Below, in pieces: positions 1-64,000 of a stretch of DNA of 64,000 bases. This DNA comes from an uncultured Sphingomonadaceae bacterium (lineage in GTDB: Bacteria > Pseudomonadota > Alphaproteobacteria > Sphingomonadales > Sphingomonadaceae). Under the pieces are notes generated by a model. The model did no database searches, was not told the DNA's origin, and saw only the letters and a program-made list of their open reading frames with translations. Made by a program: the position numbers and the translations under genes. Position 1 is the first letter of the stretch, and the number at the start of each line of letters is the position of its first letter. Location of the stretch: the NCBI GenBank assembly GCA_947497315.1, contig CANMFX010000003.1:62001-126000 (forward strand), given 5' to 3'.

Positions 1-2
1 AT

Positions 3-788
3 TATGCAGAGGCCATACCGATGCGCTGCGCTGCGCCCAAGGCGATGATCCGCAAACAGGGCAGTAAGAGCCATGAAGCCGTTTCTGAGCTGCTGCATGG
101 TGAAGACTTTCATTTGCTGGATGTGGTCGGCGATTGGGCCTGGGGCTTTTGTGATCATGATGGCTATGTCGGCTATCTACCGGTCCATGCTTTGCAACAT
201 CAACGCAAGACCGCTGAGCCGACTCATCTGATTTCAGCCCGGGCGGCGCTGATATTTATCGACCCCGATGTCAAAGCAGGAGTTATCAAGCGGCTGCCGA
301 TGGGTGCCAAACTCGCCTGCGGAGAACCAAGTGAGTGCGGTAAATTTCTGAAAACCGGTAAAGGTTATGTCCATGTTCGCCATGTTCAGGAGATCGGAGC
401 CAAGCAGGTTTTCGACGGTATGAACAGCACGGCACGATTTGCAGAACAGCTGATTGGCGCGCCATACTTATGGGGTGGTCGCAGCGGTGACGGTCTGGAT
501 TGTTCAGGCCTGATACAAATGGTGCTGGGGTTAACGGGACAATCGGCGCCGAGAGATGCGGATCAGCAGCTGCTGGCCATCGGATCGGAAATTCCGGCAG
601 ATGAAGAGTTAAAGCGCGGGGACATTGTATTTTTTCCTGATCATGTCGGAATAATGGCTGATAGTGACCGGATCATTCACGCGAATATCCACTGGATGCA
701 GGTTGCTGAAGAGCCTTTAAATGATGTGATTGCGCGTTTTGGCGACGATGTTGAGCAGCCGGTTCTGGCGCGCAAGCGTCTTGGGTGA
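3..788 (+). CDS. NlpC/P60 family cysteine peptidase (5' end truncated)
   Basis: This is probably a gamma-D-glutamyl-diamino-acid peptidase that trims peptidoglycan stem peptides. The frame is open to the window edge, so the true start probably lies upstream; the first visible ATG is at 21. Numbered from that ATG, the first 120 or so residues look like bacterial SH3-type cell-wall-binding modules. The C-terminal half is the NlpC/P60 domain, with the catalytic Cys at about 161 in LDCSGLIQ, a His at about 208 in DHVGIM, and a further His in IIHANIH. It ends 9 bp before argC on the same strand. The family assignment is firm; substrate and cell location cannot be read because the N-terminus is missing. 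Confidence 0.85.
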   Translation, partial: YAEAIPMRCAAPKAMIRKQGSKSHEAVSELLHGEDFHLLDVVGDWAWGFCDHDGYVGYLPVHALQHQRKTAEPTHLISARAALIFIDPDVKAGVIKRLPMGAKLACGEPSECGKFLKTGKGYVHVRHVQEIGAKQVFDGMNSTARFAEQLIGAPYLWGGRSGDGLDCSGLIQMVLGLTGQSAPRDADQQLLAIGSEIPADEELKRGDIVFFPDHVGIMADSDRIIHANIHWMQVAEEPLNDVIARFGDDVEQPVLARKRLG

Positions 789-797
789 TCAGCGGTC

Positions 798-1730
798 ATG
801 ACGCACAGTGTTTTCATCGATGGTGCGGCCGGAACCACCGGCCTTGAAATTGCCGACCGGCTGGGGTCACGGCAGGAATTTGATCTTGTGCGGCTGCCGG
901 AAGATCGGCGCAAAGACACGGCCGCCCGGCGCGAAGCCATTAACAATAGTGATTTTGTAATCCTGTGTCTGCCTGATGAGGCTGCCAAAGAAGCTGTGTC
1001 GCTGATCGCCAATACTCATACGCGGGTTATAGACGCTTCGTCAGCGCATCGTACGGCAACCGATTGGGTCTATGGATTTGCCGAATTTCAAAACGGACAG
1101 CGGGACCGGATTGCAAACGCCCGGTTTGTCTCCAATCCTGGTTGTTATCCGACGGGTTTTCTGGGACTTGTGGCGCCGCTTGTTGCTCGCGGCCTGTTGC
1201 CGGCGGACTGGCCCTATGCTGTTAATGCCGTGTCCGGCTATTCGGGCGGCGGCAAGGCGTTGATCGAGCGGTTCGCGCAAGAGCCGGATATCGGTTTTCG
1301 CAGCTATGGCCTCACCCTTGAGCACAAGCATATGCCAGAGATGAAACGCCATGCCGGTCTCACTCATGACGTGATCTTTGCACCGGCTGTCGTGCGGGCC
1401 TATCGCGGTATGATTGTTGAAGTTCCGCTAAACCTGGCCGCCATTGGCGGCGGCGCGAAATCGGATGATCTGCTGGAAGCGTTGCAAGAACATTATGATG
1501 GTTCGGCGATTGTCAGCGTGAATGATAGCAGCGGCGCGGGCGAACTATTGCTGAACGAGAATGATCCTGCGACAGATCGGCTCGAACTCAGTGTTTTTGC
1601 AGATGATAGCGGCGATCATGTCCGTTTGGTGGCGAAGCTCGACAATCTTGGCAAAGGCGCAGCCGGCAGTACCGTTCAGGACTTGAACATCATGGCAGGT
1701 CTGGACGAAACTCTGGGGCTACGACTGTAA
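798..1730 (+). CDS. argC: N-acetyl-gamma-glutamyl-phosphate reductase
   Basis: This enzyme performs the NADPH-dependent reduction of N-acetylglutamyl phosphate to the semialdehyde in cytoplasmic arginine synthesis. The N-terminus carries a Rossmann nucleotide loop (DGAAGTTGLEI). The catalytic Cys116 sits in SNPGCYPTG, and a conserved His lies in the EHKHMPEM segment. At 310 residues it is the short form of the enzyme (the type 2 AGPR group), shorter than the roughly 340-residue form of E. coli. It follows the NlpC/P60 gene by 9 bp and may be co-transcribed with it; no other arg gene is nearby. Confidence 0.95.
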   Translation: MTHSVFIDGAAGTTGLEIADRLGSRQEFDLVRLPEDRRKDTAARREAINNSDFVILCLPDEAAKEAVSLIANTHTRVIDASSAHRTATDWVYGFAEFQNGQRDRIANARFVSNPGCYPTGFLGLVAPLVARGLLPADWPYAVNAVSGYSGGGKALIERFAQEPDIGFRSYGLTLEHKHMPEMKRHAGLTHDVIFAPAVVRAYRGMIVEVPLNLAAIGGGAKSDDLLEALQEHYDGSAIVSVNDSSGAGELLLNENDPATDRLELSVFADDSGDHVRLVAKLDNLGKGAAGSTVQDLNIMAGLDETLGLRL

Positions 1731-1741
1731 AACTGACAGCC

Positions 1742-2608
1742 TTATTCGGCAGCACTTTCATCACGGTCCGGCCGCAAACTTGTGCCCGCCCGTCCGCTGC
1801 GGAAAGATGTAAACCAGCTCAACGGGTTGAGGCTGGTCGTGCCATCCAGCGAAAAGGTAATAAATTCGGCGCGGCCGCCAATATTTTCCCAAGGGATAGT
1901 GCCATTAAGGCCAAGCGGGCTCGCAACCCGGCTGTCCGCAGACAGATCCCGGTTATCTCCCATCAGATAAACATGGCCTTCCGGGATGATGACAGGATCA
2001 ATATCATCAGTGAGTTGCGGTCCCAGATCGATAATATCATAGCTTACGCCATTGGGCAGGGTCTCGCGGAGGATCGGAAGCGTGCAGACACTGTTGCCGG
2101 CGGCGTCTGTATTGCGCAGGCCGGGAAATTCGGAACCGCAGGGGGAATTGGCATCAATCGGCAGGTTCAGGTCCGGCTGAACTTCTTGTTTGACCGCAAC
2201 TCCGTTCAGGAAAACCTGGCCACCGCGCATCTCCAGCATATCGCCAGGAAGGCCGATCACCCTTTTGATATAGTCGCTGCTCTGATCCTTCGGGGTCAGG
2301 ATCACGATGTCGCCTCGTTCCGGTAAAGATCCGAAAAGCCGTCCTTCCATGCGCGGTAATATATGGAATGTCGGTGATACCCATGACCAGCCATAGGCAT
2401 ATTTGCTGACAATCAGGCGGTCCCCGACCAATAGCCCGGGCATCATGGAAACGGACGGAATGTAAAAGGGTTTCGCCACCAGACTATGAAAAGCCAGAAC
2501 CGCAAGTAGCAACAGGCCGATGCTTTTGGCTTCCCCGATCCAGTCGGTTTTCTCTTTTTTGGAATCATCCGCCTTGATTGTCGGTTCATCCGCCTTTTCT
2601 AAAGCCAT
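1742..2608 (-). CDS. lepB: Signal peptidase I
   Basis: This membrane-anchored serine protease removes Sec and Tat signal peptides on the periplasmic side. A single N-terminal membrane segment (about residues 29-45) precedes the catalytic Ser54 in IPSVSMMPG. The general-base Lys lies in YIKRVIGLPGD, and the family signature MGDNRDLSADSR is near the C-terminus; the length of 288 residues is normal. I chose the ATG at 2608, with a GAAGAAG purine run upstream. A GTG at 2659 in the same frame would add 17 residues and sit 3 bp after acpS. It is the last gene of the reverse run pyrE-pdxJ-acpS-lepB. Confidence 0.95.
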   Translation of the reverse strand: MALEKADEPTIKADDSKKEKTDWIGEAKSIGLLLLAVLAFHSLVAKPFYIPSVSMMPGLLVGDRLIVSKYAYGWSWVSPTFHILPRMEGRLFGSLPERGDIVILTPKDQSSDYIKRVIGLPGDMLEMRGGQVFLNGVAVKQEVQPDLNLPIDANSPCGSEFPGLRNTDAAGNSVCTLPILRETLPNGVSYDIIDLGPQLTDDIDPVIIPEGHVYLMGDNRDLSADSRVASPLGLNGTIPWENIGGRAEFITFSLDGTTSLNPLSWFTSFRSGRAGTSLRPDRDESAAE

Positions 2609-2662
2609 ATCCTGTTTTCTTCTTCTATTGTCATGCCGACCCATATCCAACCGGCTCACCGT

Positions 2663-3067
2663 CTAACGCGAAGGCATCGCTTCGATAATGACGAACGCTT
2701 GCGCCCATGGATGATCGTCAGTGAGTGTGAGATGAACGACAGCATCATATCCCGCTGGAGTCAGCGCGTCGAGCCGTTTCTTCGCACCGCCGGTCAGCGC
2801 CAATGTCGGTGCCCCGCTTTTGGCGTTGATGACGCCAATGTCTTTCATATAGACGCCTGCCTTGAAACCCGTTCCAACGGCTTTGGAATAGGCTTCCTTG
2901 GCAGCGAAACGCTTCGCGTAGGTTCCGGCCTTGGTATAAGGCCGGCGTGCGCCTTTGGCTCGCTCAACTTCAGTGAACACGCGCTTTTCAAAGCGCTCAC
3001 CAAAGCGGTCCAGCGAATTTTGAATGCGCTCGATATTGCAGAGGTCTGAACCCAATCCTATAATCAT
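2663..3067 (-). CDS. acpS: Holo-[acyl-carrier-protein] synthase
   Basis: This enzyme transfers 4'-phosphopantetheine from CoA to a serine of apo-acyl carrier protein, activating it for fatty acid synthesis. The N-terminal [14 protein letters not shown] carries the Mg-binding Asp. The second motif, [11 protein letters not shown], carries the metal-binding Glu and the CoA-binding Lys. The length of 134 residues is typical of the trimeric AcpS family. It lies 10 bp after pdxJ and ahead of lepB, an order I know from many alphaproteobacteria. Confidence 0.95.
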
Positions 3068-3077
3068 GATTTAACAG

Positions 3078-3812
3078 TCACCGTGCATCATCCATCAACG
3101 CGCGCATTTGCTTTATGCTTCCTGCCAATCCACCGAAAATCGCCTCGCCGATCAGGAAATGGCCGATGTTGAGCTCGACCAGCTGCGGAATAGCGGCGAT
3201 CGGCACAACATTATCAAAGGTCAGGCCATGGCCGGCATGAGGTTCGATGCCGTTTTTTGTGGCGAGCGCTGCAGCATCGCTAATCCGCCGTAACTCCTTT
3301 TCCCGCTCTGCGCCGCTGACATGCGCATAATGACCGGTGTGAAATTCAACCACTGGTGCACCGAGATGAATGGCGGCTTCAATCTGCCGAGGGTCGGGCT
3401 CTATAAACAGGCTGACCCGGATGTTGGCTTCACGCAGTTGCCCGACAAAATCTGATAGCCGGTTGTGTTGGCTCGCTGCATCCAGGCCGCCCTCAGTGGT
3501 GCGTTCTTCCCGTTTTTCGGGAACGATGCAGGCGGCATGCGGTTTATGCCGCAGCGCGATCTCCAGCATTTCATCGGTTGCCGCCATCTCAAGGTTTAGT
3601 GGAATGGACAGTGTATCCATCAATGCCAACAGGTCGTCATCACGGATGTGCCGCCGATCCTCCCGCAAGTGCGCGGTAATGCCATCAGCGCCAGCCTCTG
3701 CGGCTATTGCGGCTGCGCGAATGGGTTCAGGATGGTCACCTCCGCGCGCATTGCGAATGGTGGCAACATGGTCAATATTGACGCCCAGTCTCAATTTCGA
3801 CGGTGCGTTCAT
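3078..3812 (-). CDS. pdxJ: Pyridoxine 5'-phosphate synthase
   Basis: This TIM-barrel enzyme condenses 3-amino-2-oxopropyl phosphate with 1-deoxyxylulose 5-phosphate in the DXP-dependent vitamin B6 pathway. The N-terminal GVNIDHVATIRNARGG motif is diagnostic. The catalytic acid/base region HLREDRRHI and the phosphate-binding C-terminal stretch (NIGHFLIGEAIFGGL) are present. At 244 residues it is full length. Its ATG overlaps the pyrE stop by 4 bp, so the two are likely translationally coupled. Confidence 0.96.
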   Translation of the reverse strand: MNAPSKLRLGVNIDHVATIRNARGGDHPEPIRAAAIAAEAGADGITAHLREDRRHIRDDDLLALMDTLSIPLNLEMAATDEMLEIALRHKPHAACIVPEKREERTTEGGLDAASQHNRLSDFVGQLREANIRVSLFIEPDPRQIEAAIHLGAPVVEFHTGHYAHVSGAEREKELRRISDAAALATKNGIEPHAGHGLTFDNVVPIAAIPQLVELNIGHFLIGEAIFGGLAGSIKQMRALMDDAR

Positions 3813-4390
3813 GCTTTGCGGCTACCCGGTTTGGTGGTCGGGATGGCGGCGAGTTCTGCCGGTACTTCATCATCGGCATAGGATGGCACTTCGAGAACGA
3901 TCAGCGGAAAGAAGGGGACATCAAAACTGGCTGCGCCGTTTGAGCGGTCGACCAATGCCCCTGCTGCAATAACGTCGCCGCCTGCGTCGCCAATAGCCTT
4001 GATCGCCTCTCGCGACGAAAGGCCAGTCGTTACAACATCTTCCATCATCAGGACCTTTTGACCGGGCTCCAGGCGGAAGCCTCGGCGCAGCTCAAATGTG
4101 CCTTCGGGACGTTCCAGAAAGATCGCCTCTTTGCCGAGAGCTCTGCCCATCTCATGACCGACTATGACGCCGCCCATTGCCGGCGAAACCACAATATCGA
4201 TGGCGGACCGAATATCAGCTGGCATCTGGCCAACCAGTGCTTCGGCCAATCTTGCGCCTCGGGCAGGGTCCATCAATACCCGGGCACATTGCAGATATTG
4301 GGCGCTATGCCGACCGGATGACAATATGAAGTGCCCTTCCAAAAGCGCATCACTGGCGCGGAATTCATCCAATATTTCGGTTTCAGTCAC
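3809..4390 (-). CDS. pyrE: Orotate phosphoribosyltransferase
   Basis: This enzyme converts orotate and PRPP to orotidine 5'-phosphate in pyrimidine synthesis. The PRPP-binding loop appears as VLMMEDVVTTGLSS, and the N-terminal HFILSSGRHS is typical of PyrE. The length of 193 residues is normal. It is the first gene of the reverse-strand run leading to pdxJ, acpS and lepB. The region 4391-4642, shared divergently with the cox operon, should hold its promoter; I could not point to a clear reverse-strand promoter there. Confidence 0.95.
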   Translation of the reverse strand: MTETEILDEFRASDALLEGHFILSSGRHSAQYLQCARVLMDPARGARLAEALVGQMPADIRSAIDIVVSPAMGGVIVGHEMGRALGKEAIFLERPEGTFELRRGFRLEPGQKVLMMEDVVTTGLSSREAIKAIGDAGGDVIAAGALVDRSNGAASFDVPFFPLIVLEVPSYADDEVPAELAAIPTTKPGSRKA

Positions 4391-4486
4391 GATTTTATTC
4401 TGCCCTGTTTGCTGTTGTATTTCAGAAATGGCTTCATCTTGGTTCTAATGAAAGGCTAAAAACTGAAAAAATATGCGTAGAGTAGC

Positions 4487-4515
4487 TTGAGGCTTGCGAC
4501 AACCCTGCTTATAAG
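4487..4515 (+). promoter_or_regulatory. Predicted sigma-70-type promoter of the cox operon
   Basis: A TTGAGG -35 element (4487-4492) and a TATAAG -10 element (4510-4515) are separated by exactly 17 bp. They face ctaC and leave an untranslated leader of roughly 120 nt. This is a consensus-based prediction. Confidence 0.55.
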
Positions 4516-4642
4516 CCGCGTCAAACGGGATGTTTCAGGTTCAATGGCCGATTGCCCAGATGGGCATATTTACCAGAATATCTGGTGAGCCCATATGCTG
4601 AAAACGCCCGAAAATTGGGGTAAAAATAAGGTTGAGCAAGTA

Positions 4643-5686
4643 ATGACTCATTATGTGAAAGCATGGATTCTGGCATTGGGCCTGATTCTCACGCCCGCGG
4701 TTGCAACGGCGCAAGATGCCTTGCCGGCGGCTCCAGGGGCCGAGGCGGCACCTGCTGAGGCAAGTGTTGATGCAGAGGCTCCGGCAGCCGAAGCGGCGCC
4801 CGCTTCAGGGCTTGATCCGGCTCTTTACACGCCGATGAAACCCACCGAAGGCGTAGGTATGCCGGTTGATGGCGGTCTGGATTTTCAGCCGCAGGTCAGC
4901 GAAACTGGCAAGCAAGCCAAATGGATCAACAACTCCATATTATTGCCGATCATGACCGTCATTTGTCTGTTCGTGCTCGCATTGCTGTTTTGGGTCATGA
5001 TCCGGTTTCGTCGCGGAGCCAATCCGGAGCCTTCGAAAACCACGCATAATACTTTTATCGAGGTTGTCTGGACGGTTGTTCCAGTCTTGATTCTTCTGGT
5101 TATCGCCGTTCCTTCCATCAGCTTGCTGGCTCAGCAATTTGAACCTGCACCGGAAGACGCTTTGACCGTGAAAGTGACGGGTTATCAATGGTATTGGGGT
5201 TACAATTACCCTGACAATGGTGACTTCGAAATTATTTCCAACATGCTGACCGAAGGGGAAGCAAACGAGAGCGGCGAGCCGTTCCAGCTCGCGGTTGATA
5301 ACCGGATGGTTATTCCGGTTGGCAAACCTGTGAAAATGCTGATTACCGGTGCCGACGTCATTCACAGCTTCGCGATACCAGCGGCATGGTTCAAGCTGGA
5401 TGCCGTTCCGGGACGGATTAACGAGAAAGTTCTGCAAATCGATGAAGTTGGCGTTTATTACGGACAATGTTCTGAGCTTTGCGGCGCGCGGCATGGCTTC
5501 ATGCCAATCGCTGTCGAGGTTTTGCCGGAAGACAAGTTTAACGACTGGGTCCGCGCAAATGGCGGAACTGTAAAAGGGGACGAGACCGCCGCTGACGAGA
5601 GTGAAGATGGCGCGGCTGAAGAAACCGCATCTGATGAGACGACAACAGAAGGCGCGCCTGCGGATGCAGCCGCCGCTGCGAATTAA
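4643..5686 (+). CDS. ctaC: Cytochrome c oxidase subunit II
   Basis: Subunit II of the aa3-type terminal oxidase accepts electrons from cytochrome c through its CuA centre in the periplasm. A Sec signal ends near TAQDAL, followed by an Ala/Pro/Glu-rich segment and two membrane helices. The cupredoxin domain contains [11 protein letters not shown] and the CuA ligands His241, Cys276, Glu278, Cys280, His284 and Met287. An acidic Ala/Glu-rich tail of about 35 residues follows the fold, which is longer than usual. I chose the ATG at 4643 because it starts directly at the signal peptide; an upstream in-frame ATG at 4595 would add 16 polar residues. It is first in the cox operon, 14 bp before ctaD. 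Confidence 0.95.
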
Positions 5687-5700
5687 GGGATACGCAAGCG

Positions 5701-7353
5701 ATGACAACTATTGCAGCAGACGGCCAGATTTTGGATGATCACGCACATGATGCGGATCACAAGCCAGCCTTTTTCCAACGTTGGTTCATGTCGACCAACC
5801 ACAAGGACATCGGCACGCTTTACCTGATTTTCGCCATTATCGCGGGTATTATCGGTGGCGCGATTTCTGGGATGATGCGGATGGAGCTGGCTGAGCCAGG
5901 CATTCAATATCTGACAGGCTGGGTTGGTGCAGGTGCATCCATGGATGAAGCGCTTCATCTCTGGAATGTGCTTATCACAGCACATGGTCTGATCATGGTC
6001 TTTTTCATGGTTATGCCGGCAATGATTGGCGGCTTCGGCAACTGGTTTGTTCCTTTGATGATCGGCGCGCCGGATATGGCGTTTCCGCGGATGAACAATA
6101 TTAGCTTCTGGCTACTTGTTCCCGCGTTCCTGCTTCTTTTGGGATCGGCTTTCGTTCCTGGTGGAACCGGCAATGGTGCCGGCACTGGCTGGACCGTTTA
6201 TGCGCCACTCGCCACTACCGGATCGGTAGGTCCTGCCGTGGACATGGCAATATTGTCGCTTCACCTTGCAGGTGCGAGCTCCATCCTGGGTGCGATCAAC
6301 TTTATCACGACCATTTTGAATATGCGGGCACCGGGCATGACACTGCACAAAATGCCGCTATTTGTATGGTCGGTTCTGGTCACAGCTTTCTTGCTGCTTC
6401 TGGCACTGCCTGTACTCGCTGCCGCGATTACGATGCTGCTGACCGATCGTAATTTTGGTACAACCTTCTTTGATGCCGCGGGCGGCGGTGATCCGGTGCT
6501 TTACCAGCATCTGTTCTGGTTCTTCGGGCATCCTGAAGTTTACATCATGATCCTGCCCGGTTTCGGCATGATCAGTCATATTATCTCGACCTTCTCGCGC
6601 AAGCCCATCTTTGGCTATCTCGGCATGGCCTATGCCATGGTCGCGATCGGTGTCGTCGGGTTTGTTGTATGGGCGCACCACATGTTCACCACGGGCATGT
6701 CGGTTAATGTAAAAATGTACTTTACCGCAGCAACGATGGTGATCGCGGTGCCGACCGGCATCAAGATTTTCTCTTGGATCGCGACCATGTGGGGCGGGTC
6801 AATGACCTTCAAAACCCCTATGGTATGGGCGTTGGGCTTCATCTTCATGTTTACCGTTGGTGGTGTGACCGGTGTTGTGCTGGCCAATGGTGGTATCGAT
6901 GATAACTTGCATGATACCTATTATGTGGTTGCTCACTTCCACTATGTGTTGTCGCTGGGTGCGGTCTTCTCGATCTTTGCCGGTTTCTATTACTGGTTCC
7001 CGAAAATGTCGGGTCGCCATTATAGCGAGCTGCTTGGTCAATTGCATTTCTGGACCTTCTTCATCGGCGTGAACATCCTGTTCTTCCCCATGCACTTCCT
7101 GGGTAACCAGAGCATGCCGCGCCGCTATCCCGACTATCCGGAGCAGTTTGCCTATTGGAACGAGATTGCGTCTCTTGGATATGTGGTCATGGCCGTTGGC
7201 GTGTTGATTTTCTTTGTCAATATCGCCTGGGCTATGGTTGCTGGTCGTAAGGCTGAAGCGAATTACTGGGGTGAAGGTGCAACGACGCTGGAATGGACAT
7301 TGTCCAGCCCGCCGCCGTTCCACCAGTTTGAGACGCTTCCCCAGATTAAGTAA
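5701..7353 (+). CDS. ctaD: Cytochrome c oxidase subunit I
   Basis: This is the catalytic heme-copper subunit with heme a, heme a3 and CuB, carrying out oxygen reduction and proton pumping in the inner membrane. The 550 residues show the twelve-helix pattern. A heme a ligand is His95 in TAHGLIM. The CuB ligands are His277 in GHPEVY (with the cross-linked Tyr four residues on) and His326-His327 in WAHHMFTTG. The HFHYVL motif gives the remaining heme ligands. The GHPEV glutamate places it in the A1 group of heme-copper oxidases. Confidence 0.97.
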
Positions 7354-7443
7354 TCGGGGATTGCTGATTGCATCTATCCTGCCGGTGGCTGAGAGGCTGC
7401 CGGCACGATAGCGATAGTGACAACATGAGATACTGATAAAGAC

Positions 7444-8349
7444 ATGACAACCGCTTCTACATCACCTTACAAGCTGGCCAGCGCGCGGGATTTGTTCGCG
7501 CTGACCAAGCCGCGCGTGATGTCGCTGGTGATTTTTACGGCAATCTGCGGGTTGATGGCGGCTCCCGGTTCCATTCATCCGATTATTGGTTTCACGGCAA
7601 TATTGGCGATTAGCCTGGGTGCTGGTGCATCCGCGGCGCTGAACCAATGGTATGAACATGATATCGATGCAGTGATGAAGCGGACCGCAGGTCGGCCTTT
7701 GCCGGCGGGGCGCATGGACCGCGAAACCGCGCTGCATTTCGGAGTAGGGTTATCAGTTTTTTCTGTTCTGCTGATGGGAGTCGCGGTCAATTGGCTTAGT
7801 GCTGCGATATTGGCCTTCTCCATTTTCTTCTATGCCGTGATTTACACAATTTGGCTGAAGCGCAGTACGCCGCAGAATATTGTGATTGGCGGTGCGGCAG
7901 GCGCTTTCCCACCGGTCATAGGTTGGGCGGCCGTTACCGGTGACGTCACGTTGATGCCGGTACTGCTGTTCGCGATCATTTTCTTTTGGACGCCCCCACA
8001 TTTCTGGGCACTCGCGCTGTTTGTGAACAGTGATTATTCCAAAGCGGGTATCCCCATGATGCCGGTTGTAGCAGGTCGAAAATCGACGCGCAGACAGATC
8101 GCAGGTTACAGCCTGATACTTACCGCCTGCGCTGTTGCGCCCTTTGCCATGGGAATGACCGGGGCGGTTTATGGGGTAACGGCGATTGTGCTGAGCCTGG
8201 CCTTCACTCTGTTATCCTTCCGCGTGGGTGTCAGCGGAACAGAGAACCCCAGTGCAATGCAGGCAGAGAAGCATTTGTTTAAATTCTCCATCGTCTATCT
8301 TTTCGCCTTGTTCGCCGCGCTGGTTGCAGACAGGATGATATTTGCATGA
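7444..8349 (+). CDS. ctaB: Protoheme IX farnesyltransferase (heme O synthase)
   Basis: This polytopic UbiA-family prenyltransferase adds a farnesyl group to heme b, giving heme O, the precursor of the heme a used by CtaD. The Asp-rich prenyl-diphosphate motif [15 protein letters not shown] and the following RPLPAGRM are intact. The length of 301 residues is normal. It lies 90 bp after ctaD, and its stop overlaps the start of the next small gene (ATGA at 8346-8349), indicating coupled translation. Confidence 0.95.
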
Positions 8350-8510
8350 GCAAGATCGATAGCAAAAATGCAGCAATGACGCCGGAGGAGCAGAAAGCTT
8401 ATCAGGCCAAGCAAAAGCAGCGCGCAGCGATTATGGCTGGCTTGCTCTTTTTCCTTGTCGTGTTATTTTACTTCATCACCTTCGTAAAAATAAATAGTTC
8501 GATATCATGA
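8346..8510 (+). CDS. Small single-span membrane protein of the cox operon
   Basis: This 54-residue protein overlaps both neighbours by ATGA junctions, with ctaB at 8346-8349 and ctaG at 8507-8510, so it is almost certainly translated. The N-terminal half is charged and polar ([18 protein letters not shown]). A single hydrophobic helix of about 18 residues follows (around 31-47), then a short polar tail, which suggests a cytoplasmic N-terminus. A small ORF in this place is common in alphaproteobacterial cox operons and is sometimes called CoxF-like. Its role is probably in oxidase assembly or copper delivery, but nothing in the sequence proves this. Confidence 0.8.
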
Positions 8511-9097
8511 GCCACGCCCAGACCAGAGATATGTCGACTAAGAATCTGCGCATTGCGGCAATGGCGGGTGCGATGGGTATCGCGATGCTGGGCATGGGCT
8601 ATGCCGCTGTACCGCTCTATGAAATTTTCTGCCGGGTCACAGGATATGGCGGAACCACTCAGCGGGTGGATGCGGCCCAAGCTGCCACGGTTCAGGCCAC
8701 GTCGCGGGTCATGTCGGTTCGGTTCGATTCTAACGTCAACTCTGCCTTGCCATGGGCATTTAAACCGGAAAACCCCGTAGACCGGGTTAGTGTGGGCGCA
8801 CGTGACATGGCGATCTATATTGCAACGAATAAATCAGATCAGCCGGTTGTGGGAACTGCAACCTTCAATGTGACACCGGTGCAAGCCGGAAAATATTTTC
8901 ACAAAGTGCAGTGTTTCTGTTTCACGGAGCAACTTCTGGAGCCCGGGCAAACGATGCGGATGCCTGTGCTTTATTATGTTGATCCGGCGATTATGGATGA
9001 TCCGGAAACGCGGGATATCGAAGAAATCACCTTAAGCTACACATTTTATCGCTCGAAAGACGGCATTGCGGTAGACCCCGCAACTGGCGAGAGCTAA
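8507..9097 (+). CDS. ctaG: Cytochrome c oxidase assembly protein CtaG/Cox11
   Basis: This membrane-anchored periplasmic copper chaperone builds the CuB site of subunit I. One N-terminal helix (about residues 14-35) is followed by YEIFCRVTGYGGTTQ and then the copper-binding CFCF motif in KVQCFCFTEQ. The ending LEPGQTMRMPVLYYVDP is also typical of Cox11, and 196 residues is a standard length. It is coupled to the upstream small gene by ATGA and precedes ctaE by 34 bp. Confidence 0.95.
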   Translation: MSHAQTRDMSTKNLRIAAMAGAMGIAMLGMGYAAVPLYEIFCRVTGYGGTTQRVDAAQAATVQATSRVMSVRFDSNVNSALPWAFKPENPVDRVSVGARDMAIYIATNKSDQPVVGTATFNVTPVQAGKYFHKVQCFCFTEQLLEPGQTMRMPVLYYVDPAIMDDPETRDIEEITLSYTFYRSKDGIAVDPATGES

Positions 9098-9131
9098 GAA
9101 CAGTAACGAATAAAATCTGGGGAATAAAACC

Positions 9132-10001
9132 ATGGCTGGAGCCAAAAACCACGATTACCATATTTTGCCGCCAGACATTTGGCCTTTTTTTGGTGCCTTT
9201 TCTGCGCTTACCATGGCGTTTGGCGGTGTAATGTGGTTGCATCCCGATGTCTTTGGATCATTTGGTCCGATGGTATTTGCAATTGGCGTCGCCGCCGTTG
9301 CCCTGACTTTTTATGCATGGTGGGCGAATGTGGTCAAAGAGGCTCATGCCGGTGATCATACGCCCGTGGTGCAATTACATCTGCGTTATGGAATGATCCT
9401 TTTCATTGCCTCAGAGGTGATGTTCTTTGTTGGCTGGTTCTGGGCTTGGTTTGATTATTCCCTGTTCCCGCAGCCGATTGATTTTGCTGATGGAATTGCC
9501 ACCAACATGATCGGCCAAGAGGGCGCCGCAGCGCTTGTGCAATGGCCGCCAAAGGGCATTGAAGTTCTGAATGCTTTTGAGCTTCCGCTTCTCAACACTC
9601 TCATTCTGCTCTGCTCCGGCACAACAGTGACATGGGCCCACCATTCTCTGATACACGGTAATCGCAAAGGGCTTATTACAGGGCTGTGGCTGACCATCAT
9701 ACTGGGCTTGGTGTTCAGTGGTATCCAGGCTTATGAATATAGCATCGCTCCGTTCCCGTTTGCCGGCGTGAACTATAGCAGCGCTTTCTACATGGCGACC
9801 GGTTTCCACGGCTTCCACGTTCTCGTCGGTACGATCTTCCTGATCGTTTGTCTGGCACGGGCTTACAAAGGCCATTTCACGCCTAAACAGCATTTTGGTT
9901 TCGAAGCTGCTGCCTGGTATTGGCATTTTGTCGATGTCGTGTGGTTGTTCCTGTTCATTGTCGTCTATGTATGGGGCGGCTGGGGCGCACCGGTTCACTA
10001 G
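9132..10001 (+). CDS. ctaE: Cytochrome c oxidase subunit III
   Basis: This is the seven-helix subunit III of the aa3-type oxidase, which stabilises subunit I and sustains proton uptake. The N-terminus AKNHDYHILPPDIWPFFGAF, the Glu-containing helix FIASEVMFFVGWFWAWF and the C-terminal WHFVDVVWLFLF are all family hallmarks. The length of 289 residues is usual. The start is supported by GGGGAATA just upstream. No subunit IV gene is visible nearby. Confidence 0.96.
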   Translation: MAGAKNHDYHILPPDIWPFFGAFSALTMAFGGVMWLHPDVFGSFGPMVFAIGVAAVALTFYAWWANVVKEAHAGDHTPVVQLHLRYGMILFIASEVMFFVGWFWAWFDYSLFPQPIDFADGIATNMIGQEGAAALVQWPPKGIEVLNAFELPLLNTLILLCSGTTVTWAHHSLIHGNRKGLITGLWLTIILGLVFSGIQAYEYSIAPFPFAGVNYSSAFYMATGFHGFHVLVGTIFLIVCLARAYKGHFTPKQHFGFEAAAWYWHFVDVVWLFLFIVVYVWGGWGAPVH

Positions 10002-10034
10002 GACAATTTTTGGGCCATTTTTTGGGACAGTTTT

Positions 10035-10427
10035 TTGACGGATACCGAAAACTCAAAAGGGCAGCCGGATGTTTTCCCCGCTGCCCTTTTTGGACTCTGT
10101 CCCCATTGCGGTCAGAAAACCCTGTTTCGCAGTGTGACTGCGTTTGCGGACAAGTGCCGCGCCTGTGGGCTGGATTACGACAAATATAATGTTGGCGATG
10201 GCCCGGCCGCCTTTTTGACATTGATTGTCGGCGGGGTGGTGCTGGCGCTGGCATTGATCGTGGAGCTCAATTACTATCCACCGATGTGGCTTCATGTGTT
10301 GTTGTGGGTCCCGCTCACAATCGCTGCTGTTGTTGGTGCTCTGAGAATATCCAAGGGAGTATTGCTGATTTTGGAACATCGCAATCAGGCTCGTGAGGGC
10401 AGTATCGATGACGGTGTTGAGAAATGA
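10035..10427 (+). CDS. DUF983 zinc-ribbon membrane protein
   Basis: This 130-residue protein has two CxxC pairs (CPHCG and CRACG) about 20 residues apart, forming a probable zinc ribbon. Two hydrophobic helices follow (about 58-78 and 84-105). This is the DUF983 family, often found in alphaproteobacterial cox operons; its function is not established. TTG at 10035 is the only standard start between the in-frame ctaE stop (9999-10001) and the conserved Cys region. It overlaps the SURF1 gene by ATGA at 10424-10427. Confidence 0.85.
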   Translation: MTDTENSKGQPDVFPAALFGLCPHCGQKTLFRSVTAFADKCRACGLDYDKYNVGDGPAAFLTLIVGGVVLALALIVELNYYPPMWLHVLLWVPLTIAAVVGALRISKGVLLILEHRNQAREGSIDDGVEK

Positions 10428-11014
10428 GAGGGCTACCAATCATAGGCACGGGCCTGATGCTAGCCGCAGTGGCTACAATGGTGGGGCTAGGCATTTGGCA
10501 GTTGCAACGCGCTGAGTGGAAAAACAGCCTGCTGGCAAGTTATGAAGCGGCGCGTGATAAACCCGCCATTAGCTATCCCGCGGTTCCTGTTGAAGATGAT
10601 CCATCCTATTTTCGCCGATCATCGGTAAACTGCCTGGAGGTGCTCGATTGGCGAGCGATTAGCGGCCGCAATGCCAATGGTCAGGCGGGCTGGGCCCATA
10701 TCGCGCATTGCAGAACATCGGGAGGTGAGGGACCCGGCGCGCATATTGTCGCTGGCTGGTCCAAATCACCCGAGGATCCCGAATGGACAGGCGGCCTGGT
10801 TGACGGCATTGTCGCGCCGGATAGCCAATATATGGTGCGCCTTGTTGCCAGCGAGCCGGTGGCTGGATTACAAAAAAGCCAGGAGCCTTCAACGGACGAC
10901 GTTCCCAACAATCATATGGCCTATGCGGTTCAATGGTTTCTGTTCGCCGGGATAGCGCTGGTCATCTATTTTCTGGCTCTCAGAGGGCGCAACAAGGCCG
11001 CCAGCCAAGCTTAA
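10424..11014 (+). CDS. SURF1 family cytochrome oxidase assembly protein
   Basis: This inner-membrane protein is needed for efficient heme a insertion into cytochrome oxidase. An N-terminal helix is followed by the signature GLGIWQLQRAEWK. A periplasmic domain carries a SURF1-like GWSKSPEDPEW segment, and a C-terminal helix follows NHMAYAVQWF, the typical SURF1 ending. At 196 residues it is shorter than the roughly 230-250 usual for the family, mainly in the middle domain. It is the last oxidase-related gene before thrC. Confidence 0.9.
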   Translation: MRGLPIIGTGLMLAAVATMVGLGIWQLQRAEWKNSLLASYEAARDKPAISYPAVPVEDDPSYFRRSSVNCLEVLDWRAISGRNANGQAGWAHIAHCRTSGGEGPGAHIVAGWSKSPEDPEWTGGLVDGIVAPDSQYMVRLVASEPVAGLQKSQEPSTDDVPNNHMAYAVQWFLFAGIALVIYFLALRGRNKAASQA

Positions 11015-11056
11015 AACTTGCCCTTGGCGAATGAGGCCGCTAACCCGCTGGCCATC

Positions 11057-12460
11057 ATGGAATATATCTCAACCCGCGGCGGTGCACAGCCGCTGAATTT
11101 CGAACAGGTAACGCTTGCTGGTCTGGCTGGTGACGGCGGCCTTTATGTGCCGACCCATTGGCCCAAGCTGACTGAAGCGGAAATTGCCGACATGGCCGCG
11201 CAGCCTTATTCGGAAATTGCCGTTCGCGTGATGCGGCCGTTCATCGGCGATGTGCTGACCGAGGAGGAACTACGCGATCTGTGTGAAAAGGCATATGGCC
11301 GTTTCGCGCACAAAGCCGTGACACCTTTGGTACAACTGGATGGCCAGCATTGGCTGCTGGAACTGTTCCACGGGCCAACATTGGCATTCAAGGATGTGGC
11401 GCTGCAATTGCTCGGGCTGTTGTTCGAGACTTTCCTGGCCCGGCAGGACAGGCATCTGACAGTTGTGGGGGCAACATCGGGTGACACCGGATCGGCGGCT
11501 ATTGATGCGCTGGCCGGACGGGAAAAGGTCGATATCTTCATGCTCCATCCCGATGGACGCATATCGGATGTGCAGCGGCGTCAAATGACGACCGTGCTGG
11601 CACCCAATGTTCACAATATCGCCATTGACGGCAGCTTCGATGATGCACAGGCCATGGTGAAGCGCATGTTTGCCGATACCGAGGTAACAGACCGGTTCGC
11701 CATTTCTGCGGTGAACTCGATCAACTGGGCGCGGCTGATGGCCCAGATTGTCTATTATTTCTATGCGGCCTCGCAATTGGGAGCACCGCACCGCAAAGTC
11801 GCATTCTCTGTACCGACGGGCAACTTTGGCGATGTATTTGCCGGTTACGTGGCCGCCCAAATGGGGTTGCCAGTGGAACGGCTGATAGTCGCCACCAACG
11901 TGAATGACATTCTTCACCGCGCCTTGAGTGCGGGTGACTATTCTGCCGGAACAGTAACGCCAACAGCTGCGCCATCGATGGATATTCAGATCAGCAGCAA
12001 TTTTGAACGGTTATTGTTCGACCTTGAAGGTCGTGACGGTGCCAAAACAGCGGCCCGGATGAAAGCGTTTGAAGAGACGCGGGACATGCAGATTGACCCG
12101 GATATGCGGGCCAAGGCGGCAGCGCTCTTCACCAGCCAAAGAGTAGATCCGGATAGCATGACCCTGGCGATGAGCAAGGCGCAGGAAGAGGCGGGGCAGG
12201 TGATTGATCCGCATACGGCAATCGGTCTGGCGGCAGCACGGGCGAGCGACATTGATCCATCGGTGCCGGTTGTGACATTGGCCACCGCGCATCCTGCAAA
12301 GTTTCGCGAAGCGGTGGAGCGGGCCACCGGCACGCGCCCGATCTTGCCGCGCCGGATTGGCGATCTGTTTGACCGGGAAGAGGCATGCGACAAACTGCCG
12401 GGAGACTATGACGCGGTTAAGGCATTTGTAACCGGCAAAGCAATGCCTGCCGATGGTTGA
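11057..12460 (+). CDS. thrC: Threonine synthase
   Basis: This PLP enzyme converts O-phosphohomoserine to threonine. The N-terminus MEYISTRGG and the PLP lysine Lys112 in LAFKDVALQ are diagnostic, followed by the phosphate-binding ATSGDTGSAA. The 467-residue length fits the long (yeast/E. coli-type) class. I chose ATG 11057 because it matches the family start; an in-frame TTG at 11018 lies only 3 bp after the SURF1 gene and would add 13 residues. The last 8 bp overlap the next gene. Confidence 0.95.
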   Translation: MEYISTRGGAQPLNFEQVTLAGLAGDGGLYVPTHWPKLTEAEIADMAAQPYSEIAVRVMRPFIGDVLTEEELRDLCEKAYGRFAHKAVTPLVQLDGQHWLLELFHGPTLAFKDVALQLLGLLFETFLARQDRHLTVVGATSGDTGSAAIDALAGREKVDIFMLHPDGRISDVQRRQMTTVLAPNVHNIAIDGSFDDAQAMVKRMFADTEVTDRFAISAVNSINWARLMAQIVYYFYAASQLGAPHRKVAFSVPTGNFGDVFAGYVAAQMGLPVERLIVATNVNDILHRALSAGDYSAGTVTPTAAPSMDIQISSNFERLLFDLEGRDGAKTAARMKAFEETRDMQIDPDMRAKAAALFTSQRVDPDSMTLAMSKAQEEAGQVIDPHTAIGLAAARASDIDPSVPVVTLATAHPAKFREAVERATGTRPILPRRIGDLFDREEACDKLPGDYDAVKAFVTGKAMPADG

Positions 12461-13337
12461 GGCGGCGTCAAAGCCCGGTGTGATGATCAGCGATCCGCGC
12501 AGCGACTATGCGCTGATCGATAGTGGCCATGGCCGCAAGCTGGAACGCTATGGCGATTACCGGTTCATTCGCCCGGAACCACAGGCAATGTGGTCGCCTG
12601 CGCAGGATGAATGGCAGGCGGATGGCGAGTTTATTCCGGCTTCGGATGATGATGGCGGCGGGCGCTGGCATTTCAATCGACCTGTGCCGAAGGAAGGATG
12701 GCCGCTGACTTGGGAAGAGGTCACCTTTACGGCTCAATGTACTCCCTTTCGTCATCTCGCCTATTTCCCGGATATGGATCCGGTATGGCGCTGGATCCGG
12801 TCCAATCTGGAAGGCGTTGAGGAAGCGCAAGCGCTCAATCTCTTTGGCTATACCGGTGTCGGCACGCTGGCTCTGTCCGCCGCAGGCGCAAAGCTGGTTC
12901 ATGTTGATGCGTCCAAGAAATCGGTGTCAGCGGCGCGGGATAATGCGGCTCTCTCTGGCATGTCGGAGCGTCCGGTGCGCTGGATTATTGATGATGCGGC
13001 GAAATTTGCCGCAAGAGAAGTGCGGCGCGAGCGACGCTATGACGCGATCCTGCTCGACCCACCCAAATATGGCCGCGGGCCGGATGGTGAAATCTGGCGG
13101 CTCGAGGAACATTTAGCTCCGCTGATTGAGAGCTGCGGGCAGTTGCTGGATGAGAATAGCAAGTGCTTGTTCCTGACCGTCTACGCGGTACGTATGTCCG
13201 CTCTGGCGCTCGGCTCGCTCCTTGAAGAGAAGCTGGCCCATCTGGGCGGCACGATAGAGGTCGGCGACCTTGCGGTAAGGGAAGAAGCACGCGGTCTGCT
13301 GTTGCCGACGGCCATCTATGCGAGATGGTCTAAATAG
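12453..13337 (+). CDS. Class I SAM-dependent methyltransferase, probably acting on RNA
   Basis: The 294-residue protein has a Rossmann methyltransferase core with the SAM loop LNLFGYTGVGTLALSAAG, an acidic ribose-binding strand (VHVDASKKS) and the catalytic-type motif LLDPPKYGRG. This pattern matches the C-terminal domain of RlmI/RlmK-like rRNA methyltransferases (the Methyltrans_SAM family). A PUA domain, common in RlmI, is not apparent; the first 80 residues are acidic and Trp-rich. The target base cannot be inferred. The gene overlaps thrC by 8 bp. Confidence 0.8.
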   Translation: MVEAASKPGVMISDPRSDYALIDSGHGRKLERYGDYRFIRPEPQAMWSPAQDEWQADGEFIPASDDDGGGRWHFNRPVPKEGWPLTWEEVTFTAQCTPFRHLAYFPDMDPVWRWIRSNLEGVEEAQALNLFGYTGVGTLALSAAGAKLVHVDASKKSVSAARDNAALSGMSERPVRWIIDDAAKFAAREVRRERRYDAILLDPPKYGRGPDGEIWRLEEHLAPLIESCGQLLDENSKCLFLTVYAVRMSALALGSLLEEKLAHLGGTIEVGDLAVREEARGLLLPTAIYARWSK

Positions 13338-13416
13338 AGACTCTGAACAGGTCGCCAGATGGAACAAAGCGGCTGCATGGCTTGCCAATAGGGCTGCAAC
13401 ATGGTGAAGACATATT

Positions 13417-13788
13417 ATGACAGATACACTTACATTAGAGGTCAATGATCTGGAGGTCGATGTCCTGACCGGCATCTATTCCGAAGAGACCCATTTGCCG
13501 CAACCTTTGCGTATTTCCATCGCGGCAGACCTGAAAATTCAGGAACGCTATGAAGCGGACACACCGCTGGAAAGCTCCAAAAACTATATGGACCTGAAGG
13601 ACGCCGCCACGACCGCCTTGCCGGAAGGCGTACATTTCAAGCTGATTGAAGCGGTGGCGGATCATATCATCGAAACCCTGTTTATGCAGGATGAAAGCGT
13701 GTTGCGGGTTACCGTGAAAATAGTAAAATTGCTGATCTCTGAAAAGGGAGAAGCAATCGGGATCACTTTGTCCCGCGCGCGTAAATGA
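13417..13788 (+). CDS. folB: Dihydroneopterin aldolase-like protein
   Basis: This is predicted to cleave dihydroneopterin to hydroxymethyl-dihydropterin in folate synthesis. The 123-residue size, the N-terminal VDVLTGIYSEE, and the central NYMDLKDA followed by the HFKLIEAVADHI helix match the FolB family. In that helix the Glu corresponds to the pterin-binding Glu. It overlaps a short-chain dehydrogenase by ATGA at 13785-13788, which supports a pterin pathway role for both. Confidence 0.85.
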   Translation: MTDTLTLEVNDLEVDVLTGIYSEETHLPQPLRISIAADLKIQERYEADTPLESSKNYMDLKDAATTALPEGVHFKLIEAVADHIIETLFMQDESVLRVTVKIVKLLISEKGEAIGITLSRARK

Positions 13789-14558
13789 GTGACAGCGCGG
13801 TGAAGTTGGCACTGGTCACTGGCGGTGTTCGCCGTCTGGGCGCCCATATTGCGGCTGAGCTCGCGGATGCGGGCTATGCGCTTGCGCTTCATGGCCATAG
13901 CGATGCAAAACCGGATGACGGGCTTAAGAAATCACTTGAACGCAATGATACCCGCTGGGAAGGCTTTGTTGCGGATTTTAGCGATGATGGTGCGGCGGCC
14001 GGGTTACTGGGCACTGTCGGTGAGAAATTCGGGCGGATGCCGGATTTGCTGGTAAACAATGCATCCCTGTTTGAATATGACGATGCCAGCAGCCTGAACG
14101 GTCAATCTCTTGAAAGCCACATGAAGATCAACATGATGGCGCCAACCATGCTGACCACCTTGCTGGCACGCCAAGTGCCAGAGGGAGAGCGGGCGGCGGT
14201 TGTCAATATTGTCGATCAACGTGTTCGCAATCCCAATGGCGATCAGCTGAGCTATACATTGTCAAAACAGGCTTTGGCCGAATCTGTGCGAAGTCTGGCA
14301 GTCGCCTGTGCTGACAAATTGCGTGTAAATGGTGTGGCTCCCGGGTTGACCTTGGAGACTGAGGATTATAGCGAAGACCAGATGGACCGCTTGGCGACCA
14401 ATATGCCCTTGCAACGGCTTTCCTCACCCGATGACATTGCTGCGGCAGTGCGTTATCTGGCCGGGGCGGGCAGTGTTACAGGTCAGATATTGTTTGTCGA
14501 CGGCGGTGCGCATATGAAAAGTTTTGATCGCGATTTCATGTTCATGGAGCATCGTTAA
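13785..14558 (+). CDS. SDR oxidoreductase, probable pteridine reductase type
   Basis: This 257-residue classical short-chain dehydrogenase has the cofactor motif TGGVRRLGAHIA, NNAS after the fourth strand, and a YTLSK catalytic Tyr-Lys pair. The TGGxRRLG form, the LALHGHSD segment and the NNASLFE loop resemble FolM and pteridine reductase PTR1, which reduce dihydropterins with NADPH. Coupling to folB by a 4-bp overlap fits that reading. A generic SDR function remains possible. Confidence 0.75.
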   Translation: MSDSAVKLALVTGGVRRLGAHIAAELADAGYALALHGHSDAKPDDGLKKSLERNDTRWEGFVADFSDDGAAAGLLGTVGEKFGRMPDLLVNNASLFEYDDASSLNGQSLESHMKINMMAPTMLTTLLARQVPEGERAAVVNIVDQRVRNPNGDQLSYTLSKQALAESVRSLAVACADKLRVNGVAPGLTLETEDYSEDQMDRLATNMPLQRLSSPDDIAAAVRYLAGAGSVTGQILFVDGGAHMKSFDRDFMFMEHR

Positions 14559-14672
14559 GTCCCCAGTTAACACTCTACTCATCGATAAATACCTTACATG
14601 GCGGGGATCTGTCCCCACCCTGCCGTGCGGGCTTTCAGCTAAAATGGGGGACTTATTAGTGAAAGGACCATT

Positions 14673-15230
14673 GTGCGTAATATTTCTAAATTCCTCCTGG
14701 CTAGTGCAGCCTCCATTTCTCTAGTTGCTTGCGGCGAGCAGGCTGCGGAACCCGAAGAGGTCGCGGTAGTGGAACCTGCAGAACCGACCGATATTGTTGG
14801 TGTTGCACAAAATAAATCAGACCTGTCGACCCTGGTAGTGGCGATGACGGCCGCTGAATTGGGCAAAACCCTTTCCGGAGAAGGCCCGTTCACGGTGTTC
14901 GCGCCAACCAACGAAGCCTTTAACAAGGTTGATCCGGCAGAGTTGAGCGCTTTGCTATCCCCCGAAAAGAAAGACGATCTTGCAGCTTTGCTCAACTATC
15001 ATGTCATTTCCGGCAAGATGACCGCGGCCGATGTGACCAAGGCTATTGCAGACGGTGATGGCACCGCAACATTGACCACGGTTCAGGGCGCGAAGCTGAA
15101 AGCGCATCTGGAAGGTCAGAAAGTCATTCTGGAAGACGCAACGGGCGGCAAATCAACCGTCACTCTGGCTGATGTTGATGCGACCAATGGCGTTATTCAC
15201 GCGATCGATACGGTTGTGATGCCCGGTTAA
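14673..15230 (+). CDS. Fasciclin-domain lipoprotein
   Basis: The N-terminus is a lipoprotein signal with lipobox LVAC, giving Cys20 as the lipid-modified residue. An acidic linker follows, then a single fasciclin (FAS1) domain from about residue 45 to the end. It shows the typical TVFAPTNEAF, LLNYHVISG and GVIHAIDTVVMP segments. FAS1 domains mediate adhesion or protein contacts; the ligand here is unknown. The start is GTG at 14673, preceded by AAAGGA. The gene is followed by a strong terminator. Confidence 0.88.
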   Translation: MRNISKFLLASAASISLVACGEQAAEPEEVAVVEPAEPTDIVGVAQNKSDLSTLVVAMTAAELGKTLSGEGPFTVFAPTNEAFNKVDPAELSALLSPEKKDDLAALLNYHVISGKMTAADVTKAIADGDGTATLTTVQGAKLKAHLEGQKVILEDATGGKSTVTLADVDATNGVIHAIDTVVMPG

Positions 15231-15254
15231 GACCAAACCGAACAAGTCTTGAAA

Positions 15255-15284
15255 GGCCTCGCCCTGCGGCGGGGCCTTTTTTGT
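15255..15284 (+). terminator. Rho-independent terminator after the fasciclin gene
   Basis: A GC-rich stem pairs GGCCTCGCC with GGCGGGGCC (one G-U pair) around a four-base loop and is followed by a run of six T. It starts 24 bp after the stop codon. Confidence 0.85.
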
Positions 15285-15335
15285 TGGCTTTGACAGGATT
15301 TTTGATAGGCTGTCTTGTGAAGAAGGAGCCGATAA

Positions 15336-15743
15336 ATGGCACAATATTGGTTGATGAAATCAGAGCCCGATGAATATGGTTGGGATGACCTGATCGCGGA
15401 AAAAGAAGGCACCTGGGACGGCGTTAAAAATGCGCAAGCCAGCAACAATATGAAAAAGATGAAGATCGGGGATCAGGTCTTTTTCTATCACTCGCGCCAG
15501 GGGCTGGAAATTGTCGGGATCATGGAAGTCAGCGAAGAGCAATTCCCCGATCCGTTTGACGATACGGGCCGCTGGATTGCGGTAAAGGTGAAGCCGGTTC
15601 GCAAGCTGGACAAAGCCGTGCCGTTGAAAGAAATGAAACAAAACCCGAAGCTGGTCAATTTGGCGATCATTCGTCAGACGCGCCTGTCGGTGGCACCCGT
15701 GACCGAGGCGGAATGGGATGCCATATTGGCGATGGCGACCTGA
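15336..15743 (+). CDS. EVE domain-containing protein
   Basis: The entire 135-residue protein is a single EVE domain, related to PUA and YTH folds that bind modified nucleobases. Diagnostic segments are the N-terminal YWLMKSEPDEY, WDGVKNAQASNNM and the DQVFFYHS strand. Such proteins are conserved housekeeping factors of unknown exact role, possibly reading modified RNA or DNA bases. A strong GAAGGAG ribosome-binding site supports the start. It is transcribed separately from the fasciclin gene because of the terminator between them. Confidence 0.9.
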   Translation: MAQYWLMKSEPDEYGWDDLIAEKEGTWDGVKNAQASNNMKKMKIGDQVFFYHSRQGLEIVGIMEVSEEQFPDPFDDTGRWIAVKVKPVRKLDKAVPLKEMKQNPKLVNLAIIRQTRLSVAPVTEAEWDAILAMAT

Positions 15744-15807
15744 GTCATTGCGGGCAAGATAGCGCGGACGCAATTTGAAGCCGACGCCAAATTTTCGTCC
15801 AAAAATC

Positions 15808-16311
15808 CTAGTCCTTTGGTTTGATCCGGCTTGCTGGAACAATAAACTCCAGCCGCAACCCTGATGGTTCACGGATCATCATATGGGTTGTGGGGCCGTC
15901 GCCCAGAAATTCCGGTGCAAATTCAACGACCACATCTTCATGCGCAACAAATTTGCGATGCAGATCATGCAGGGTTGGCAAGTCGCGCACAGTGATCGCC
16001 ATATGATGCAGGCCGACATTATTCTTGCGGTCAAAAGAGACAGCTTTGGCCGGGTCAGTGACCTGCCACAGGGTCACAAACATTTTTCCGTTGGTGACAA
16101 ATTTTGCGGGATATTCCGGACGCCCGCCCGCCGGTTTCCATCCCAGCGTGTCGACAAAGAAGGACGCCGTATCGTCGAGCTTCGTCACAGCAAAACCGAT
16201 ATGATTGAGGTCGAGTGTTGCAGCTTCTTCCTGTGAAGCGGCTTCGGTCTGAGCCAGAGCAGGGGATGCCAGCAACATACCAGCGATCAGCAACGGCGAA
16301 AGAGATTTCAT
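15808..16311 (-). CDS. Exported VOC (glyoxalase/dioxygenase fold) protein
   Basis: A Sec signal peptide (residues 1 to about 20, ending in SPALAQ) precedes a vicinal-oxygen-chelate domain. Candidate metal ligands are the His in LNHIGFAV, the His pair in GLHHMAITV and the Glu in LRLEFIVP. Export of a VOC protein is uncommon, and its substrate is unknown. I chose ATG 16311 because AAAGGAATT lies upstream; an ATG 21 bp further up includes that site in its coding sequence. It follows the ThDP enzyme gene on the same strand. Confidence 0.8.
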   Translation of the reverse strand: MKSLSPLLIAGMLLASPALAQTEAASQEEAATLDLNHIGFAVTKLDDTASFFVDTLGWKPAGGRPEYPAKFVTNGKMFVTLWQVTDPAKAVSFDRKNNVGLHHMAITVRDLPTLHDLHRKFVAHEDVVVEFAPEFLGDGPTTHMMIREPSGLRLEFIVPASRIKPKD

Positions 16312-16391
16312 TTTATGAATTCCTTTGATCAAATATCAGAACGCTAACGGGCCATATTCGCTTTTGCAGCAGCCATTGTTACAACCGGCTT

Positions 16392-18041
16392 CTATTTGTT
16401 TCGCAGTCCGCTGACCGTGGCACCGGCGGCGGTCAGAAATTCCACATCGGTCTTCAGATGCAGCAGGCGCAGGCCTTTATGCTGCATGGCCTGTTCCAGA
16501 GCCGGGGCAAATTGGTCGGTACTCTCGACCGTCGCGCTCCATCCGCCATAGGCTTTCGCGAGCATTGCAAAATCCGGGTTTTGCAGGGATGTGGCGGACA
16601 GCCTTGCGGGATATTCGCGCTCCTGGTGCAGGCGAATGGTACCGAAGCTGCCGTTGTCGATGACCAGCACAAGCAGGTTGGCATCATATTGGACCGCTGT
16701 CGCCAGTTCCTGACCGTTCATCATGAAATCACCGTCGCCTGCAATCACCACTGAGACACGCTCCGGGAAGCGAAGGGCTGCCGTGATTGAGGCTGGCACA
16801 CCATAGCCCATCGCGCCGGATGTCGGCGCAAGCTGGCTCGGAAAGTCGCCATAGGTCCAGTAACGATGCCACCAACCGGAGAAATTTCCCGCGCCGTTGC
16901 AGATGATCGCGTCGGCAGGCAGCATGTCCTGCATCGCCGCAACGCAGGGCCCGAGATCCAGCTTCGCATCGGTTGGTTTCACCGCTGTCCATTGTTGATA
17001 GTCGGCATGGGCAGCCTTGCCAGCGTCGAAGCTGAGGAGGTCGTCGTCCCATAATGCGGCTTGTTCGGCAAATTCGTGCATCTCTGCGCAAATCGGCAGA
17101 TCGATGCGATAGACATGGTTTAGCTCGTCCGGGTCGGGGTGGATGTGGACGAGTGTCTGGTCGGGATGATCCGGCGTGATCAGCGTGTAGCCATCGGTGG
17201 TTGCCTCGCCGAGTCGCGCGCCGACAGCGATCACAAGATCGGCGGCCTTGACCCGCTCGACCAGTTTGGGATTGGGGCCATAGCCGAGATTGCCGGCATA
17301 GACCGGGCTGGTATTGGGAAAATTATCCTGCCGCCGGAATGCGCAGGCGACCGGAAGGCCAATCCTTTCGGCATATTGGGCGAAATTTTCGCGCGCGCTG
17401 GCGCACCAGCCGGCCCCGCCGATAATCGCAATCGGGTCGGTCGCATCGCGCAGCAAATCGGTGAGCGTCGTCATCGCATTGGCGCACATTGGCTGTACCG
17501 GTGCGACCACTTTTGGTCGGTCGAGTGTTTCGACAACATCGCGCAGCATATCTTCGGGCAGGCTCAGCACCACCGGACCGGGGCGCCCGGAACAGGCCGT
17601 GTCAAAGGCTCGCGCAATATATTCGGGGATACGCGCGGCATTGTCGATCCGCGCCGCCCATTTGGCGAGCGGAGTGAACATCGCTGTGAAATCCACTTCC
17701 TGAAAGCCTTCGCGGTCACGGTCGTCGCGCGCGACGTCGCCGATAAAGAGAATCATCGGTGTGCTGTCCTGCATCGCCGTATGGACGCCGATGCTGGCAT
17801 TGGTCGCACCGGGACCGCGCGTCACAAAGGCGATGCCTGGGCTTCCGGTCAGCTTGCCATCGGCTTCGGCCATGAAGGCGGCGCTGCCATCCTGACGGGT
17901 CGAGACAGTTTCGATGGTGCCGCAATCATGCAGCGCGTCGAGAACGGAAAGGAAGCTCTCACCAGGTACGGTGAAAATGCGATCAGTCCCCTGGATCACC
18001 AGTTGATCGACCAAAACCTGCGCGCCGGTACGTTTTATCAT
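16392..18041 (-). CDS. Thiamine diphosphate-dependent enzyme (acetolactate synthase-like)
   Basis: This 549-residue protein has the three-domain layout of the acetolactate synthase/benzoylformate decarboxylase superfamily: a Pyr domain, a central domain, and a PP domain with the ThDP/Mg motif GDGDFMMNG followed by DNGSFG. The substrate is not evident. The usual cofactor-activating Glu in a RHE-type motif reads Asp51 in STRQDGSAAF, an unusual change. The start is ATG 18041, which has AGGACG 7 bases upstream; a TTG at 18056 contains that site. It lies 11 bp after the aldehyde dehydrogenase gene, so the two probably form an operon. Confidence 0.85.
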   Translation of the reverse strand: MIKRTGAQVLVDQLVIQGTDRIFTVPGESFLSVLDALHDCGTIETVSTRQDGSAAFMAEADGKLTGSPGIAFVTRGPGATNASIGVHTAMQDSTPMILFIGDVARDDRDREGFQEVDFTAMFTPLAKWAARIDNAARIPEYIARAFDTACSGRPGPVVLSLPEDMLRDVVETLDRPKVVAPVQPMCANAMTTLTDLLRDATDPIAIIGGAGWCASARENFAQYAERIGLPVACAFRRQDNFPNTSPVYAGNLGYGPNPKLVERVKAADLVIAVGARLGEATTDGYTLITPDHPDQTLVHIHPDPDELNHVYRIDLPICAEMHEFAEQAALWDDDLLSFDAGKAAHADYQQWTAVKPTDAKLDLGPCVAAMQDMLPADAIICNGAGNFSGWWHRYWTYGDFPSQLAPTSGAMGYGVPASITAALRFPERVSVVIAGDGDFMMNGQELATAVQYDANLLVLVIDNGSFGTIRLHQEREYPARLSATSLQNPDFAMLAKAYGGWSATVESTDQFAPALEQAMQHKGLRLLHLKTDVEFLTAAGATVSGLRNK

Positions 18042-18052
18042 GTTGCTCGTCC

Positions 18053-19489
18053 TCAACTCTGGTGAATGGCTTTGGTTACCATATAGGCCTTCAGGCCGTC
18101 GGGGCCATCTTCTGATCCATGACCGGATTGTTTCACGCCGCCAAAGGGCGCATCGCCGGGGCTGACAGTCAAATTGTTAATCGCGACCATGCCCGCTTCG
18201 ACCATGTCCCCGACAATATTGGCCGTGCGCAGGTTTTCCGTAAAGGCATAGGCGGCGAGACCCAGCGGCAAGCGATTGGCCTGTTCAATCGCTTCATCAA
18301 GCGTGTCAAATGGTCGCATCGCGGCGACGGGACCAAAGGGCTCGTTGCTCATGATGTCTGCTTGCAGCGGGACATCGGTCAGCACAGTCGGCCGGTAGAA
18401 ATAGCCATCACTGTCTATCGCTTCCCCGCCGAGACGCACGGTTGCGCCTTTGGCTTTGGCATCGCCGATAAGCTGTTCCATCGCTTCTGGACGGCGCGGA
18501 TTGGCAAGCGGACCCATGTCGATATTATCGCCAAAGCCATCGCCGACCTGTACCTTTTCGGCGCGTTTGGTAAATTCCGTCGCAAATTTTTCATAGATGC
18601 CGGACTGGACATAGAAGCGGGTCGGGGAAACGCAGACCTGTCCTGCATTGCGATATTTCTGCATCGCTAGCAGGTCGAGCGCCTTGTCCATATCGCAATC
18701 ATCAAAGACCAGGACAGGCGCATGGCCGCCCAGTTCCATGGTCGTGCGCTGCATATTTTCTGTCGCCAGTTTCATCAGATGCCTGCCGACCGGAACGGAT
18801 CCGGTGAAGCTGATCTTGCGAATGATGTCAGAGGCGATCAGGTGGGACGACACTTCGGAAGGATCACCGAACACGACTTGCGCGGTGCCGACGGGTAAAC
18901 CCGCGTCCAGCAGACAGCGGATCATCTCGATCGGGCTGGCTGGAGTTTCCTCGGCGGGCTTGAGAATGATCGAACAACCCGCGGCCAAAGCAGGCGCCAA
19001 TTTGCGGGCGGGCGTATAGACCGGGAAATTCCATGGGCTAAACGCGGCCACCGGGCCAACCGGCTGATATTTGACGAAGCTATTCTGTCCGGTCGGGCGG
19101 ACCAGCACGCGGCCATAACAGCGCTTGGCTTCTTCGGCCATGACATCGAACATCGCCGCCGATGCGGTGACTTCGCCGGTTGCCTGACCCACTGGCTTGC
19201 CTTGTTCAGCCGTCATCATTCGGCCGATTTCCGGCGCGCGTTCGCGCATCAGGTCGGCGGCTTTGTGCAATATCGCGGCGCGCGCGGCGACGGGCGTATC
19301 GCGCCATATCGGAAAAGCCCGGCCCGCAGCATCCAGCGCGCGATCAAGATCGGCTGTGCTTGCTTTGGGCAGATCGGAAATCGGCTTTCCCGTCGATGGA
19401 TTGACGACATGATGGACGTCACGATCCTCTGCGTCGATCCATTCGCCATCAATATGGAGTTGCAGGGAGGGGGGGTAAGTATTGGACAT
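18053..19489 (-). CDS. NAD(P)-dependent aldehyde dehydrogenase, succinate-semialdehyde type
   Basis: This 478-residue ALDH oxidises an aldehyde to an acid. The cofactor loop FTGSVPVGRHL, the general-base Glu in MELGGHAP and the catalytic Cys in NAGQVCVSPTRF are intact. The overall pattern is closest to the succinate-semialdehyde dehydrogenase class. I chose ATG 19489, preceded by CAGGAG. The frame is open much further upstream (to 20077), but that extension lies antisense over the next gene. It precedes the ThDP enzyme and is divergent from the SMP-30 gene. Confidence 0.88.
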   Translation of the reverse strand: MSNTYPPSLQLHIDGEWIDAEDRDVHHVVNPSTGKPISDLPKASTADLDRALDAAGRAFPIWRDTPVAARAAILHKAADLMRERAPEIGRMMTAEQGKPVGQATGEVTASAAMFDVMAEEAKRCYGRVLVRPTGQNSFVKYQPVGPVAAFSPWNFPVYTPARKLAPALAAGCSIILKPAEETPASPIEMIRCLLDAGLPVGTAQVVFGDPSEVSSHLIASDIIRKISFTGSVPVGRHLMKLATENMQRTTMELGGHAPVLVFDDCDMDKALDLLAMQKYRNAGQVCVSPTRFYVQSGIYEKFATEFTKRAEKVQVGDGFGDNIDMGPLANPRRPEAMEQLIGDAKAKGATVRLGGEAIDSDGYFYRPTVLTDVPLQADIMSNEPFGPVAAMRPFDTLDEAIEQANRLPLGLAAYAFTENLRTANIVGDMVEAGMVAINNLTVSPGDAPFGGVKQSGHGSEDGPDGLKAYMVTKAIHQS

Positions 19490-19573
19490 AGTTGCTCCTG
19501 TAACCGGTTGAGACAGCACTAGACTTGTCGCTCCTTTCCCGCAATGACTGTAAAAAATTTCGGGAGGAAAAAT

Positions 19574-20494
19574 ATGGAACTTGTCACCGACGGACTTCGC
19601 TTTCCCGAAGGCCCGATTGCGATGCCGGATGGCAGTGTCATATTGGTCGAGATTGCAGCAGGGCAGCTGACCCGCATTGCGCCGGATGGCACGAAGGATG
19701 TTATTGCAAAGCCGGGTGGCGGCCCCAATGGCGCGGCGCTGGGGCCAGACGGCAAAATCTATGTCTGCAACAATGGCGGTTTTGAATATCAGGAATCCGG
19801 CGGCTTTCTGACCCCCGCCGGCATTGCGAAAGACTATTCCGGCGGCCGGATCGAGCGGATAGACCCGCAAACCGGCGCGGTGGAAGTGTTGTATAAAAGC
19901 GGCGACTTTGACTGCGTCCTGCGCGGCCCCAATGATATTGTCTTTGATGAACATGGCGGCTTCTGGTTCACCGATCATGGCAAGACCGATTATGAAAATC
20001 GCTGCCATGATATTGTCGGAATTTTCTATGCGAAAGCCGATGGCAGTTACATGGAAGAGGTCGTCTTCCCGTCGCAAAATCCCAATGGCGTTGGTCTGTC
20101 ACCCGATGGCAAGACGCTGTATGCTGCAGAAACCTTCACCTGCCGCCTGATGAAGTTCAACATTACCGAACCCGGCAAAGTGGCACCCGATGCGGGGCCG
20201 GGCGGTCCGGGCATCCCTGTTTACCGCCCCGCTGGCTATAAGTTTTTCGACAGCCTCGCGATTGAGGAAAGCGGCAATATCTGTGTTGCCACCATCGGCG
20301 AATGCGGGATCAGTGTGATCTCGCCAACCGGTGAGCTGGTAGAATTTGTCGGCACTGATGATATCTTCACCACCAATATCTGTTTTGGCGGCGATGACAT
20401 GATGGATGCATGGCTCTGTCTGTCGGCATCAGGCCGCCTTGTCAAAACCCGCTGGAAACGCCCCGGCCTCAAACTGGAATATCTCAATAAATGA
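19574..20494 (+). CDS. SMP-30/gluconolactonase family protein
   Basis: This is a six-bladed beta-propeller hydrolase of 306 residues, likely a lactonase. Family segments include LRFPEGPIAMPDG at the N-terminus with its metal-binding Glu, and LRGPNDIVFDEHGGFWFTD in the middle. LSPDGKTLYAAETF and SLAIEESGNICVATI follow. No signal peptide is seen, so it is probably cytoplasmic. I chose ATG 19574 because GGGAGG lies 7 bases upstream; an ATG at 19544 encodes that site within its reading frame. It is coupled to the HAD gene by a 4-bp overlap. Confidence 0.88.
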   Translation: MELVTDGLRFPEGPIAMPDGSVILVEIAAGQLTRIAPDGTKDVIAKPGGGPNGAALGPDGKIYVCNNGGFEYQESGGFLTPAGIAKDYSGGRIERIDPQTGAVEVLYKSGDFDCVLRGPNDIVFDEHGGFWFTDHGKTDYENRCHDIVGIFYAKADGSYMEEVVFPSQNPNGVGLSPDGKTLYAAETFTCRLMKFNITEPGKVAPDAGPGGPGIPVYRPAGYKFFDSLAIEESGNICVATIGECGISVISPTGELVEFVGTDDIFTTNICFGGDDMMDAWLCLSASGRLVKTRWKRPGLKLEYLNK

Positions 20495-21153
20495 ACACTA
20501 ATGTTATGAACTACGACACCGTAATTTTCGATTTCGGTGGGGTCATTACGTCCTCGCCCTTTGACGCGTTCAACCGGCTGGAGGCTGAACGCGGCGTACC
20601 GATTCATAGCGTGCGCAAAATCAACAGCACTAATCCGCATGACAATGCCTGGGCGAAATTTGAACGTTCGGAAATTGATGCGGCAGGCTTTGACCAGCTG
20701 TTCGCCGAAGAAGCGCAGGCTATTGGGGTTGATCTGAAGGGCAGTGAAGTGCTGGCGTGTCTGGCTGGCGATATCCGCCCGGCGATGGTGGCGATGCTGG
20801 ATACGCTAAAGGCGAAGGATTTTACCATTGGCTGTATCACCAACAATGTTCCATCCGGCAAAGGTTCCGGCATGGCGCTGGATGATGAAAAGGCATCGGC
20901 CATCGCGGCGATCATGGCGCGATTTGATCATATTATTGAAAGCAGCAAGGCCGGCATCAGAAAACCCGACCCGCGCATCTATGAGATGATGTGTGAAGCT
21001 TTGGACGTTAAGCCCAGCCAGTGCATTTATCTCGACGATCTTGGTATCAACTGCAAGCCAGCAGCGACTCTCGGCATGGCGGCGATCAAAGTGACCGGCG
21101 AGGAGCAGGCGCTGAAAGACCTGCATGACCTGCTGGATATGCCGTTCGGATAG
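20491..21153 (+). CDS. HAD-superfamily protein related to epoxide hydrolase N-terminal phosphatases
   Basis: The 220-residue protein begins with HAD motif I as FDFGGVITSSP, where the second catalytic Asp of the usual DxD is Gly. Motif II is ITNN, motif III is the Lys in KAGIRKPDPRIY, and motif IV is YLDDLGIN. The KPDPRIYE and GINCKPAATLGM segments resemble the soluble epoxide hydrolase and ACAD10 N-terminal group, where FDxGGV is common. Activity is uncertain. It overlaps the SMP-30 gene by ATGA. Confidence 0.82.
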   Translation: MNTNVMNYDTVIFDFGGVITSSPFDAFNRLEAERGVPIHSVRKINSTNPHDNAWAKFERSEIDAAGFDQLFAEEAQAIGVDLKGSEVLACLAGDIRPAMVAMLDTLKAKDFTIGCITNNVPSGKGSGMALDDEKASAIAAIMARFDHIIESSKAGIRKPDPRIYEMMCEALDVKPSQCIYLDDLGINCKPAATLGMAAIKVTGEEQALKDLHDLLDMPFG

Positions 21154-21272
21154 CAGCGGGTTTCGTCACCAAATTTTTCGCTTTTGATTACTCCTAACAT
21201 ACTGAAATCATATTGTTTTCGGCAGAAATGGCGCTTGTCCGCCGTGTTTTAATGACTCTTCAATGACAAAAA

Positions 21273-21313
21273 TATTACAGTTATGTTGCAACATAAGTCA
21301 CAAAAGTGTAATA
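21273..21313. promoter_or_regulatory. Nested inverted repeats upstream of the small exported-protein gene
   Basis: A perfect 16-bp palindrome, TTATGTTGCAACATAA (21281-21296), is flanked by 7-bp inverted arms TATTACA (21273-21279) and TGTAATA (21307-21313). The set ends 27 bp before the start codon at 21341, in a 187-bp AT-rich intergenic region. A weak promoter (TTGCAA, 17 bp, TAATAA) overlaps it. It is probably a repressor or activator site; the regulator is unknown. Confidence 0.5.
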
Positions 21314-21340
21314 AAAGGTCAAAGAAACAGGAGAGTGAGT

Positions 21341-21715
21341 ATGAAAAACGCGAGGATTATAGCCGTTGCCATGGGCTTGACCATGGCGGCCGTGCCCGCA
21401 GTAGCACAGACGCAAGAGGGTGAAATTGGCTATGATAGAGGTGCATTAGCCTATGATGCCCTGATGGCCGGCGACAATGAAGCGGCTGTAGCAAAGCTGG
21501 AAAGCGGAAAGCTTACTGATCCTGCTGTCATGATCAATTTGGGGCAGGCTTATGCTCGTACCGGACGTTCCGGTGATGCAGCAAAAATGTTCGTGGCCGC
21601 TATGAACAGCAATCGCAGTTTTGATCTGGTGCTTGCCGATGGCCAGGTGATTAATTCTCGCAAGGCGGCTGAGATGGCGTTGAACAATCTGAATGGACGG
21701 TTGGCTTCCCGCTAA
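21341..21715 (+). CDS. Small exported TPR-like protein
   Basis: The 124-residue protein has a Sec signal peptide (about residues 1-23, ending PAVAQ). Two or three short helical repeats follow, reminiscent of TPR units (ALAYDALMAGDNEAAVAKL and MINLGQAYARTGRSGDAAKM). It should be periplasmic and likely binds another protein. The start at 21341 is supported by ACAGGAG upstream. It precedes the lipoprotein, TonB receptor and type II secretion genes on the same strand but is closed off by its own terminator. Confidence 0.75.
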   Translation: MKNARIIAVAMGLTMAAVPAVAQTQEGEIGYDRGALAYDALMAGDNEAAVAKLESGKLTDPAVMINLGQAYARTGRSGDAAKMFVAAMNSNRSFDLVLADGQVINSRKAAEMALNNLNGRLASR

Positions 21716-21741
21716 ACCGAGACATCCTATCATTATTGTGA

Positions 21742-21769
21742 GGCGGCCATTCGCGTGGCCGCCTTTTTT
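21742..21769 (+). terminator. Rho-independent terminator
   Basis: A perfect 8-bp stem pairs GGCGGCCA with TGGCCGCC around a six-base loop and is followed by six T. It lies 27 bp after the exported TPR-like gene. The rest of the interval to 22015 is AT-rich DNA without a convincing ORF and presumably carries the promoter of the lipoprotein gene. Confidence 0.88.
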
Positions 21770-22015
21770 GTTTAACAATATTTACACTGCAGCATTTTTG
21801 CACCGCAGCATGAAAAGCAGAGCGCTTTTGCGGCTTCCAAAGCAACTGCAACAATCCTGAAATATTATTGTCTCCAAAGAGTCATGCAAACAGCATCGGC
21901 GGGTCATTTGCCGCGCCTAGTGCCCAAGTCCGAAGGCGATGGGGGCATCTATGATTCGTTTCCACATCATCTGATCTGAAATGTTTGAAATCAGTAATCT
22001 GCGGAGACTTTTTCC

Positions 22016-23536
22016 ATGTTAAATAAGCAAATTCGTTCAGTTCTTTTTGCTGGTGTTGCAGCAATGGCGGTAACGGCCTGTGGTGCCGATGATGTGGCTT
22101 CCCCAGGCGAAGGCACTATTGTCCTGCCAGCTCCGACCCCAACACCAACGCCTACTCCGACGCCAACACCTACCCCGCCAACTGGTGGCCCGGCAGCTGA
22201 CTGTCCGACAGGCACAGCCAATGTGGGGACAATCACGACCGGCAACGGTGAAGAAGTTCGCAACTGCCAGATATCTGGTGTCATAACCAGCAACCTGACC
22301 GTACCCAAACGGGATGGCACGATCTATTCCTTTTCCGGCGCAGTCGAAGTTGGCGTTGATGGCGGAACTACCGGCATCATGACAATAGAGCCCGGTGTTG
22401 TCATTTTTGGTTCATCCGGCGGCGATTTCTTGTTGGTGAACCGCGGCTCGCAGCTATTTGCAGAGGGTACTGCGGCGGACCCAATCATCATGACATCACG
22501 TCAGAATATATTGGGCACGACCGGCGTCAACAGCATCGGTCAATGGGGCGGTGTCGTCATTTTGGGCCGTGCACCAATTTCTGACTGTGCGACAGGCGGA
22601 GCGTCCAACCCGGGCGGTACCCGTACCGACTGTGAAGCGATTGTCGAAGGGCCATCTAACGCAGTGTATGGCGGGACCTTGCCAGCCGATTCCAGCGGCC
22701 GGATGTCTTACCTGCAGGTGCGTTACCCCGGTTTCGAAGTGTCGCCCGGCAACGAGCTTAACGGTATCACTTTGGCCGGTGTTGGCAGCGGTACATTCTT
22801 CCAGAATATTCAGGTCCACAACAGCTCGGACGACGGTGTCGAATGGTTTGGTGGCCGGGTAAACGGCAAAAACCTTGTGATGACCGGCATTGATGATGAC
22901 TCGGTTGATTCTGACTCGGGTTTTCAGGGCAATAACCAGTTTGTTCTGGTGGTGCAGCGCGCCGGCGGCGGTGACCATGTCATGGAAGCGGATTCCAATG
23001 GCGATGAAGATGCCGAACCACGCCAACGCCACCGTTTGGCCAATGTCACCTTTGTTTCCAGCGGCCAAGACCATGTCATATTGTTGCGCGGTGGCGGTGA
23101 CTATGAGTTCTATAACAGCGTATTCAATAGTCCGGCAGCCTGTATCGATATCGACAGCGCGACCACCATTCAGGCGGCTGGTGCAGCGGCGGACGAAAAT
23201 GGACCTCCGGTATTCGAATCCCTGTTTATGAGCTGTGCAACGGCATTTGTGGATGATGGCAATATCACGGCTGCCCAGATCCAGACGCTGTTCAATGCCG
23301 GTAGCAACAACACTGAATCAGGGACATCGACGCTGGCAAATTCCGCAGCGGCTTTCGCCTTTATCAACGGTGCAACCGAAAATGCGGTTACCCCGTTTGC
23401 AGTCAGCGGTGTGGACGTTTTCTTTGAGGATGTCTCCTATATCGGTGCCGTGCAGGACGCGAATGATACGCGCTTCCAGGGTTGGACCTGCGGTCTCTAT
23501 GCGGATGATTGCGCGACCGCTCCCACAATTGGCTAA
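22016..23536 (+). CDS. Large lipoprotein with Thr-Pro linker and probable beta-helix domain
   Basis: The 506-residue protein starts with a lipoprotein signal; the lipobox VTAC makes Cys22 the lipidated residue. A (Thr-Pro)n linker of about 16 residues follows at about 40-60, then a long domain rich in Gly, Asn, Val and short beta-strand patterns such as GQWGGVVILGRAPI. This looks like a right-handed parallel beta-helix. Several Cys pairs suggest disulfides. I do not know its function. Proteins of this style with QWGG-type motifs often sit beside TonB receptors. It lies 78 bp before such a receptor gene and is likely at the cell surface or outer membrane. Confidence 0.75.
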   Translation: MLNKQIRSVLFAGVAAMAVTACGADDVASPGEGTIVLPAPTPTPTPTPTPTPTPPTGGPAADCPTGTANVGTITTGNGEEVRNCQISGVITSNLTVPKRDGTIYSFSGAVEVGVDGGTTGIMTIEPGVVIFGSSGGDFLLVNRGSQLFAEGTAADPIIMTSRQNILGTTGVNSIGQWGGVVILGRAPISDCATGGASNPGGTRTDCEAIVEGPSNAVYGGTLPADSSGRMSYLQVRYPGFEVSPGNELNGITLAGVGSGTFFQNIQVHNSSDDGVEWFGGRVNGKNLVMTGIDDDSVDSDSGFQGNNQFVLVVQRAGGGDHVMEADSNGDEDAEPRQRHRLANVTFVSSGQDHVILLRGGGDYEFYNSVFNSPAACIDIDSATTIQAAGAAADENGPPVFESLFMSCATAFVDDGNITAAQIQTLFNAGSNNTESGTSTLANSAAAFAFINGATENAVTPFAVSGVDVFFEDVSYIGAVQDANDTRFQGWTCGLYADDCATAPTIG

Positions 23537-23552
23537 TTTACGAAATGACAAA

Positions 23553-23589
23553 GGGATGGCGGCTTTCATTGGTCGCCATCCCCTTTTTT
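23553..23589 (+). terminator. Terminator or attenuator between lipoprotein and TonB receptor genes
   Basis: A perfect 9-bp stem pairs GGGATGGCG (23553-23561) with CGCCATCCC (23574-23582) around a 12-base loop, followed by C and six T. It lies in the 78-bp gap between two co-oriented genes, so it may reduce rather than stop expression of the receptor. Confidence 0.75.
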
Positions 23590-23613
23590 GAGTTATAAGA
23601 AGGAAAAATTCCG

Positions 23614-26310
23614 ATGACGAAGCGGGCATCTTTGGTCACCAGTCTATTTTTGAGCACGGCTTTGTTTTCGCCTGCTGCATTGGCACAAGCCACCTCAGAG
23701 GATGCGGCCGCTCAGCCGGGCTCTGCGGATGATGCTCCGGAAAAAGATGTCGATATTTCTGCGCCTGGTGGTGATTTCAGCGGAGAGATTATCGTTCGCG
23801 GCAAGTTTATTCCGAACCCGATCCGGGCGACGTCAGAGGTTGTTTCGGTTCTCGGTGAAGAAGAAATCGCCCGCGCCGCCGATGGTGATATTGCAGGCTC
23901 CCTGCAGCGCGTAACCGGTCTCAGTGTTGTTGGCGGGCGCTTCGTTTTTGTCCGCGGCCTGGGTGAGCGTTATTCTCTGGCGTTGCTCAACGGTCTGCCG
24001 CTGCCTTCTCCCGAACCGTTGCGCCGGGTTGTACCGCTCGACCTTTTTCCGACCAGCGTGATCGCTTCCACCGTTGTCCAGAAAAGCTACTCGGTAAACT
24101 ATCCCGGTGAGTTTGGCGGCGGTGTGATTAATCTGACGACCAAGGCGACGCCGGATGAACCATTTTTGAAATTCAGCTTTAGCGTGAGCGGTGACAGCGA
24201 AACCACGGGGAAACTCGGTTACACCTATGATGGCTCGGATCTCGATATCCTCGGTTATGACAGTGGGGTTCGTGATATCCCAAATGGTCTGGGACAGGCT
24301 ATTGCCCAGAATGTACCTATTTCAGTTGGTGATAATTTCACCAGTCTGGACCTGCAGAATTTTGCGGCCAGCCTGAACAATGCGGAAACTTCCCTGATCC
24401 AGAGGAACAATGATATTCCGGCCAATTTCTCAGCAGAAGTCACCGGTGGTACAACCATAGATGTCGGAGATGCCTTTGTCGGTATCATTGCGACTGCCGG
24501 TTTTGAGAATAGTTGGCGCACGCGCGGCGGTGTGCAGCAAACATCGCAGGGTATCGTCAATATTGACGGTACCGAAGGTTTACGGCCTGATCAGGACTTT
24601 AATTTCCTGACCACGGAAAACCGCATCATCGTCAATGGTTTACTGGCCTTATCTGCGGAAGTTGGTGAACATAAATTCCGGTTCACTAATCTCTATATTC
24701 ATGACACGGTCAAAGACGCTTCGATCAAGCAAGGCATTGATGCGATCAACGTCGATGAAGAAACCCTGCTCAATCAAGGCCGTACGAGCTGGTTTGAACG
24801 ACAGCTGTTTACAACGCAGTTCGTCGGTGAACTGAAATTTGACGAAATTTCTGTCGATCTGCGCGGTAGCTATGCGAACTCCAAACGCGATGCGCCTTAT
24901 CAGCGGACATATAGCTATGCCTTTGATCGCCTTTTCGCCAATGATTTCGTCAATGATCTGACGTCCCCAGGCGAGTCAGCGCGTATCCGCTTCAGCGACT
25001 TGAACGATGACGTCTACGGTGCCGGGATCGACATTGGCTATGAGACCAATATCGGCGTGCCCGTCAATTTCACTGCGGGTTACAGCTATTATCTCAATGA
25101 CCGGGACGCACAGCGCCGGGATTTCCGCTTCGTACCTTCCAATGGACTGCCCAGCCCATTTGATCAGCAGCGGATCGATTTCCTGCTGTCCGACCTCAAT
25201 GTCTTCACGCAGGAGATTGAACTGCGCGAGGTGGCTGCGCAGACCTCTGTACCGGCCTATACCGCAGAGCTGGAAATCCATGGCGGCTATGGTCAGGTGG
25301 ACGCGGAGCTGGCTGATGGCCTGCGTCTCAATCTCGGTGTGCGTTATGAAGATGCACAGCAAGAAGTCCTCCCCATCACGCTGACAGGGGGGCAGGCTTC
25401 TGTCGCGACGGGTCTGGACAATGATTATTGGTTGCCCGCCGGTACGTTGACCTGGAATTTTGCGGATGACATGCAATTTCGTCTCGCGGCGTCCAAAACC
25501 GTTGCCCGTCCGCAATTTCGTGAACTGGCACCGCAACAGTTTCTTGACCTTGATACCGACCGGACCTTCATCGGTAACCCGTTGCTTGAGGATAGCGAGT
25601 TGATCAATGTAGAGGGCCGTTTTGAATATTATATCGGCCGCGGCGAACGGATCACACTGGCCGGCTTTTACAAGGATATCGACAATCCGATCGAAAATGT
25701 CGCCTTTGTTCAGGGTGGGGGGACGTTATTCACCGGTTTCTCCAATGCTCCAAAGGCGCGACTTTATGGGGCAGAAGTGGAGCTTGTGAAATATTTCCCG
25801 CTCTATGACATATTCGGCGGCAAGTTCTTTGAAGATCGGCGCTTGATGCTGGCGGCAAATTACACTTACACCAAGTCAGAAATCCAGGTTGCCGACGGCG
25901 ACACCGCAATTAATCCGGTGACGTTGCAACCTACCTCGGCCCTGAACCTGTTTGATGATGGTGACCGTCTCACCGGCCAGTCGACCCATGTCGCAAACCT
26001 GCAATTCGGGATGGAAGCAGAAGAAGGCCTCTCGCAGCAGACGATTTTGCTGACCTATAACAGCCCTCGGGTTACGGCGCGTGGACCTCAGGATCAGCCG
26101 GACCTGATCGAACGGACCGGTTGGCAGATCGATTTTGTGATGCGGGAACAGCTTGAAATTGCCGGGCAGGAATTTGAGCTGAAATTTGAGGCGCGTAACC
26201 TGTTGGGCACTGATTACCGCGAATCCCAGACGCTGAATGATACTCGGATCATCAACAATGGTTATGATGTGGGTACACGCCTGTCGATGAGCATCGGGAT
26301 CAATTTCTGA
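23614..26310 (+). CDS. TonB-dependent outer membrane receptor
   Basis: This 898-residue receptor has a signal peptide (cleaved near AALAQ), a low-complexity Asp/Ala-rich segment and a TonB-box-like GEIIVRG. A plug domain (about 60-190, including LQRVTGLSVVGGRFVFVRGL and GGGVINLTTK) is followed by a long beta-barrel ending in the typical aromatic residue (GINF). There is no extra N-terminal signalling domain. The substrate is unknown. It follows the large lipoprotein and precedes gspC by 106 bp on the same strand. A GAAGGAAAA ribosome-binding site supports the start. Confidence 0.9.
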   Translation: MTKRASLVTSLFLSTALFSPAALAQATSEDAAAQPGSADDAPEKDVDISAPGGDFSGEIIVRGKFIPNPIRATSEVVSVLGEEEIARAADGDIAGSLQRVTGLSVVGGRFVFVRGLGERYSLALLNGLPLPSPEPLRRVVPLDLFPTSVIASTVVQKSYSVNYPGEFGGGVINLTTKATPDEPFLKFSFSVSGDSETTGKLGYTYDGSDLDILGYDSGVRDIPNGLGQAIAQNVPISVGDNFTSLDLQNFAASLNNAETSLIQRNNDIPANFSAEVTGGTTIDVGDAFVGIIATAGFENSWRTRGGVQQTSQGIVNIDGTEGLRPDQDFNFLTTENRIIVNGLLALSAEVGEHKFRFTNLYIHDTVKDASIKQGIDAINVDEETLLNQGRTSWFERQLFTTQFVGELKFDEISVDLRGSYANSKRDAPYQRTYSYAFDRLFANDFVNDLTSPGESARIRFSDLNDDVYGAGIDIGYETNIGVPVNFTAGYSYYLNDRDAQRRDFRFVPSNGLPSPFDQQRIDFLLSDLNVFTQEIELREVAAQTSVPAYTAELEIHGGYGQVDAELADGLRLNLGVRYEDAQQEVLPITLTGGQASVATGLDNDYWLPAGTLTWNFADDMQFRLAASKTVARPQFRELAPQQFLDLDTDRTFIGNPLLEDSELINVEGRFEYYIGRGERITLAGFYKDIDNPIENVAFVQGGGTLFTGFSNAPKARLYGAEVELVKYFPLYDIFGGKFFEDRRLMLAANYTYTKSEIQVADGDTAINPVTLQPTSALNLFDDGDRLTGQSTHVANLQFGMEAEEGLSQQTILLTYNSPRVTARGPQDQPDLIERTGWQIDFVMREQLEIAGQEFELKFEARNLLGTDYRESQTLNDTRIINNGYDVGTRLSMSIGINF

Positions 26311-26416
26311 CCAGCCGCTTTGAGGTTCATGGCCGCGAACGGTTTGCTGTAATTTTTCTGTCATCAATGAGTCGCAGGTTGGTCACCAAACCGTTATAGC
26401 CACTCTGGGAAGCAGA

Positions 26417-27268
26417 GTGCGGGGATTCGTGGATATTCAATCTTCTAACCAGTTTTTGGCAATGGGCCGGAAGGTACCGGTGCTGGGCCTTTATTCGGTC
26501 CTGCTGGGCTTACTGGCGGTTTTTTTGGCGGTTCAGGCAATCCGGCTGATCTGGGTTGTCGTAACGCCACTGGGACCGATGGGAGATTGGCAGGCACGGG
26601 AAGTGCAGGTTTTATCGCCACAATCGCGGTTGGCGCTGTTCAGCAGTTTCGATCCATTTTATCGTACTGGTCCGGCCGCAACAGCCAATGTCGTCACGTC
26701 GTTGCAGCTCACCCTATATGGCATCAGAATGAACGAGGGCTCCGGCCTCGGATCGGCGATATTGGCCGGGCCGGACGGTGTGCAGGAAAGCTATGCTGTG
26801 GGTGAGGAAATCATGTCCGGTGTCAAGCTGGATGTGGTCAATTTCGATCATGTTGTGATTGATCGCAGCGGTACGAAGGAAAGCCTGTATCTGGATCAGT
26901 CCGTCCCGGCAGAAACCGTGGGCGGCGAGTTTGATACGGATCAGGCCGTGACCTCTGGCTCATCATCAGGCCCTGCTGGCACTACGCCAGCAGCCGAGGC
27001 GATCGCCAATGCGGTTGACCTTGCGCCGCGCAGTGCAGGTGGCAAGGTGACGGGTATCGTTGTGTCACCACGCGGTGATGGCGCCCTGTTCCGTGCAGCC
27101 GGTTTCCGGGATGGTGATATCATCGTCTCGGTTAATGGTCAGCAGGTCTCCTCGACCAGCGATATTGCGGCACTGAAACGCCGTATTGTACCGGGTGCAC
27201 GACTCTCTGTAGAAGTAGAACGCGGCGCTGATACTGTTCCCCTGGCAATTAACATGGGGACACAATGA
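26417..27268 (+). CDS. gspC: Type II secretion system protein C
   Basis: GspC is the inner-membrane clamp linking the assembly platform to the secretin. It has a short cytoplasmic N-terminus, one membrane helix (about residues 20-43), a periplasmic homology region (about 65-160) and a C-terminal PDZ domain (about 205-283), with a typical GFRDGDIIVSVNGQQV segment. The start is GTG at 26417, preceded by GGGAAG; a second in-frame GTG lies 12 bp on. Its stop overlaps the start of gspD (ATGATGA), showing translational coupling. Confidence 0.9.
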   Translation: MRGFVDIQSSNQFLAMGRKVPVLGLYSVLLGLLAVFLAVQAIRLIWVVVTPLGPMGDWQAREVQVLSPQSRLALFSSFDPFYRTGPAATANVVTSLQLTLYGIRMNEGSGLGSAILAGPDGVQESYAVGEEIMSGVKLDVVNFDHVVIDRSGTKESLYLDQSVPAETVGGEFDTDQAVTSGSSSGPAGTTPAAEAIANAVDLAPRSAGGKVTGIVVSPRGDGALFRAAGFRDGDIIVSVNGQQVSSTSDIAALKRRIVPGARLSVEVERGADTVPLAINMGTQ

Positions 27269-29472
27269 TGAACCACGCACTTACGAAAATGGCTGCCAGA
27301 TGGGCAGTATCCCTTGCTATATTGGGACCTGTCGCGCTGGCTCCGGCCTTTGCCCAGCATAGCCTGAACGTTCGTGATGCTGACATCAGAGCCTTCGTGC
27401 AGGATGCGGCGCGGGTTACTGGCCGCACATTCATTGTTGATAGCCGGGTACAGGGCAAAGTATCTGTGGTCACTGACCGGCCATTGTCTCGCTCAGAATA
27501 TTTCGAGATTTTTCTGTCGACATTGCGGGCAAATAATCTGGTCGCCATCCCGACCACGGGCGGTGCCTATCGTATCCAGCCGGCCGACGGGGCTGCGACC
27601 CAGCCGACCCGGATTGGCACGCGGCAATCGGCGGCGAACCAGTTTGTCACCGAAGTTGTCCGGCTGAAATCCATCGAAGCGACGGCGGCTTTGGAAACTC
27701 TGCGCCCGTTGATCAGCAAGCAGGGCGCGATTACCGCCAACCGCAACGCAAACAGCCTGGTGATTGTTGACTATGCCGACAATATCCGCCGGGTGCGGGA
27801 ACTGGTCCGCCGGATTGATAGAGACAGCGCAGCGTCCACCATTGTGAACCTCAGAAATGCAGGCGCCCGGGAAATTGCCACATCGCTGCAAACACTGGCT
27901 CAACAAGGCGGCAATGGCACAGCTGCGCCGGTTACGGTTGTCGCGATTGACAGTAGTAACAGCATCGCGCTGCGCGGTGATCCCAGTGCGGTGGCCAAAT
28001 TTGTGTCGATGGCGCGGGAGCTTGACCAGCGCGCTGAATCAGGAACCGAAATCCGTGTCCATCAACTGGACTATGCCAATGCGGAACAATTGCTGCCAGT
28101 GATTGAGCAGTTAATGGGGCAGGGTAGCGCGGGCTCAACCGCCGCGGCCCCGTCATCTGTTGCACCGGCATCTGGGAGTAATGGAGGCGGCAACGGTGGT
28201 TCTGCGCCTGCGGTAACGCCGGTATCAGCAGGCGGCAGTTCCGGTGGCGGGATTGCCCGTCATGGTCCGGCGGTGGTCACACGCTATGAAGGCACGAACG
28301 CCATCATCGTTGCGGCCAATCCCGATGTACAGCGGATGATTGGTGAATTGATCCGGCAGTTGGATACGCGTCAGGAACAGGTATCGGTAGAAGCGATCAT
28401 CGTCGAGATTTCTGACTCACTGGCGCGCGAACTGGGCATCCAGTTTTTGATCGGCGGCAAAGACACACCTTTTGCAGTAACCAATTTCTCCAACGCTGGT
28501 CCCAACATTGTCGATATCGCCGGCGGTTTGCTCGCAGATCAGTTTGACACGACAACCACCACCACCACCGATACGGCCACCACAACCACTACAAATAGTG
28601 CTGTTGGCGACAAACTGCTGGAAAATGCCGCCGATGCGATTTTGGGTGCGCGCGGCTCCTTCACCGGTTTCGCGACGACGCTGGGCGGTGATACGATTCT
28701 GGGCACGATCATCAACGCGGTGCAACGGGATTCCGATTCCAACCTGCTTTCCACACCATCTTTGACAGTTAACAACAACCTCAAAGGCAGTATCTTGTTC
28801 GGACAGGAAATTCCTGTTTCCACGGGCGAGGCCTTGTCCAATAATTTCGACAATGCATTTCGGACGATACAACGTCAAAATGTCGGTATCGAGCTGGAGG
28901 TCACACCGCAGATCAATGCCGGGGATGAAGTGCGGTTGGAACTGCGTCAGGAGGTCAGCTCAATTGCCGGACCGGTTTCGAATGACTTTAATGAACTGAT
29001 CATCAACAAGCGCGAGATAAAAACCACGGTCACTGTGGGCGACGGAGAAATCATCGCATTGGGCGGCTTGCTGGACGATAATGAACGCCGCACGATTGAG
29101 AAAATCCCGTTTCTGGGTGACATTCCGCTGATCGGAGAGCTGTTCAAGTCGCGTGGCAAAGAACGGATAAAAACCAATTTGATGGTGTTCATCCGACCTA
29201 AAATTCTGCGCGACCGCGCCGATGCTCGGGCGTTTTCGGCTCGCCGCTATGGCTATATCAGGGGGCGTCAATTGCGCCGCGATCCAGAGCTTGAACCGTC
29301 AATTGATGTGCTGGTTCGTGACTATATGGGAGCAGTGCCTCCGGTCGCGGAAACCCAGCCGGGTGATCAGATTATTTATGCGCCGGGTGCAGTTACCCAA
29401 CCCCAGAATAATGAAGCTTTGCAGCAAGTTCCGGTTTCACCCAGCAATCCCGGTTCGGAGAAGGATGACTGA
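27265..29472 (+). CDS. gspD: Type II secretion system secretin
   Basis: GspD forms the outer-membrane channel. The 735 residues contain a signal peptide (ending PAFAQ), the N0 domain (LNVRDADIRAFVQ), N1-N3 domains and the C-terminal secretin domain with GSILFGQEIPVSTGE and GGLLDDNERRTIEKIPFLGD. Insertions include a Gly/Ser/Ala-rich linker within N3 (around residues 290-330) and a poly-Thr stretch near residues 430-445 in the secretin domain. No pilotin gene is apparent here. It overlaps gspC and gspE by a few bases. Confidence 0.95.
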   Translation: MMNHALTKMAARWAVSLAILGPVALAPAFAQHSLNVRDADIRAFVQDAARVTGRTFIVDSRVQGKVSVVTDRPLSRSEYFEIFLSTLRANNLVAIPTTGGAYRIQPADGAATQPTRIGTRQSAANQFVTEVVRLKSIEATAALETLRPLISKQGAITANRNANSLVIVDYADNIRRVRELVRRIDRDSAASTIVNLRNAGAREIATSLQTLAQQGGNGTAAPVTVVAIDSSNSIALRGDPSAVAKFVSMARELDQRAESGTEIRVHQLDYANAEQLLPVIEQLMGQGSAGSTAAAPSSVAPASGSNGGGNGGSAPAVTPVSAGGSSGGGIARHGPAVVTRYEGTNAIIVAANPDVQRMIGELIRQLDTRQEQVSVEAIIVEISDSLARELGIQFLIGGKDTPFAVTNFSNAGPNIVDIAGGLLADQFDTTTTTTTDTATTTTTNSAVGDKLLENAADAILGARGSFTGFATTLGGDTILGTIINAVQRDSDSNLLSTPSLTVNNNLKGSILFGQEIPVSTGEALSNNFDNAFRTIQRQNVGIELEVTPQINAGDEVRLELRQEVSSIAGPVSNDFNELIINKREIKTTVTVGDGEIIALGGLLDDNERRTIEKIPFLGDIPLIGELFKSRGKERIKTNLMVFIRPKILRDRADARAFSARRYGYIRGRQLRRDPELEPSIDVLVRDYMGAVPPVAETQPGDQIIYAPGAVTQPQNNEALQQVPVSPSNPGSEKDD

Positions 29473-31037
29473 TGAAAATCGCGAAGGGAACAGATGCAGA
29501 AGTTTCCGGCGATGATGAAAAGCCTGTGGGTGAAGAACCGGCATCTCCGCCGCTTCTGGATATTCCCTATGCGTTCGCGCGCGATCAAGGCGTGCTATTG
29601 AGGCGGACAGATGGCAAACGGCTGTCAGTTGCGATGCGTGAAGGTGCTAATCCTCAGGCCTTGCTGGAACTGCGCCGCTATCTGGCGATGCCCTTTGATG
29701 TCGATCTGGTATCCCCCGACGCATTTGAAGAAATTCTGTCCGATCATTACGCCATGGATGGCAGTGCGGCCGCCATGGCCGGGGACATGAGCCTCAGCAA
29801 CGATGCACTGGATGATATTGCCGGAGATATTCCCAGCGCGGAGGATTTGCTGGACAGTGCCGACGATGCACCAACCATCCGGTTGATCAATGGGATTATT
29901 GCGGAAGCCGCGAGACAGGGTGCTTCGGATATTCATATCGAGCCCTATGAAACAGGTCTGGTTGTGCGGATGCGCGTCGATGGCGTGTTGGAGGAAAAAT
30001 TGCGCATGCCGCCGCATGTCGCGTCCGTCATTGTCAACCGGATAAAGGTCATGGCACGGCTGGATATTGCAGAGCGCCGAATACCGCAGGACGGCCGGAT
30101 TAGCTTGACCCTTGGCGGGAAGCTGTTGGATGTGCGTGTCTCGACATTACCCAATCGGGCGAATGAACGTGTCGTTATGCGGATATTGGACAAGGAAAGC
30201 GCGGCGATATCGCTGGACCTTCTGGGCATGTCCGAAACAACTCATGAGATTTTGACCGAAGCCCTGTCAGAGCCCAATGGCATCATCCTGGTCACCGGAC
30301 CCACCGGTTCTGGTAAGACCACAACATTATATGCCGGTCTGAAACAGCTGAACGACGGCAGCCGTAATATCCTGACGGTTGAGGACCCGGTGGAATATGC
30401 CATTGAAGGCATTGGCCAGACACAGGTGAATGCCAAAGTCGGCCTGACATTTGCCGCCGGTCTGCGCGCGATTTTGCGGCAGGATCCCGACGTTGTCATG
30501 GTTGGCGAAATTCGCGACCGGGAGACAGCGGAAATTGCCGTACAGGCATCTCTGACCGGCCATCTCGTGCTCTCTACGGTGCACACCAATGATGCAGTTG
30601 GCGCGATTACCCGGATGCGCGATATGAAGGTCGAGCCATTTCTGCTGGCCTCCACATTGCGCGCTGTGGTCGCCCAGCGGCTGGTGCGCAAGCTGTGCCC
30701 GCATTGCCGCGTTCCGATCCAGGCAGATGGCAGCCTGGCCTCCCTGCTTGGCTTTGACAACGGCACTGTGGTGTACCGTGAAGTCGGCTGTGATGAATGT
30801 AACCATACCGGTTTTCAGGGGCGTATTGGTGTTTTTGAGGCGATCCGCGTCGATGAAACAATTCGCAAACTGATCAATGATGGCGGTGATGAAGCACGCA
30901 TCGCGGCTCATGCGTTCCTCAAGAAGCCCAATCTGGGTTCTGCGGCGCGTGCGTTGGTCCGTGAAGGTTTAACCACCGCAGAAGAAGGAATTCGCATATC
31001 GCGCCGTGACGCGCTGGATGAGCAGGTTGATGCCTGA
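29472..31037 (+). CDS. gspE: Type II secretion system ATPase
   Basis: GspE is the cytoplasmic hexameric ATPase that powers pseudopilus assembly. The 521 residues hold an N-terminal GspL-binding region and the RecA-type core: Walker A GPTGSGKTTTLY, an Asp box and Walker B DPDVVMVGEIRDRETAE, and a His box GHLVLSTVHTND. A four-Cys zinc motif (CPHC with CDECNHTG) is present. Its ATG overlaps the gspD stop (TGATG), and its 3' end overlaps gspF by 8 bp. Confidence 0.96.
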   Translation: MKIAKGTDAEVSGDDEKPVGEEPASPPLLDIPYAFARDQGVLLRRTDGKRLSVAMREGANPQALLELRRYLAMPFDVDLVSPDAFEEILSDHYAMDGSAAAMAGDMSLSNDALDDIAGDIPSAEDLLDSADDAPTIRLINGIIAEAARQGASDIHIEPYETGLVVRMRVDGVLEEKLRMPPHVASVIVNRIKVMARLDIAERRIPQDGRISLTLGGKLLDVRVSTLPNRANERVVMRILDKESAAISLDLLGMSETTHEILTEALSEPNGIILVTGPTGSGKTTTLYAGLKQLNDGSRNILTVEDPVEYAIEGIGQTQVNAKVGLTFAAGLRAILRQDPDVVMVGEIRDRETAEIAVQASLTGHLVLSTVHTNDAVGAITRMRDMKVEPFLLASTLRAVVAQRLVRKLCPHCRVPIQADGSLASLLGFDNGTVVYREVGCDECNHTGFQGRIGVFEAIRVDETIRKLINDGGDEARIAAHAFLKKPNLGSAARALVREGLTTAEEGIRISRRDALDEQVDA

Positions 31038-32244
31038 CTTTTCCTACACGGCAATCGATCCGAAGGGCCGGGAGAAAACCGGCAGGCTGGCAGCGGAAAG
31101 CAACGATGCTGCCCGTGCCAAACTTGCCGAGCGCAATTTTTATGTCGTGAAGGTGGAAACCGCCCAAGGCGTGGAAGCAAAGCCTGCCCGTTCGCTTTTT
31201 GGACCCAAAAAACTCCGTGCCAAGGAACTGACCCTGTTCACCCGGCAATTGTCGTCTCTTGTCCAGGTCAGCCCGCTTGAAGAAGCGCTGCGGACCATTG
31301 GCAGCCAGAATGAAAAAGAACATGTCCGGGCGCGCATCGGTTCGGTCCATGCCGGTGTCATGGAAGGGCAGCGGCTGGCTGAGGCGATGCGCCGCGAACC
31401 GGCGAGCTTTCCGCCGCTTTACCGCGCTATGATTTCGGCCGGAGAGAGCTCGGGAACATTGCCAGACATTACCGAAAGGCTCGCCAGCCTGCTGGAGCGT
31501 CAGGCCGAGATGCGCGGTAAGCTGATCAGCGCACTGGCCTATCCCATCGTATTGGCGCTGGTGGCGATTTTGGTGGTCGCTCTTTTGATGATTGCCGTCG
31601 TGCCCAAAGTGGTCGAGCAATTTGATGACGTGAATCAACAGCTTCCCTTTGTCACGCGGCTGGTAATCGGCATATCCGATTTTCTCGCCAATTGGTGGGG
31701 CGCAATTTTGGGCGTGATCTTCATTGTCGGCTTTGCCGGTTGGCGGGCGTTGAAAGACCCGAAGGTCAGATACCGTTTTGACAGTTTTCTGCTGCGGATT
31801 CCCTTTTTGGGCAGATTGCTGCGCGATTTGAATGCCGCGCGGCTGGCGAGAACCTTGTCCACCATGGTTGCAAGCCGCTTGCCGATATTGGAAGGGTTGC
31901 GGCTGACGACCAACACGATCAGCAATAGCGTGCTGCGCAAAGCGTGCGAGGACATGGCGGAAGCGATCAGGGGTGGCGGAAGTCTGTCCAAGGCGCTCAA
32001 GAATACTGGCGTTTTCCCGCCGATGCTGGTCTATCTCACCGCCAGCGGGGAAGCATCGGGACAGCTTGACGAAATGCTGGCCCGGGCTGCCGATTATCTT
32101 GAACGCGAATTTGATAATTTCAGTTCCACCGCCTTATCATTGCTGGAACCGCTGATCATTGTTTTGCTGGGCGGTGTTGTTGCGGTGGTTATTTTGGCTA
32201 TATTATTGCCAATATTGCAGCTTCAGAATCTTGCCGGACTATAG
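31030..32244 (+). CDS. gspF: Type II secretion system inner membrane protein F
   Basis: GspF is the polytopic platform protein. The 404 residues carry two repeated cytoplasmic GspF domains (about 70-190 and 275-395), each followed by membrane helices, and the typical N-terminus MPDFSYTAIDPKGREKTG. I chose ATG 31030 because it gives that family N-terminus; an in-frame start 24 bp earlier is less likely. The first 8 bp overlap gspE. Confidence 0.95.
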   Translation: MPDFSYTAIDPKGREKTGRLAAESNDAARAKLAERNFYVVKVETAQGVEAKPARSLFGPKKLRAKELTLFTRQLSSLVQVSPLEEALRTIGSQNEKEHVRARIGSVHAGVMEGQRLAEAMRREPASFPPLYRAMISAGESSGTLPDITERLASLLERQAEMRGKLISALAYPIVLALVAILVVALLMIAVVPKVVEQFDDVNQQLPFVTRLVIGISDFLANWWGAILGVIFIVGFAGWRALKDPKVRYRFDSFLLRIPFLGRLLRDLNAARLARTLSTMVASRLPILEGLRLTTNTISNSVLRKACEDMAEAIRGGGSLSKALKNTGVFPPMLVYLTASGEASGQLDEMLARAADYLEREFDNFSSTALSLLEPLIIVLLGGVVAVVILAILLPILQLQNLAGL

Positions 32245-32266
32245 GGCCGGGTTGATAGGAAAATAT

Positions 32267-32752
32267 ATGCTCAAGCTTTTATACAATCTCTTCACCGACA
32301 TGGGGCGTCCACCTGCACGTGGTGACAAGAAGAAACCGAAACCCAACGGCTTCACGCTGGTCGAATTGATGGTGGTCATTTTCATTCTCGGTCTTCTGAC
32401 GACGGTGGTTGTCATCAATGTGCTGCCGAGTCAGGACCGTGCGATGGTTGAAAAGGCGCGGGCCGATATCGCCACTTTGGGGCAGGCGCTGGAAATGTAC
32501 CGGCTCGATAATCTTTCCTATCCCGCCTCGTCCGACGGTTTGGCGGCGTTGACCAGCGCCCCTGCATCACTGCCGCCATCGGCGCGCTATCGGCAGGGCG
32601 GTTATATCAAGAAGCTTCCCGATGATCCGTGGGGACGGCCGTATCAATATGATAATCCGGGACGCAATGGGCCGGGTTTTGATCTCTATTCACTGGGCGC
32701 GGACGGTGCCCCGGGCGGCGAAGATGACAATGCGGACATTTACGCGGAATAG
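32267..32752 (+). CDS. gspG: Type II secretion system major pseudopilin
   Basis: GspG is the main subunit of the pseudopilus. The prepilin peptidase site is PNG followed by FTLVELMVVIFILGLL, with Glu at +5. The C-terminal part has LPDDPWGRPYQY, DLYSLGADGAPGG and DDNADI, the calcium-binding region of the family. Odd point: the leader before the cleavage site is 28 residues if translation starts at ATG 32267 (TAGGAAA upstream), longer than the usual 5-15; an internal Met (codon at 32300) would give 17. It is the only pseudopilin gene in the operon. Confidence 0.92.
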   Translation: MLKLLYNLFTDMGRPPARGDKKKPKPNGFTLVELMVVIFILGLLTTVVVINVLPSQDRAMVEKARADIATLGQALEMYRLDNLSYPASSDGLAALTSAPASLPPSARYRQGGYIKKLPDDPWGRPYQYDNPGRNGPGFDLYSLGADGAPGGEDDNADIYAE

Positions 32753-32840
32753 CCAAATTGCCAAAGGTGACATCGCCACCAAAATTGACTAGCTAACCGC
32801 TACAGACGCAATAAAGTTTTTCAGCCGAGTCGGGGAGGTC

Positions 32841-32906
32841 ATGTTGGAACAAAATCCGTTGCTGCCTCTTTCCATTCGTCGATCGATCCGGGCCATAGGC
32901 GGCTAA
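32841..32906 (+). CDS. Short ORF coupled to gspL (possible leader peptide)
   Basis: A 21-codon frame starts at ATG 32841 just after CGGGGAGG and ends in TAATG, where the stop overlaps the gspL start. The peptide (start MLEQNPLLPLSIRRSI) is basic, with no clear family. It lies in the 153-bp interval between gspG and gspL where gspH-I-J-K would normally be. It could be a leader that couples translation into gspL, a remnant of the lost genes, or chance. Spacing from the purine run to ATG is short. Confidence 0.35.
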   Translation: MLEQNPLLPLSIRRSIRAIGG

Positions 32907-34033
32907 TGTCGGCATCCAAGCTCTTTGTGACAGTTTTTCCAGGCTCAGAGGCGCGAGCCCTGCAATGGTGGCTTGTGATGGACGGCGTACTGGAGGCCAA
33001 AGGTTGCGATACTGATCCCTTGCTAGCTGCTGGCTTGAAGCTGCCTTCGGCCGAAAATGAACCGATTGTCCACATCGCGCTGATGCCCACCGCGCTTGGC
33101 ATCGTACGCTGGCATGAACCTCTGGATGATATGACCGAGCAGCAGGCATTGGCAGCGGCTCGCCTAGTGGCGCAGGAAAACAGCCTCGATGTGGAAAACC
33201 TCCATATAGCGGCTGTTGCCGATGACGCGGGGCAGGTGGCAACCGCATCGGTTGGCAAGGATGTTATCGCCAGCGGACTGGCTCGACTTCAAGCCCTTGG
33301 CCTTGATCCCGATGTAATTGTCCCGGCCGGCTGGATGATCGCGCCCGAAGAAGACACCGTCGTGGAGGCCGATTTCGGTTTTGAAAAATTGCTGCGGGCG
33401 CAGCAGATGATCATCCCCGATGAACCGTCCTTGCGCGCACATCTTGTCGGTGACAGCAGCGTCACTATTTTGCCGGAAGCTTCGGTTGATCAGGCGCTCG
33501 TCAATGCCGCGGACAACAGCACGCTGAACTTGCGTTCCGGTGCTTTCGCCAAAAAAGCCGACAGGTCGATGACTGCGCCGCAAAGGCGGCTACTGGGCTG
33601 GCTGGCCGTGGCTGCTCTGGTAATCTCTTTGCTGATTCCGGTTGTTCAACTGGTGAAGTATCACTGGGCTATAGCGGATACGGAAACGGCTGCATTGGCC
33701 GCGGCTGAACCGGTGATCGGGCCTGTAGAAAGCGTGGATGAAGCAGACCGTCTGCTCAACGAACGATTGATCCGCGAAAATCGCGGCAACATAGCCTTTT
33801 CGGTGCCAGCATCCGCTCTGTTTTCGGCCGTTCAGCAGACCCAGGGGGTTTCAATAGAGCGGATCAGCTATCGCAAGGACGGCACTGTTTTGGCGGGTCT
33901 GACGGCGGTGAGGAATGAAGATATGAACCCGGCACTGATCGCGCTTCAGAATGCGGGATTCGTGATAACCGCGACGCCCCGGACCGATGCGACAGGATCG
34001 TCCAAGGCAGATATTACGGTGCGTGCGCCATGA
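32906..34033 (+). CDS. gspL: Type II secretion system protein L
   Basis: GspL links the GspE ATPase to the membrane platform. The first 220 or so residues form the cytoplasmic actin-like domain, with LPSAENEPIVHIALMPTALG and the family-like WHEPLDDMTEQQALAAARL. One membrane helix (about 231-250, LLGWLAVAALVISLLIPVV) and a periplasmic ferredoxin-like domain follow. The 375 residues are normal. It overlaps gspM by ATGA at 34030-34033. The assignment rests on domain layout and operon position, since GspL sequences diverge strongly. Confidence 0.85.
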   Translation: MSASKLFVTVFPGSEARALQWWLVMDGVLEAKGCDTDPLLAAGLKLPSAENEPIVHIALMPTALGIVRWHEPLDDMTEQQALAAARLVAQENSLDVENLHIAAVADDAGQVATASVGKDVIASGLARLQALGLDPDVIVPAGWMIAPEEDTVVEADFGFEKLLRAQQMIIPDEPSLRAHLVGDSSVTILPEASVDQALVNAADNSTLNLRSGAFAKKADRSMTAPQRRLLGWLAVAALVISLLIPVVQLVKYHWAIADTETAALAAAEPVIGPVESVDEADRLLNERLIRENRGNIAFSVPASALFSAVQQTQGVSIERISYRKDGTVLAGLTAVRNEDMNPALIALQNAGFVITATPRTDATGSSKADITVRAP

Positions 34034-34512
34034 TCGCTGCCCTGAAAGACTGGTTCCAGGCGCTTAGTCACCGCGAAAAGGTAATGATCGGGATATTGGG
34101 CGTTCTGGTTGCCTTGGTTGTTGGGTATTACGCAATCGTCGCGCCATTCATCAACGCCTATGTGTCGGCTCAAAAAAGCTATGCGGATGCCATTGAAAGC
34201 CAGGCCCGGATTGAGGCCAAAGTGGCGGCATTGACTGCACCGGCAGACAAGACGGTAAGGCCCGTGACCGGCCCGTTGGACGTTTTCATCAGCCAAAATG
34301 CCGGGGAAGCCGGCTTCGCAGTCGGGCGGCTGGATCCGCAGACCGATGGAACGGTTAGATTGGCGATTGATTCTGCCAAACCGACAGCCCTGTTTGGTTG
34401 GCTGGCAACGCTGGAAGCCCGCGGTATATCTGTCGAGGAACTCGCGGTTAATCCCGGAGGTAACGAAACCGTTACCGCAACTATATTGTTACGGTCTGCA
34501 AAACCAAATTAG
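34030..34512 (+). CDS. gspM: Type II secretion system protein M
   Basis: GspM is the bitopic partner of GspL. The 160-residue protein has a short N-terminus (WFQALSHREKVMI), one membrane helix (about 19-39), a coiled segment and a small periplasmic domain. LSxREKxMI before the helix is the typical GspM start. The gene is coupled to gspL and is the last of the cluster; no gspN follows, and a convergent desaturase gene begins only 4 bp beyond. Confidence 0.88.
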   Translation: MIAALKDWFQALSHREKVMIGILGVLVALVVGYYAIVAPFINAYVSAQKSYADAIESQARIEAKVAALTAPADKTVRPVTGPLDVFISQNAGEAGFAVGRLDPQTDGTVRLAIDSAKPTALFGWLATLEARGISVEELAVNPGGNETVTATILLRSAKPN

Positions 34513-34516
34513 GGTT

Positions 34517-35614
34517 TCAAAATGCTTCGGCAGATGTTTTTGCTTTGTCAGCTTTTGTGTCGTCGCTGAACATCAGTCCGCCGTCATCTTCAGACATGGC
34601 TTCCGGACTTGTCTGTTGACCTTCTACGTTCAGCTTTTTCTCCTGCACCCAATTGCCATCGACATCGCGGACATATTTCGGTGCGCGCTGAACATTCCAG
34701 ACTAGACCCATTTTTTCCCAGAGCGAAATGATATAGCCGTTCACGTCCACTTCCCACCACATCATGCCGGCATAGGCTGAGCGCGGATGCTGATGATGGT
34801 TGTTGTGCCATCCATCGCCAAAGGTCATCCAGGCCATGAACCAGTTATTGCGTGATCCATCCTTGGTCTTGAAGCGTTGTGAACCGAACACATGGCCGAC
34901 GCTGTTTACGCCCATGACGAAGTTGAGGAAGAAGAAATTGCGGAAAAACCCGCCGATCAGGATGGTACCGATAATATGTTCCGGTCCACCAAAGGCCAGC
35001 GCCCATAGTGCGGGGAATACAACACTGGAAAAAATCGCAATGGACCAGCGGTGCCGGTGACACCACAGGACTTGCGGATCATCGATCAGGCCTTTGCCGT
35101 AAACTTTCATATCAGACGTGGTGTTGTCGAACAGCCAGCCAAAATGAGCGATGCCCAGGCCCTTCCACTTCGACATTTTCTTGCCATGTCCGTCAATATA
35201 GGGGCTGTGGAGATCGCCAACACGGTCGGAAAAGGCATGATGCCGCCGGTGATCGGCCGCCCATTTCAGGACCGAAGCCTGGCAGGCCATTTGCGCCATA
35301 ATACCAATGGCGAGACGCATTTTTGGACCGGCTTCAAAAGCGCGATGCGTATAAAAGCGGTGATAGCCGATGCCAACACCCATGTTGATCAGGATATAGC
35401 CAAACAGGAAAGCAGACCATTCGACCCAGCCAGTGGCATGGGTCAGCGTCCAGTAAAGTGCGCCAAGTGATCCGATAACCATCGACGACAACAAGATGCC
35501 ATATTCAATACGTTTGGCCCGCGCGGCGGGTCCGCCGATGATTACACCATGTTGTGGATGCGCTTCGGCAGGTTCAAACCGGTCGGGTTGAATGTCACTA
35601 TACGCGGTCGCCAT
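34517..35614 (-). CDS. Acyl-CoA (delta-9 type) fatty acid desaturase
   Basis: This membrane di-iron desaturase introduces a double bond into fatty acyl chains. The three histidine boxes are present as HRFYTH, DHRRHH and HNNHH, with pairs of membrane helices between them. The 365-residue length is normal. A low-complexity tail rich in Asp, Glu and Ala follows the fold. It is convergent with gspM and shows no link to it. The 256 bp upstream (35615-35870) should carry its promoter; I see no gene there. Confidence 0.92.
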   Translation of the reverse strand: MATAYSDIQPDRFEPAEAHPQHGVIIGGPAARAKRIEYGILLSSMVIGSLGALYWTLTHATGWVEWSAFLFGYILINMGVGIGYHRFYTHRAFEAGPKMRLAIGIMAQMACQASVLKWAADHRRHHAFSDRVGDLHSPYIDGHGKKMSKWKGLGIAHFGWLFDNTTSDMKVYGKGLIDDPQVLWCHRHRWSIAIFSSVVFPALWALAFGGPEHIIGTILIGGFFRNFFFLNFVMGVNSVGHVFGSQRFKTKDGSRNNWFMAWMTFGDGWHNNHHQHPRSAYAGMMWWEVDVNGYIISLWEKMGLVWNVQRAPKYVRDVDGNWVQEKKLNVEGQQTSPEAMSEDDGGLMFSDDTKADKAKTSAEAF

Positions 35615-35870
35615 AGATATGCCCCTGATACTATTTACATCAGTGAAATTAGCGGCTTTGGGAAAAGATTACAATTCTCTTAACTATTATTCGAACCGAT
35701 ATGGAGGCGATTGGTTGAAATGGACAAAGATTCGTTTGGAATCAGGTCAGTGCTGCTGCCGCAGCTGTGACTTTGTCGCATCATCCGACCGTCTCGTCCG
35801 GGAATATCGCATGTTCATGAAACGAAAGTCGCCTTTTCGGAAGATTCGCAATTCGCCATCCTCATGCTCG

Positions 35871-36296
35871 TCACCGGAAAGCTTCGGTCAATCTGTCCAG
35901 ATAGTCTGCCAGGTTTTCAATTTCGGCGTCATCCAACACCGACTCTATGCGGGTATTTATCTTTTTAAACGGCGGGCGTGTGTTTTGGTGGATTGCATGC
36001 CCGTCGTCGGTAAGGCTCAGAAGCTTGGCTCTGCCATCATGTTCGCTTTTCTGACGCTCGACATATCCGAGGCCTATTAACCGTCTGACCATAGCGGTAA
36101 TGGCTGATTCGTTCAGGCCGAGTGCGACAGCCACATCTTTTTGGGTGACGTTGGTGCCGTTGCCAATCACTGCAATCACGCCAAGCTGTGCCGTGGTTAC
36201 GTTACCGCTTTCCAGAAGGTCACGGTCCGCGCGTTTTTGCAAGAAATGCGCAGCCAGTTGCAAACGCCAATATAGCTTCAGTTTCGATGCAGACAT
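35871..36296 (-). CDS. MarR family transcriptional regulator
   Basis: This 141-residue winged-helix repressor has the recognition region NVTQKDVAVALGLNESAITAMVRRL and a wing with ERQKSEHDGRAKLLSLTDDG, both typical of MarR. It probably binds a phenolic or other small ligand. It is divergent from a zinc alcohol dehydrogenase gene, and the 79-bp gap between them holds a perfect long inverted repeat over the likely promoter, so it is expected to control both genes. Confidence 0.92.
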   Translation of the reverse strand: MSASKLKLYWRLQLAAHFLQKRADRDLLESGNVTTAQLGVIAVIGNGTNVTQKDVAVALGLNESAITAMVRRLIGLGYVERQKSEHDGRAKLLSLTDDGHAIHQNTRPPFKKINTRIESVLDDAEIENLADYLDRLTEAFR

Positions 36297-36314
36297 GGGC
36301 TTACTCTATCCCCC

Positions 36315-36370
36315 TTGAAAATTTCTGTCCTCCAGAATATACTTTAGGAGTGAAGTATATTCTGGAGGAC
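36315..36370 (+). promoter_or_regulatory. Alcohol dehydrogenase promoter with overlapping MarR operator
   Basis: A promoter with TTGAAA (36315-36320), a 17-bp spacer and TATACT (36338-36343) faces the dehydrogenase gene. An 18-bp perfect inverted repeat (36327-36344 and 36353-36370, with 8 bp between) covers the -10 region and ends inside the TGGAGGAC ribosome-binding site. A protein bound here would block RNA polymerase; the divergent MarR protein is the obvious candidate. Confidence 0.75.
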
Positions 36371-36375
36371 GTTCG

Positions 36376-37425
36376 ATGATAGACAGCAGCATGCAACAGT
36401 TCACGTTTTTGGCAGCCAAGCAATTCGAGTGGCGCGAAGTGCCCACACCGAAGATTGAAAGTCCGGGACAGGCCATTGTCAGGCCATTGGCGGTCACCCG
36501 CTGCGATCTGGACCTCTATATCGCGAATGGCATTATTCCCATGCGGAACGAAGCCTTCGCTTTCGGTCATGAAATTGCCGGAGAAGTTGTCGAAATTGGT
36601 GATGATGTGAATGGATTCGTTCCAGGCGACAGGGTCATTGTTCCATTCCAGATTAATTGCGGGACATGCAAAAATTGCGAGCTTGGCTTTCCTAACGCCT
36701 GCAACAATGTTCCCGCCTTTTCGGCTTATGGCCTGGCGCAAAGCAGCGGTAAGGACTGGGGCGGTGGATTGAGTGACTATGTGCTGGTACCTTATGCGGA
36801 GGCGATGCTGGTCAAAATTCCCGATCAGATATCGTTGCCGGTGGCAGCTGCCATTTCTGACAATGCCAGTGACGGATATCGGACGGTTGCAGGCCCTTTG
36901 GAAGAACGACCTGGAGAAGATGTTCTGGTTGTTGGCGGTCTTGCGCAAAGTGTCGGGTTGTTTGCGGTTCAGGCCGCATTGGCTCTTGGCGCCGGCCGCG
37001 TCGTTTATACAGACTTTGACAGCGACAGGTTGAACCGCGCAAAAAAGATCGGCGCAGAGGTGCTGGAAAGGCAATATCATGCCGACATGCCTGTTGATGG
37101 GCAGTTTCCCATCGTCGTCGATGCATCCAATATGCGCGACGGTCTGATATATGCGCTGAATTCCACTGCGGCTTGTGGCCATTGCACCGGCGTATCTGCG
37201 CCCGGGAGAAAGATGGACAATATCCCGTTGGGATCAATGTACATGAAGGGTATCACCTACGACATAAGTCGGGCTCAAGCCAGAACGACGATGCCGGATG
37301 TCATCAAATGCGCCTGCGACGGACGCATAAAGCACGAAGAGGTGATTTCAAAAACGATCCCCTTTGCGCAAGCCGGAGAATCCATTGGCGATCCCGACAT
37401 AAAGATCGTCTTTGTCAGAGACTGA
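36376..37425 (+). CDS. Zinc-dependent alcohol dehydrogenase (MDR superfamily)
   Basis: This 349-residue medium-chain dehydrogenase has a catalytic-zinc Cys in VTRCDLDLY and the GHEIAGEV motif. The four-Cys structural zinc site reads CGTCKNCELGFPNAC. The dinucleotide region VLVVGGLAQSVGLFA precedes an acidic residue (YTDFDSDRL), so NAD is the likelier cofactor. The substrate is unknown. Expression is probably set by the divergent MarR protein through the inverted repeat upstream. GGAGGA 7 bp before ATG 36376 supports the start. Confidence 0.88.
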   Translation: MIDSSMQQFTFLAAKQFEWREVPTPKIESPGQAIVRPLAVTRCDLDLYIANGIIPMRNEAFAFGHEIAGEVVEIGDDVNGFVPGDRVIVPFQINCGTCKNCELGFPNACNNVPAFSAYGLAQSSGKDWGGGLSDYVLVPYAEAMLVKIPDQISLPVAAAISDNASDGYRTVAGPLEERPGEDVLVVGGLAQSVGLFAVQAALALGAGRVVYTDFDSDRLNRAKKIGAEVLERQYHADMPVDGQFPIVVDASNMRDGLIYALNSTAACGHCTGVSAPGRKMDNIPLGSMYMKGITYDISRAQARTTMPDVIKCACDGRIKHEEVISKTIPFAQAGESIGDPDIKIVFVRD

Positions 37426-37441
37426 ACCGTTTTTTGGTTTC

Positions 37442-38164
37442 TCAATCGATATTGACGTTGCGGCGGGACACTTCGCTGCGAGATGATCGCCGCGCCGGAC
37501 GTTCCCTGGGGACTGAGCGCGGCTGAGGGCGCGCTTTGGTCCGAGCCGCTGGCCTGGCTTGCTGCCTGATTTGCTGGCGGCGTTGTTGTGTTGCCGCCGG
37601 TCGGGCGCGGCGTTCAGACCGGGCACCGTTATTTTGGCGGTTGGCGCGCCGGTTTTGTCTGGCCTCGCTACTGCGCTGACCGCGGATTGCGCCATCGCGT
37701 AAGGCTGCCCGACCCGTGCGGGCACCATTATCGGTTCTGCGTTCCCGTCTTTCCGCTCTGCGCTCGCGGCGCTCGGCGCGTTGCTCCGGTGTCACGTTGC
37801 GCCACCTTTCACCCCGGCGACCGCCTTTGCGCCAACCATATTCGGCGCGCTTTCTGGCCCAATGGCGCTTGTGATGGCGCTTCATCGCATAGCGGGATCC
37901 GCGCCGGTCGAAAATATAGATGCCGTAACCGGGATAGTAGAAACTGTCATACCAGCCGCCGCCAAAACCGATATTGGCATAGCCATAACCATTGTCGCAG
38001 GCATAATAATCATCAAATGGTGCGTAGGGATCGCAGCCATAGCCCACACCGTTCACATAGCCGTCACCATAAGAGCCGCCGCCATCGGCGCAGGCGCTGA
38101 GGCTGAGCATCGCTCCGCCGAGCAAGGCCGGCTTTAAAAGCTTGTTGATCCAGTAACGAGCCAT
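37442..38164 (-). CDS. Lipoprotein with Arg-rich C-terminal half, unknown function
   Basis: The 240-residue protein has a lipoprotein signal with lipobox LSAC (Cys25). A Gly/Tyr-rich segment follows to about residue 90, then a strongly basic tail (RRERRAERRERR, RRQQIRQQARPAARTKARPQ and similar). I recognise no domain. A cationic tail on a lipoprotein could bind peptidoglycan, LPS or polyanions, but this is guesswork. ATG 38164 has AGGGGA upstream. It is convergent with the dehydrogenase gene, 16 bp apart. Confidence 0.7.
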   Translation of the reverse strand: MARYWINKLLKPALLGGAMLSLSACADGGGSYGDGYVNGVGYGCDPYAPFDDYYACDNGYGYANIGFGGGWYDSFYYPGYGIYIFDRRGSRYAMKRHHKRHWARKRAEYGWRKGGRRGERWRNVTPEQRAERRERRAERRERRTDNGARTGRAALRDGAIRGQRSSEARQNRRANRQNNGARSERRARPAATQQRRQQIRQQARPAARTKARPQPRSVPRERPARRSSRSEVSRRNVNID

Positions 38165-38383
38165 GTTCATTCCCCTCATCGCACCGGCCGCGCTGCATCA
38201 AGTGCTGCTGCCCCGATATTCTTTGCTTTAGACTGGCTTGGCCCCGCGAGTCCGGCTTATCTTCCTGTTGCCCTATTTTGTAACATTGACGGATTGAATT
38301 GGAAATGAACACAGATGATTGCTGACATTAATGAAAGTAGTTAGTATGAACCTGCAAAACTGAGTATTTTCGGAGAGTTTATT

Positions 38384-39778
38384 TTGGCCAGCGCAGCACA
38401 AGCCCACGGATATCCCTATACCGAGACCGCCAACCCGCATTGGGTGAAGCCCCCGAGCAAGGAAGCACTTGGTCATATTCCCGGTGAGGAAGGTATACCG
38501 ATATTCGGTTCGACGCTGAGAATTATCAAGGACCCGATCGCGTTTGGGCGCCAGATGTTCGAGAAATATGGCTCGGTCTATCGGACCTATAATTTTGGCA
38601 AGCATAATGTCACGCTGCTCGGTGCTGACGCCACTGAACTGGTCATGTTCAACAAGGACAAGATTTTTTCCAGCGAACAGGGCTGGGGCCCGGTCCTCAA
38701 CAATCTCTTCCCACGCGGGTTGATGTTGATGGATTTTGAACGCCATCGGGCGGATCGCAAGGCGCTATCGGTTGCGTTCAAGCCGGGACCGATGAAGCAT
38801 CATTGCAAGGTTCTGAACGAAGGCATCGCGGAGCGGGTAGCCGAGTGGAGCGGAACCGCATTTGAATTTTATCCGGCGATCAAATCCCTGTCGCTGGATA
38901 CAGCGGCGAGTGCGATTCTCGGCATTCCCTGGGGGCCGGAAGCGGACAAGATCAACAAGGCTTTTGTCGATGAGGTGCAGGCCTCCGTCGGCGTCGCCCG
39001 CAAACCCATTCCGTTCACCAAGATGTGGCGCGGCGTAAAGGCGCGCGAATATCTTCTGAGCTATTTTACGCCGCAGGTGAAGGAACGGCGGGAAAAAGGC
39101 GGCGAGGATATTTTTACGCAAATCTGCCTGGCGACCCATGAAAATGGTGAGCTTCTGACCGAAGATGAAGTTGTCGATCACATGAACTTCCTGATGATGG
39201 CGGCGCATGACACCATCACGTCTTCGGCCACGAGCATGACCTATTTGCTCGCCAAGCACCCGGAATGGCAGGACAAGCTGCGCGAAGAATGCCTGTCTGT
39301 CGCCCCTGCCGGGCAGCCGCTGGCTTATGAAGATCTCGGCAAACTGGAATTGACCGAAATGGCATTCAAGGAATCCCTGCGCCTGATTCCGCCGGTGCCG
39401 AGCATACCGCGCCGGGCAGTCAAGGAATTTACTTTCCGTAACTATACCATCCCGGCCGGCACCAATATCGGCATCAGCCCGCAATTTGTTCACAAGATGG
39501 AAAAGCACTGGCCGAACCCGACCAAATTTGACCCGATGCGCTTCACACCAGAAAACAGCGCCGGTCGTCACAAATATGCCTGGGTGCCTTTTGGCGGCGG
39601 TGCCCATATGTGTCTGGGGCTGCATTTCGCCTATATGCAGATCAAGATCTTGATGCATGCGATGCTGACACAGAATCGTATCGTGCTTGGCGGCGGACCG
39701 GATTACGAACCGAAATGGCAGGTTTTCCCGATCCCGCAGCCACGCGATGGTCTGCCGGTCCGGCTAGAAGCGCTGTAA
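38384..39778 (+). CDS. Cytochrome P450
   Basis: This 464-residue heme monooxygenase has the I-helix AHDTITSSAT, the ExxR motif in KESLRLIPP and the heme-Cys loop FGGGAHMCLGLHFA. It has no membrane anchor and no fused reductase, so it needs separate redox partners, which are not in the window. The sequence style resembles the CYP120/CYP26/CYP51-like group acting on isoprenoids, sterols or retinoids rather than CYP101-type enzymes; the substrate is unproven. The start is TTG 38384, with CGGAGAG upstream. The 219 bp before it show no gene. Confidence 0.92.
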   Translation: MASAAQAHGYPYTETANPHWVKPPSKEALGHIPGEEGIPIFGSTLRIIKDPIAFGRQMFEKYGSVYRTYNFGKHNVTLLGADATELVMFNKDKIFSSEQGWGPVLNNLFPRGLMLMDFERHRADRKALSVAFKPGPMKHHCKVLNEGIAERVAEWSGTAFEFYPAIKSLSLDTAASAILGIPWGPEADKINKAFVDEVQASVGVARKPIPFTKMWRGVKAREYLLSYFTPQVKERREKGGEDIFTQICLATHENGELLTEDEVVDHMNFLMMAAHDTITSSATSMTYLLAKHPEWQDKLREECLSVAPAGQPLAYEDLGKLELTEMAFKESLRLIPPVPSIPRRAVKEFTFRNYTIPAGTNIGISPQFVHKMEKHWPNPTKFDPMRFTPENSAGRHKYAWVPFGGGAHMCLGLHFAYMQIKILMHAMLTQNRIVLGGGPDYEPKWQVFPIPQPRDGLPVRLEAL

Positions 39779-39866
39779 AACGCGAAAGTGACTGCGTTAG
39801 CCCGTTGGGCATTATCTTGTGTTCTGTCCGGCTATGGGGCTTTGCCATCGTGTTACCAAGATTAGA

Positions 39867-39891
39867 GTCCGCTTTGGGCGCAAAAGCGGAC
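39867..39891. repeat. Hairpin repeat with GTCCGCTTT arms
   Basis: A perfect 9-bp inverted repeat, GTCCGCTTT (39867-39875) and AAAGCGGAC (39883-39891), encloses a 7-base loop in the 209-bp noncoding gap between the P450 and transporter genes. A related, degenerate copy occurs at 41682. No T run follows, so it is not a classical terminator. It may be a dispersed intergenic repeat. Confidence 0.5.
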
Positions 39892-39987
39892 ACAAGGAAT
39901 GCAAGAGCTTTGGATCGAATAACGCCCTAACTGCGGTGAAACAACCAACTCTATAGGCTGTCCAGAACCCTACGCTCGTTGAAATGC

Positions 39988-41427
39988 TCAAAAAGGCTCA
40001 TTGTTATGCGAACCTGCGTGCATGGCAGAGGAAGGAATTGGTATCGTATCGGTGTCTGGTGCAGCGCCACCGGCATTGGCCAGCTGCTCTCGCTCTGCGG
40101 TTTCCAACAAGCGCATGATCGGGCGATTGAACAGGAACAACATCAGTGCTCCGCCGACGGGTAGCATGGCGTTCACCAAGAAAAAGAGAGGCGGACCAAG
40201 CGGTTCGTAAAAGCGGCCCATATAGCCGACCAAAAAAAAGCCAAGTGCAGCTGCAAAGCTGTACATGGACAGCATCACCCCGTTGACCGAAGGCGGTGCA
40301 AAGCGCGAAATGAGTGAAAGCACAGGCGGCCCATACCACGAAAATGAAAATGTGAGGATGACGTAAAATCCAAACCATCCAAGCAGGGGAACTTTCGGCA
40401 TTGTCGCCAGCAGCGCTACGAACAGGAAGCTGAGTACCACCAGCGCATTTCCGAAACCATGTTTGGTCAGATCATTCGGTTCTCGCCCTTGGCGTTTCCA
40501 GCGCGCCCACAGACGATTACAAAGGAATAGCCAGGCAATGGTCATGATAGCTTCGATAGTGAATATCCAGGAAACCGGCATTTCAAATCCGAAAACCTCT
40601 CGATCAACCGCGGTTTCAGCCCAGATTATCATGATTCCGTAAGCTTGAATTGCTGTGGCAGTAGCGAAAATGACCGGGATGAGCACAAGCAGCAATGTGC
40701 CAATGGATACCCACTGCGCACGCGTTAGTGGCGGGACTGCCTCTCGCTCGGTGCCCACATCTGGCGGTATATGCGGCCGACCGGCTACGTAGACCAGCAG
40801 ACCCACCAGCATGCCAATACCGGCCGCGCCAAATCCCCAGTGAAATCCGATCTTTTCACCGAGCGTTCCGATAATGAGCGGCGAAATCAAGGCCCCTAGA
40901 TTAATCGCGATCTGATATATCACGAAAGCCCGGGTCCTGCGGCTATCTTCTGGTGCATAAAGGCCACTGATTTGCGGCTTCATGTTACCCGTAATGCAGC
41001 CTCCACCAAGAATGAGCAGAAGCAGCGCTAAGAGGAAAGTTGTTTCACTTGCCATCGCAAAATGGCCAGCCGCCATCAACAGCACTCCGATTGTCACCAT
41101 GCGGGTCCGTCCATAGACCCGGTCGCCAAGCCAAGCGCCGATGAGCGGTGTGACGAGTATGAAGCCGCCATAGAGCCCGAAAATCTGCACCGCGAAAGCG
41201 AAGTCGGTCATCGGCCCGAATAGCGCAGACACCACTTTCCGGAATGATACCAAACCGATCACACTTGGAGCAACTTCCGGCGTTAACAGGTGTTTGGTGA
41301 TGTAAAGCATCAGCAGCGCCTGCATTCCGTAGAATGAAAAGCGTTCCCACCCCTCAGTGCCTGCTAGATAGCCGAGGCCCTTGGGATGACCGAAGAATGC
41401 GGTGTCACCGCTGGCTGGTGATGTCAC
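39988..41427 (-). CDS. POT/PTR family peptide-type MFS transporter
   Basis: This 479-residue transporter has about 14 membrane segments. The N-terminal WERFSFYGMQALLMLYI matches the POT family signature around the ExxERFxYY motif, written here as TEGWERFSFYG. Such proteins use the proton gradient to import di- and tripeptides. The start appears to be GTG 41427 and lies in a CGCTAC/GTAGCG inverted repeat; I see no good ribosome-binding site. The gene is bounded by noncoding gaps and stands alone. Confidence 0.85.
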   Translation of the reverse strand: MTSPASGDTAFFGHPKGLGYLAGTEGWERFSFYGMQALLMLYITKHLLTPEVAPSVIGLVSFRKVVSALFGPMTDFAFAVQIFGLYGGFILVTPLIGAWLGDRVYGRTRMVTIGVLLMAAGHFAMASETTFLLALLLLILGGGCITGNMKPQISGLYAPEDSRRTRAFVIYQIAINLGALISPLIIGTLGEKIGFHWGFGAAGIGMLVGLLVYVAGRPHIPPDVGTEREAVPPLTRAQWVSIGTLLLVLIPVIFATATAIQAYGIMIIWAETAVDREVFGFEMPVSWIFTIEAIMTIAWLFLCNRLWARWKRQGREPNDLTKHGFGNALVVLSFLFVALLATMPKVPLLGWFGFYVILTFSFSWYGPPVLSLISRFAPPSVNGVMLSMYSFAAALGFFLVGYMGRFYEPLGPPLFFLVNAMLPVGGALMLFLFNRPIMRLLETAEREQLANAGGAAPDTDTIPIPSSAMHAGSHNNEPF

Positions 41428-41681
41428 GCTACAAGTAGCGCCGTGAACATGAAACGGATAAGGTGAAAAGATTCGACTCTATCATGCCGTTTTCCGGCAA
41501 CAAGGCGGTGCCCCAAAACCCCATTTGCGCGATAATGTTTTAGTTTCTGTCATCAAGCCCCCATGACGGTTTCCCATCTGCATGGAGCTTGCATCTAGCA
41601 ATAGCAACTCAGCATTTGCATCATTGTCCTGAATGCCTGCTTTCCGCCCTCTCGCTGCCATTTAATACTACCAATGCTAAC

Positions 41682-41706
41682 GTCCGCTTTCGGGATATTG
41701 CAGACA
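41682..41706. repeat. Degenerate copy of the GTCCGCTTT repeat in a 357-bp noncoding gap
   Basis: GTCCGCTTT (41682-41690) is followed by CGGG and, after a short spacer, GCAGACAC, an imperfect counterpart of the 39867 hairpin. It lies in the gap 41428-41784 between the transporter and the acyl-CoA ligase. The gap also holds a CGCTAC/GTAGCG dyad (41427-41440) at the transporter start. I found no convincing gene in it; the promoter of the ligase gene should lie near its end. Confidence 0.35.
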
Positions 41707-41784
41707 CTTCAACTCTTGGGCTTTTGCTGGAAGACCAAAGTTCGCTGATCACCATTGTCAGCCGCCAGATATTCACTTACATAA

Positions 41785-43485
41785 ATGTCAATGACTGATA
41801 CCCCCGAAACACAGCCGCATACCGATTCAACTCCTATCTGGAAATCGCGTTACAATCACCCCACGGACTGGGACCAGTTTTTCCCGCCACTGTCGATGCC
41901 GGGCATGTTCTTTCGCTCGGCCGGACGGCGGGGTGATGCCAATCTGCTCGACTTTATGGGGCGGAAATATAGCTATGCCGAGGTTGCCGCCGGTGTTGTC
42001 CGGGTGGCCAAGGGGTTGCAGGATCTGGGCGTTCAAAAGGGCGACCGGGTCGGTCTGTTCCTGCCTAATGTTCCTCATTATGTGACTGCCTATTATGGCG
42101 CTATGGCAATCGGGGCGACGGTGGTGAATTTTTCCCCGCTTTATACCGTGGATGAGCTCAATCATCAGGTTGAAGATAGCGGCACAAAGATTCTTTTCAC
42201 GCTCTCGGCCAGTGCCGTGTTCCCGACCGCTTATGAGGTACTGCAGCAATCCAGCCTCGAACGATTGGTCGTGGGCAGCGTCGCCGGTGCGCTGCCGGGC
42301 GCCAAGGCACTGTTTTATCGCCTGTTTCGGCGCAAGGAAAATTCGCCGCAGCCGGATGACGACCGGATCACGCCCTTTGCCGACCTGACCGACAATGACG
42401 GCAAATATGTTGCGCCCAATATCCATCCGGAAAAGGATATTGCCCTGCTGCAATATACCGGCGGCACGACCGGTACGCCGAAAGGCGCGATGCTCAGCCA
42501 CCAGAACCTGACCGGCAATGCCCGGCAGATTAATAGTATTGATCCGTTTATTGATGATGACGACCGGCTGATGGGCGTGCTGCCCTTCTTCCATGTGTTT
42601 GCGAACAGCGCGGTGCTCAACCGGACGGTGCAAAGGGGCGGTGAGATTGTCATGCTGCCGCGTTTTGATGCCAAACAGACATTGAAAGCGATTACCCGCA
42701 ACCAGATTACCGCCATGCCCGGCGTGCCGACAATGTATCAGGCATTGCTCGATCACCCGGATATCGACAAGACCAATTTTTCTTCGCTGAAAGTCTGTGT
42801 ATCGGGCGGCGCACCGTTGCCGCTGGAACTCAAGAAGAAATTTGAAGCGAAAACGGGCGCAAAGCTCGTCGAAGGCTATGGCCTTACCGAAAGCTCCGGC
42901 GTTGTCAGCGCCAATCCCTATTCCGGTTTGAACAAGTCGGGTACCATCGGACAGCCGGTACCGGGGACATTGGTCAGGCTGGTCGACAAGGAAGATCCAA
43001 CCAAGCAGGTTCCTGACGGCGAGCCGGGCGAGCTGATCTTTTCGGGACCGCAGGTCATGCAGGGCTACTGGAACCGGCCAGATGCGGATGATGACGTGTT
43101 TGTCGACGGTTTCCTGCGCACCGGTGACGTCGCGGAGATTGATGACGATGGTTATGTCAAAATAGTCGACCGGCTAAAGGATATGATCGCGGTCGGCGGT
43201 TTCAAGGTCTTTCCGAGCCAGGTCGAGGAAGTGCTTTACAAGCATGATGCGGTCAAGGAAGCGCTCGTCATCGGGGTGCCGGACGATTACCGCGGTGAAA
43301 GCCCGAAAGCCTTTGTGGCATTGGAAGAAGGTATGGATATCGACGGCGCTACGCTGAAAGACTGGCTCAATCCGCAGCTAGGCAAGCATGAGCGGGTTGA
43401 AGATGTCGTGGTGAGAGAGAGCCTGCCCAAAACGATGATCGGGAAACTCGACCGCAAAGCATTGCGTGCAGAGGAATTGGGCTAG
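41785..43485 (+). CDS. Long-chain fatty acid-CoA ligase (AMP-forming)
   Basis: This enzyme activates fatty acids to acyl-CoA through an acyl-adenylate. The 566 residues show the phosphate loop YTGGTTGTPKGAM, the acyl-adenylate motif EGYGLTESSG, the DGFLRTGDVAEIDDDGY hinge and the C-terminal catalytic Lys in LPKTMIGKLDRK. It resembles FadD-type ligases. The start may be ATG 41785 or ATG 41791; neither has a strong ribosome-binding site. The last 4 bp overlap the convergent MFS gene. Confidence 0.9.
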   Translation: MSMTDTPETQPHTDSTPIWKSRYNHPTDWDQFFPPLSMPGMFFRSAGRRGDANLLDFMGRKYSYAEVAAGVVRVAKGLQDLGVQKGDRVGLFLPNVPHYVTAYYGAMAIGATVVNFSPLYTVDELNHQVEDSGTKILFTLSASAVFPTAYEVLQQSSLERLVVGSVAGALPGAKALFYRLFRRKENSPQPDDDRITPFADLTDNDGKYVAPNIHPEKDIALLQYTGGTTGTPKGAMLSHQNLTGNARQINSIDPFIDDDDRLMGVLPFFHVFANSAVLNRTVQRGGEIVMLPRFDAKQTLKAITRNQITAMPGVPTMYQALLDHPDIDKTNFSSLKVCVSGGAPLPLELKKKFEAKTGAKLVEGYGLTESSGVVSANPYSGLNKSGTIGQPVPGTLVRLVDKEDPTKQVPDGEPGELIFSGPQVMQGYWNRPDADDDVFVDGFLRTGDVAEIDDDGYVKIVDRLKDMIAVGGFKVFPSQVEEVLYKHDAVKEALVIGVPDDYRGESPKAFVALEEGMDIDGATLKDWLNPQLGKHERVEDVVVRESLPKTMIGKLDRKALRAEELG

Positions 43486-44759
43486 GCGGTTTCCTCGACC
43501 CATTCCCGTTGCAGGGGCTTTGCCGCCAGCGCCATGAAACCTGCCGCGATCACATAGAATATTAGCGATATCAGCATGGAATAGCGCAGGCTGTCGTCGC
43601 CATAGATCGGGACGAGGCTGTCGGATAGCGCGCCCAGAAAGAATATCCCGCCGCCAATACCCACGAGATTGTTGATCAGCAGGAACAGCGCAGATGCCGT
43701 AGCCCGGGTTTCGGCGGTGACCAGATGCTGCACTGCTGACAAAACCGGTCCCAGCCAGATATAGGCCAGGCCCTGCGGGATCAGGAACAGGATGAAGGCG
43801 AGGGTAGCAGAACCGCTCATGATGCCTGCGGCAAACAGAGGAACAGCGAGCAGGAAGGCAGCCGCCGGGACCAGCCCATAAGCGCCCTTGTTCTTGCTGC
43901 CGAGCCAGTCTCCCAATATCCCGCCGCCAATCACGCCGGCGACGCCGCCGATCAGCAATATTGATCCAAAGAACAGGGATGTCTCGATAAGATCGAGGCC
44001 AAAGCTGCGCTGCAACAGGCTGGGCAGCCAGAAGGCAATACCATAGCCCAGCATTGAGCTGGAGGCGGCACCGAAGGCGAGAAACCAGAAGGCGCGCTTT
44101 TTGGCCAGAATTTTGAGGATATCGACAAAGCGGGGCTGCGGTGGCGTGGTGCCCGCGATCACCGGTTTCTTCACCGGGTCACGGACGAGATATTTGAACA
44201 GCGGGGCGATCAAAACCCCCGACAACCCGACGACGATAAAGGCGAGGCGCCAGTCGACGGTGGCCGCAATATAGCCGCCTGCGATCACGCCTGTTGCCGA
44301 TCCCAAGGGGATGCCCAGCGAATAGATGGACAGGGCGCGGGCGCGCTTTTCGCTAGGGAAATAATCCGCGATCAGCGCGTAGGACGGCGCAACACCGCCA
44401 GCCTCTCCAATGCCGACGCCAAGGCGTGCGAGGAAAATCGACCAGAAACCCTGCGCGAAACCGCAAAGCGCCGTAAATCCGCTCCATACGCCCAGGGAAA
44501 TGGTGATGACCCAGCTGCGGTTGGTCTTGTCCGCTATCCAGCCGAGCGGAACAGCCAGGGTCGAATAGAGCAGGGCGAAGGCAATGCCGCCGAGCAATCC
44601 CATCTGGGTGTCGCTGAGGCCGAGATCAGCCTGAATCGGGCCAGCGAGTATCGCCAATATCTGCCGGTCAACGAAATTGAATATATAGACGACCAGCAAC
44701 ATGCCCAGCGCAACATTGGGGGAGGTGGCGCGAGCGGGGATATGGGCATTGCTCGCCAT
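43482..44759 (-). CDS. MFS transporter, spinster-like
   Basis: This 425-residue major facilitator protein has about 12 membrane helices. The N-terminal FNFVDRQILAILAGPIQADL and the ARLGVGIGEAGGVAPSYAL helix are typical of the spinster-like group widespread in sphingomonads. Its substrate is unknown. Its ATG directly follows the stop of the alpha/beta hydrolase gene (TGAATG on the reverse strand), so the two are an operon behind the TonB receptor gene. Confidence 0.88.
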   Translation of the reverse strand: MASNAHIPARATSPNVALGMLLVVYIFNFVDRQILAILAGPIQADLGLSDTQMGLLGGIAFALLYSTLAVPLGWIADKTNRSWVITISLGVWSGFTALCGFAQGFWSIFLARLGVGIGEAGGVAPSYALIADYFPSEKRARALSIYSLGIPLGSATGVIAGGYIAATVDWRLAFIVVGLSGVLIAPLFKYLVRDPVKKPVIAGTTPPQPRFVDILKILAKKRAFWFLAFGAASSSMLGYGIAFWLPSLLQRSFGLDLIETSLFFGSILLIGGVAGVIGGGILGDWLGSKNKGAYGLVPAAAFLLAVPLFAAGIMSGSATLAFILFLIPQGLAYIWLGPVLSAVQHLVTAETRATASALFLLINNLVGIGGGIFFLGALSDSLVPIYGDDSLRYSMLISLIFYVIAAGFMALAAKPLQREWVEETA

Positions 44760-45665
44760 TCAGGATTCCAGGCTTTGCAGGAAACCGTGAACTGCCGAGA
44801 TCGCGGCCGGTTCGTCGAGCATCGGGGCGTGACCGCGATCTGCAATCTCGACTGCGCTAATTGGTCCGGAATGGCGATCTTGCATTTCCGCCACAGTGGT
44901 CGGGGAGATTATGTCTGTCAACGCACCATGAACGATCAAGGTGGGGATAGTGCTGAGTTGCTCCCATACCGGCCACAGGTCTGGTGGTACAGCGGTCTGT
45001 TCGTTGCCGCCAAGACCTTCTGAAATAGCGGGGTCATAAGCGAATTTTATGCGTCCGTCTGGCAGTGGCTGACAGGTGCGCTGCGCGAAACCAAGCCAGT
45101 CCTGTTCATCATAGCCGCGCATCACGTCACCATGCACCTTTCGGCAATGATCGGCCGCTTGCTGCCAGCTATCGAAGGGAGTGAGCGCGCCGACATAGCT
45201 CTGGATGCGGTCCAGACCATCCTGTTCCACGACCGGACCGATATCGTTGAGGATGAGGCTGGTGAAACGCTGCGGTTCGGTGGCAGCCATCATCATCGCC
45301 ATGAGACCGCCCATGGACGTGCCGATGAGGCTGATTTGATCGAGCTGCAGACTGTCCAGCAGTGCCATCATATCGACGACATAGGTGGCCGGTATGTAAT
45401 TGACCGGATCCGGGTCATAGTCTGATCTCCCGCGACCGCGTTGGTCGGGAACGATCAGGCGATATTTTCCGCCCAGATGCGCCGCCAGGCCTTCAAAATC
45501 GGCGCTGTTGCGGGTCAGCCCGTGCATCAGCAACAAAGGCGGCCCGTCGCTTTCGTAAATGCGTGCGTAAAGTGTCAGCCGATCATCACCGCTGCGATAG
45601 AAATGATCCTGATAGGTAGGCGGATCACCTTCCTCGTGATCCGCCTGTGGAGAGTATTTCGCCAC
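44760..45665 (-). CDS. Alpha/beta hydrolase
   Basis: This 301-residue hydrolase has the oxyanion segment LLLMHGLTRNSADF, the nucleophile elbow GTSMGG (Ser), an Asp in VHGALTDIISP and the catalytic His in DRGHAPML. The substrate is unknown; an ester or lactone is likely. No signal peptide is seen, so it acts in the cytoplasm. The start appears to be GTG 45665, 11 bp after the receptor stop. The linked receptor and MFS genes suggest a route of uptake, cleavage and transport for one compound class. Confidence 0.88.
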   Translation of the reverse strand: MAKYSPQADHEEGDPPTYQDHFYRSGDDRLTLYARIYESDGPPLLLMHGLTRNSADFEGLAAHLGGKYRLIVPDQRGRGRSDYDPDPVNYIPATYVVDMMALLDSLQLDQISLIGTSMGGLMAMMMAATEPQRFTSLILNDIGPVVEQDGLDRIQSYVGALTPFDSWQQAADHCRKVHGDVMRGYDEQDWLGFAQRTCQPLPDGRIKFAYDPAISEGLGGNEQTAVPPDLWPVWEQLSTIPTLIVHGALTDIISPTTVAEMQDRHSGPISAVEIADRGHAPMLDEPAAISAVHGFLQSLES

Positions 45666-45676
45666 GTCCGGCCAGC

Positions 45677-48016
45677 TTAAAACTTGATTTCGCCAGTGAC
45701 GAAAACCCGTCGGGGATCACCGAAGAAGGCCGTCAGGGTCCCTTCCAAACCCAAGGTAGACACAAAGGGCGCGCCATTTTGTCCGCCTGCAACGAAATTA
45801 TATCCGGCCACTTTATACCGTTTGTCGAACAGGTTCTTGCCATGGACGCCAATCGAGAAAAGATCACTGTCATCGGTGTAAACCAGGCTGGCATCGACCA
45901 GTGAAAAACCATCCTGATCGAGGAACGGATTGGGCGATTCAAACTGGCTGGCATCGCTGCGGAAGGATATCGAACTGATCAGGTCGAGCATCCCGCTTGC
46001 CACCGGCACGCCCAGGTTAAAGGACATGCTGCCGGTCCAGTCCGGCGTGTTCTGGAACACGCGCTCGTCCGCGACGTCATTGCCAAGATTGTCGATAAAC
46101 GTGTTGAAACTGGCATCGAGATAGCCGAGCGACCAGCTGACATTGAAACGGCTGCCCGGTCCGGCAAAATCTTTGCCGACCAGGGCGCGGCCTTCAAATT
46201 CGAAGCCGTTGACATCAGCGCTGGCGGCGTTTGAGGTGATACCTGCAAAACTGTCATTGGTGCCGTCGCCATCGGTATCGAAACCAACCGAGCCGGGGAT
46301 CTGGACATCGGAATAATCGCCCTTGAACAGCGCGACGCTGACATTCAGGCGATTGTCGAGCAGAGACCCCTTCCAGCCGAGTTCATAACTGTCTACGGTT
46401 TCCGGATCAAATTGCAGGAAGTTGAAAACCTCGTCCGCCGAAATTGTGCCATCCTGATCAAAATCCGGTGTCGCATTGGTCTGGCCGCGCGGATCAAACC
46501 CGCCACCTTTGAAGCCGCGAGAATAGGTGAAGTAGATATTGTGGTTTTCATCCGGCTTCCAGCTGATCGACGCACGCGGGGTAAATTCCTTGAACGTGTC
46601 ACTGTCGTCAAAATCGGAGGTAACCAATATGGGGATACCGGCGCCGTCAAACTGGTCCGAAAATCCGTTGACGAATGTCGTCCGTAGAATTCGCGCATTG
46701 CGCTTGTCACTTGTGTAACGACCACCAACGGAAACGCTGAGCTGGTCCGAAATATCATAAGTGAAATCGCCGAATATCGACCATGTTTCGGTGTCGACAT
46801 CGCCCAGCGTTTGCGCATTAAGGCCGGGTAAGCCAACAATCGGCAAGGCACCTGTCGTCGCCAGCAGCACGTCGAACACGTTAAACGCGTTGGCGTCGAG
46901 ATAATAAGCGCCCAAGACACCGTTCAGATTGTCGCTTTCATACAGGATCTGGAACTCCTGACTGAACTGGTCATTCTCATAGATAACCGGAACGTCGAGA
47001 TCCTCGGACGGCAAGCTGTCAAAGTCGATATTGGAGGAAGATTTATCCTCGCGATAAGCGGTGATGCTTTTCAGCGTGATATTGTCCGATACTGGCGCTT
47101 CGATCAGCAGCGATCCGCCATAGGCCTCGACCAGCTGTTCCGGCACAGTCAGGCCAGCGCGTGTGTCAAAAACATCATCGAGAACCGGTGCGCCGGTCAG
47201 CAGGCTGGGGATCAGCCGGTGGCCCTGGCGCGGGTCGCTTTCGTCGCGGATATAGTCGCCCGACAAGCGTACGAAAAATCCGTTATCATCATATTCGATA
47301 CTGCCGCGCGCCGCCCAAACGTCCTTGTTGTAATTTTCAACGCCGGGCTGCACCAGATTGTCGCCAAAGCCGCCGCGGCTGAGCCGTGCGCCGCTGGCAC
47401 CGATGCGCAGGCTATCGGTAATCGGGGTTGAAGCCGTGACAATCAGGTCGGCCTGATCATAGGAGCCATAGGTACCCCTGATCTTGACCGACGTATCGTC
47501 GGGAAGGCGGCGTGAGACATATTTGATCGCACCGCCAATGGTGTTGCGGCCATATAATGTTCCCTGCGGCCCGCGCAGAACTTCGATTCGTTCGACATCA
47601 TAAATGTCCAGGACAGCGGCTTGCGGCCGGTTGAGATAGACATCATCAACATAGAGACCCACGCCTGCTTCAAAACCGGCAACTGGATCTTGCTGACCCA
47701 CGCCGCGGATGAAGGCGGTTAGCGTTGTGTTGGTACCGCGTGATACTTCCAATGTCAGGTTGGGGATTTCCTGACCGATCTCGGTGATATCCTGTACGCC
47801 CGAAGCGACCAGACCATCCCCGCTAATGGCCGTGATGGAGAGGGGCACATCGACCAGACGCTCTTCACGGCGGCGTGCGGTAACAACAATGATCCCGTCA
47901 CCGGTATCCTGGCTGGCCGCTTCCGTCTGCTGCGCGTGGGCGGCTGTCGGAACCAGCATTACCGTCGCCAAACCGGACACTAAGGCTGCATAACTGACGC
48001 TGTGTTGAAATCTCAT
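45677..48016 (-). CDS. TonB-dependent outer membrane receptor
   Basis: This 779-residue receptor has a signal peptide ending AAHAQQ, a TonB box (GIIVVTARRRE), a plug with LEVLRGPQGTLYGRNTIGG (written here as IEVLRGPQGTLYG) and a 22-strand-type barrel ending VTGEIKF. It is the classic FecA/CirA-like sphingomonad type without a signalling domain. A strong TAGGAGGAGG ribosome-binding site 6 bp before ATG 48016 fixes the start. The downstream hydrolase and transporter genes follow closely, and a TetR gene is divergent upstream. Confidence 0.93.
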   Translation of the reverse strand: MRFQHSVSYAALVSGLATVMLVPTAAHAQQTEAASQDTGDGIIVVTARRREERLVDVPLSITAISGDGLVASGVQDITEIGQEIPNLTLEVSRGTNTTLTAFIRGVGQQDPVAGFEAGVGLYVDDVYLNRPQAAVLDIYDVERIEVLRGPQGTLYGRNTIGGAIKYVSRRLPDDTSVKIRGTYGSYDQADLIVTASTPITDSLRIGASGARLSRGGFGDNLVQPGVENYNKDVWAARGSIEYDDNGFFVRLSGDYIRDESDPRQGHRLIPSLLTGAPVLDDVFDTRAGLTVPEQLVEAYGGSLLIEAPVSDNITLKSITAYREDKSSSNIDFDSLPSEDLDVPVIYENDQFSQEFQILYESDNLNGVLGAYYLDANAFNVFDVLLATTGALPIVGLPGLNAQTLGDVDTETWSIFGDFTYDISDQLSVSVGGRYTSDKRNARILRTTFVNGFSDQFDGAGIPILVTSDFDDSDTFKEFTPRASISWKPDENHNIYFTYSRGFKGGGFDPRGQTNATPDFDQDGTISADEVFNFLQFDPETVDSYELGWKGSLLDNRLNVSVALFKGDYSDVQIPGSVGFDTDGDGTNDSFAGITSNAASADVNGFEFEGRALVGKDFAGPGSRFNVSWSLGYLDASFNTFIDNLGNDVADERVFQNTPDWTGSMSFNLGVPVASGMLDLISSISFRSDASQFESPNPFLDQDGFSLVDASLVYTDDSDLFSIGVHGKNLFDKRYKVAGYNFVAGGQNGAPFVSTLGLEGTLTAFFGDPRRVFVTGEIKF

Positions 48017-48143
48017 GGGGAACCTCCTCCTAAACATTTTTAGCCTGGCATTTCCAGATCGTTGCATCGTCTTTACTGAAACATGAACCACCTTTCAACT
48101 ATGAAATTTGCCAATCTCGCAAAATGCCGTTAGCCGTGACTTC

Positions 48144-48764
48144 ATGGCCACAGAATATTCCGATCATGTCGAATCGAAAGACAAGCAACCCCGCACCGCA
48201 CGCGGTTTGAAGACCAAACGAAAATTGCTGGATGCTGCGGCGCTGGAATTTGGTGAAAAAGGCTTTCATGAAGCCTCGATCACCGGAATTACCCAAAGGG
48301 CCGGAACCGCCTTGGGCAGTTTCTATACCTATTTCGATTCGAAGGATGAATTGTTCAGCGCGCTGGTGAAAGACATGAGTGCACGGGTCAAAACCCACGC
48401 CGCCAGTGCGATGACCGAATGGCAGGATGCGCTGGAGCGCGAAAAACTGGCGCTGGAAGCATTTATGAGCTTCGCCCGCGAGCATAAGGAAATTTACCGG
48501 ATCATCGACGAAGCGGAATTTGTCGATCCTGCAAGCTATCGATCTCATTATGAGGAAACAGCCGCGCGTATTGCCGAGCGATTACAGGAAGGCAGTAAAG
48601 CGGGCGATTTGCGCGATGACATGGATGAGGCCCATGCATGGGCGATCATGGGCATGAATGTTTTTCTGGGCCTGCGCTATGGCATCTGGACAGAGGACAA
48701 ATCCCCGGCCGAGGTGGCCGCAATCGCAAATGATATTCTCACCAAAGGTATTGCGAGCGCCTAG
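48144..48764 (+). CDS. TetR family transcriptional regulator
   Basis: This 206-residue repressor has an N-terminal helix-turn-helix (ALEFGEKGFHEASITGITQR, then AGTALGSFYTYFDSKDELF), which is diagnostic for TetR. The C-terminal ligand domain is generic. I took ATG 48144 as the start; a TTG at 48108 in frame would add 12 residues, and neither has a clear ribosome-binding site. It is divergent from the TonB receptor gene; the 127 bp between them hold a weak TTTGC-N7-GCAAA dyad at 48107-48123. Fatty-acid-type effectors are plausible given the neighbours. Confidence 0.88.
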   Translation: MATEYSDHVESKDKQPRTARGLKTKRKLLDAAALEFGEKGFHEASITGITQRAGTALGSFYTYFDSKDELFSALVKDMSARVKTHAASAMTEWQDALEREKLALEAFMSFAREHKEIYRIIDEAEFVDPASYRSHYEETAARIAERLQEGSKAGDLRDDMDEAHAWAIMGMNVFLGLRYGIWTEDKSPAEVAAIANDILTKGIASA

Positions 48765-48821
48765 AATCTCGAAAAGCGGCCAGATGATGACAGGTGCCTA
48801 TTTTCGCACTAGCCTTGCCTG

Positions 48822-49463
48822 ATGGCTCAACCGACGCTTCAGATTCATGGCACGATAATCTCGACCTATAGCCGCATTGTTCAGACTGTGGCGGAAGAGG
48901 CCGGGATCAGCTGGAGCATCACCGCCACTCCGGCCGGCAGCCCGGAAAACAGGCGGCGCCATCCGTTTCGCAAGGTCCCCACGGTCGAGATTGACGGGCT
49001 AAACCTCTATGAGAGCGTCGCGATTTGCCAATATATTGATAACGTCCATAATGGCGGCGCGCTGCAACCCGATGACCATGCCGCGCGGGCGGAAATGGAT
49101 CGCTGGATATCGGTGGCGAATAATTATCTGTTTCCGGTTGCTGAACACGGTCTTTTAATGCCGCGGCTGGCGCACCGGTTTTTGAAGACGCCATTGCGAT
49201 CGGATGTGATCGAGGCGGCCTTGCCGGAAATCGCAGAGCATCTCGGTATTGTCTGCCAGCGCGTGGAGGAAGCTCCCTATTTTGCCGGAGCGGAATTTTC
49301 GCTGGCGGATATTTTCATCTATTGCATCTTGCGGCCCGTCCAGATGACTTCAGAAGGAGACAATCTGATCGGTCAGCTTTTGCCATTGCGGCACTGGCTC
49401 AACAAAATCGGCAAGCGGCCCAGTCTGATTGCCACACGGTGGGAGACGGAAGGGGAGCCATAA
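48822..49463 (+). CDS. Glutathione S-transferase family protein
   Basis: This 213-residue protein has the thioredoxin-like N-domain, with KVPTVEIDGLNLYESVAICQYID carrying the cis-Pro and the Glu-Ser glutathione-binding pair. An all-helical C-domain includes FSLADIFIYCIL. The N-terminal catalytic residue is probably Ser or Tyr in STYSRIV. The substrate is unknown. It follows the TetR gene by 57 bp on the same strand and may be co-expressed with it. Confidence 0.88.
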   Translation: MAQPTLQIHGTIISTYSRIVQTVAEEAGISWSITATPAGSPENRRRHPFRKVPTVEIDGLNLYESVAICQYIDNVHNGGALQPDDHAARAEMDRWISVANNYLFPVAEHGLLMPRLAHRFLKTPLRSDVIEAALPEIAEHLGIVCQRVEEAPYFAGAEFSLADIFIYCILRPVQMTSEGDNLIGQLLPLRHWLNKIGKRPSLIATRWETEGEP

Positions 49464-49602
49464 AATCCTGTCCTACAGGCGAAGAAACATGGTAATCGGA
49501 GTTAAGTGCTGCTGAAATAGAAAAATCCATGATTATCGTTATTTATCATATGTTTATTATTTTTTTCTAATTATTTTTCTCGAGGTCCAACAACCCAAAA
49601 GG

Positions 49603-49620
49603 ACATTGTAAACATTGTAA
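49603..49620 (+). repeat. Tandem ACATTGTAA repeat upstream of an oxygenase-like gene
   Basis: Two head-to-tail copies of the 9-mer ACATTGTAA, followed by the related ACTTCGTAA, lie 32 bp before ATG 49652. The surrounding 188-bp intergenic region is markedly AT-rich compared with its neighbours. Spacing of 9 bp per unit suggests a possible regulator-binding site or promoter element. Confidence 0.4.
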
Positions 49621-49651
49621 ACTTCGTAACAAAATTACAAAGGCCGAATTG

Positions 49652-50278
49652 ATGCTGCCATCACTGCTGATCATTGATGACTTTCTGTCCGATCCGCTGA
49701 CTGCGCGTCAGGCGGCCTTGGCGCTGGACTATGATGCCGCTTTCAAGCGCGGCAATTACCCCGGATATATTTCCACAACGCCGCTGGATATCCAGGGATT
49801 GGATGACCGCGTTTCAAAGATAATTGGTGCACCGGTAAAAGCTGCTGATGGAACCAGCCACAGCCATTGCCGGATCACCCTGAAAGGCGACAAGGGGCGC
49901 AGCGGTGTGCATATTGATCCGGCCTTCTATTCCGGTATCCTCTATCTGTCCCTGCCGGAGCATTGCAAAGGCGGCACAGAGTTTTTCCGACACAAACGCA
50001 CCGGGCTGGAACGGGTGCCCAGTGATCCACTTGCCATTACCAAGGCGGGCTATGCGGATATCAACGCTCTGATCGAAGATGTCGTGAACCGGGACACGCG
50101 AAATAAAGCGAGATGGGAACGAACCATGTTGGTCCCGATGCGGTTCAATCGCCTGATCCTCTTCAGTCCCTGGCTGTTCCACAATAGCGGTGCGGCTTTC
50201 GGAACGTCGCACGAAACCGGCCGGCTGGTGCATTTGATGTTCTTTGCCAAAGCCAAAACTTCGTCTACAAAGCCTTGA
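49652..50278 (+). CDS. DUF6445-like protein, probable 2OG-Fe(II) oxygenase fold
   Basis: This 208-residue protein has a His-x-Asp pair in SGVHIDPAF and a distal His (LFHNSG) near a conserved Arg-Leu in GRLVHLMFF. This pattern fits the double-stranded beta-helix of 2-oxoglutarate/Fe(II) dioxygenases and the DUF6445 family as I know it. The substrate is unknown. I chose ATG 49652; the codon before it is TTG. An MBL-fold lipoprotein gene follows after 17 bp, so both are probably one operon. Confidence 0.65.
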   Translation: MLPSLLIIDDFLSDPLTARQAALALDYDAAFKRGNYPGYISTTPLDIQGLDDRVSKIIGAPVKAADGTSHSHCRITLKGDKGRSGVHIDPAFYSGILYLSLPEHCKGGTEFFRHKRTGLERVPSDPLAITKAGYADINALIEDVVNRDTRNKARWERTMLVPMRFNRLILFSPWLFHNSGAAFGTSHETGRLVHLMFFAKAKTSSTKP

Positions 50279-50295
50279 TTTTAGGAGAAAGCCCC

Positions 50296-51246
50296 ATGGA
50301 AAATATCGTAACCAAGACAATCTCACTAGCGCTTCTGGCCGCATCTCCATTGGCGTTGACGGCTTGTGCCGAGACCAATGCGCAAGAAACGGATCGCTTC
50401 GCGAAGGTCGAGATCAAGACCGAGCAGCTTGGCGATGGTATCGCAGTGCTCTTTGGGGCAGGCGGCAATATTGGTGTATCCTATGGGCCCGATGGCACGG
50501 TGTTGATTGACGACCAGTTCGCGCCATTGACGCCGAAAATTCAGGCGGCGGTTGCAGCCTTGGGCGCAGAACCGGTCAAATATCTGATCAACACCCACTG
50601 GCACTATGACCATAGTGGCGGGAACGAGAATTTTGGCAAGGCTGGTGCGCTGATAATGGCACATGATAATGTTCGTGAGCGGATGGAAGGCAAGCAAACC
50701 AGCGGCAACGGCAATGACCCGGCGTCACCCAAAGAGGCACTGCCGGTTGTTACCTACCATGATGGCGTCAAGCTGCACCTTAATGGCGACGAAGTGCATG
50801 TGAAGCATATGGCGCACGCGCATACGGATGGAGACAGCATCGTGTTCTGGAAGAACGCCAATGTCCTGCATATGGGCGATCTTTATTTTAATCAGGTGAC
50901 CCTGCCGTTTATCGATATCAACAGCGGCGGCAATGCACGGGGCGTATTGGCGGCGGCCGAAAAAGCACTGACCATGGTGAATGACGAAACCAAAATTATT
51001 CCAGGGCATGGCCCGATGGCGACCAAGGCTGATCTGACAGACTATCGTGATATGATGAAAAGCGTCATCGGATCAGTGGAAAAGGCACGCGGTGAGGGCA
51101 AGACGCTGGAACAGATTCAGGCGATGAAACCCGCTGCACAGTGGGACACTAATAAAGACGCGTTTATCAAGGGTGACGCATTTGTTGAGGCTGTGTTCAA
51201 GAGCTTGGAAATGCCGGCCCATGGAAAGGGCGGCCATAAACACTAA
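50296..51246 (+). CDS. MBL-fold metallo-hydrolase lipoprotein
   Basis: The 316-residue protein has a lipoprotein signal with lipobox LTAC (Cys24). Its metallo-beta-lactamase fold shows HWHYDH, HTDGDS, the bridging Asp in HMGDLYF and the last His in PGHGPM. The Asp bridge, rather than Cys, points to a glyoxalase II or lactonase-type hydrolase, not a class B1 beta-lactamase. The substrate is unknown and the site is probably periplasmic. TTAGGAGA before ATG 50296 supports the start. Confidence 0.85.
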   Translation: MENIVTKTISLALLAASPLALTACAETNAQETDRFAKVEIKTEQLGDGIAVLFGAGGNIGVSYGPDGTVLIDDQFAPLTPKIQAAVAALGAEPVKYLINTHWHYDHSGGNENFGKAGALIMAHDNVRERMEGKQTSGNGNDPASPKEALPVVTYHDGVKLHLNGDEVHVKHMAHAHTDGDSIVFWKNANVLHMGDLYFNQVTLPFIDINSGGNARGVLAAAEKALTMVNDETKIIPGHGPMATKADLTDYRDMMKSVIGSVEKARGEGKTLEQIQAMKPAAQWDTNKDAFIKGDAFVEAVFKSLEMPAHGKGGHKH

Positions 51247-51262
51247 GCGTCAGTGTTAAATA

Positions 51263-53617
51263 TTACGGCGTCGCGCGCTCAATTTCCTTGCGGAGGGAGA
51301 TGATCAGTGGACCAATCTTGGTCAGCCGCTGTTCCTCTTCATCAATGATTGCACGGAACAATGTCTTTTTGAATGCCAGCGTCTTTTCCGCGTCAGGGCG
51401 CTTGGCTTCGGGGAGGGTCGAGAGAAGGATATCAGTCATCCGCTCGGCGCCGTGGAGCCGGCCCCAAAGATAGTCATTTTCGCGATAGTTCCTGCTAAAG
51501 AACGCGCCAAAGTTATTGAACTCAATGCCTTTTAATGTTGCGGCAACACCTCCCTGACGGATCGATTTTGCATCTTCGGGAGAAATGCGGTCCACCTTGA
51601 TCGGGTCAAATTCGTCGAGACCTTCGCCTTGCAGCAGGGGCAGGGTGGCGACGTCGTAAAACGGGAAGCCGAGAAAGGCGAGCAGCATGGATCGGCGCTC
51701 CGGCTTGGGCAGCCCCGCCATCGCTTCGGCCAGCTTGGCGTCGACCAAAGCATCGGCAGAGGTGAGATCACGTGCTCTGGCCAGGCTGTCGAGCATTGCG
51801 GCCGGTGCATGCTCGGCATTCTTGGCCAGCGCCACAAAATCATCGCCCAGATATTCAATCGTTTCGCGCTCAATATAAAGGGAAAGACAGTCATATATGA
51901 CATCATGCATTTGCTCGATCACCGCATAGTCATCGGGATGCGCGCTATCCAGATCTTCGGCAAAACGCCGGGCCAGAAACCGCAGCCTGCGGATGCGATA
52001 ACCCAGATCATGCTGCCGAAAGAAATCGGCGGCAAGCTTTGACGGGCCAGCACCGCCTTTTTTGGCGATATTCTCAAAGCCGCGCTCACGCAGTTCCGCC
52101 CACAACGCCTCGCGCAATGCATGATGGTTATGGACATTGGAATCCGCCTTCGCCCGTCTCACTGTATGGGCAATGTCCTCAAGCACGGTCGCGAGTTTAA
52201 GATGACCATAGGCGCTATAGGAAAAGCCTGCGAGCTTACCGGCTTTGTCCCGTGACTTGCGTCGCCATGCAGCAAGGCGCGCCGCCGTCGGTTTGTCCAG
52301 AAACAGCGTGCGGCCGAAAATGGCTTCGACATTCTGCTCGACCTCTCCGCGCAGATTATCGGTAATTTGCCGCATCTGGATAATCCGGTTCGACCGCCGT
52401 GATATGTCATCAAGATTGTCGCGGATCGGTTGCTCTCGCGGAATATTGGATATCGCCCCGAATATGGTCGAGAAGAAGCCGGGGAGGTTTTCGTCCTCTG
52501 CTTCTTGCGCGGCCTGAAGCCGTTGCAACGCCCGGTCGCTTTTGGCGACATCCAGGTCCGGTCTTGGGTCGATATAGACAAAACGTCGATCCACCTCCCG
52601 CTTCGCTGGCCGGTTTTTCAAAGCTTCAATGGCCTGCGCAAAGGGGGCGTTCGCTAAAACGGAACCATCAATCAGCACCGTATCATTGGCGGTGCCAGCC
52701 CGGCTTTGATTGGGCAATATCCGCCTTAGAAAACGTGACCGATTGGTCCAGACCTGATCGCGGTCGGATAGAACATTGTCCAATTCTGTAACCGTGAACG
52801 GCGGGAAAGCGCCCGGGAAGCTGGCTGTTGCCCGGCCGGCAAAGACCAGTTCGGCGGGATCAGCGATATCGCTGCCCGGCTTGCCCCGCGTGGAAAAACT
52901 GATGGTGATGCGGTGCTCCATCTCCAAAGCCTCTGGCGGGCTATGGAGTTGCAGTTTTTCCGGATGACCGACAAAGTCAGTCACGGTGACAAATAAATCA
53001 AGCGGTTGCCCCGGCGGTAGCAATTTGGGACCGCGCTTGGTCTTCTTCATGGTCGCCAGGGCGTCCATGATCAGGCCGGAGAATATCTTTCCGCCAAATG
53101 GAGGTGCAAACCAGCGTGCCCGCACGAAGCGGGACAGCTTCATTTTCACTTCTTCGCGCGCTTCCTTGGAAACCGTCTGTTCCACCGCGCCGCCTTTACG
53201 GCCAAGTGCCATCCAGGCAATGGGCTCCGCCCAGAATTTGGAGAAACGTGACAGGGGCCGCGCATCGGGATCCAGCAGTGTATCGACATCGGCTGTTTCC
53301 AGCCACATATCGGTCAGCGGTTCGAGGGATTCCCCTGATATGATGGCTTGCGACAGGAATATGCCGTTAATCCCACCCGCGCTGGCACCTGCGATAATGT
53401 CGGGCAGCACCCGCAATTTGACAGTGCTTTCCTGCTCTATCCACTCCAATATGTCGTAATAGGTACCGCGACTGCAGCTATCGTTTTTCTGGCCGTCATG
53501 AAAATCCCGGCTGGCCTTGGCAAGCTTCCAGATTTCCTTGGTGATGCCATGCATGTAAATGGCGAGGCTAACGCCGCCATAGCAGATCAGGGCCAGTCGG
53601 AGTTCTTTTTGCCGCAT
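51263..53617 (-). CDS. Patatin-like phospholipase-type protein
   Basis: This 784-residue protein has an N-terminal patatin domain (residues 1 to about 330). The oxyanion loop lies in CYGGVSLAIYMHG, the nucleophile is the Ser of GASAGG, and the catalytic Asp lies in LIDGSVLANAPF. The remaining 450 residues are mainly helical, with no motif I can name beyond resemblance to DUF3376-containing patatin proteins. It may hydrolyse membrane lipids. There is no signal peptide. It is convergent with the MBL gene, 16 bp apart. Confidence 0.82.
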   Translation of the reverse strand: MRQKELRLALICYGGVSLAIYMHGITKEIWKLAKASRDFHDGQKNDSCSRGTYYDILEWIEQESTVKLRVLPDIIAGASAGGINGIFLSQAIISGESLEPLTDMWLETADVDTLLDPDARPLSRFSKFWAEPIAWMALGRKGGAVEQTVSKEAREEVKMKLSRFVRARWFAPPFGGKIFSGLIMDALATMKKTKRGPKLLPPGQPLDLFVTVTDFVGHPEKLQLHSPPEALEMEHRITISFSTRGKPGSDIADPAELVFAGRATASFPGAFPPFTVTELDNVLSDRDQVWTNRSRFLRRILPNQSRAGTANDTVLIDGSVLANAPFAQAIEALKNRPAKREVDRRFVYIDPRPDLDVAKSDRALQRLQAAQEAEDENLPGFFSTIFGAISNIPREQPIRDNLDDISRRSNRIIQMRQITDNLRGEVEQNVEAIFGRTLFLDKPTAARLAAWRRKSRDKAGKLAGFSYSAYGHLKLATVLEDIAHTVRRAKADSNVHNHHALREALWAELRERGFENIAKKGGAGPSKLAADFFRQHDLGYRIRRLRFLARRFAEDLDSAHPDDYAVIEQMHDVIYDCLSLYIERETIEYLGDDFVALAKNAEHAPAAMLDSLARARDLTSADALVDAKLAEAMAGLPKPERRSMLLAFLGFPFYDVATLPLLQGEGLDEFDPIKVDRISPEDAKSIRQGGVAATLKGIEFNNFGAFFSRNYRENDYLWGRLHGAERMTDILLSTLPEAKRPDAEKTLAFKKTLFRAIIDEEEQRLTKIGPLIISLRKEIERATP

Positions 53618-53673
53618 GATTTTTCACTACAGGATGGCAGGGAGTGTGCAAGCGTGGAATTGGACCAATATCG

Positions 53674-54270
53674 CTAGACCGCCCAACGATAATGACCTGT
53701 GATTGGCCACGCAAAGAGCCGGTCTTCTTCGCGGGTGCCCCGTCCGACATTGTGGATCAGCAGCGGGCGGCTTCGCAGTTTGCGATCCGAAACAATCCCG
53801 CAATGGGCGAGCCTGCCGTCAATAATGCTCGTGACGATATCACCGGGCAGCCAGTCTTCAGGGTCTTTTGAAAATGGCTCGACCGCGCCTTGCCGTTTGA
53901 AGAAGGTACGCATGTTCGGGACGCGGCGATGGTCGATATTCCGATCAGTCGTCTTCAGACCCCAGATTTTGGGATAGGCCGAAAATGCCTTCTTCATGTC
54001 CAGATGGATGAGTTTTTGCAGATCCAGATCAAGGCCATCGCGATAGGCGCGGATGATGACATCGGTGCACGCACCAGATTTGCGAGGAAAATCTCCGTCA
54101 GGATAGCCGATGCCGTGATAAGCTTGGCTGTAAATGGTGGTGATACCAACCTGGCTGCGTGCCGCCCGAACCAGTTTTGTCGCGCGGTCCAGCGGTTTCG
54201 CCTTCAGTGACGGGGGCAGAAGCAGGCTGACACCAGCTGCCGCGACGATTTGCCTTCGGGAAATTTTCAT
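53674..54270 (-). CDS. DUF1287 family protein with twin-arginine-like signal
   Basis: The 198-residue protein begins with a signal containing SRRQIVAAAG, which fits a Tat motif, followed by a hydrophobic core. The body has GACTDVIIRAYRDGLDLDLQ, the Cys-Thr-Asp hallmark of DUF1287 (a NlpC/P60-like fold), and a His in DGRLAHCGIVSD. Its role is unknown but may involve the cell wall. I chose ATG 54270 because longer starts up to 54360 would run into radA. It lies 56 bp upstream of the patatin gene on the same strand. Confidence 0.8.
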   Translation of the reverse strand: MKISRRQIVAAAGVSLLLPPSLKAKPLDRATKLVRAARSQVGITTIYSQAYHGIGYPDGDFPRKSGACTDVIIRAYRDGLDLDLQKLIHLDMKKAFSAYPKIWGLKTTDRNIDHRRVPNMRTFFKRQGAVEPFSKDPEDWLPGDIVTSIIDGRLAHCGIVSDRKLRSRPLLIHNVGRGTREEDRLFAWPITGHYRWAV

Positions 54271-54352
54271 CCTGAAAACATGCATTTGGATGCGTGAATC
54301 CTGAATGAATGAAAAGGCTGGTGTTCCGTATTTGTTCTGATAGATAGCTCTT

Positions 54353-55717
54353 ATGGCCAAACCGAAGAAAAAATATGTCTGTCAGGAATGTGGCTCGATT
54401 TCCCATCGCTGGCAGGGACAATGCGTGGATTGTGGGGAGTGGAATACGCTGGTTGAAGAGGTCGGGGATACGGTATTTGCGGCCAAGCATAACTTGCAGA
54501 GCGGGGGCAGGGAGGTTCGGCTGGTCGGCCTCGACAGCGATATCGCCTTGCCCGAGCGCAAGCTGACTGGAATAGCGGAATTTGACCGGGCTATAGGCGG
54601 CGGCCTTGTGGCTGGATCGGCAACGCTGATGGGCGGCGATCCGGGAATTGGTAAATCAACTTTGCTCCTGCAGGTTTCTGCCCGGTTGGCCGAGGCTGGC
54701 CTTTCGGTAGCCTATATTTCCGGCGAGGAAGCTGCGGACCAGGTTCGGCTGCGTGCCCGGCGGCTGGGCTTGGGGAAGGCGCCTGTGAAGCTGGCTTCCG
54801 CAACATCGGTTCGCGACATACTGACCACGCTAGGAAAAGATGCGCCGGATTTTGTGGTGATTGATTCGATACAAACCATGCATAGCGATTTGATTGAAGG
54901 CGCGCCCGGAACCGTCAGTCAGGTGCGGGCATCGGCGCAGGAACTCATCAAATTTGCCAAGGAACACGGCACGATGATCATGCTCGTCGGGCATGTGACG
55001 AAAGACGGTAATATCGCCGGACCTCGTGTATTGGAGCACATGGTCGATACGGTAATGAGCTTTGAGGGCGAACGCAGCCATCAATATCGGATATTGCGGT
55101 CGATCAAAAATCGTTTTGGCGGCACTGATGAAATTGGTGTGTTCGCGATGGAGGAAATGGGCCTTAGCGAGGTCCAGAATCCATCAGCGCTGTTTTTAAC
55201 AGATCGTAGCGAAGAAGTGACGGGCGCCACTGTCTTTCCGGCTCTGGAGGGAACACGGCCGGTTCTGGTCGAAATCCAGGCGCTTACGGTTCGCTTGGCC
55301 AGTGGTGCTACTCCGCGGCGTTCCGTTGTTGGGTGGGATAGCTCTCGCCTCGCAATGATATTGGCGGTGCTCGAAGCGCGTTGCGGGTTAAGTTTTTCGG
55401 GCGCGGAAGTATATCTGAATGTGGCCGGGGGATACCGCCTGACTGATCCCGCAGCCGATTTGGCCGTCGCAGCGGCGCTGATTTCCGCCCATGCCGAAAA
55501 ACCAATGCCAAGCGATGCTGTGATCTTTGGAGAGATCGCACTCTCTGGAGAGATTCGGGCAGTATCCAACACACCAATGCGGTTGAAGGAGGCTTCGAAA
55601 CTCGGCTTCGGTAGGGCCCTGATACCCGCATCCAAAGACAGCTCTGCTCCGGGTGTGAATTGTGTGAACTTTGCGAAGCTTGCCAATCTCGTTGACCATA
55701 TGCTTGGCCGCGATTAG
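54353..55717 (+). CDS. radA: DNA repair protein RadA
   Basis: RadA is a RecA-like helicase that drives branch migration in recombinational repair. The 454 residues contain the four-Cys zinc finger (CQECG with CVDCGEW), Walker A GGDPGIGKSTLL, the RadA-specific KNRFG motif and a C-terminal Lon-protease-like domain. The length is typical. It opens the run radA-cvpA-NifU-like-KefC-like. Confidence 0.96.
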   Translation: MAKPKKKYVCQECGSISHRWQGQCVDCGEWNTLVEEVGDTVFAAKHNLQSGGREVRLVGLDSDIALPERKLTGIAEFDRAIGGGLVAGSATLMGGDPGIGKSTLLLQVSARLAEAGLSVAYISGEEAADQVRLRARRLGLGKAPVKLASATSVRDILTTLGKDAPDFVVIDSIQTMHSDLIEGAPGTVSQVRASAQELIKFAKEHGTMIMLVGHVTKDGNIAGPRVLEHMVDTVMSFEGERSHQYRILRSIKNRFGGTDEIGVFAMEEMGLSEVQNPSALFLTDRSEEVTGATVFPALEGTRPVLVEIQALTVRLASGATPRRSVVGWDSSRLAMILAVLEARCGLSFSGAEVYLNVAGGYRLTDPAADLAVAAALISAHAEKPMPSDAVIFGEIALSGEIRAVSNTPMRLKEASKLGFGRALIPASKDSSAPGVNCVNFAKLANLVDHMLGRD

Positions 55718-55726
55718 CTAGTCTTC

Positions 55727-56239
55727 ATGACTGGTTTGGATATTTTTGTATTGGCGTTGATGGGCGGCGCGGCAGTGCTAGGTTTTCTGCGCGGATTTGT
55801 GCAGGAAACGCTGTCTCTCATTGCTTGGGTGCTGGTTATCTTCGCCGTCCGGTTCTTGCATACCCCTGTTACGGATTTCCTGATCGCGCCAATTGGTAAT
55901 GACGGCGGAGCGGCAGTATTGGCTTTTTGCGCGATTGTGATTGTCACCTATGCTTTGGGTCGCTGGCTCGCCAAGTCTGTTGGGCGCAAATCACGCAAAT
56001 CACTGCTTGGTCCGATTGACCGTGTGCTTGGCTTTGGATTTGGTATGATCAAGGGGCTGATCGGGGCAACCTTGGCGTATCTGCTGGTGGTGTTGGTTTA
56101 TGACAGCATCTATGGTGCAGCAGAGGCGCGGCCTGAATGGATTGCCGATAGCCGCACTTACCCATTGCTTAATGCCAGCGGTGATGCTCTGGTTCAATTC
56201 GTTGAGGAGCAGCGCGAAATGGCGGAAGTAGAAGAATGA
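55727..56239 (+). CDS. cvpA: CvpA family membrane protein
   Basis: This 170-residue protein has four hydrophobic segments. The family N-terminus TGLDIFVLALMGGAAVLGFL and the GFVQETLSLIAWVLVIFAV helix support CvpA, a conserved inner-membrane protein first linked to colicin V production and later to envelope stress. It lies 9 bp after radA and overlaps the next gene by ATGA. Confidence 0.88.
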   Translation: MTGLDIFVLALMGGAAVLGFLRGFVQETLSLIAWVLVIFAVRFLHTPVTDFLIAPIGNDGGAAVLAFCAIVIVTYALGRWLAKSVGRKSRKSLLGPIDRVLGFGFGMIKGLIGATLAYLLVVLVYDSIYGAAEARPEWIADSRTYPLLNASGDALVQFVEEQREMAEVEE

Positions 56240-56676
56240 GCGACGCGCTTTATACACGGGATATATTGCGTCTGGCGGTTTCCATCCCGCATCAATCGCG
56301 GCTGGAAGAGCCCGATGGCACGGCGGAGGTCCGTTCGCGTGCATGCGGAAGCCGAGTGGCTGCCGATATCATCTTGTCTGAAGACCGATCTATTGCGCAA
56401 TTGGGAATAGAGGTAAATGCGTGTGCATTGGGGCAGGCTTCCACTGCCATTGTCGGGACGGAAGCGATTGGCAAGTCTGCAAAAGATATTGCGGTCGCAA
56501 GAGATCATCTGTCCGGTTTTCTGAGTGGTTTTCACGATGATCCCGGTCCGTGGGATAACATGGATCATCTTCGGGCCGCGAAAGATCATCCTGGACGACA
56601 TGCTGCGATTTTATTGCCTTTTGATGCTATCCTTGCTGCCTTTAAATCGGCTGCAAATGCCAGCGAGGCGGCATAG
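56236..56676 (+). CDS. NifU/IscU-like iron-sulfur scaffold protein with two Cys ligands
   Basis: This 146-residue protein matches the IscU/NifU-N fold. The first ligand Cys is in RACGSRVAAD and the second in NACALGQAS. At the site of the third Cys the sequence reads GRHAAILLPFDA, so the usual HC pair has His but no Cys. A role in cluster assembly is likely but may be altered. It is coupled to cvpA by ATGA and sits 2 bp before the antiporter gene. Confidence 0.75.
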   Translation: MSDALYTRDILRLAVSIPHQSRLEEPDGTAEVRSRACGSRVAADIILSEDRSIAQLGIEVNACALGQASTAIVGTEAIGKSAKDIAVARDHLSGFLSGFHDDPGPWDNMDHLRAAKDHPGRHAAILLPFDAILAAFKSAANASEAA

Positions 56677-56678
56677 GG

Positions 56679-58451
56679 ATGGAGGGGGCAGAAGCACATA
56701 TGGGTGATCTGCTTGTAGGCGGTTTCATCATGCTCGGCGCCGCATTGCTTTTGGTGCTTTTGTTCCGCAAGTTCGGGATAGGTGCTGTTCTGGGCTATCT
56801 GATCGCCGGTATCTTGATCGGACCGCAAGGTTTCGGACTGATCAGTGAGGGTGAGACGATCCTCGAATTTTCCGAAATCGGGATCATCCTGCTGCTATTC
56901 CTTGTTGGGCTGGAACTGGCGCCTGCGCGTCTTATGCGGCTGCGCAAGGCGATATTCGGTCTTGGGATGAGCCAGGTTGTTTTTTGCGGAATTGCGCTGT
57001 TCCTGTTGATCATGGCGACGACAAACTTCACTTTTGGAGCCGCTATTGCACTTGGCTTGCCGCTCGCACTGTCATCGACAGCGCAGGTGCTGCCGATGCT
57101 GCAGTCCTCCGGAAGGTTGAATACGCCAACCGGTGAAAAAGCATTCTCGATCCTGCTGTTTCAGGATTTGTCGATCATCCCGCTGCTGACAATTATCGGC
57201 GTATTGTCCAGGGCACCGGCAGAACCCGGAGCATTATCCGGCTGGATGACCGCCATTCTGGGCGTTGTCGCGATTGGCGGATTGATACTGGCCGGGCGAT
57301 ATGTGCTGCAACCCGCCTTGGAACTGATCGGCAAGATTGCCGAGCGGGAATTGTTCATTGTGGCCGGACTGGTTGCGGTTTTTGGCAGTGCCGCATTAAT
57401 GGAACTAATCGGCCTCTCGCCTGCTCTCGGAGCCTTCATTGCTGGCGTAATGCTGGCCAATTCCCCGTATCGCCACGAACTGGAAGCGGATATTGATCCC
57501 TTCCGATCCTTGCTTCTGGGACTGTTCTTTCTGGCTGTGGGGATGATGCTGGATGTCGGCGTGATCGCAGAGAATACCGCTTTTGTGTTCGGTGCGGCCA
57601 TTGCACTGGTTGTGACAAAAATTGTCATCATATTCTGTCTGGGCAAACTGTTCGGCATGGATACTTTGCCTGCATTGGGCATGGGCATGTTGCTCAGTCA
57701 GGGCGGTGAATTTGGTTTCGTGCTATTTGCCGAAGCCGAAAAAGCGCTGCTTATCCAGTCGGAAGCCAGCAGTCTTTTTGGTGCTGTGATTACGGTTTCG
57801 ATGGCAACAACACCCCTGCTTATGCTGATTGTAGAGCGTTTTAATGTTGCGCGGACAGAAGGCGATGTCGATCTGGACGATCCCTCTCAGGCAGGCCAGG
57901 CTTCTGCGATTGTGGTGGGTCATGGCCGGTTCGGGCAGACAGTCGCCCAGATGCTCAGCGGGGCCAATATTCCGGTTACAATCATCGATATCAAGCCGCA
58001 GCAAATCGGGGTTAGCCAAAAGTTCGGCCGCAAGGTTTTCTATGGCGACGGTACCCGGGTTGATCTGTTGCGAGGAGCGGGGGCCGATCAATGTGCAGCG
58101 ATTGTTTTTTGTATAGATGGCAAGGTGCTGAATGCCGAATGTCTTGACGCGATAAAGATGTCCTTCCCCGAAGCAAAGCTGTTCGTACGTGCTTATGATC
58201 GGGTTCATTTGCTGGAGGTCAAAAAGGCCGGTCTCGACGGTGTAAAGCGTGAGGTCTTTGAATCGGCAATCCATTTGGCGCGTCAGACTATGACGGCGAT
58301 CGACGTGGATGAATCGCTAATCGACGAAGTGGACCGAGAGTTTCGGCAACTGGATTGCGATCGGCTGGAAGCGCAGCGCGCTGCCGGAGACATGCTTGCT
58401 GGCAGGCATTTGGGTTTTGGAATTACCGGCGCAAACAAGGGCGGTGACTAG
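56679..58451 (+). CDS. CPA2-type cation/proton antiporter (KefB/KefC-like)
   Basis: This 590-residue protein has about 12 membrane helices, with the N-terminal FGIGAVLGYLIAGILIGPQG typical of CPA2. A cytoplasmic RCK/TrkA-N domain follows from about residue 405, with the nucleotide loop VVGHGRFGQTVAQML. It probably exchanges potassium or sodium for protons under redox or ligand control; no KefF/KefG partner is nearby. ATG 56679 lies 2 bp after the NifU-like gene. A second ATG at 56700, with GGAGGGGG upstream, is an alternative. Confidence 0.88.
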   Translation: MEGAEAHMGDLLVGGFIMLGAALLLVLLFRKFGIGAVLGYLIAGILIGPQGFGLISEGETILEFSEIGIILLLFLVGLELAPARLMRLRKAIFGLGMSQVVFCGIALFLLIMATTNFTFGAAIALGLPLALSSTAQVLPMLQSSGRLNTPTGEKAFSILLFQDLSIIPLLTIIGVLSRAPAEPGALSGWMTAILGVVAIGGLILAGRYVLQPALELIGKIAERELFIVAGLVAVFGSAALMELIGLSPALGAFIAGVMLANSPYRHELEADIDPFRSLLLGLFFLAVGMMLDVGVIAENTAFVFGAAIALVVTKIVIIFCLGKLFGMDTLPALGMGMLLSQGGEFGFVLFAEAEKALLIQSEASSLFGAVITVSMATTPLLMLIVERFNVARTEGDVDLDDPSQAGQASAIVVGHGRFGQTVAQMLSGANIPVTIIDIKPQQIGVSQKFGRKVFYGDGTRVDLLRGAGADQCAAIVFCIDGKVLNAECLDAIKMSFPEAKLFVRAYDRVHLLEVKKAGLDGVKREVFESAIHLARQTMTAIDVDESLIDEVDREFRQLDCDRLEAQRAAGDMLAGRHLGFGITGANKGGD

Positions 58452-58460
58452 CAAGCGAAT

Positions 58461-59561
58461 TCAATCTGCCAGATCGAGAAACGTCGCAACGTCATCCAAA
58501 TCAACATCATCGGCGAGATAGGTTTGCCCGATACCGTTGACCAATAGAAAGGGCAGGTTCCCGGCCGTCATTTTCTTGTCATGCAGCATATGCTGAACCA
58601 GCTGTTGGCCCGCAGCCTTGATCGAAGCGCTTTTCAGGCTATGCGGTAGTCCTGCACTTTTCAGATGGCTTTCGACGCGCCGCGCGTCGGACTCGTCACA
58701 ATGGCCGCGTCTGACGGAGTAGTGAAAGGCCAGCGCCATTCCGGCGGCCACCGCTTCGCCGTGTACCAGTTCGCTCGAATAGCCGGTTTCCGCTTCCAGC
58801 GCATGTCCGAACGTATGACCGAGGTTGAGCAGCGCCCGGCGCCCGCTGAGCTCTTTCTCGTCTTCTGCGACGATATTTGCTTTCGCCTGAACGCTTTTGG
58901 TTATCGCGTAACTTAAGGCTTCGGGATCACGGCGTAACAACGCCGCCCCATTTTGCTCACACCACGCGAAAAAAGGAGCGTTATCTATCAGGCCATATTT
59001 GATGACCTCCGCATAGCCTGCGCGCAATTCACGGTCCGGCAAACTATCCAGCACCAACGGGTCAATGAGAACAAATTTCGGCTGGTTAAACCGTCCGATC
59101 AGGTTCTTTCCCGCCCGGCTGTTAATCGCAGTCTTGCCGCCGACGCTGCTGTCTACCTGTGCGAGCAAGCTTGTGGGGATCTGGATAAAGTGACAGCCTC
59201 GTTTCAGGATGGCTGCCGCAAACCCCGTCAGGTCACCGATGACGCCTCCGCCAAGGGCGACAAGCGTATCCGATCGCTCCGCACCTTCGGCCAATAGCCA
59301 GTCGGTAAGCTGCTCAAGTCCTGCCCAGCTTTTTGTATGTTCGCCGGCCGGAAGCACATGATGAAGCATCTTAACGCCGGATTTCCGCAAATCGGCTTGC
59401 AACGGTTCGAGCCATTTGATCGCGACATTGGCGTCGGTGACGAGGAAGATCCTGTCGTTGCTGATATGAGGTGCGAGATGAAGGGAGGGAGTGTTCAGCG
59501 CGCCGGGCTCGACAAGGATATCATATCCATTGCCAGCAAGATTAACGGCTATACGGTTCAT
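58461..59561 (-). CDS. aroB: 3-dehydroquinate synthase
   Basis: The second enzyme of the shikimate pathway makes 3-dehydroquinate from DAHP using NAD and a metal ion. The 366-residue sequence shows the NAD loop ALGGGVIGDLTGFAA, the substrate and metal residues in QVDSSVGGKTAINS, and the LNLGHTFGHALE motif with its metal-binding His. It overlaps aroK upstream by ATGA and is convergent with the antiporter gene, 9 bp away. Confidence 0.96.
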   Translation of the reverse strand: MNRIAVNLAGNGYDILVEPGALNTPSLHLAPHISNDRIFLVTDANVAIKWLEPLQADLRKSGVKMLHHVLPAGEHTKSWAGLEQLTDWLLAEGAERSDTLVALGGGVIGDLTGFAAAILKRGCHFIQIPTSLLAQVDSSVGGKTAINSRAGKNLIGRFNQPKFVLIDPLVLDSLPDRELRAGYAEVIKYGLIDNAPFFAWCEQNGAALLRRDPEALSYAITKSVQAKANIVAEDEKELSGRRALLNLGHTFGHALEAETGYSSELVHGEAVAAGMALAFHYSVRRGHCDESDARRVESHLKSAGLPHSLKSASIKAAGQQLVQHMLHDKKMTAGNLPFLLVNGIGQTYLADDVDLDDVATFLDLAD

Positions 59562-60133
59562 TTATGCAGTACCTTGATGATATTTTCGACGGTCAGATCA
59601 TGCGGCGCGTCGTTGCCGGTTACGTGATGATGGGCCAGCGCGTAGACTGGATTTCTTTTGGCGGCCAGATCGCGCAATATTGTCTCGGGATCACCGCTTC
59701 TCAACAATGGCCTGGTGTCGCGGCGGGCAACGCGCTTCACCAATATGTCAATATCTGCATCGAGCCAGATCGCCGTTGCTTTTGATAAAATCAGCTCACG
59801 GGTTTCTTCGTTCATAAACGCCCCGCCGCCTGTGGCGATGACTTGTCGGCCGTCCTCCATAAGACGCGCAATGACCCGCCTTTCACCATCACGGAAATAG
59901 TCTTCGCCAAACCGATCGAAAATTTCCGAGACCTTGAGGTCGGCTGCTTTTTCGATCTCTTCATCAGCATCAACAAATGGCAAATTCAGCCTTTTCGCCA
60001 ATCTGCGTCCGACGGTTGTCTTACCAACACCCATTAAGCCGATCAAAACCAGAGGTTTTTCGATTAATATGCCACACTCTTCACCGGATTCTTCGGTGGA
60101 TCGGTCAAAAGGGTCTTTCATGTTTTTGTCCAT
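59558..60133 (-). CDS. aroK: Shikimate kinase
   Basis: This enzyme phosphorylates shikimate. The Walker A loop GLMGVGKTTVGRRLA, the VDADEEIEKAADL shikimate-binding segment, the GGGAFMNEETREL motif and the lid RRDTRPLLR are all present. The 191 residues include a 24-residue acidic N-terminal extension. Start candidates are ATG 60133 and ATG 60121. It is coupled to aroB, the common shikimate pair. Confidence 0.95.
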   Translation of the reverse strand: MDKNMKDPFDRSTEESGEECGILIEKPLVLIGLMGVGKTTVGRRLAKRLNLPFVDADEEIEKAADLKVSEIFDRFGEDYFRDGERRVIARLMEDGRQVIATGGGAFMNEETRELILSKATAIWLDADIDILVKRVARRDTRPLLRSGDPETILRDLAAKRNPVYALAHHHVTGNDAPHDLTVENIIKVLHK

Positions 60134-60226
60134 TGAGGCAAAGGCTATACAGAGGATGGTGGTGAGTGCAAAACCCAATGCGCCTGCGCCTGTAAATTTG
60201 GTAAAAAGAAAGATATTGGAACAAAG

Positions 60227-60361
60227 ATGCCGCGTAACTTGGTTTTTCTGATCATCTTTCTGGTCACCATTATCGGAGCGATGTTCCTTTTGGCATCTAT
60301 GGATGTCGAACAAGACGTGAAACCGGTCGAAAAACCGGTGATTGGCGGAGAATTGAATTAA
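60227..60361 (+). CDS. Small membrane protein, 44 residues
   Basis: ATG 60227, preceded by TTGGAAC, opens a 44-codon frame. One hydrophobic helix covers about residues 5-24, followed by a charged, Pro/Val-rich tail (DVEQDVKPVEKPVIGG). The stop is 3 bp before the large exported-protein gene, so it is likely co-translated with it. It is divergent from aroK. I do not recognise a family; the architecture is that of a small anchored protein with the tail outside the membrane. Confidence 0.6.
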   Translation: MPRNLVFLIIFLVTIIGAMFLLASMDVEQDVKPVEKPVIGGELN

Positions 60362-60364
60362 GCG

Positions 60365-62215
60365 ATGCGCGTCCGCCTGAAACATATATCGCTTGCGACG
60401 GCTGGCATTTCTGCTCTCGCGCTGTCTTTGCCCGTTTTGGGTCAGAGTTCACCTGAATCTCTATTACCACCCGGTTTCGGTGATCCCGCTCCTGCGCCGA
60501 CACCAACACCTGCCCCGCAGCCGACACCAGCGCCTGGCCCGACACCGACGCCATCTCCTGTTGTTAATCCGCCTTCAGGCGGATCAGTCGCAAGCGGTCC
60601 AACTTCAGCTTCTGATGTAGCAATCGGATCACCTGATTCGATATTGGATCTGGATGAAGACGGTAATTTGAGTGCGCTGGACGATGCGTTGCAGCCACAA
60701 TATTATCTGGCACCCGGTGCCCGCCGCTCAATGGCGCAAATTGGTGTGCTGACCGAGAATTCGGGAGGGATGGCATCCGATGCTTTTGGTGAAGAAGGTG
60801 GTCAATATCTGACCAATCTCATCAAAAATCTCCATGGCCCGATTATTTCGCGTTGGGGTTCAATTTTGCTGCGCCGTACTTTGTTGAGCAAAGTCACTAG
60901 CCCGGAAAATGTCAATCCGGCTGATTGGGTTGCCGAACGCGCGTGGCGGCTGTTGCTTATGGGAGAAGCAGAAGCAGCACGCGGGCTGGTATTGAAGGTC
61001 GATGGCGGTAATTTCACACCGCGACTTTATACTGTCGCCATGCAAGCCCATCTGGCAACGGCAGACCCCGCTGGTATCTGTCCCCATGTGGAAGGCGGAA
61101 TGAGAGCCAGTGAGGCACCGACATGGGTCATGTTCCGTCCGATATGCGCTTCATTTTCCGGTGAACAAAGCCGCGCATCATCGCTATTGCGTATCGCTGC
61201 AAGAGAGAAAACGGCGACCGGAATAGATTATCTTCTGGCGGAAAAAACCGTGGGTGCGGGCTTTGAAGGGCGACGCGCAGTTTCGATAAACTGGGATGAT
61301 ATAGAATATTTCAACAATTGGCGCTTTGGTCTGGGATCTGCAACCGGCGTGGAGCCACCTGACCGTCTGTACGAACAGGCCGGCCGGCATGTGCAAGGTT
61401 GGCGCGCCCGGGCACCTATGCTTTCCAGAGATTCACGGATGAAAGCGGCGGATACCGCGGCCGCGATCGGCGTGTTGTCTAACAAGGCCATGGTCGATCT
61501 TTATTCGGCAACTTATGACGATCCGGAGGCGAGTGACGATCTGAAAGCACGGGCCTCGACGCTGCGACAGGCTTACACTGAGGGAACGGCGACGGGACGT
61601 ATTGAAGCAATGCGAGCGCTTTGGGAGCGGTCCAACGGGGCGTTGACGTCCTATTCTGCGAAAATTCTGACAGCTCGTGCAGCTGCGAAGATTCCGGCAT
61701 CGGGAAACTTGAAGGATGTCAGCGGCGATTTGATCGCATCGATGTTATCCGCTGGTCTGGACCGTAACGCTGCGCGTTGGGCAGACCAGGTGGATGCGGG
61801 TAGCGACGGATGGGCTTTGCTGGCGGTAGGAGCCCCCAATGCTGCCGTTACCGTCGACGCATCCGCGCTTGATGATTTTAGCGACAATGACGAGAGTGTC
61901 GATCAGCTGAAGAGCCAGTTTCTTCTTGCAGCGCTTGCTGGTTTAGGACGTATTGATCCCGAGACACTCCAAAGCGTTTCCGGCGATTTGGAAGTTGATT
62001 TGGATGAAACAACCAGATGGACCGGTGCGATAAGGTCTGCCGCTCAGCGCGGGCAGAGCGGTACGGTGGCGCTTTTGACTGCCGTCGGCATGCAGGGGCG
62101 TGACTGGAACGCGATGTCGCCGCTCCATCTATTCTATATCACCCGTTCTTTGTCTCGTGTGGGTATGGAGGCGGAAGCACGCATGATTGCTGCCGAAGCG
62201 CTGATGCGAACATGA
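60365..62215 (+). CDS. Large exported alpha-helical protein of unknown function
   Basis: This 616-residue protein has a signal peptide (about 1-26, ending PVLGQ). A Pro/Thr/Ala-rich linker (about 38-75, PAPAPTPTPAPQPTPAPGPT) follows, then a long mainly helical domain of repeated Ala-rich helices that could be a TPR-like solenoid. No catalytic motif is seen. It is most likely periplasmic or outer-membrane associated. It follows the 44-residue membrane protein by 3 bp and precedes the recombinase gene by 60 bp; a cell-envelope role is inference from the signal peptide only. Confidence 0.7.
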   Translation: MRVRLKHISLATAGISALALSLPVLGQSSPESLLPPGFGDPAPAPTPTPAPQPTPAPGPTPTPSPVVNPPSGGSVASGPTSASDVAIGSPDSILDLDEDGNLSALDDALQPQYYLAPGARRSMAQIGVLTENSGGMASDAFGEEGGQYLTNLIKNLHGPIISRWGSILLRRTLLSKVTSPENVNPADWVAERAWRLLLMGEAEAARGLVLKVDGGNFTPRLYTVAMQAHLATADPAGICPHVEGGMRASEAPTWVMFRPICASFSGEQSRASSLLRIAAREKTATGIDYLLAEKTVGAGFEGRRAVSINWDDIEYFNNWRFGLGSATGVEPPDRLYEQAGRHVQGWRARAPMLSRDSRMKAADTAAAIGVLSNKAMVDLYSATYDDPEASDDLKARASTLRQAYTEGTATGRIEAMRALWERSNGALTSYSAKILTARAAAKIPASGNLKDVSGDLIASMLSAGLDRNAARWADQVDAGSDGWALLAVGAPNAAVTVDASALDDFSDNDESVDQLKSQFLLAALAGLGRIDPETLQSVSGDLEVDLDETTRWTGAIRSAAQRGQSGTVALLTAVGMQGRDWNAMSPLHLFYITRSLSRVGMEAEARMIAAEALMRT

Positions 62216-62275
62216 TATCCATGGAATCATAGACAGCTTCCCAAGCGAGCAAGGCGTCGTTATCGTTGTAGTCCC

Positions 62276-63172
62276 ATGAGCAATGACACCGTCTATATTG
62301 ATAGATTTCTGGAAATGATGGCTGCGGAAGGCGGTGCATCTCATAATACATTATCCGCCTATCGGTCAGATCTTGAACAGGCATCCAGTTTTGCCAAAGG
62401 CAAGCTGGCCGACAGTGACCGAGGCGCCTTGCAGAACGTCGCCAGTGCCTGGAGTGATCTGAAAAACAATAGCGTTTCTCGGAAATCGTCGTCCTTGCGC
62501 CGTTTTTTTGGTTTTTTGGTTGAGGAGGGCTTTCGTCAGGATGATCCTTCAGACGCATTGCCGCGTCCCGGCGGGCAGCGCAGTTTGCCAAAGATCTTGT
62601 CGCATGATGAAATCGCGCGGCTTTTCGAAACCATTGAAACCAGATTGGCTTCGCAACAGGTAAAGCCGAATGATGCCAGGCTGTCGGCTTTGATTGAACT
62701 GCTATATGGCTCAGGGCTCAGAGCGAGCGAACTTGTCTCCCTGCCACGCAAATCTGTGATGGTGGATCGCCCGTTTCTGATTATTCGCGGGAAAGGCGGG
62801 AAAGAGCGGCTTGTACCCATTTCCCATCGCGCACGCAGCGCGGTCAAACGGTGGAGCGATTTTGTCGACGCCGATGAAAAATATTTGTTTCCCTCTCGCA
62901 CGGGGCATATCAGCCGTATTCGTTTGTTTCAGATTATCAAAGACTTGGCTGTTAAGTCTGATATCAGTCCTGCAAAGATCAGCCCTCATGTCCTCCGGCA
63001 CGCTTTCGCAACTCATTTACTTGAAGGGGGCGCTGATCTTCGTGCTTTGCAAACCCTGCTGGGTCACAGCGATATTAGCACGACGCAAATATATACCCAC
63101 GTTGACAGCGCCCGATTGGTGGAATTGGTGAATAACCGCCATCCACTCAGCCGTCGTAATCTGACGCGTTGA
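62276..63172 (+). CDS. xerD: Tyrosine recombinase, XerD type
   Basis: This 298-residue site-specific recombinase is probably the chromosome dimer resolution enzyme acting at dif with XerC. The N-terminal SAM-like DNA-binding domain precedes the catalytic domain, which holds Arg149, Lys173, His238, Arg241, His264 and the nucleophile Tyr273. All six catalytic positions are present. The chromosomal context beside accA and the 298-residue length favour a housekeeping Xer protein over a phage integrase. XerD rather than XerC is inferred from overall style. Confidence 0.88.
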   Translation: MSNDTVYIDRFLEMMAAEGGASHNTLSAYRSDLEQASSFAKGKLADSDRGALQNVASAWSDLKNNSVSRKSSSLRRFFGFLVEEGFRQDDPSDALPRPGGQRSLPKILSHDEIARLFETIETRLASQQVKPNDARLSALIELLYGSGLRASELVSLPRKSVMVDRPFLIIRGKGGKERLVPISHRARSAVKRWSDFVDADEKYLFPSRTGHISRIRLFQIIKDLAVKSDISPAKISPHVLRHAFATHLLEGGADLRALQTLLGHSDISTTQIYTHVDSARLVELVNNRHPLSRRNLTR

Positions 63173-63200
63173 CGTTTTTGTCTGGCGGTTCTAACCGAAT

Positions 63201-64000
63201 ATGATGACATCTTTTCTAGACTTTGAAAAACCGATTGCCGCCCTTGAATCGCGGATTATTGAACTCAGAGAAACCGCCGACGAGGGGTCGCTGGATATTG
63301 AGTCTGAAATTGCCAAATTACAGGCAAAATCGGCAAAAATGCTCCGCGACACCTATGCGAACCTGACGCCTTGGCAGAAAACCCAAGTTGCGCGGCATCC
63401 CGAGCGGCCCCATTTCAAGGATCTCGTTTCCGGCCTGTTTGACGAATTCGTTCCGCTAGGCGGGGATCGCAACTTTGGTGACGACCAAGCGATCATCGGC
63501 GGTTTTGCCAAGATTGGTGACATGCGCCTTGTCGTTATTGGCCACGAGAAAGGCGATGATACCGAAAGTCGGCTGCGCCATAATTTCGGTATGGGTAAGC
63601 CGGAGGGGTATCGCAAAGCCATTCGCTTGATGGATATTGCCGACCGATTCTCTCTACCAGTGGTTACTTTGGTCGATACTTCCGGCGCTTTTCCTGGCGT
63701 TTCTGCAGAGGAGCGTGGGCAGGCCGAAGCAATTGCCCGGTCTACCGAAAAATGCCTGTCTCTTGGCGTTCCAATGGTTGCTGTGATTGTCGGCGAAGGC
63801 GGTTCAGGCGGTGCTGTGGCACTGGCGGCCGCGGAACGCGTTTTGATGCTGGAGCACGCCGTGTATTCCGTCATATCACCAGAAGGCTGTGCCTCAATCC
63901 TATGGCGTACCGGCGACAAAGCGGACGTAGCGGCCGATGCCATGAAAATCACAGCGCAAAATCTCAAGAAGCTTGGCGTGATAGACCGGATAGTGAAAGA
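63201..64000 (+). CDS. accA: Acetyl-CoA carboxylase carboxyltransferase subunit alpha (3' truncated)
   Basis: The frame runs from ATG 63201 (or the adjacent ATG 63204) to the window end without a stop, so about 266 of an expected 310-320 residues are visible. It starts with [13 protein letters not shown] and contains [17 protein letters not shown]. The AccA core includes [23 protein letters not shown] and [18 protein letters not shown]. It transfers the carboxyl group from biotin to acetyl-CoA in fatty acid synthesis. It follows xerD by 28 bp. Confidence 0.95.

Follow-up and report, generated by a model that had tools for sequence, protein, structure and literature searches.

The gspC-D-E-F-G-L-M block at 26417-34512 appears to be one part of a complete, single and conventional type II secretion system (T2SS) whose remaining genes are dispersed over the genome, a state common to the genus to which this DNA belongs. 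We place the probability of this reading at roughly 93%. The window is the whole stretch of DNA analysed (64,000 nucleotides) and represents positions 62001-126000 of contig C3 in a genome of 3.42 Mb (G000; nine contigs, listed as 100% complete). The original prediction held that the locus lacks all minor pseudopilin genes, and that these either lie elsewhere and are shared or are dispensable to a machine that works with GspG alone. Searches of the genome with GspH, GspI, GspJ and GspK profiles and with the N-methylation motif located all four genes elsewhere (Table 1). The arrangement is that of a dispersed T2SS, in which the full gene set occupies distant loci and the dispersal is conserved genus-wide.

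At the core locus, profile matches agree with the predicted gene order, gspC-D-E-F-G followed by gspL-M, and with its coordinates. The type II secretion components GspD, GspE and GspF all exceed their NCBIfam cut-offs, and GspC falls below that of the equivalog TIGR01713 (81.6 versus 101.6). GspL gives a weak profile match and is homologous to the gene that fills the gspL slot in unbroken operons. The start of gspF was set at MPDF, and the GspG encoded here is the only one in the genome. The genes had been described as tightly coupled except between gspG and gspL; the 153-bp interval at that point is real, but gspF and gspG are also separated, by 22 bp, and only the other neighbours overlap. 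Pfam and NCBIfam profiles, together with a reading of the open reading frames (ORFs), revealed no gspH, gspI, gspJ or gspK between 26417 and 34512, as originally proposed, and the reported absence of gspN and a prepilin peptidase gene from the locus was likewise borne out, with both found elsewhere in the genome.

Table 1. Features of the core locus, its surroundings and the dispersed gsp genes. Plain coordinates are window positions; others are given by contig (C) or extracted locus (L).
Feature	Location	Strand	Evidence or remark
PHO-box-like array (next after that of gspC)	21248-21291	minus	score 21
PHO-box-like array	21846-21889		score 20; upstream of 506-aa protein and receptor
506-aa protein	22016..23536	+	lipobox-like start (by eye); no Pfam/NCBIfam match over cut-off
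TonB-dependent receptor	23614..26310	+	PF00593 106.8 bits, PF07715 41.4 bits
Putative PHO-box-like array, 11-bp repeats	26347..26390	+	upstream of gspC; 4-unit score 22/28
gspC	26417..27268	+	PF11356 79.1 bits, cut-off 27
gspD (secretin)	27265..29472	+	TIGR02517 543 bits, cut-off 351
gspE (ATPase)	29472..31037	+	TIGR02533 643 bits, cut-off 630
gspF	about 31030..32244	+	TIGR02120 482 bits, cut-off 424
gspG (major pseudopilin)	32267..32752	+	TIGR01710 166 bits, cut-off 88.85
G-L interval	32753..32905	+	153 bp; position of H-I-J-K in unbroken operons
Mini-ORF, 21 codons	32841..32906	+	stop overlaps gspL start by one base; conserved ribosome-binding stretch
gspL	32906..34033	+	Pfam T2SSL 25.3 bits, cut-off 25.5; TIGR01709 54.7, cut-off 65
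gspM	34030..34512	+	PF04612 96.3 bits, cut-off 27.8
gspH	contig C1, L007:7199-7687		NCBIfam 81.4, cut-off 80
gspI	contig C1, L007:7684-8109		NCBIfam 78.5, cut-off 44.35
gspJ	C3:533 kb, L008 ORF 7932-8624		NCBIfam 128.9, cut-off 64.85
gspK	C3:533 kb, L008:8621-9610		NCBIfam 248.7, cut-off 130
gspN	C3:138 kb, ORF L112:4976-5713		T2SSN match
Prepilin peptidase, full-length	C2:550 kb		258-aa A24 peptidase
Second, shorter prepilin peptidase	C3:240 kb		in a putative Tad/Cpa locus

The N-methylation motif search returned four matches above the cut-off (GspG, GspH, GspI and GspJ) and a fifth, at an E-value of 6.84, below it. Besides GspG, these matches comprise two genes in tandem at C1:689.2-689.8 kb and a single one at C3:533 kb. 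Pfam profiles agree with NCBIfam on GspH, GspI, GspJ and GspK, with GspH clearing its NCBIfam cut-off by 1.4 bits, and the true start of gspJ is probably near L008:7998. The genes of each pair, gspH-gspI and gspJ-gspK, overlap by 4 bp; the second pair resides about 439 kb from the core block on the same contig, and the first on another contig. The shorter peptidase lies at C3:238-241 kb together with the one secretin besides gspD, a region that we interpret as a Tad/Cpa locus; the genome yielded no second set of this T2SS class. Because all gsp genes are present, the machine looks complete rather than reduced, and judging from its genes only their scattering is unusual, whereas the machine itself looks ordinary. 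By analogy with established systems, GspI, GspJ and GspK, once processed by the prepilin peptidase, would assemble with GspH into a tip from which a GspG pseudopilus is primed on the platform of GspF, GspL and GspM.

For the comparison with related genomes, a GspF search of named genomes was used to collect loci, and the best 80 of 324 confirmed were kept (L014-L093). Among these are 18 genus-like loci (L014-L030 and L036; GspF 80-98% identical), and the direct G-L order occurs in every one, with L023 stopping inside gspL. The split characterizes the genus to which the window belongs, presumably one that can be labelled Parasphingorhabdus-like, based on the title of L024 and on taxonomy. By contrast, 58 of the 62 other loci in the same set of 80 carry an unbroken G-H-I-J-K-L-M series, counting L070, in which the profiles label H and I swapped. 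Contig ends cut three of the remaining four (L037, L060 and L079). The fourth, L091, comes from Sphingosinicella sp. CPCC 101087 and is likewise split, its H-I-J-K genes lying as one group at another place. The names attached to the 18 genus-like loci are Sphingorhabdus, Parasphingorhabdus, Sphingopyxis or unplaced Sphingomonadaceae/Sphingomonadales.

The dispersed genes recur along with the split core. N-methylation matches were obtained in 47 and GspK in 44 of 60 genomes (our own included), and in 31 of 31 and 30 of 31 genus-mates, respectively, some of whose assemblies are incomplete. The genus genomes overlap with the named loci, and G063 and G070 have the same positions as G009 and G011, so that these are not separate samples. 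Nine genus genomes were read at both dispersed sites (G000, G006, G010, G016, G020, G021, G023, G025 and G031). In all nine, gspJK is flanked by a dioxygenase gene on one side and a leucine-dehydrogenase-like gene on the other, with one additional ORF separating gspK from the dehydrogenase gene in G000, and gspHI adjoins an enoyl-CoA hydratase gene; these neighbour names are our own reading of the sequences.

Other explanations for the shortened locus fare poorly against these data. A reduced T2SS, operating on GspG without a minor-pseudopilin tip, would account for a locus that holds no minor pseudopilin gene, but GspH, GspI, GspJ and GspK all exceed NCBIfam equivalog cut-offs in the same genome and their genes recur elsewhere across the genus. 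This part of the original prediction is therefore refuted, and we consider reduction extremely improbable. An assembly gap or misassembly at the G-L junction, earlier named as a result that would overturn the observation, has nothing found in its favour: the junction is interior to a 738,860-bp contig, the same order is repeated in 18 of 18 other assemblies, and the single-contig genomes G010, G025 and G031 are split alike. The chance that the gap is artefactual is thus negligible.

It is also conceivable that H, I, J and K belong to a different filament, such as a type IV pilus or a second T2SS, so that the core block would at most share them. The lack of linkage between gspHI, gspJK and the core block fits this idea, as does the finding that several genus members carry eight prepilins, among them G070, which has a second operon that is T2SS-like but differs in gene order. 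However, the profiles matched are the equivalogs for H, I, J and K, and the trees of H-I and of J-K are for the most part congruent with those of the core genes. Moreover, the only prepilin matches above the cut-off in our own genome are G, H, I and J, and the sole other secretin is the one taken as Tad/Cpa, which leaves sharing, including sharing with a type IV pilus, unsupported. Thus, the genes are elsewhere, as one branch of the original prediction allowed, but the proposal that they are shared found no support, and we regard a separate filament as very unlikely. With the dispersed but complete T2SS as the preferred reading, the locus no longer seems to contradict the rule by which a T2SS requires an I-J-K tip. 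The case is also a caution that locus-based annotation may label a complete machine as reduced.

The surroundings of the dispersed pairs offer clues to how the split arose. Among the 62 other loci (of the best 80 of 324), both the dioxygenase and the dehydrogenase gene flank the whole operon in 39; the dioxygenase was seen in 49 and the dehydrogenase in 42, counts that are bounded by locus length. The two flanks are seen together around the core block in 0 of the 18 genus-like loci. Since gspJK lies between the genes that flank the entire operon in these 39 relatives, it sits at an old operon site. In G032, which represents another genus of the same family, the operon is split differently: C-D-E-F-G-H adjoins a TonB receptor gene, the dioxygenase-dehydrogenase site holds I-J-K, and L-M-N is found at a third location. 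L076, L086 and L037, of which L037 is truncated within gspK, likewise have their operon next to a TonB receptor and a 506-aa-type protein, without the dioxygenase.

Phylogenetic trees were built with FastTree from 35 rows (34 for L-M, without G032). In the D-E-F, G-H, J-K and L-M trees, support is at least 0.965 for a group formed by the genus, Sphingorhabdus, Novosphingopyxis and, in those trees that include it, G032. The corresponding group in the H-I tree lacks G032 (support 0.962), that in the GspC tree has support of 0.68, and branching inside the group differs from tree to tree. A foreign origin of H-I and J-K was rejected, as both trees place the genus with its core-gene relatives, the exception being G032, which falls outside in the H-I tree.

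Compatible with the dispersed machine is an origin by operon duplication and complementary gene loss, rather than by excision of pieces from one operon, and we give this route about even odds. The copy at the dioxygenase-dehydrogenase site would have kept J-K (I-J-K in G032) and the other copy C-D-E-F-G and L-M (C-D-E-F-G-H in G032). That the breaks at one shared site fall at different points is more easily reconciled with duplication followed by complementary loss than with a single excision, and operons occur both at the dioxygenase-dehydrogenase site and beside a TonB receptor. However, no genome examined carries both full copies, and the route by which H-I reached its present site is left unexplained. 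Nor could an empty operon site be identified in three Novosphingopyxis or Sphingorhabdus genomes that carry the operon at another place; the best-matching dioxygenase relative there is only 39-43% identical. The family illustrates operon fission in nature, since it includes split genomes, relatives with an unbroken operon and the differently split G032. Here H-I and J-K have each remained an overlapping pair, and gspL is preceded by a candidate replacement leader.

This leader is a mini-ORF in the G-L interval. The unbroken Sphingomonadaceae operons (L031-L093 except L036 and L091) resemble the window in their homologous genes and internal order, and differ from it by carrying H-I-J-K between G and L (58 of 62) and by a 4-nt overlap of the gspK stop with the nearest in-frame gspL start (56 of 58). 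One subclade of the genus carries a mini-ORF of 19-21 codons in the interval at 14 of 14 loci (12 distinct sequences; two locus pairs are identical), and in the other subclade gspL starts shortly after the end of gspG. The stop of the mini-ORF overlaps the gspL start at 12 of the 14 loci, including variants TAGTG and TGATG that keep both signals; at the other two it lies two codons earlier, upstream of the gspL start. The ribosome-binding stretch that accompanies the mini-ORF has 4 variable sites in 20 across the 14 loci. We infer that in this subclade the mini-ORF has taken the place of gspK as the cistron coupled to gspL from upstream, and that it would feed ribosomes into gspL.

Against such a role, the encoded peptide need not matter, because the three codon positions vary alike (5, 6 and 7 variable sites in codons 1-11; 10, 11 and 10 in codons 12-22), with no third-position bias. 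In 8 of the 12 distinct sequences a second frame over this stretch is open as well, and in 4 the third frame, so that openness of the mini-ORF alone is weak evidence. The conserved block before gspL was considered as a repeated element and rejected, since it has one copy in the genome and window at up to 3 mismatches. The interval yielded no RNA structure (z +1.27), no terminator and, in a promoter scan, one weak sigma-70-like match against 0.3 expected.

Upstream of gspC, the PHO-box-like array reaches the best four-unit score in the window (1 of 127,922 positions), as measured against an assumed consensus unit. All 12 genus-like loci scanned that include gspC reach 19-23 at this point; for each of them the top score among 50 shuffles is 17-18, and many unbroken operons score at background. 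In 200-bp tiles of our own genome, 3 of 1,160 score at least 20 and 54 of 1,160 score at least 17. The regions before gspH (14 and 15 on the two strands) and gspJ (17 and 15, the 17 covering the dioxygenase start codon) are at background in our own genome, and those of eight relatives each score 13-17. Phosphate control of the core block is suggested by this array as a hypothesis only. A broader proposal, which we find doubtful, is that the split is regulatory: PhoB would control the core block via the gspC array and H-I and J-K would be controlled otherwise, such that tip supply sets the number of machines assembled, and the small leader cistron would restore the gspL coupling lost with gspK.

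Dispersed T2SSs are already known, and the present case adds a further example, partitioned in its own way, so that its novelty is modest. Acinetobacter has a complete T2SS in five distant clusters, an arrangement kept in the genus, which lacks a pseudopilin peptidase of its own and uses the type IV one (PMC4713064, PMC9952577); its partition differs from that of the window's genus and its lineage is unrelated. The Lsp genes of Legionella occupy five chromosomal loci, with lspGHIJK forming one operon (PMC6617341), whereas the window's genome has G, H-I and J-K at three places. No report on type II secretion in Parasphingorhabdus was found in the open-licence literature, and no title among the top entries concerns the split.

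The corresponding region of Caulobacter crescentus resembles the window in having genes for a hypothetical protein and a TonB-dependent receptor immediately upstream of gspC, and is unlike its split set in carrying gspC-N in alphabetical order (PMC2996285). The same study reports that phosphate starvation leads to secretion of the lipoprotein ElpS via the T2SS, but gspE and gspL are expressed in both rich and poor medium, so that phosphate control of the machine itself is not shown there (PMC2996285). In a study of one Sphingomonas, single gspL and gspH mutants emerged from a colony-morphology screen (PMC11340318).

When the whole window was scanned with a PHO-box consensus, the three best separate arrays of four 11-bp units were found to cluster in the neighbourhood of the type II secretion system (T2SS) genes. 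The arrays may mark a phosphate-starvation unit. The region at 22016-26310, with gspC directly downstream, carries genes for a 506-aa lipobox-like protein and a TonB-dependent receptor.

PHO-box-like arrays in the window, scored against the PHO-box consensus
Feature	Position	Orientation	Location
PHO-box-like array	21248-21291	reverse	before 150-aa ORF (21263-21715)
PHO-box-like array	21846-21889		before 506-aa protein
PHO-box-like array	26347-26390		before gspC

Divided gsp operons also occur in other genomes. In Sphingosinicella sp. CPCC 101087 (loci L091 and L122), gspG is followed directly by gspL and gspH-I-J-K are kept together at another place, a split that is apparently a second, independent one. 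A genome from another genus of the same family (L105, L106 and L136) has its gsp genes divided three ways, as CDEFGH, IJK and LMN.

The genus-like genome G070, among those that encode 8 prepilins, carries a second T2SS-like operon (L135:6005-15595) with a different gene order, in which, as read from the ORFs, E-F-G lie at the beginning and the secretin and a K-like gene at the end. A search for prepilin N-methylation motifs in the window's own genome found no second set of this kind.

In that genome an inverted repeat, TTGCAG...CTGCAA, with arms approximately 13 bp apart, separates gspH from the enoyl-CoA hydratase gene (L007:7130-7175), and alignment revealed it at this place in all nine genus genomes that were compared.
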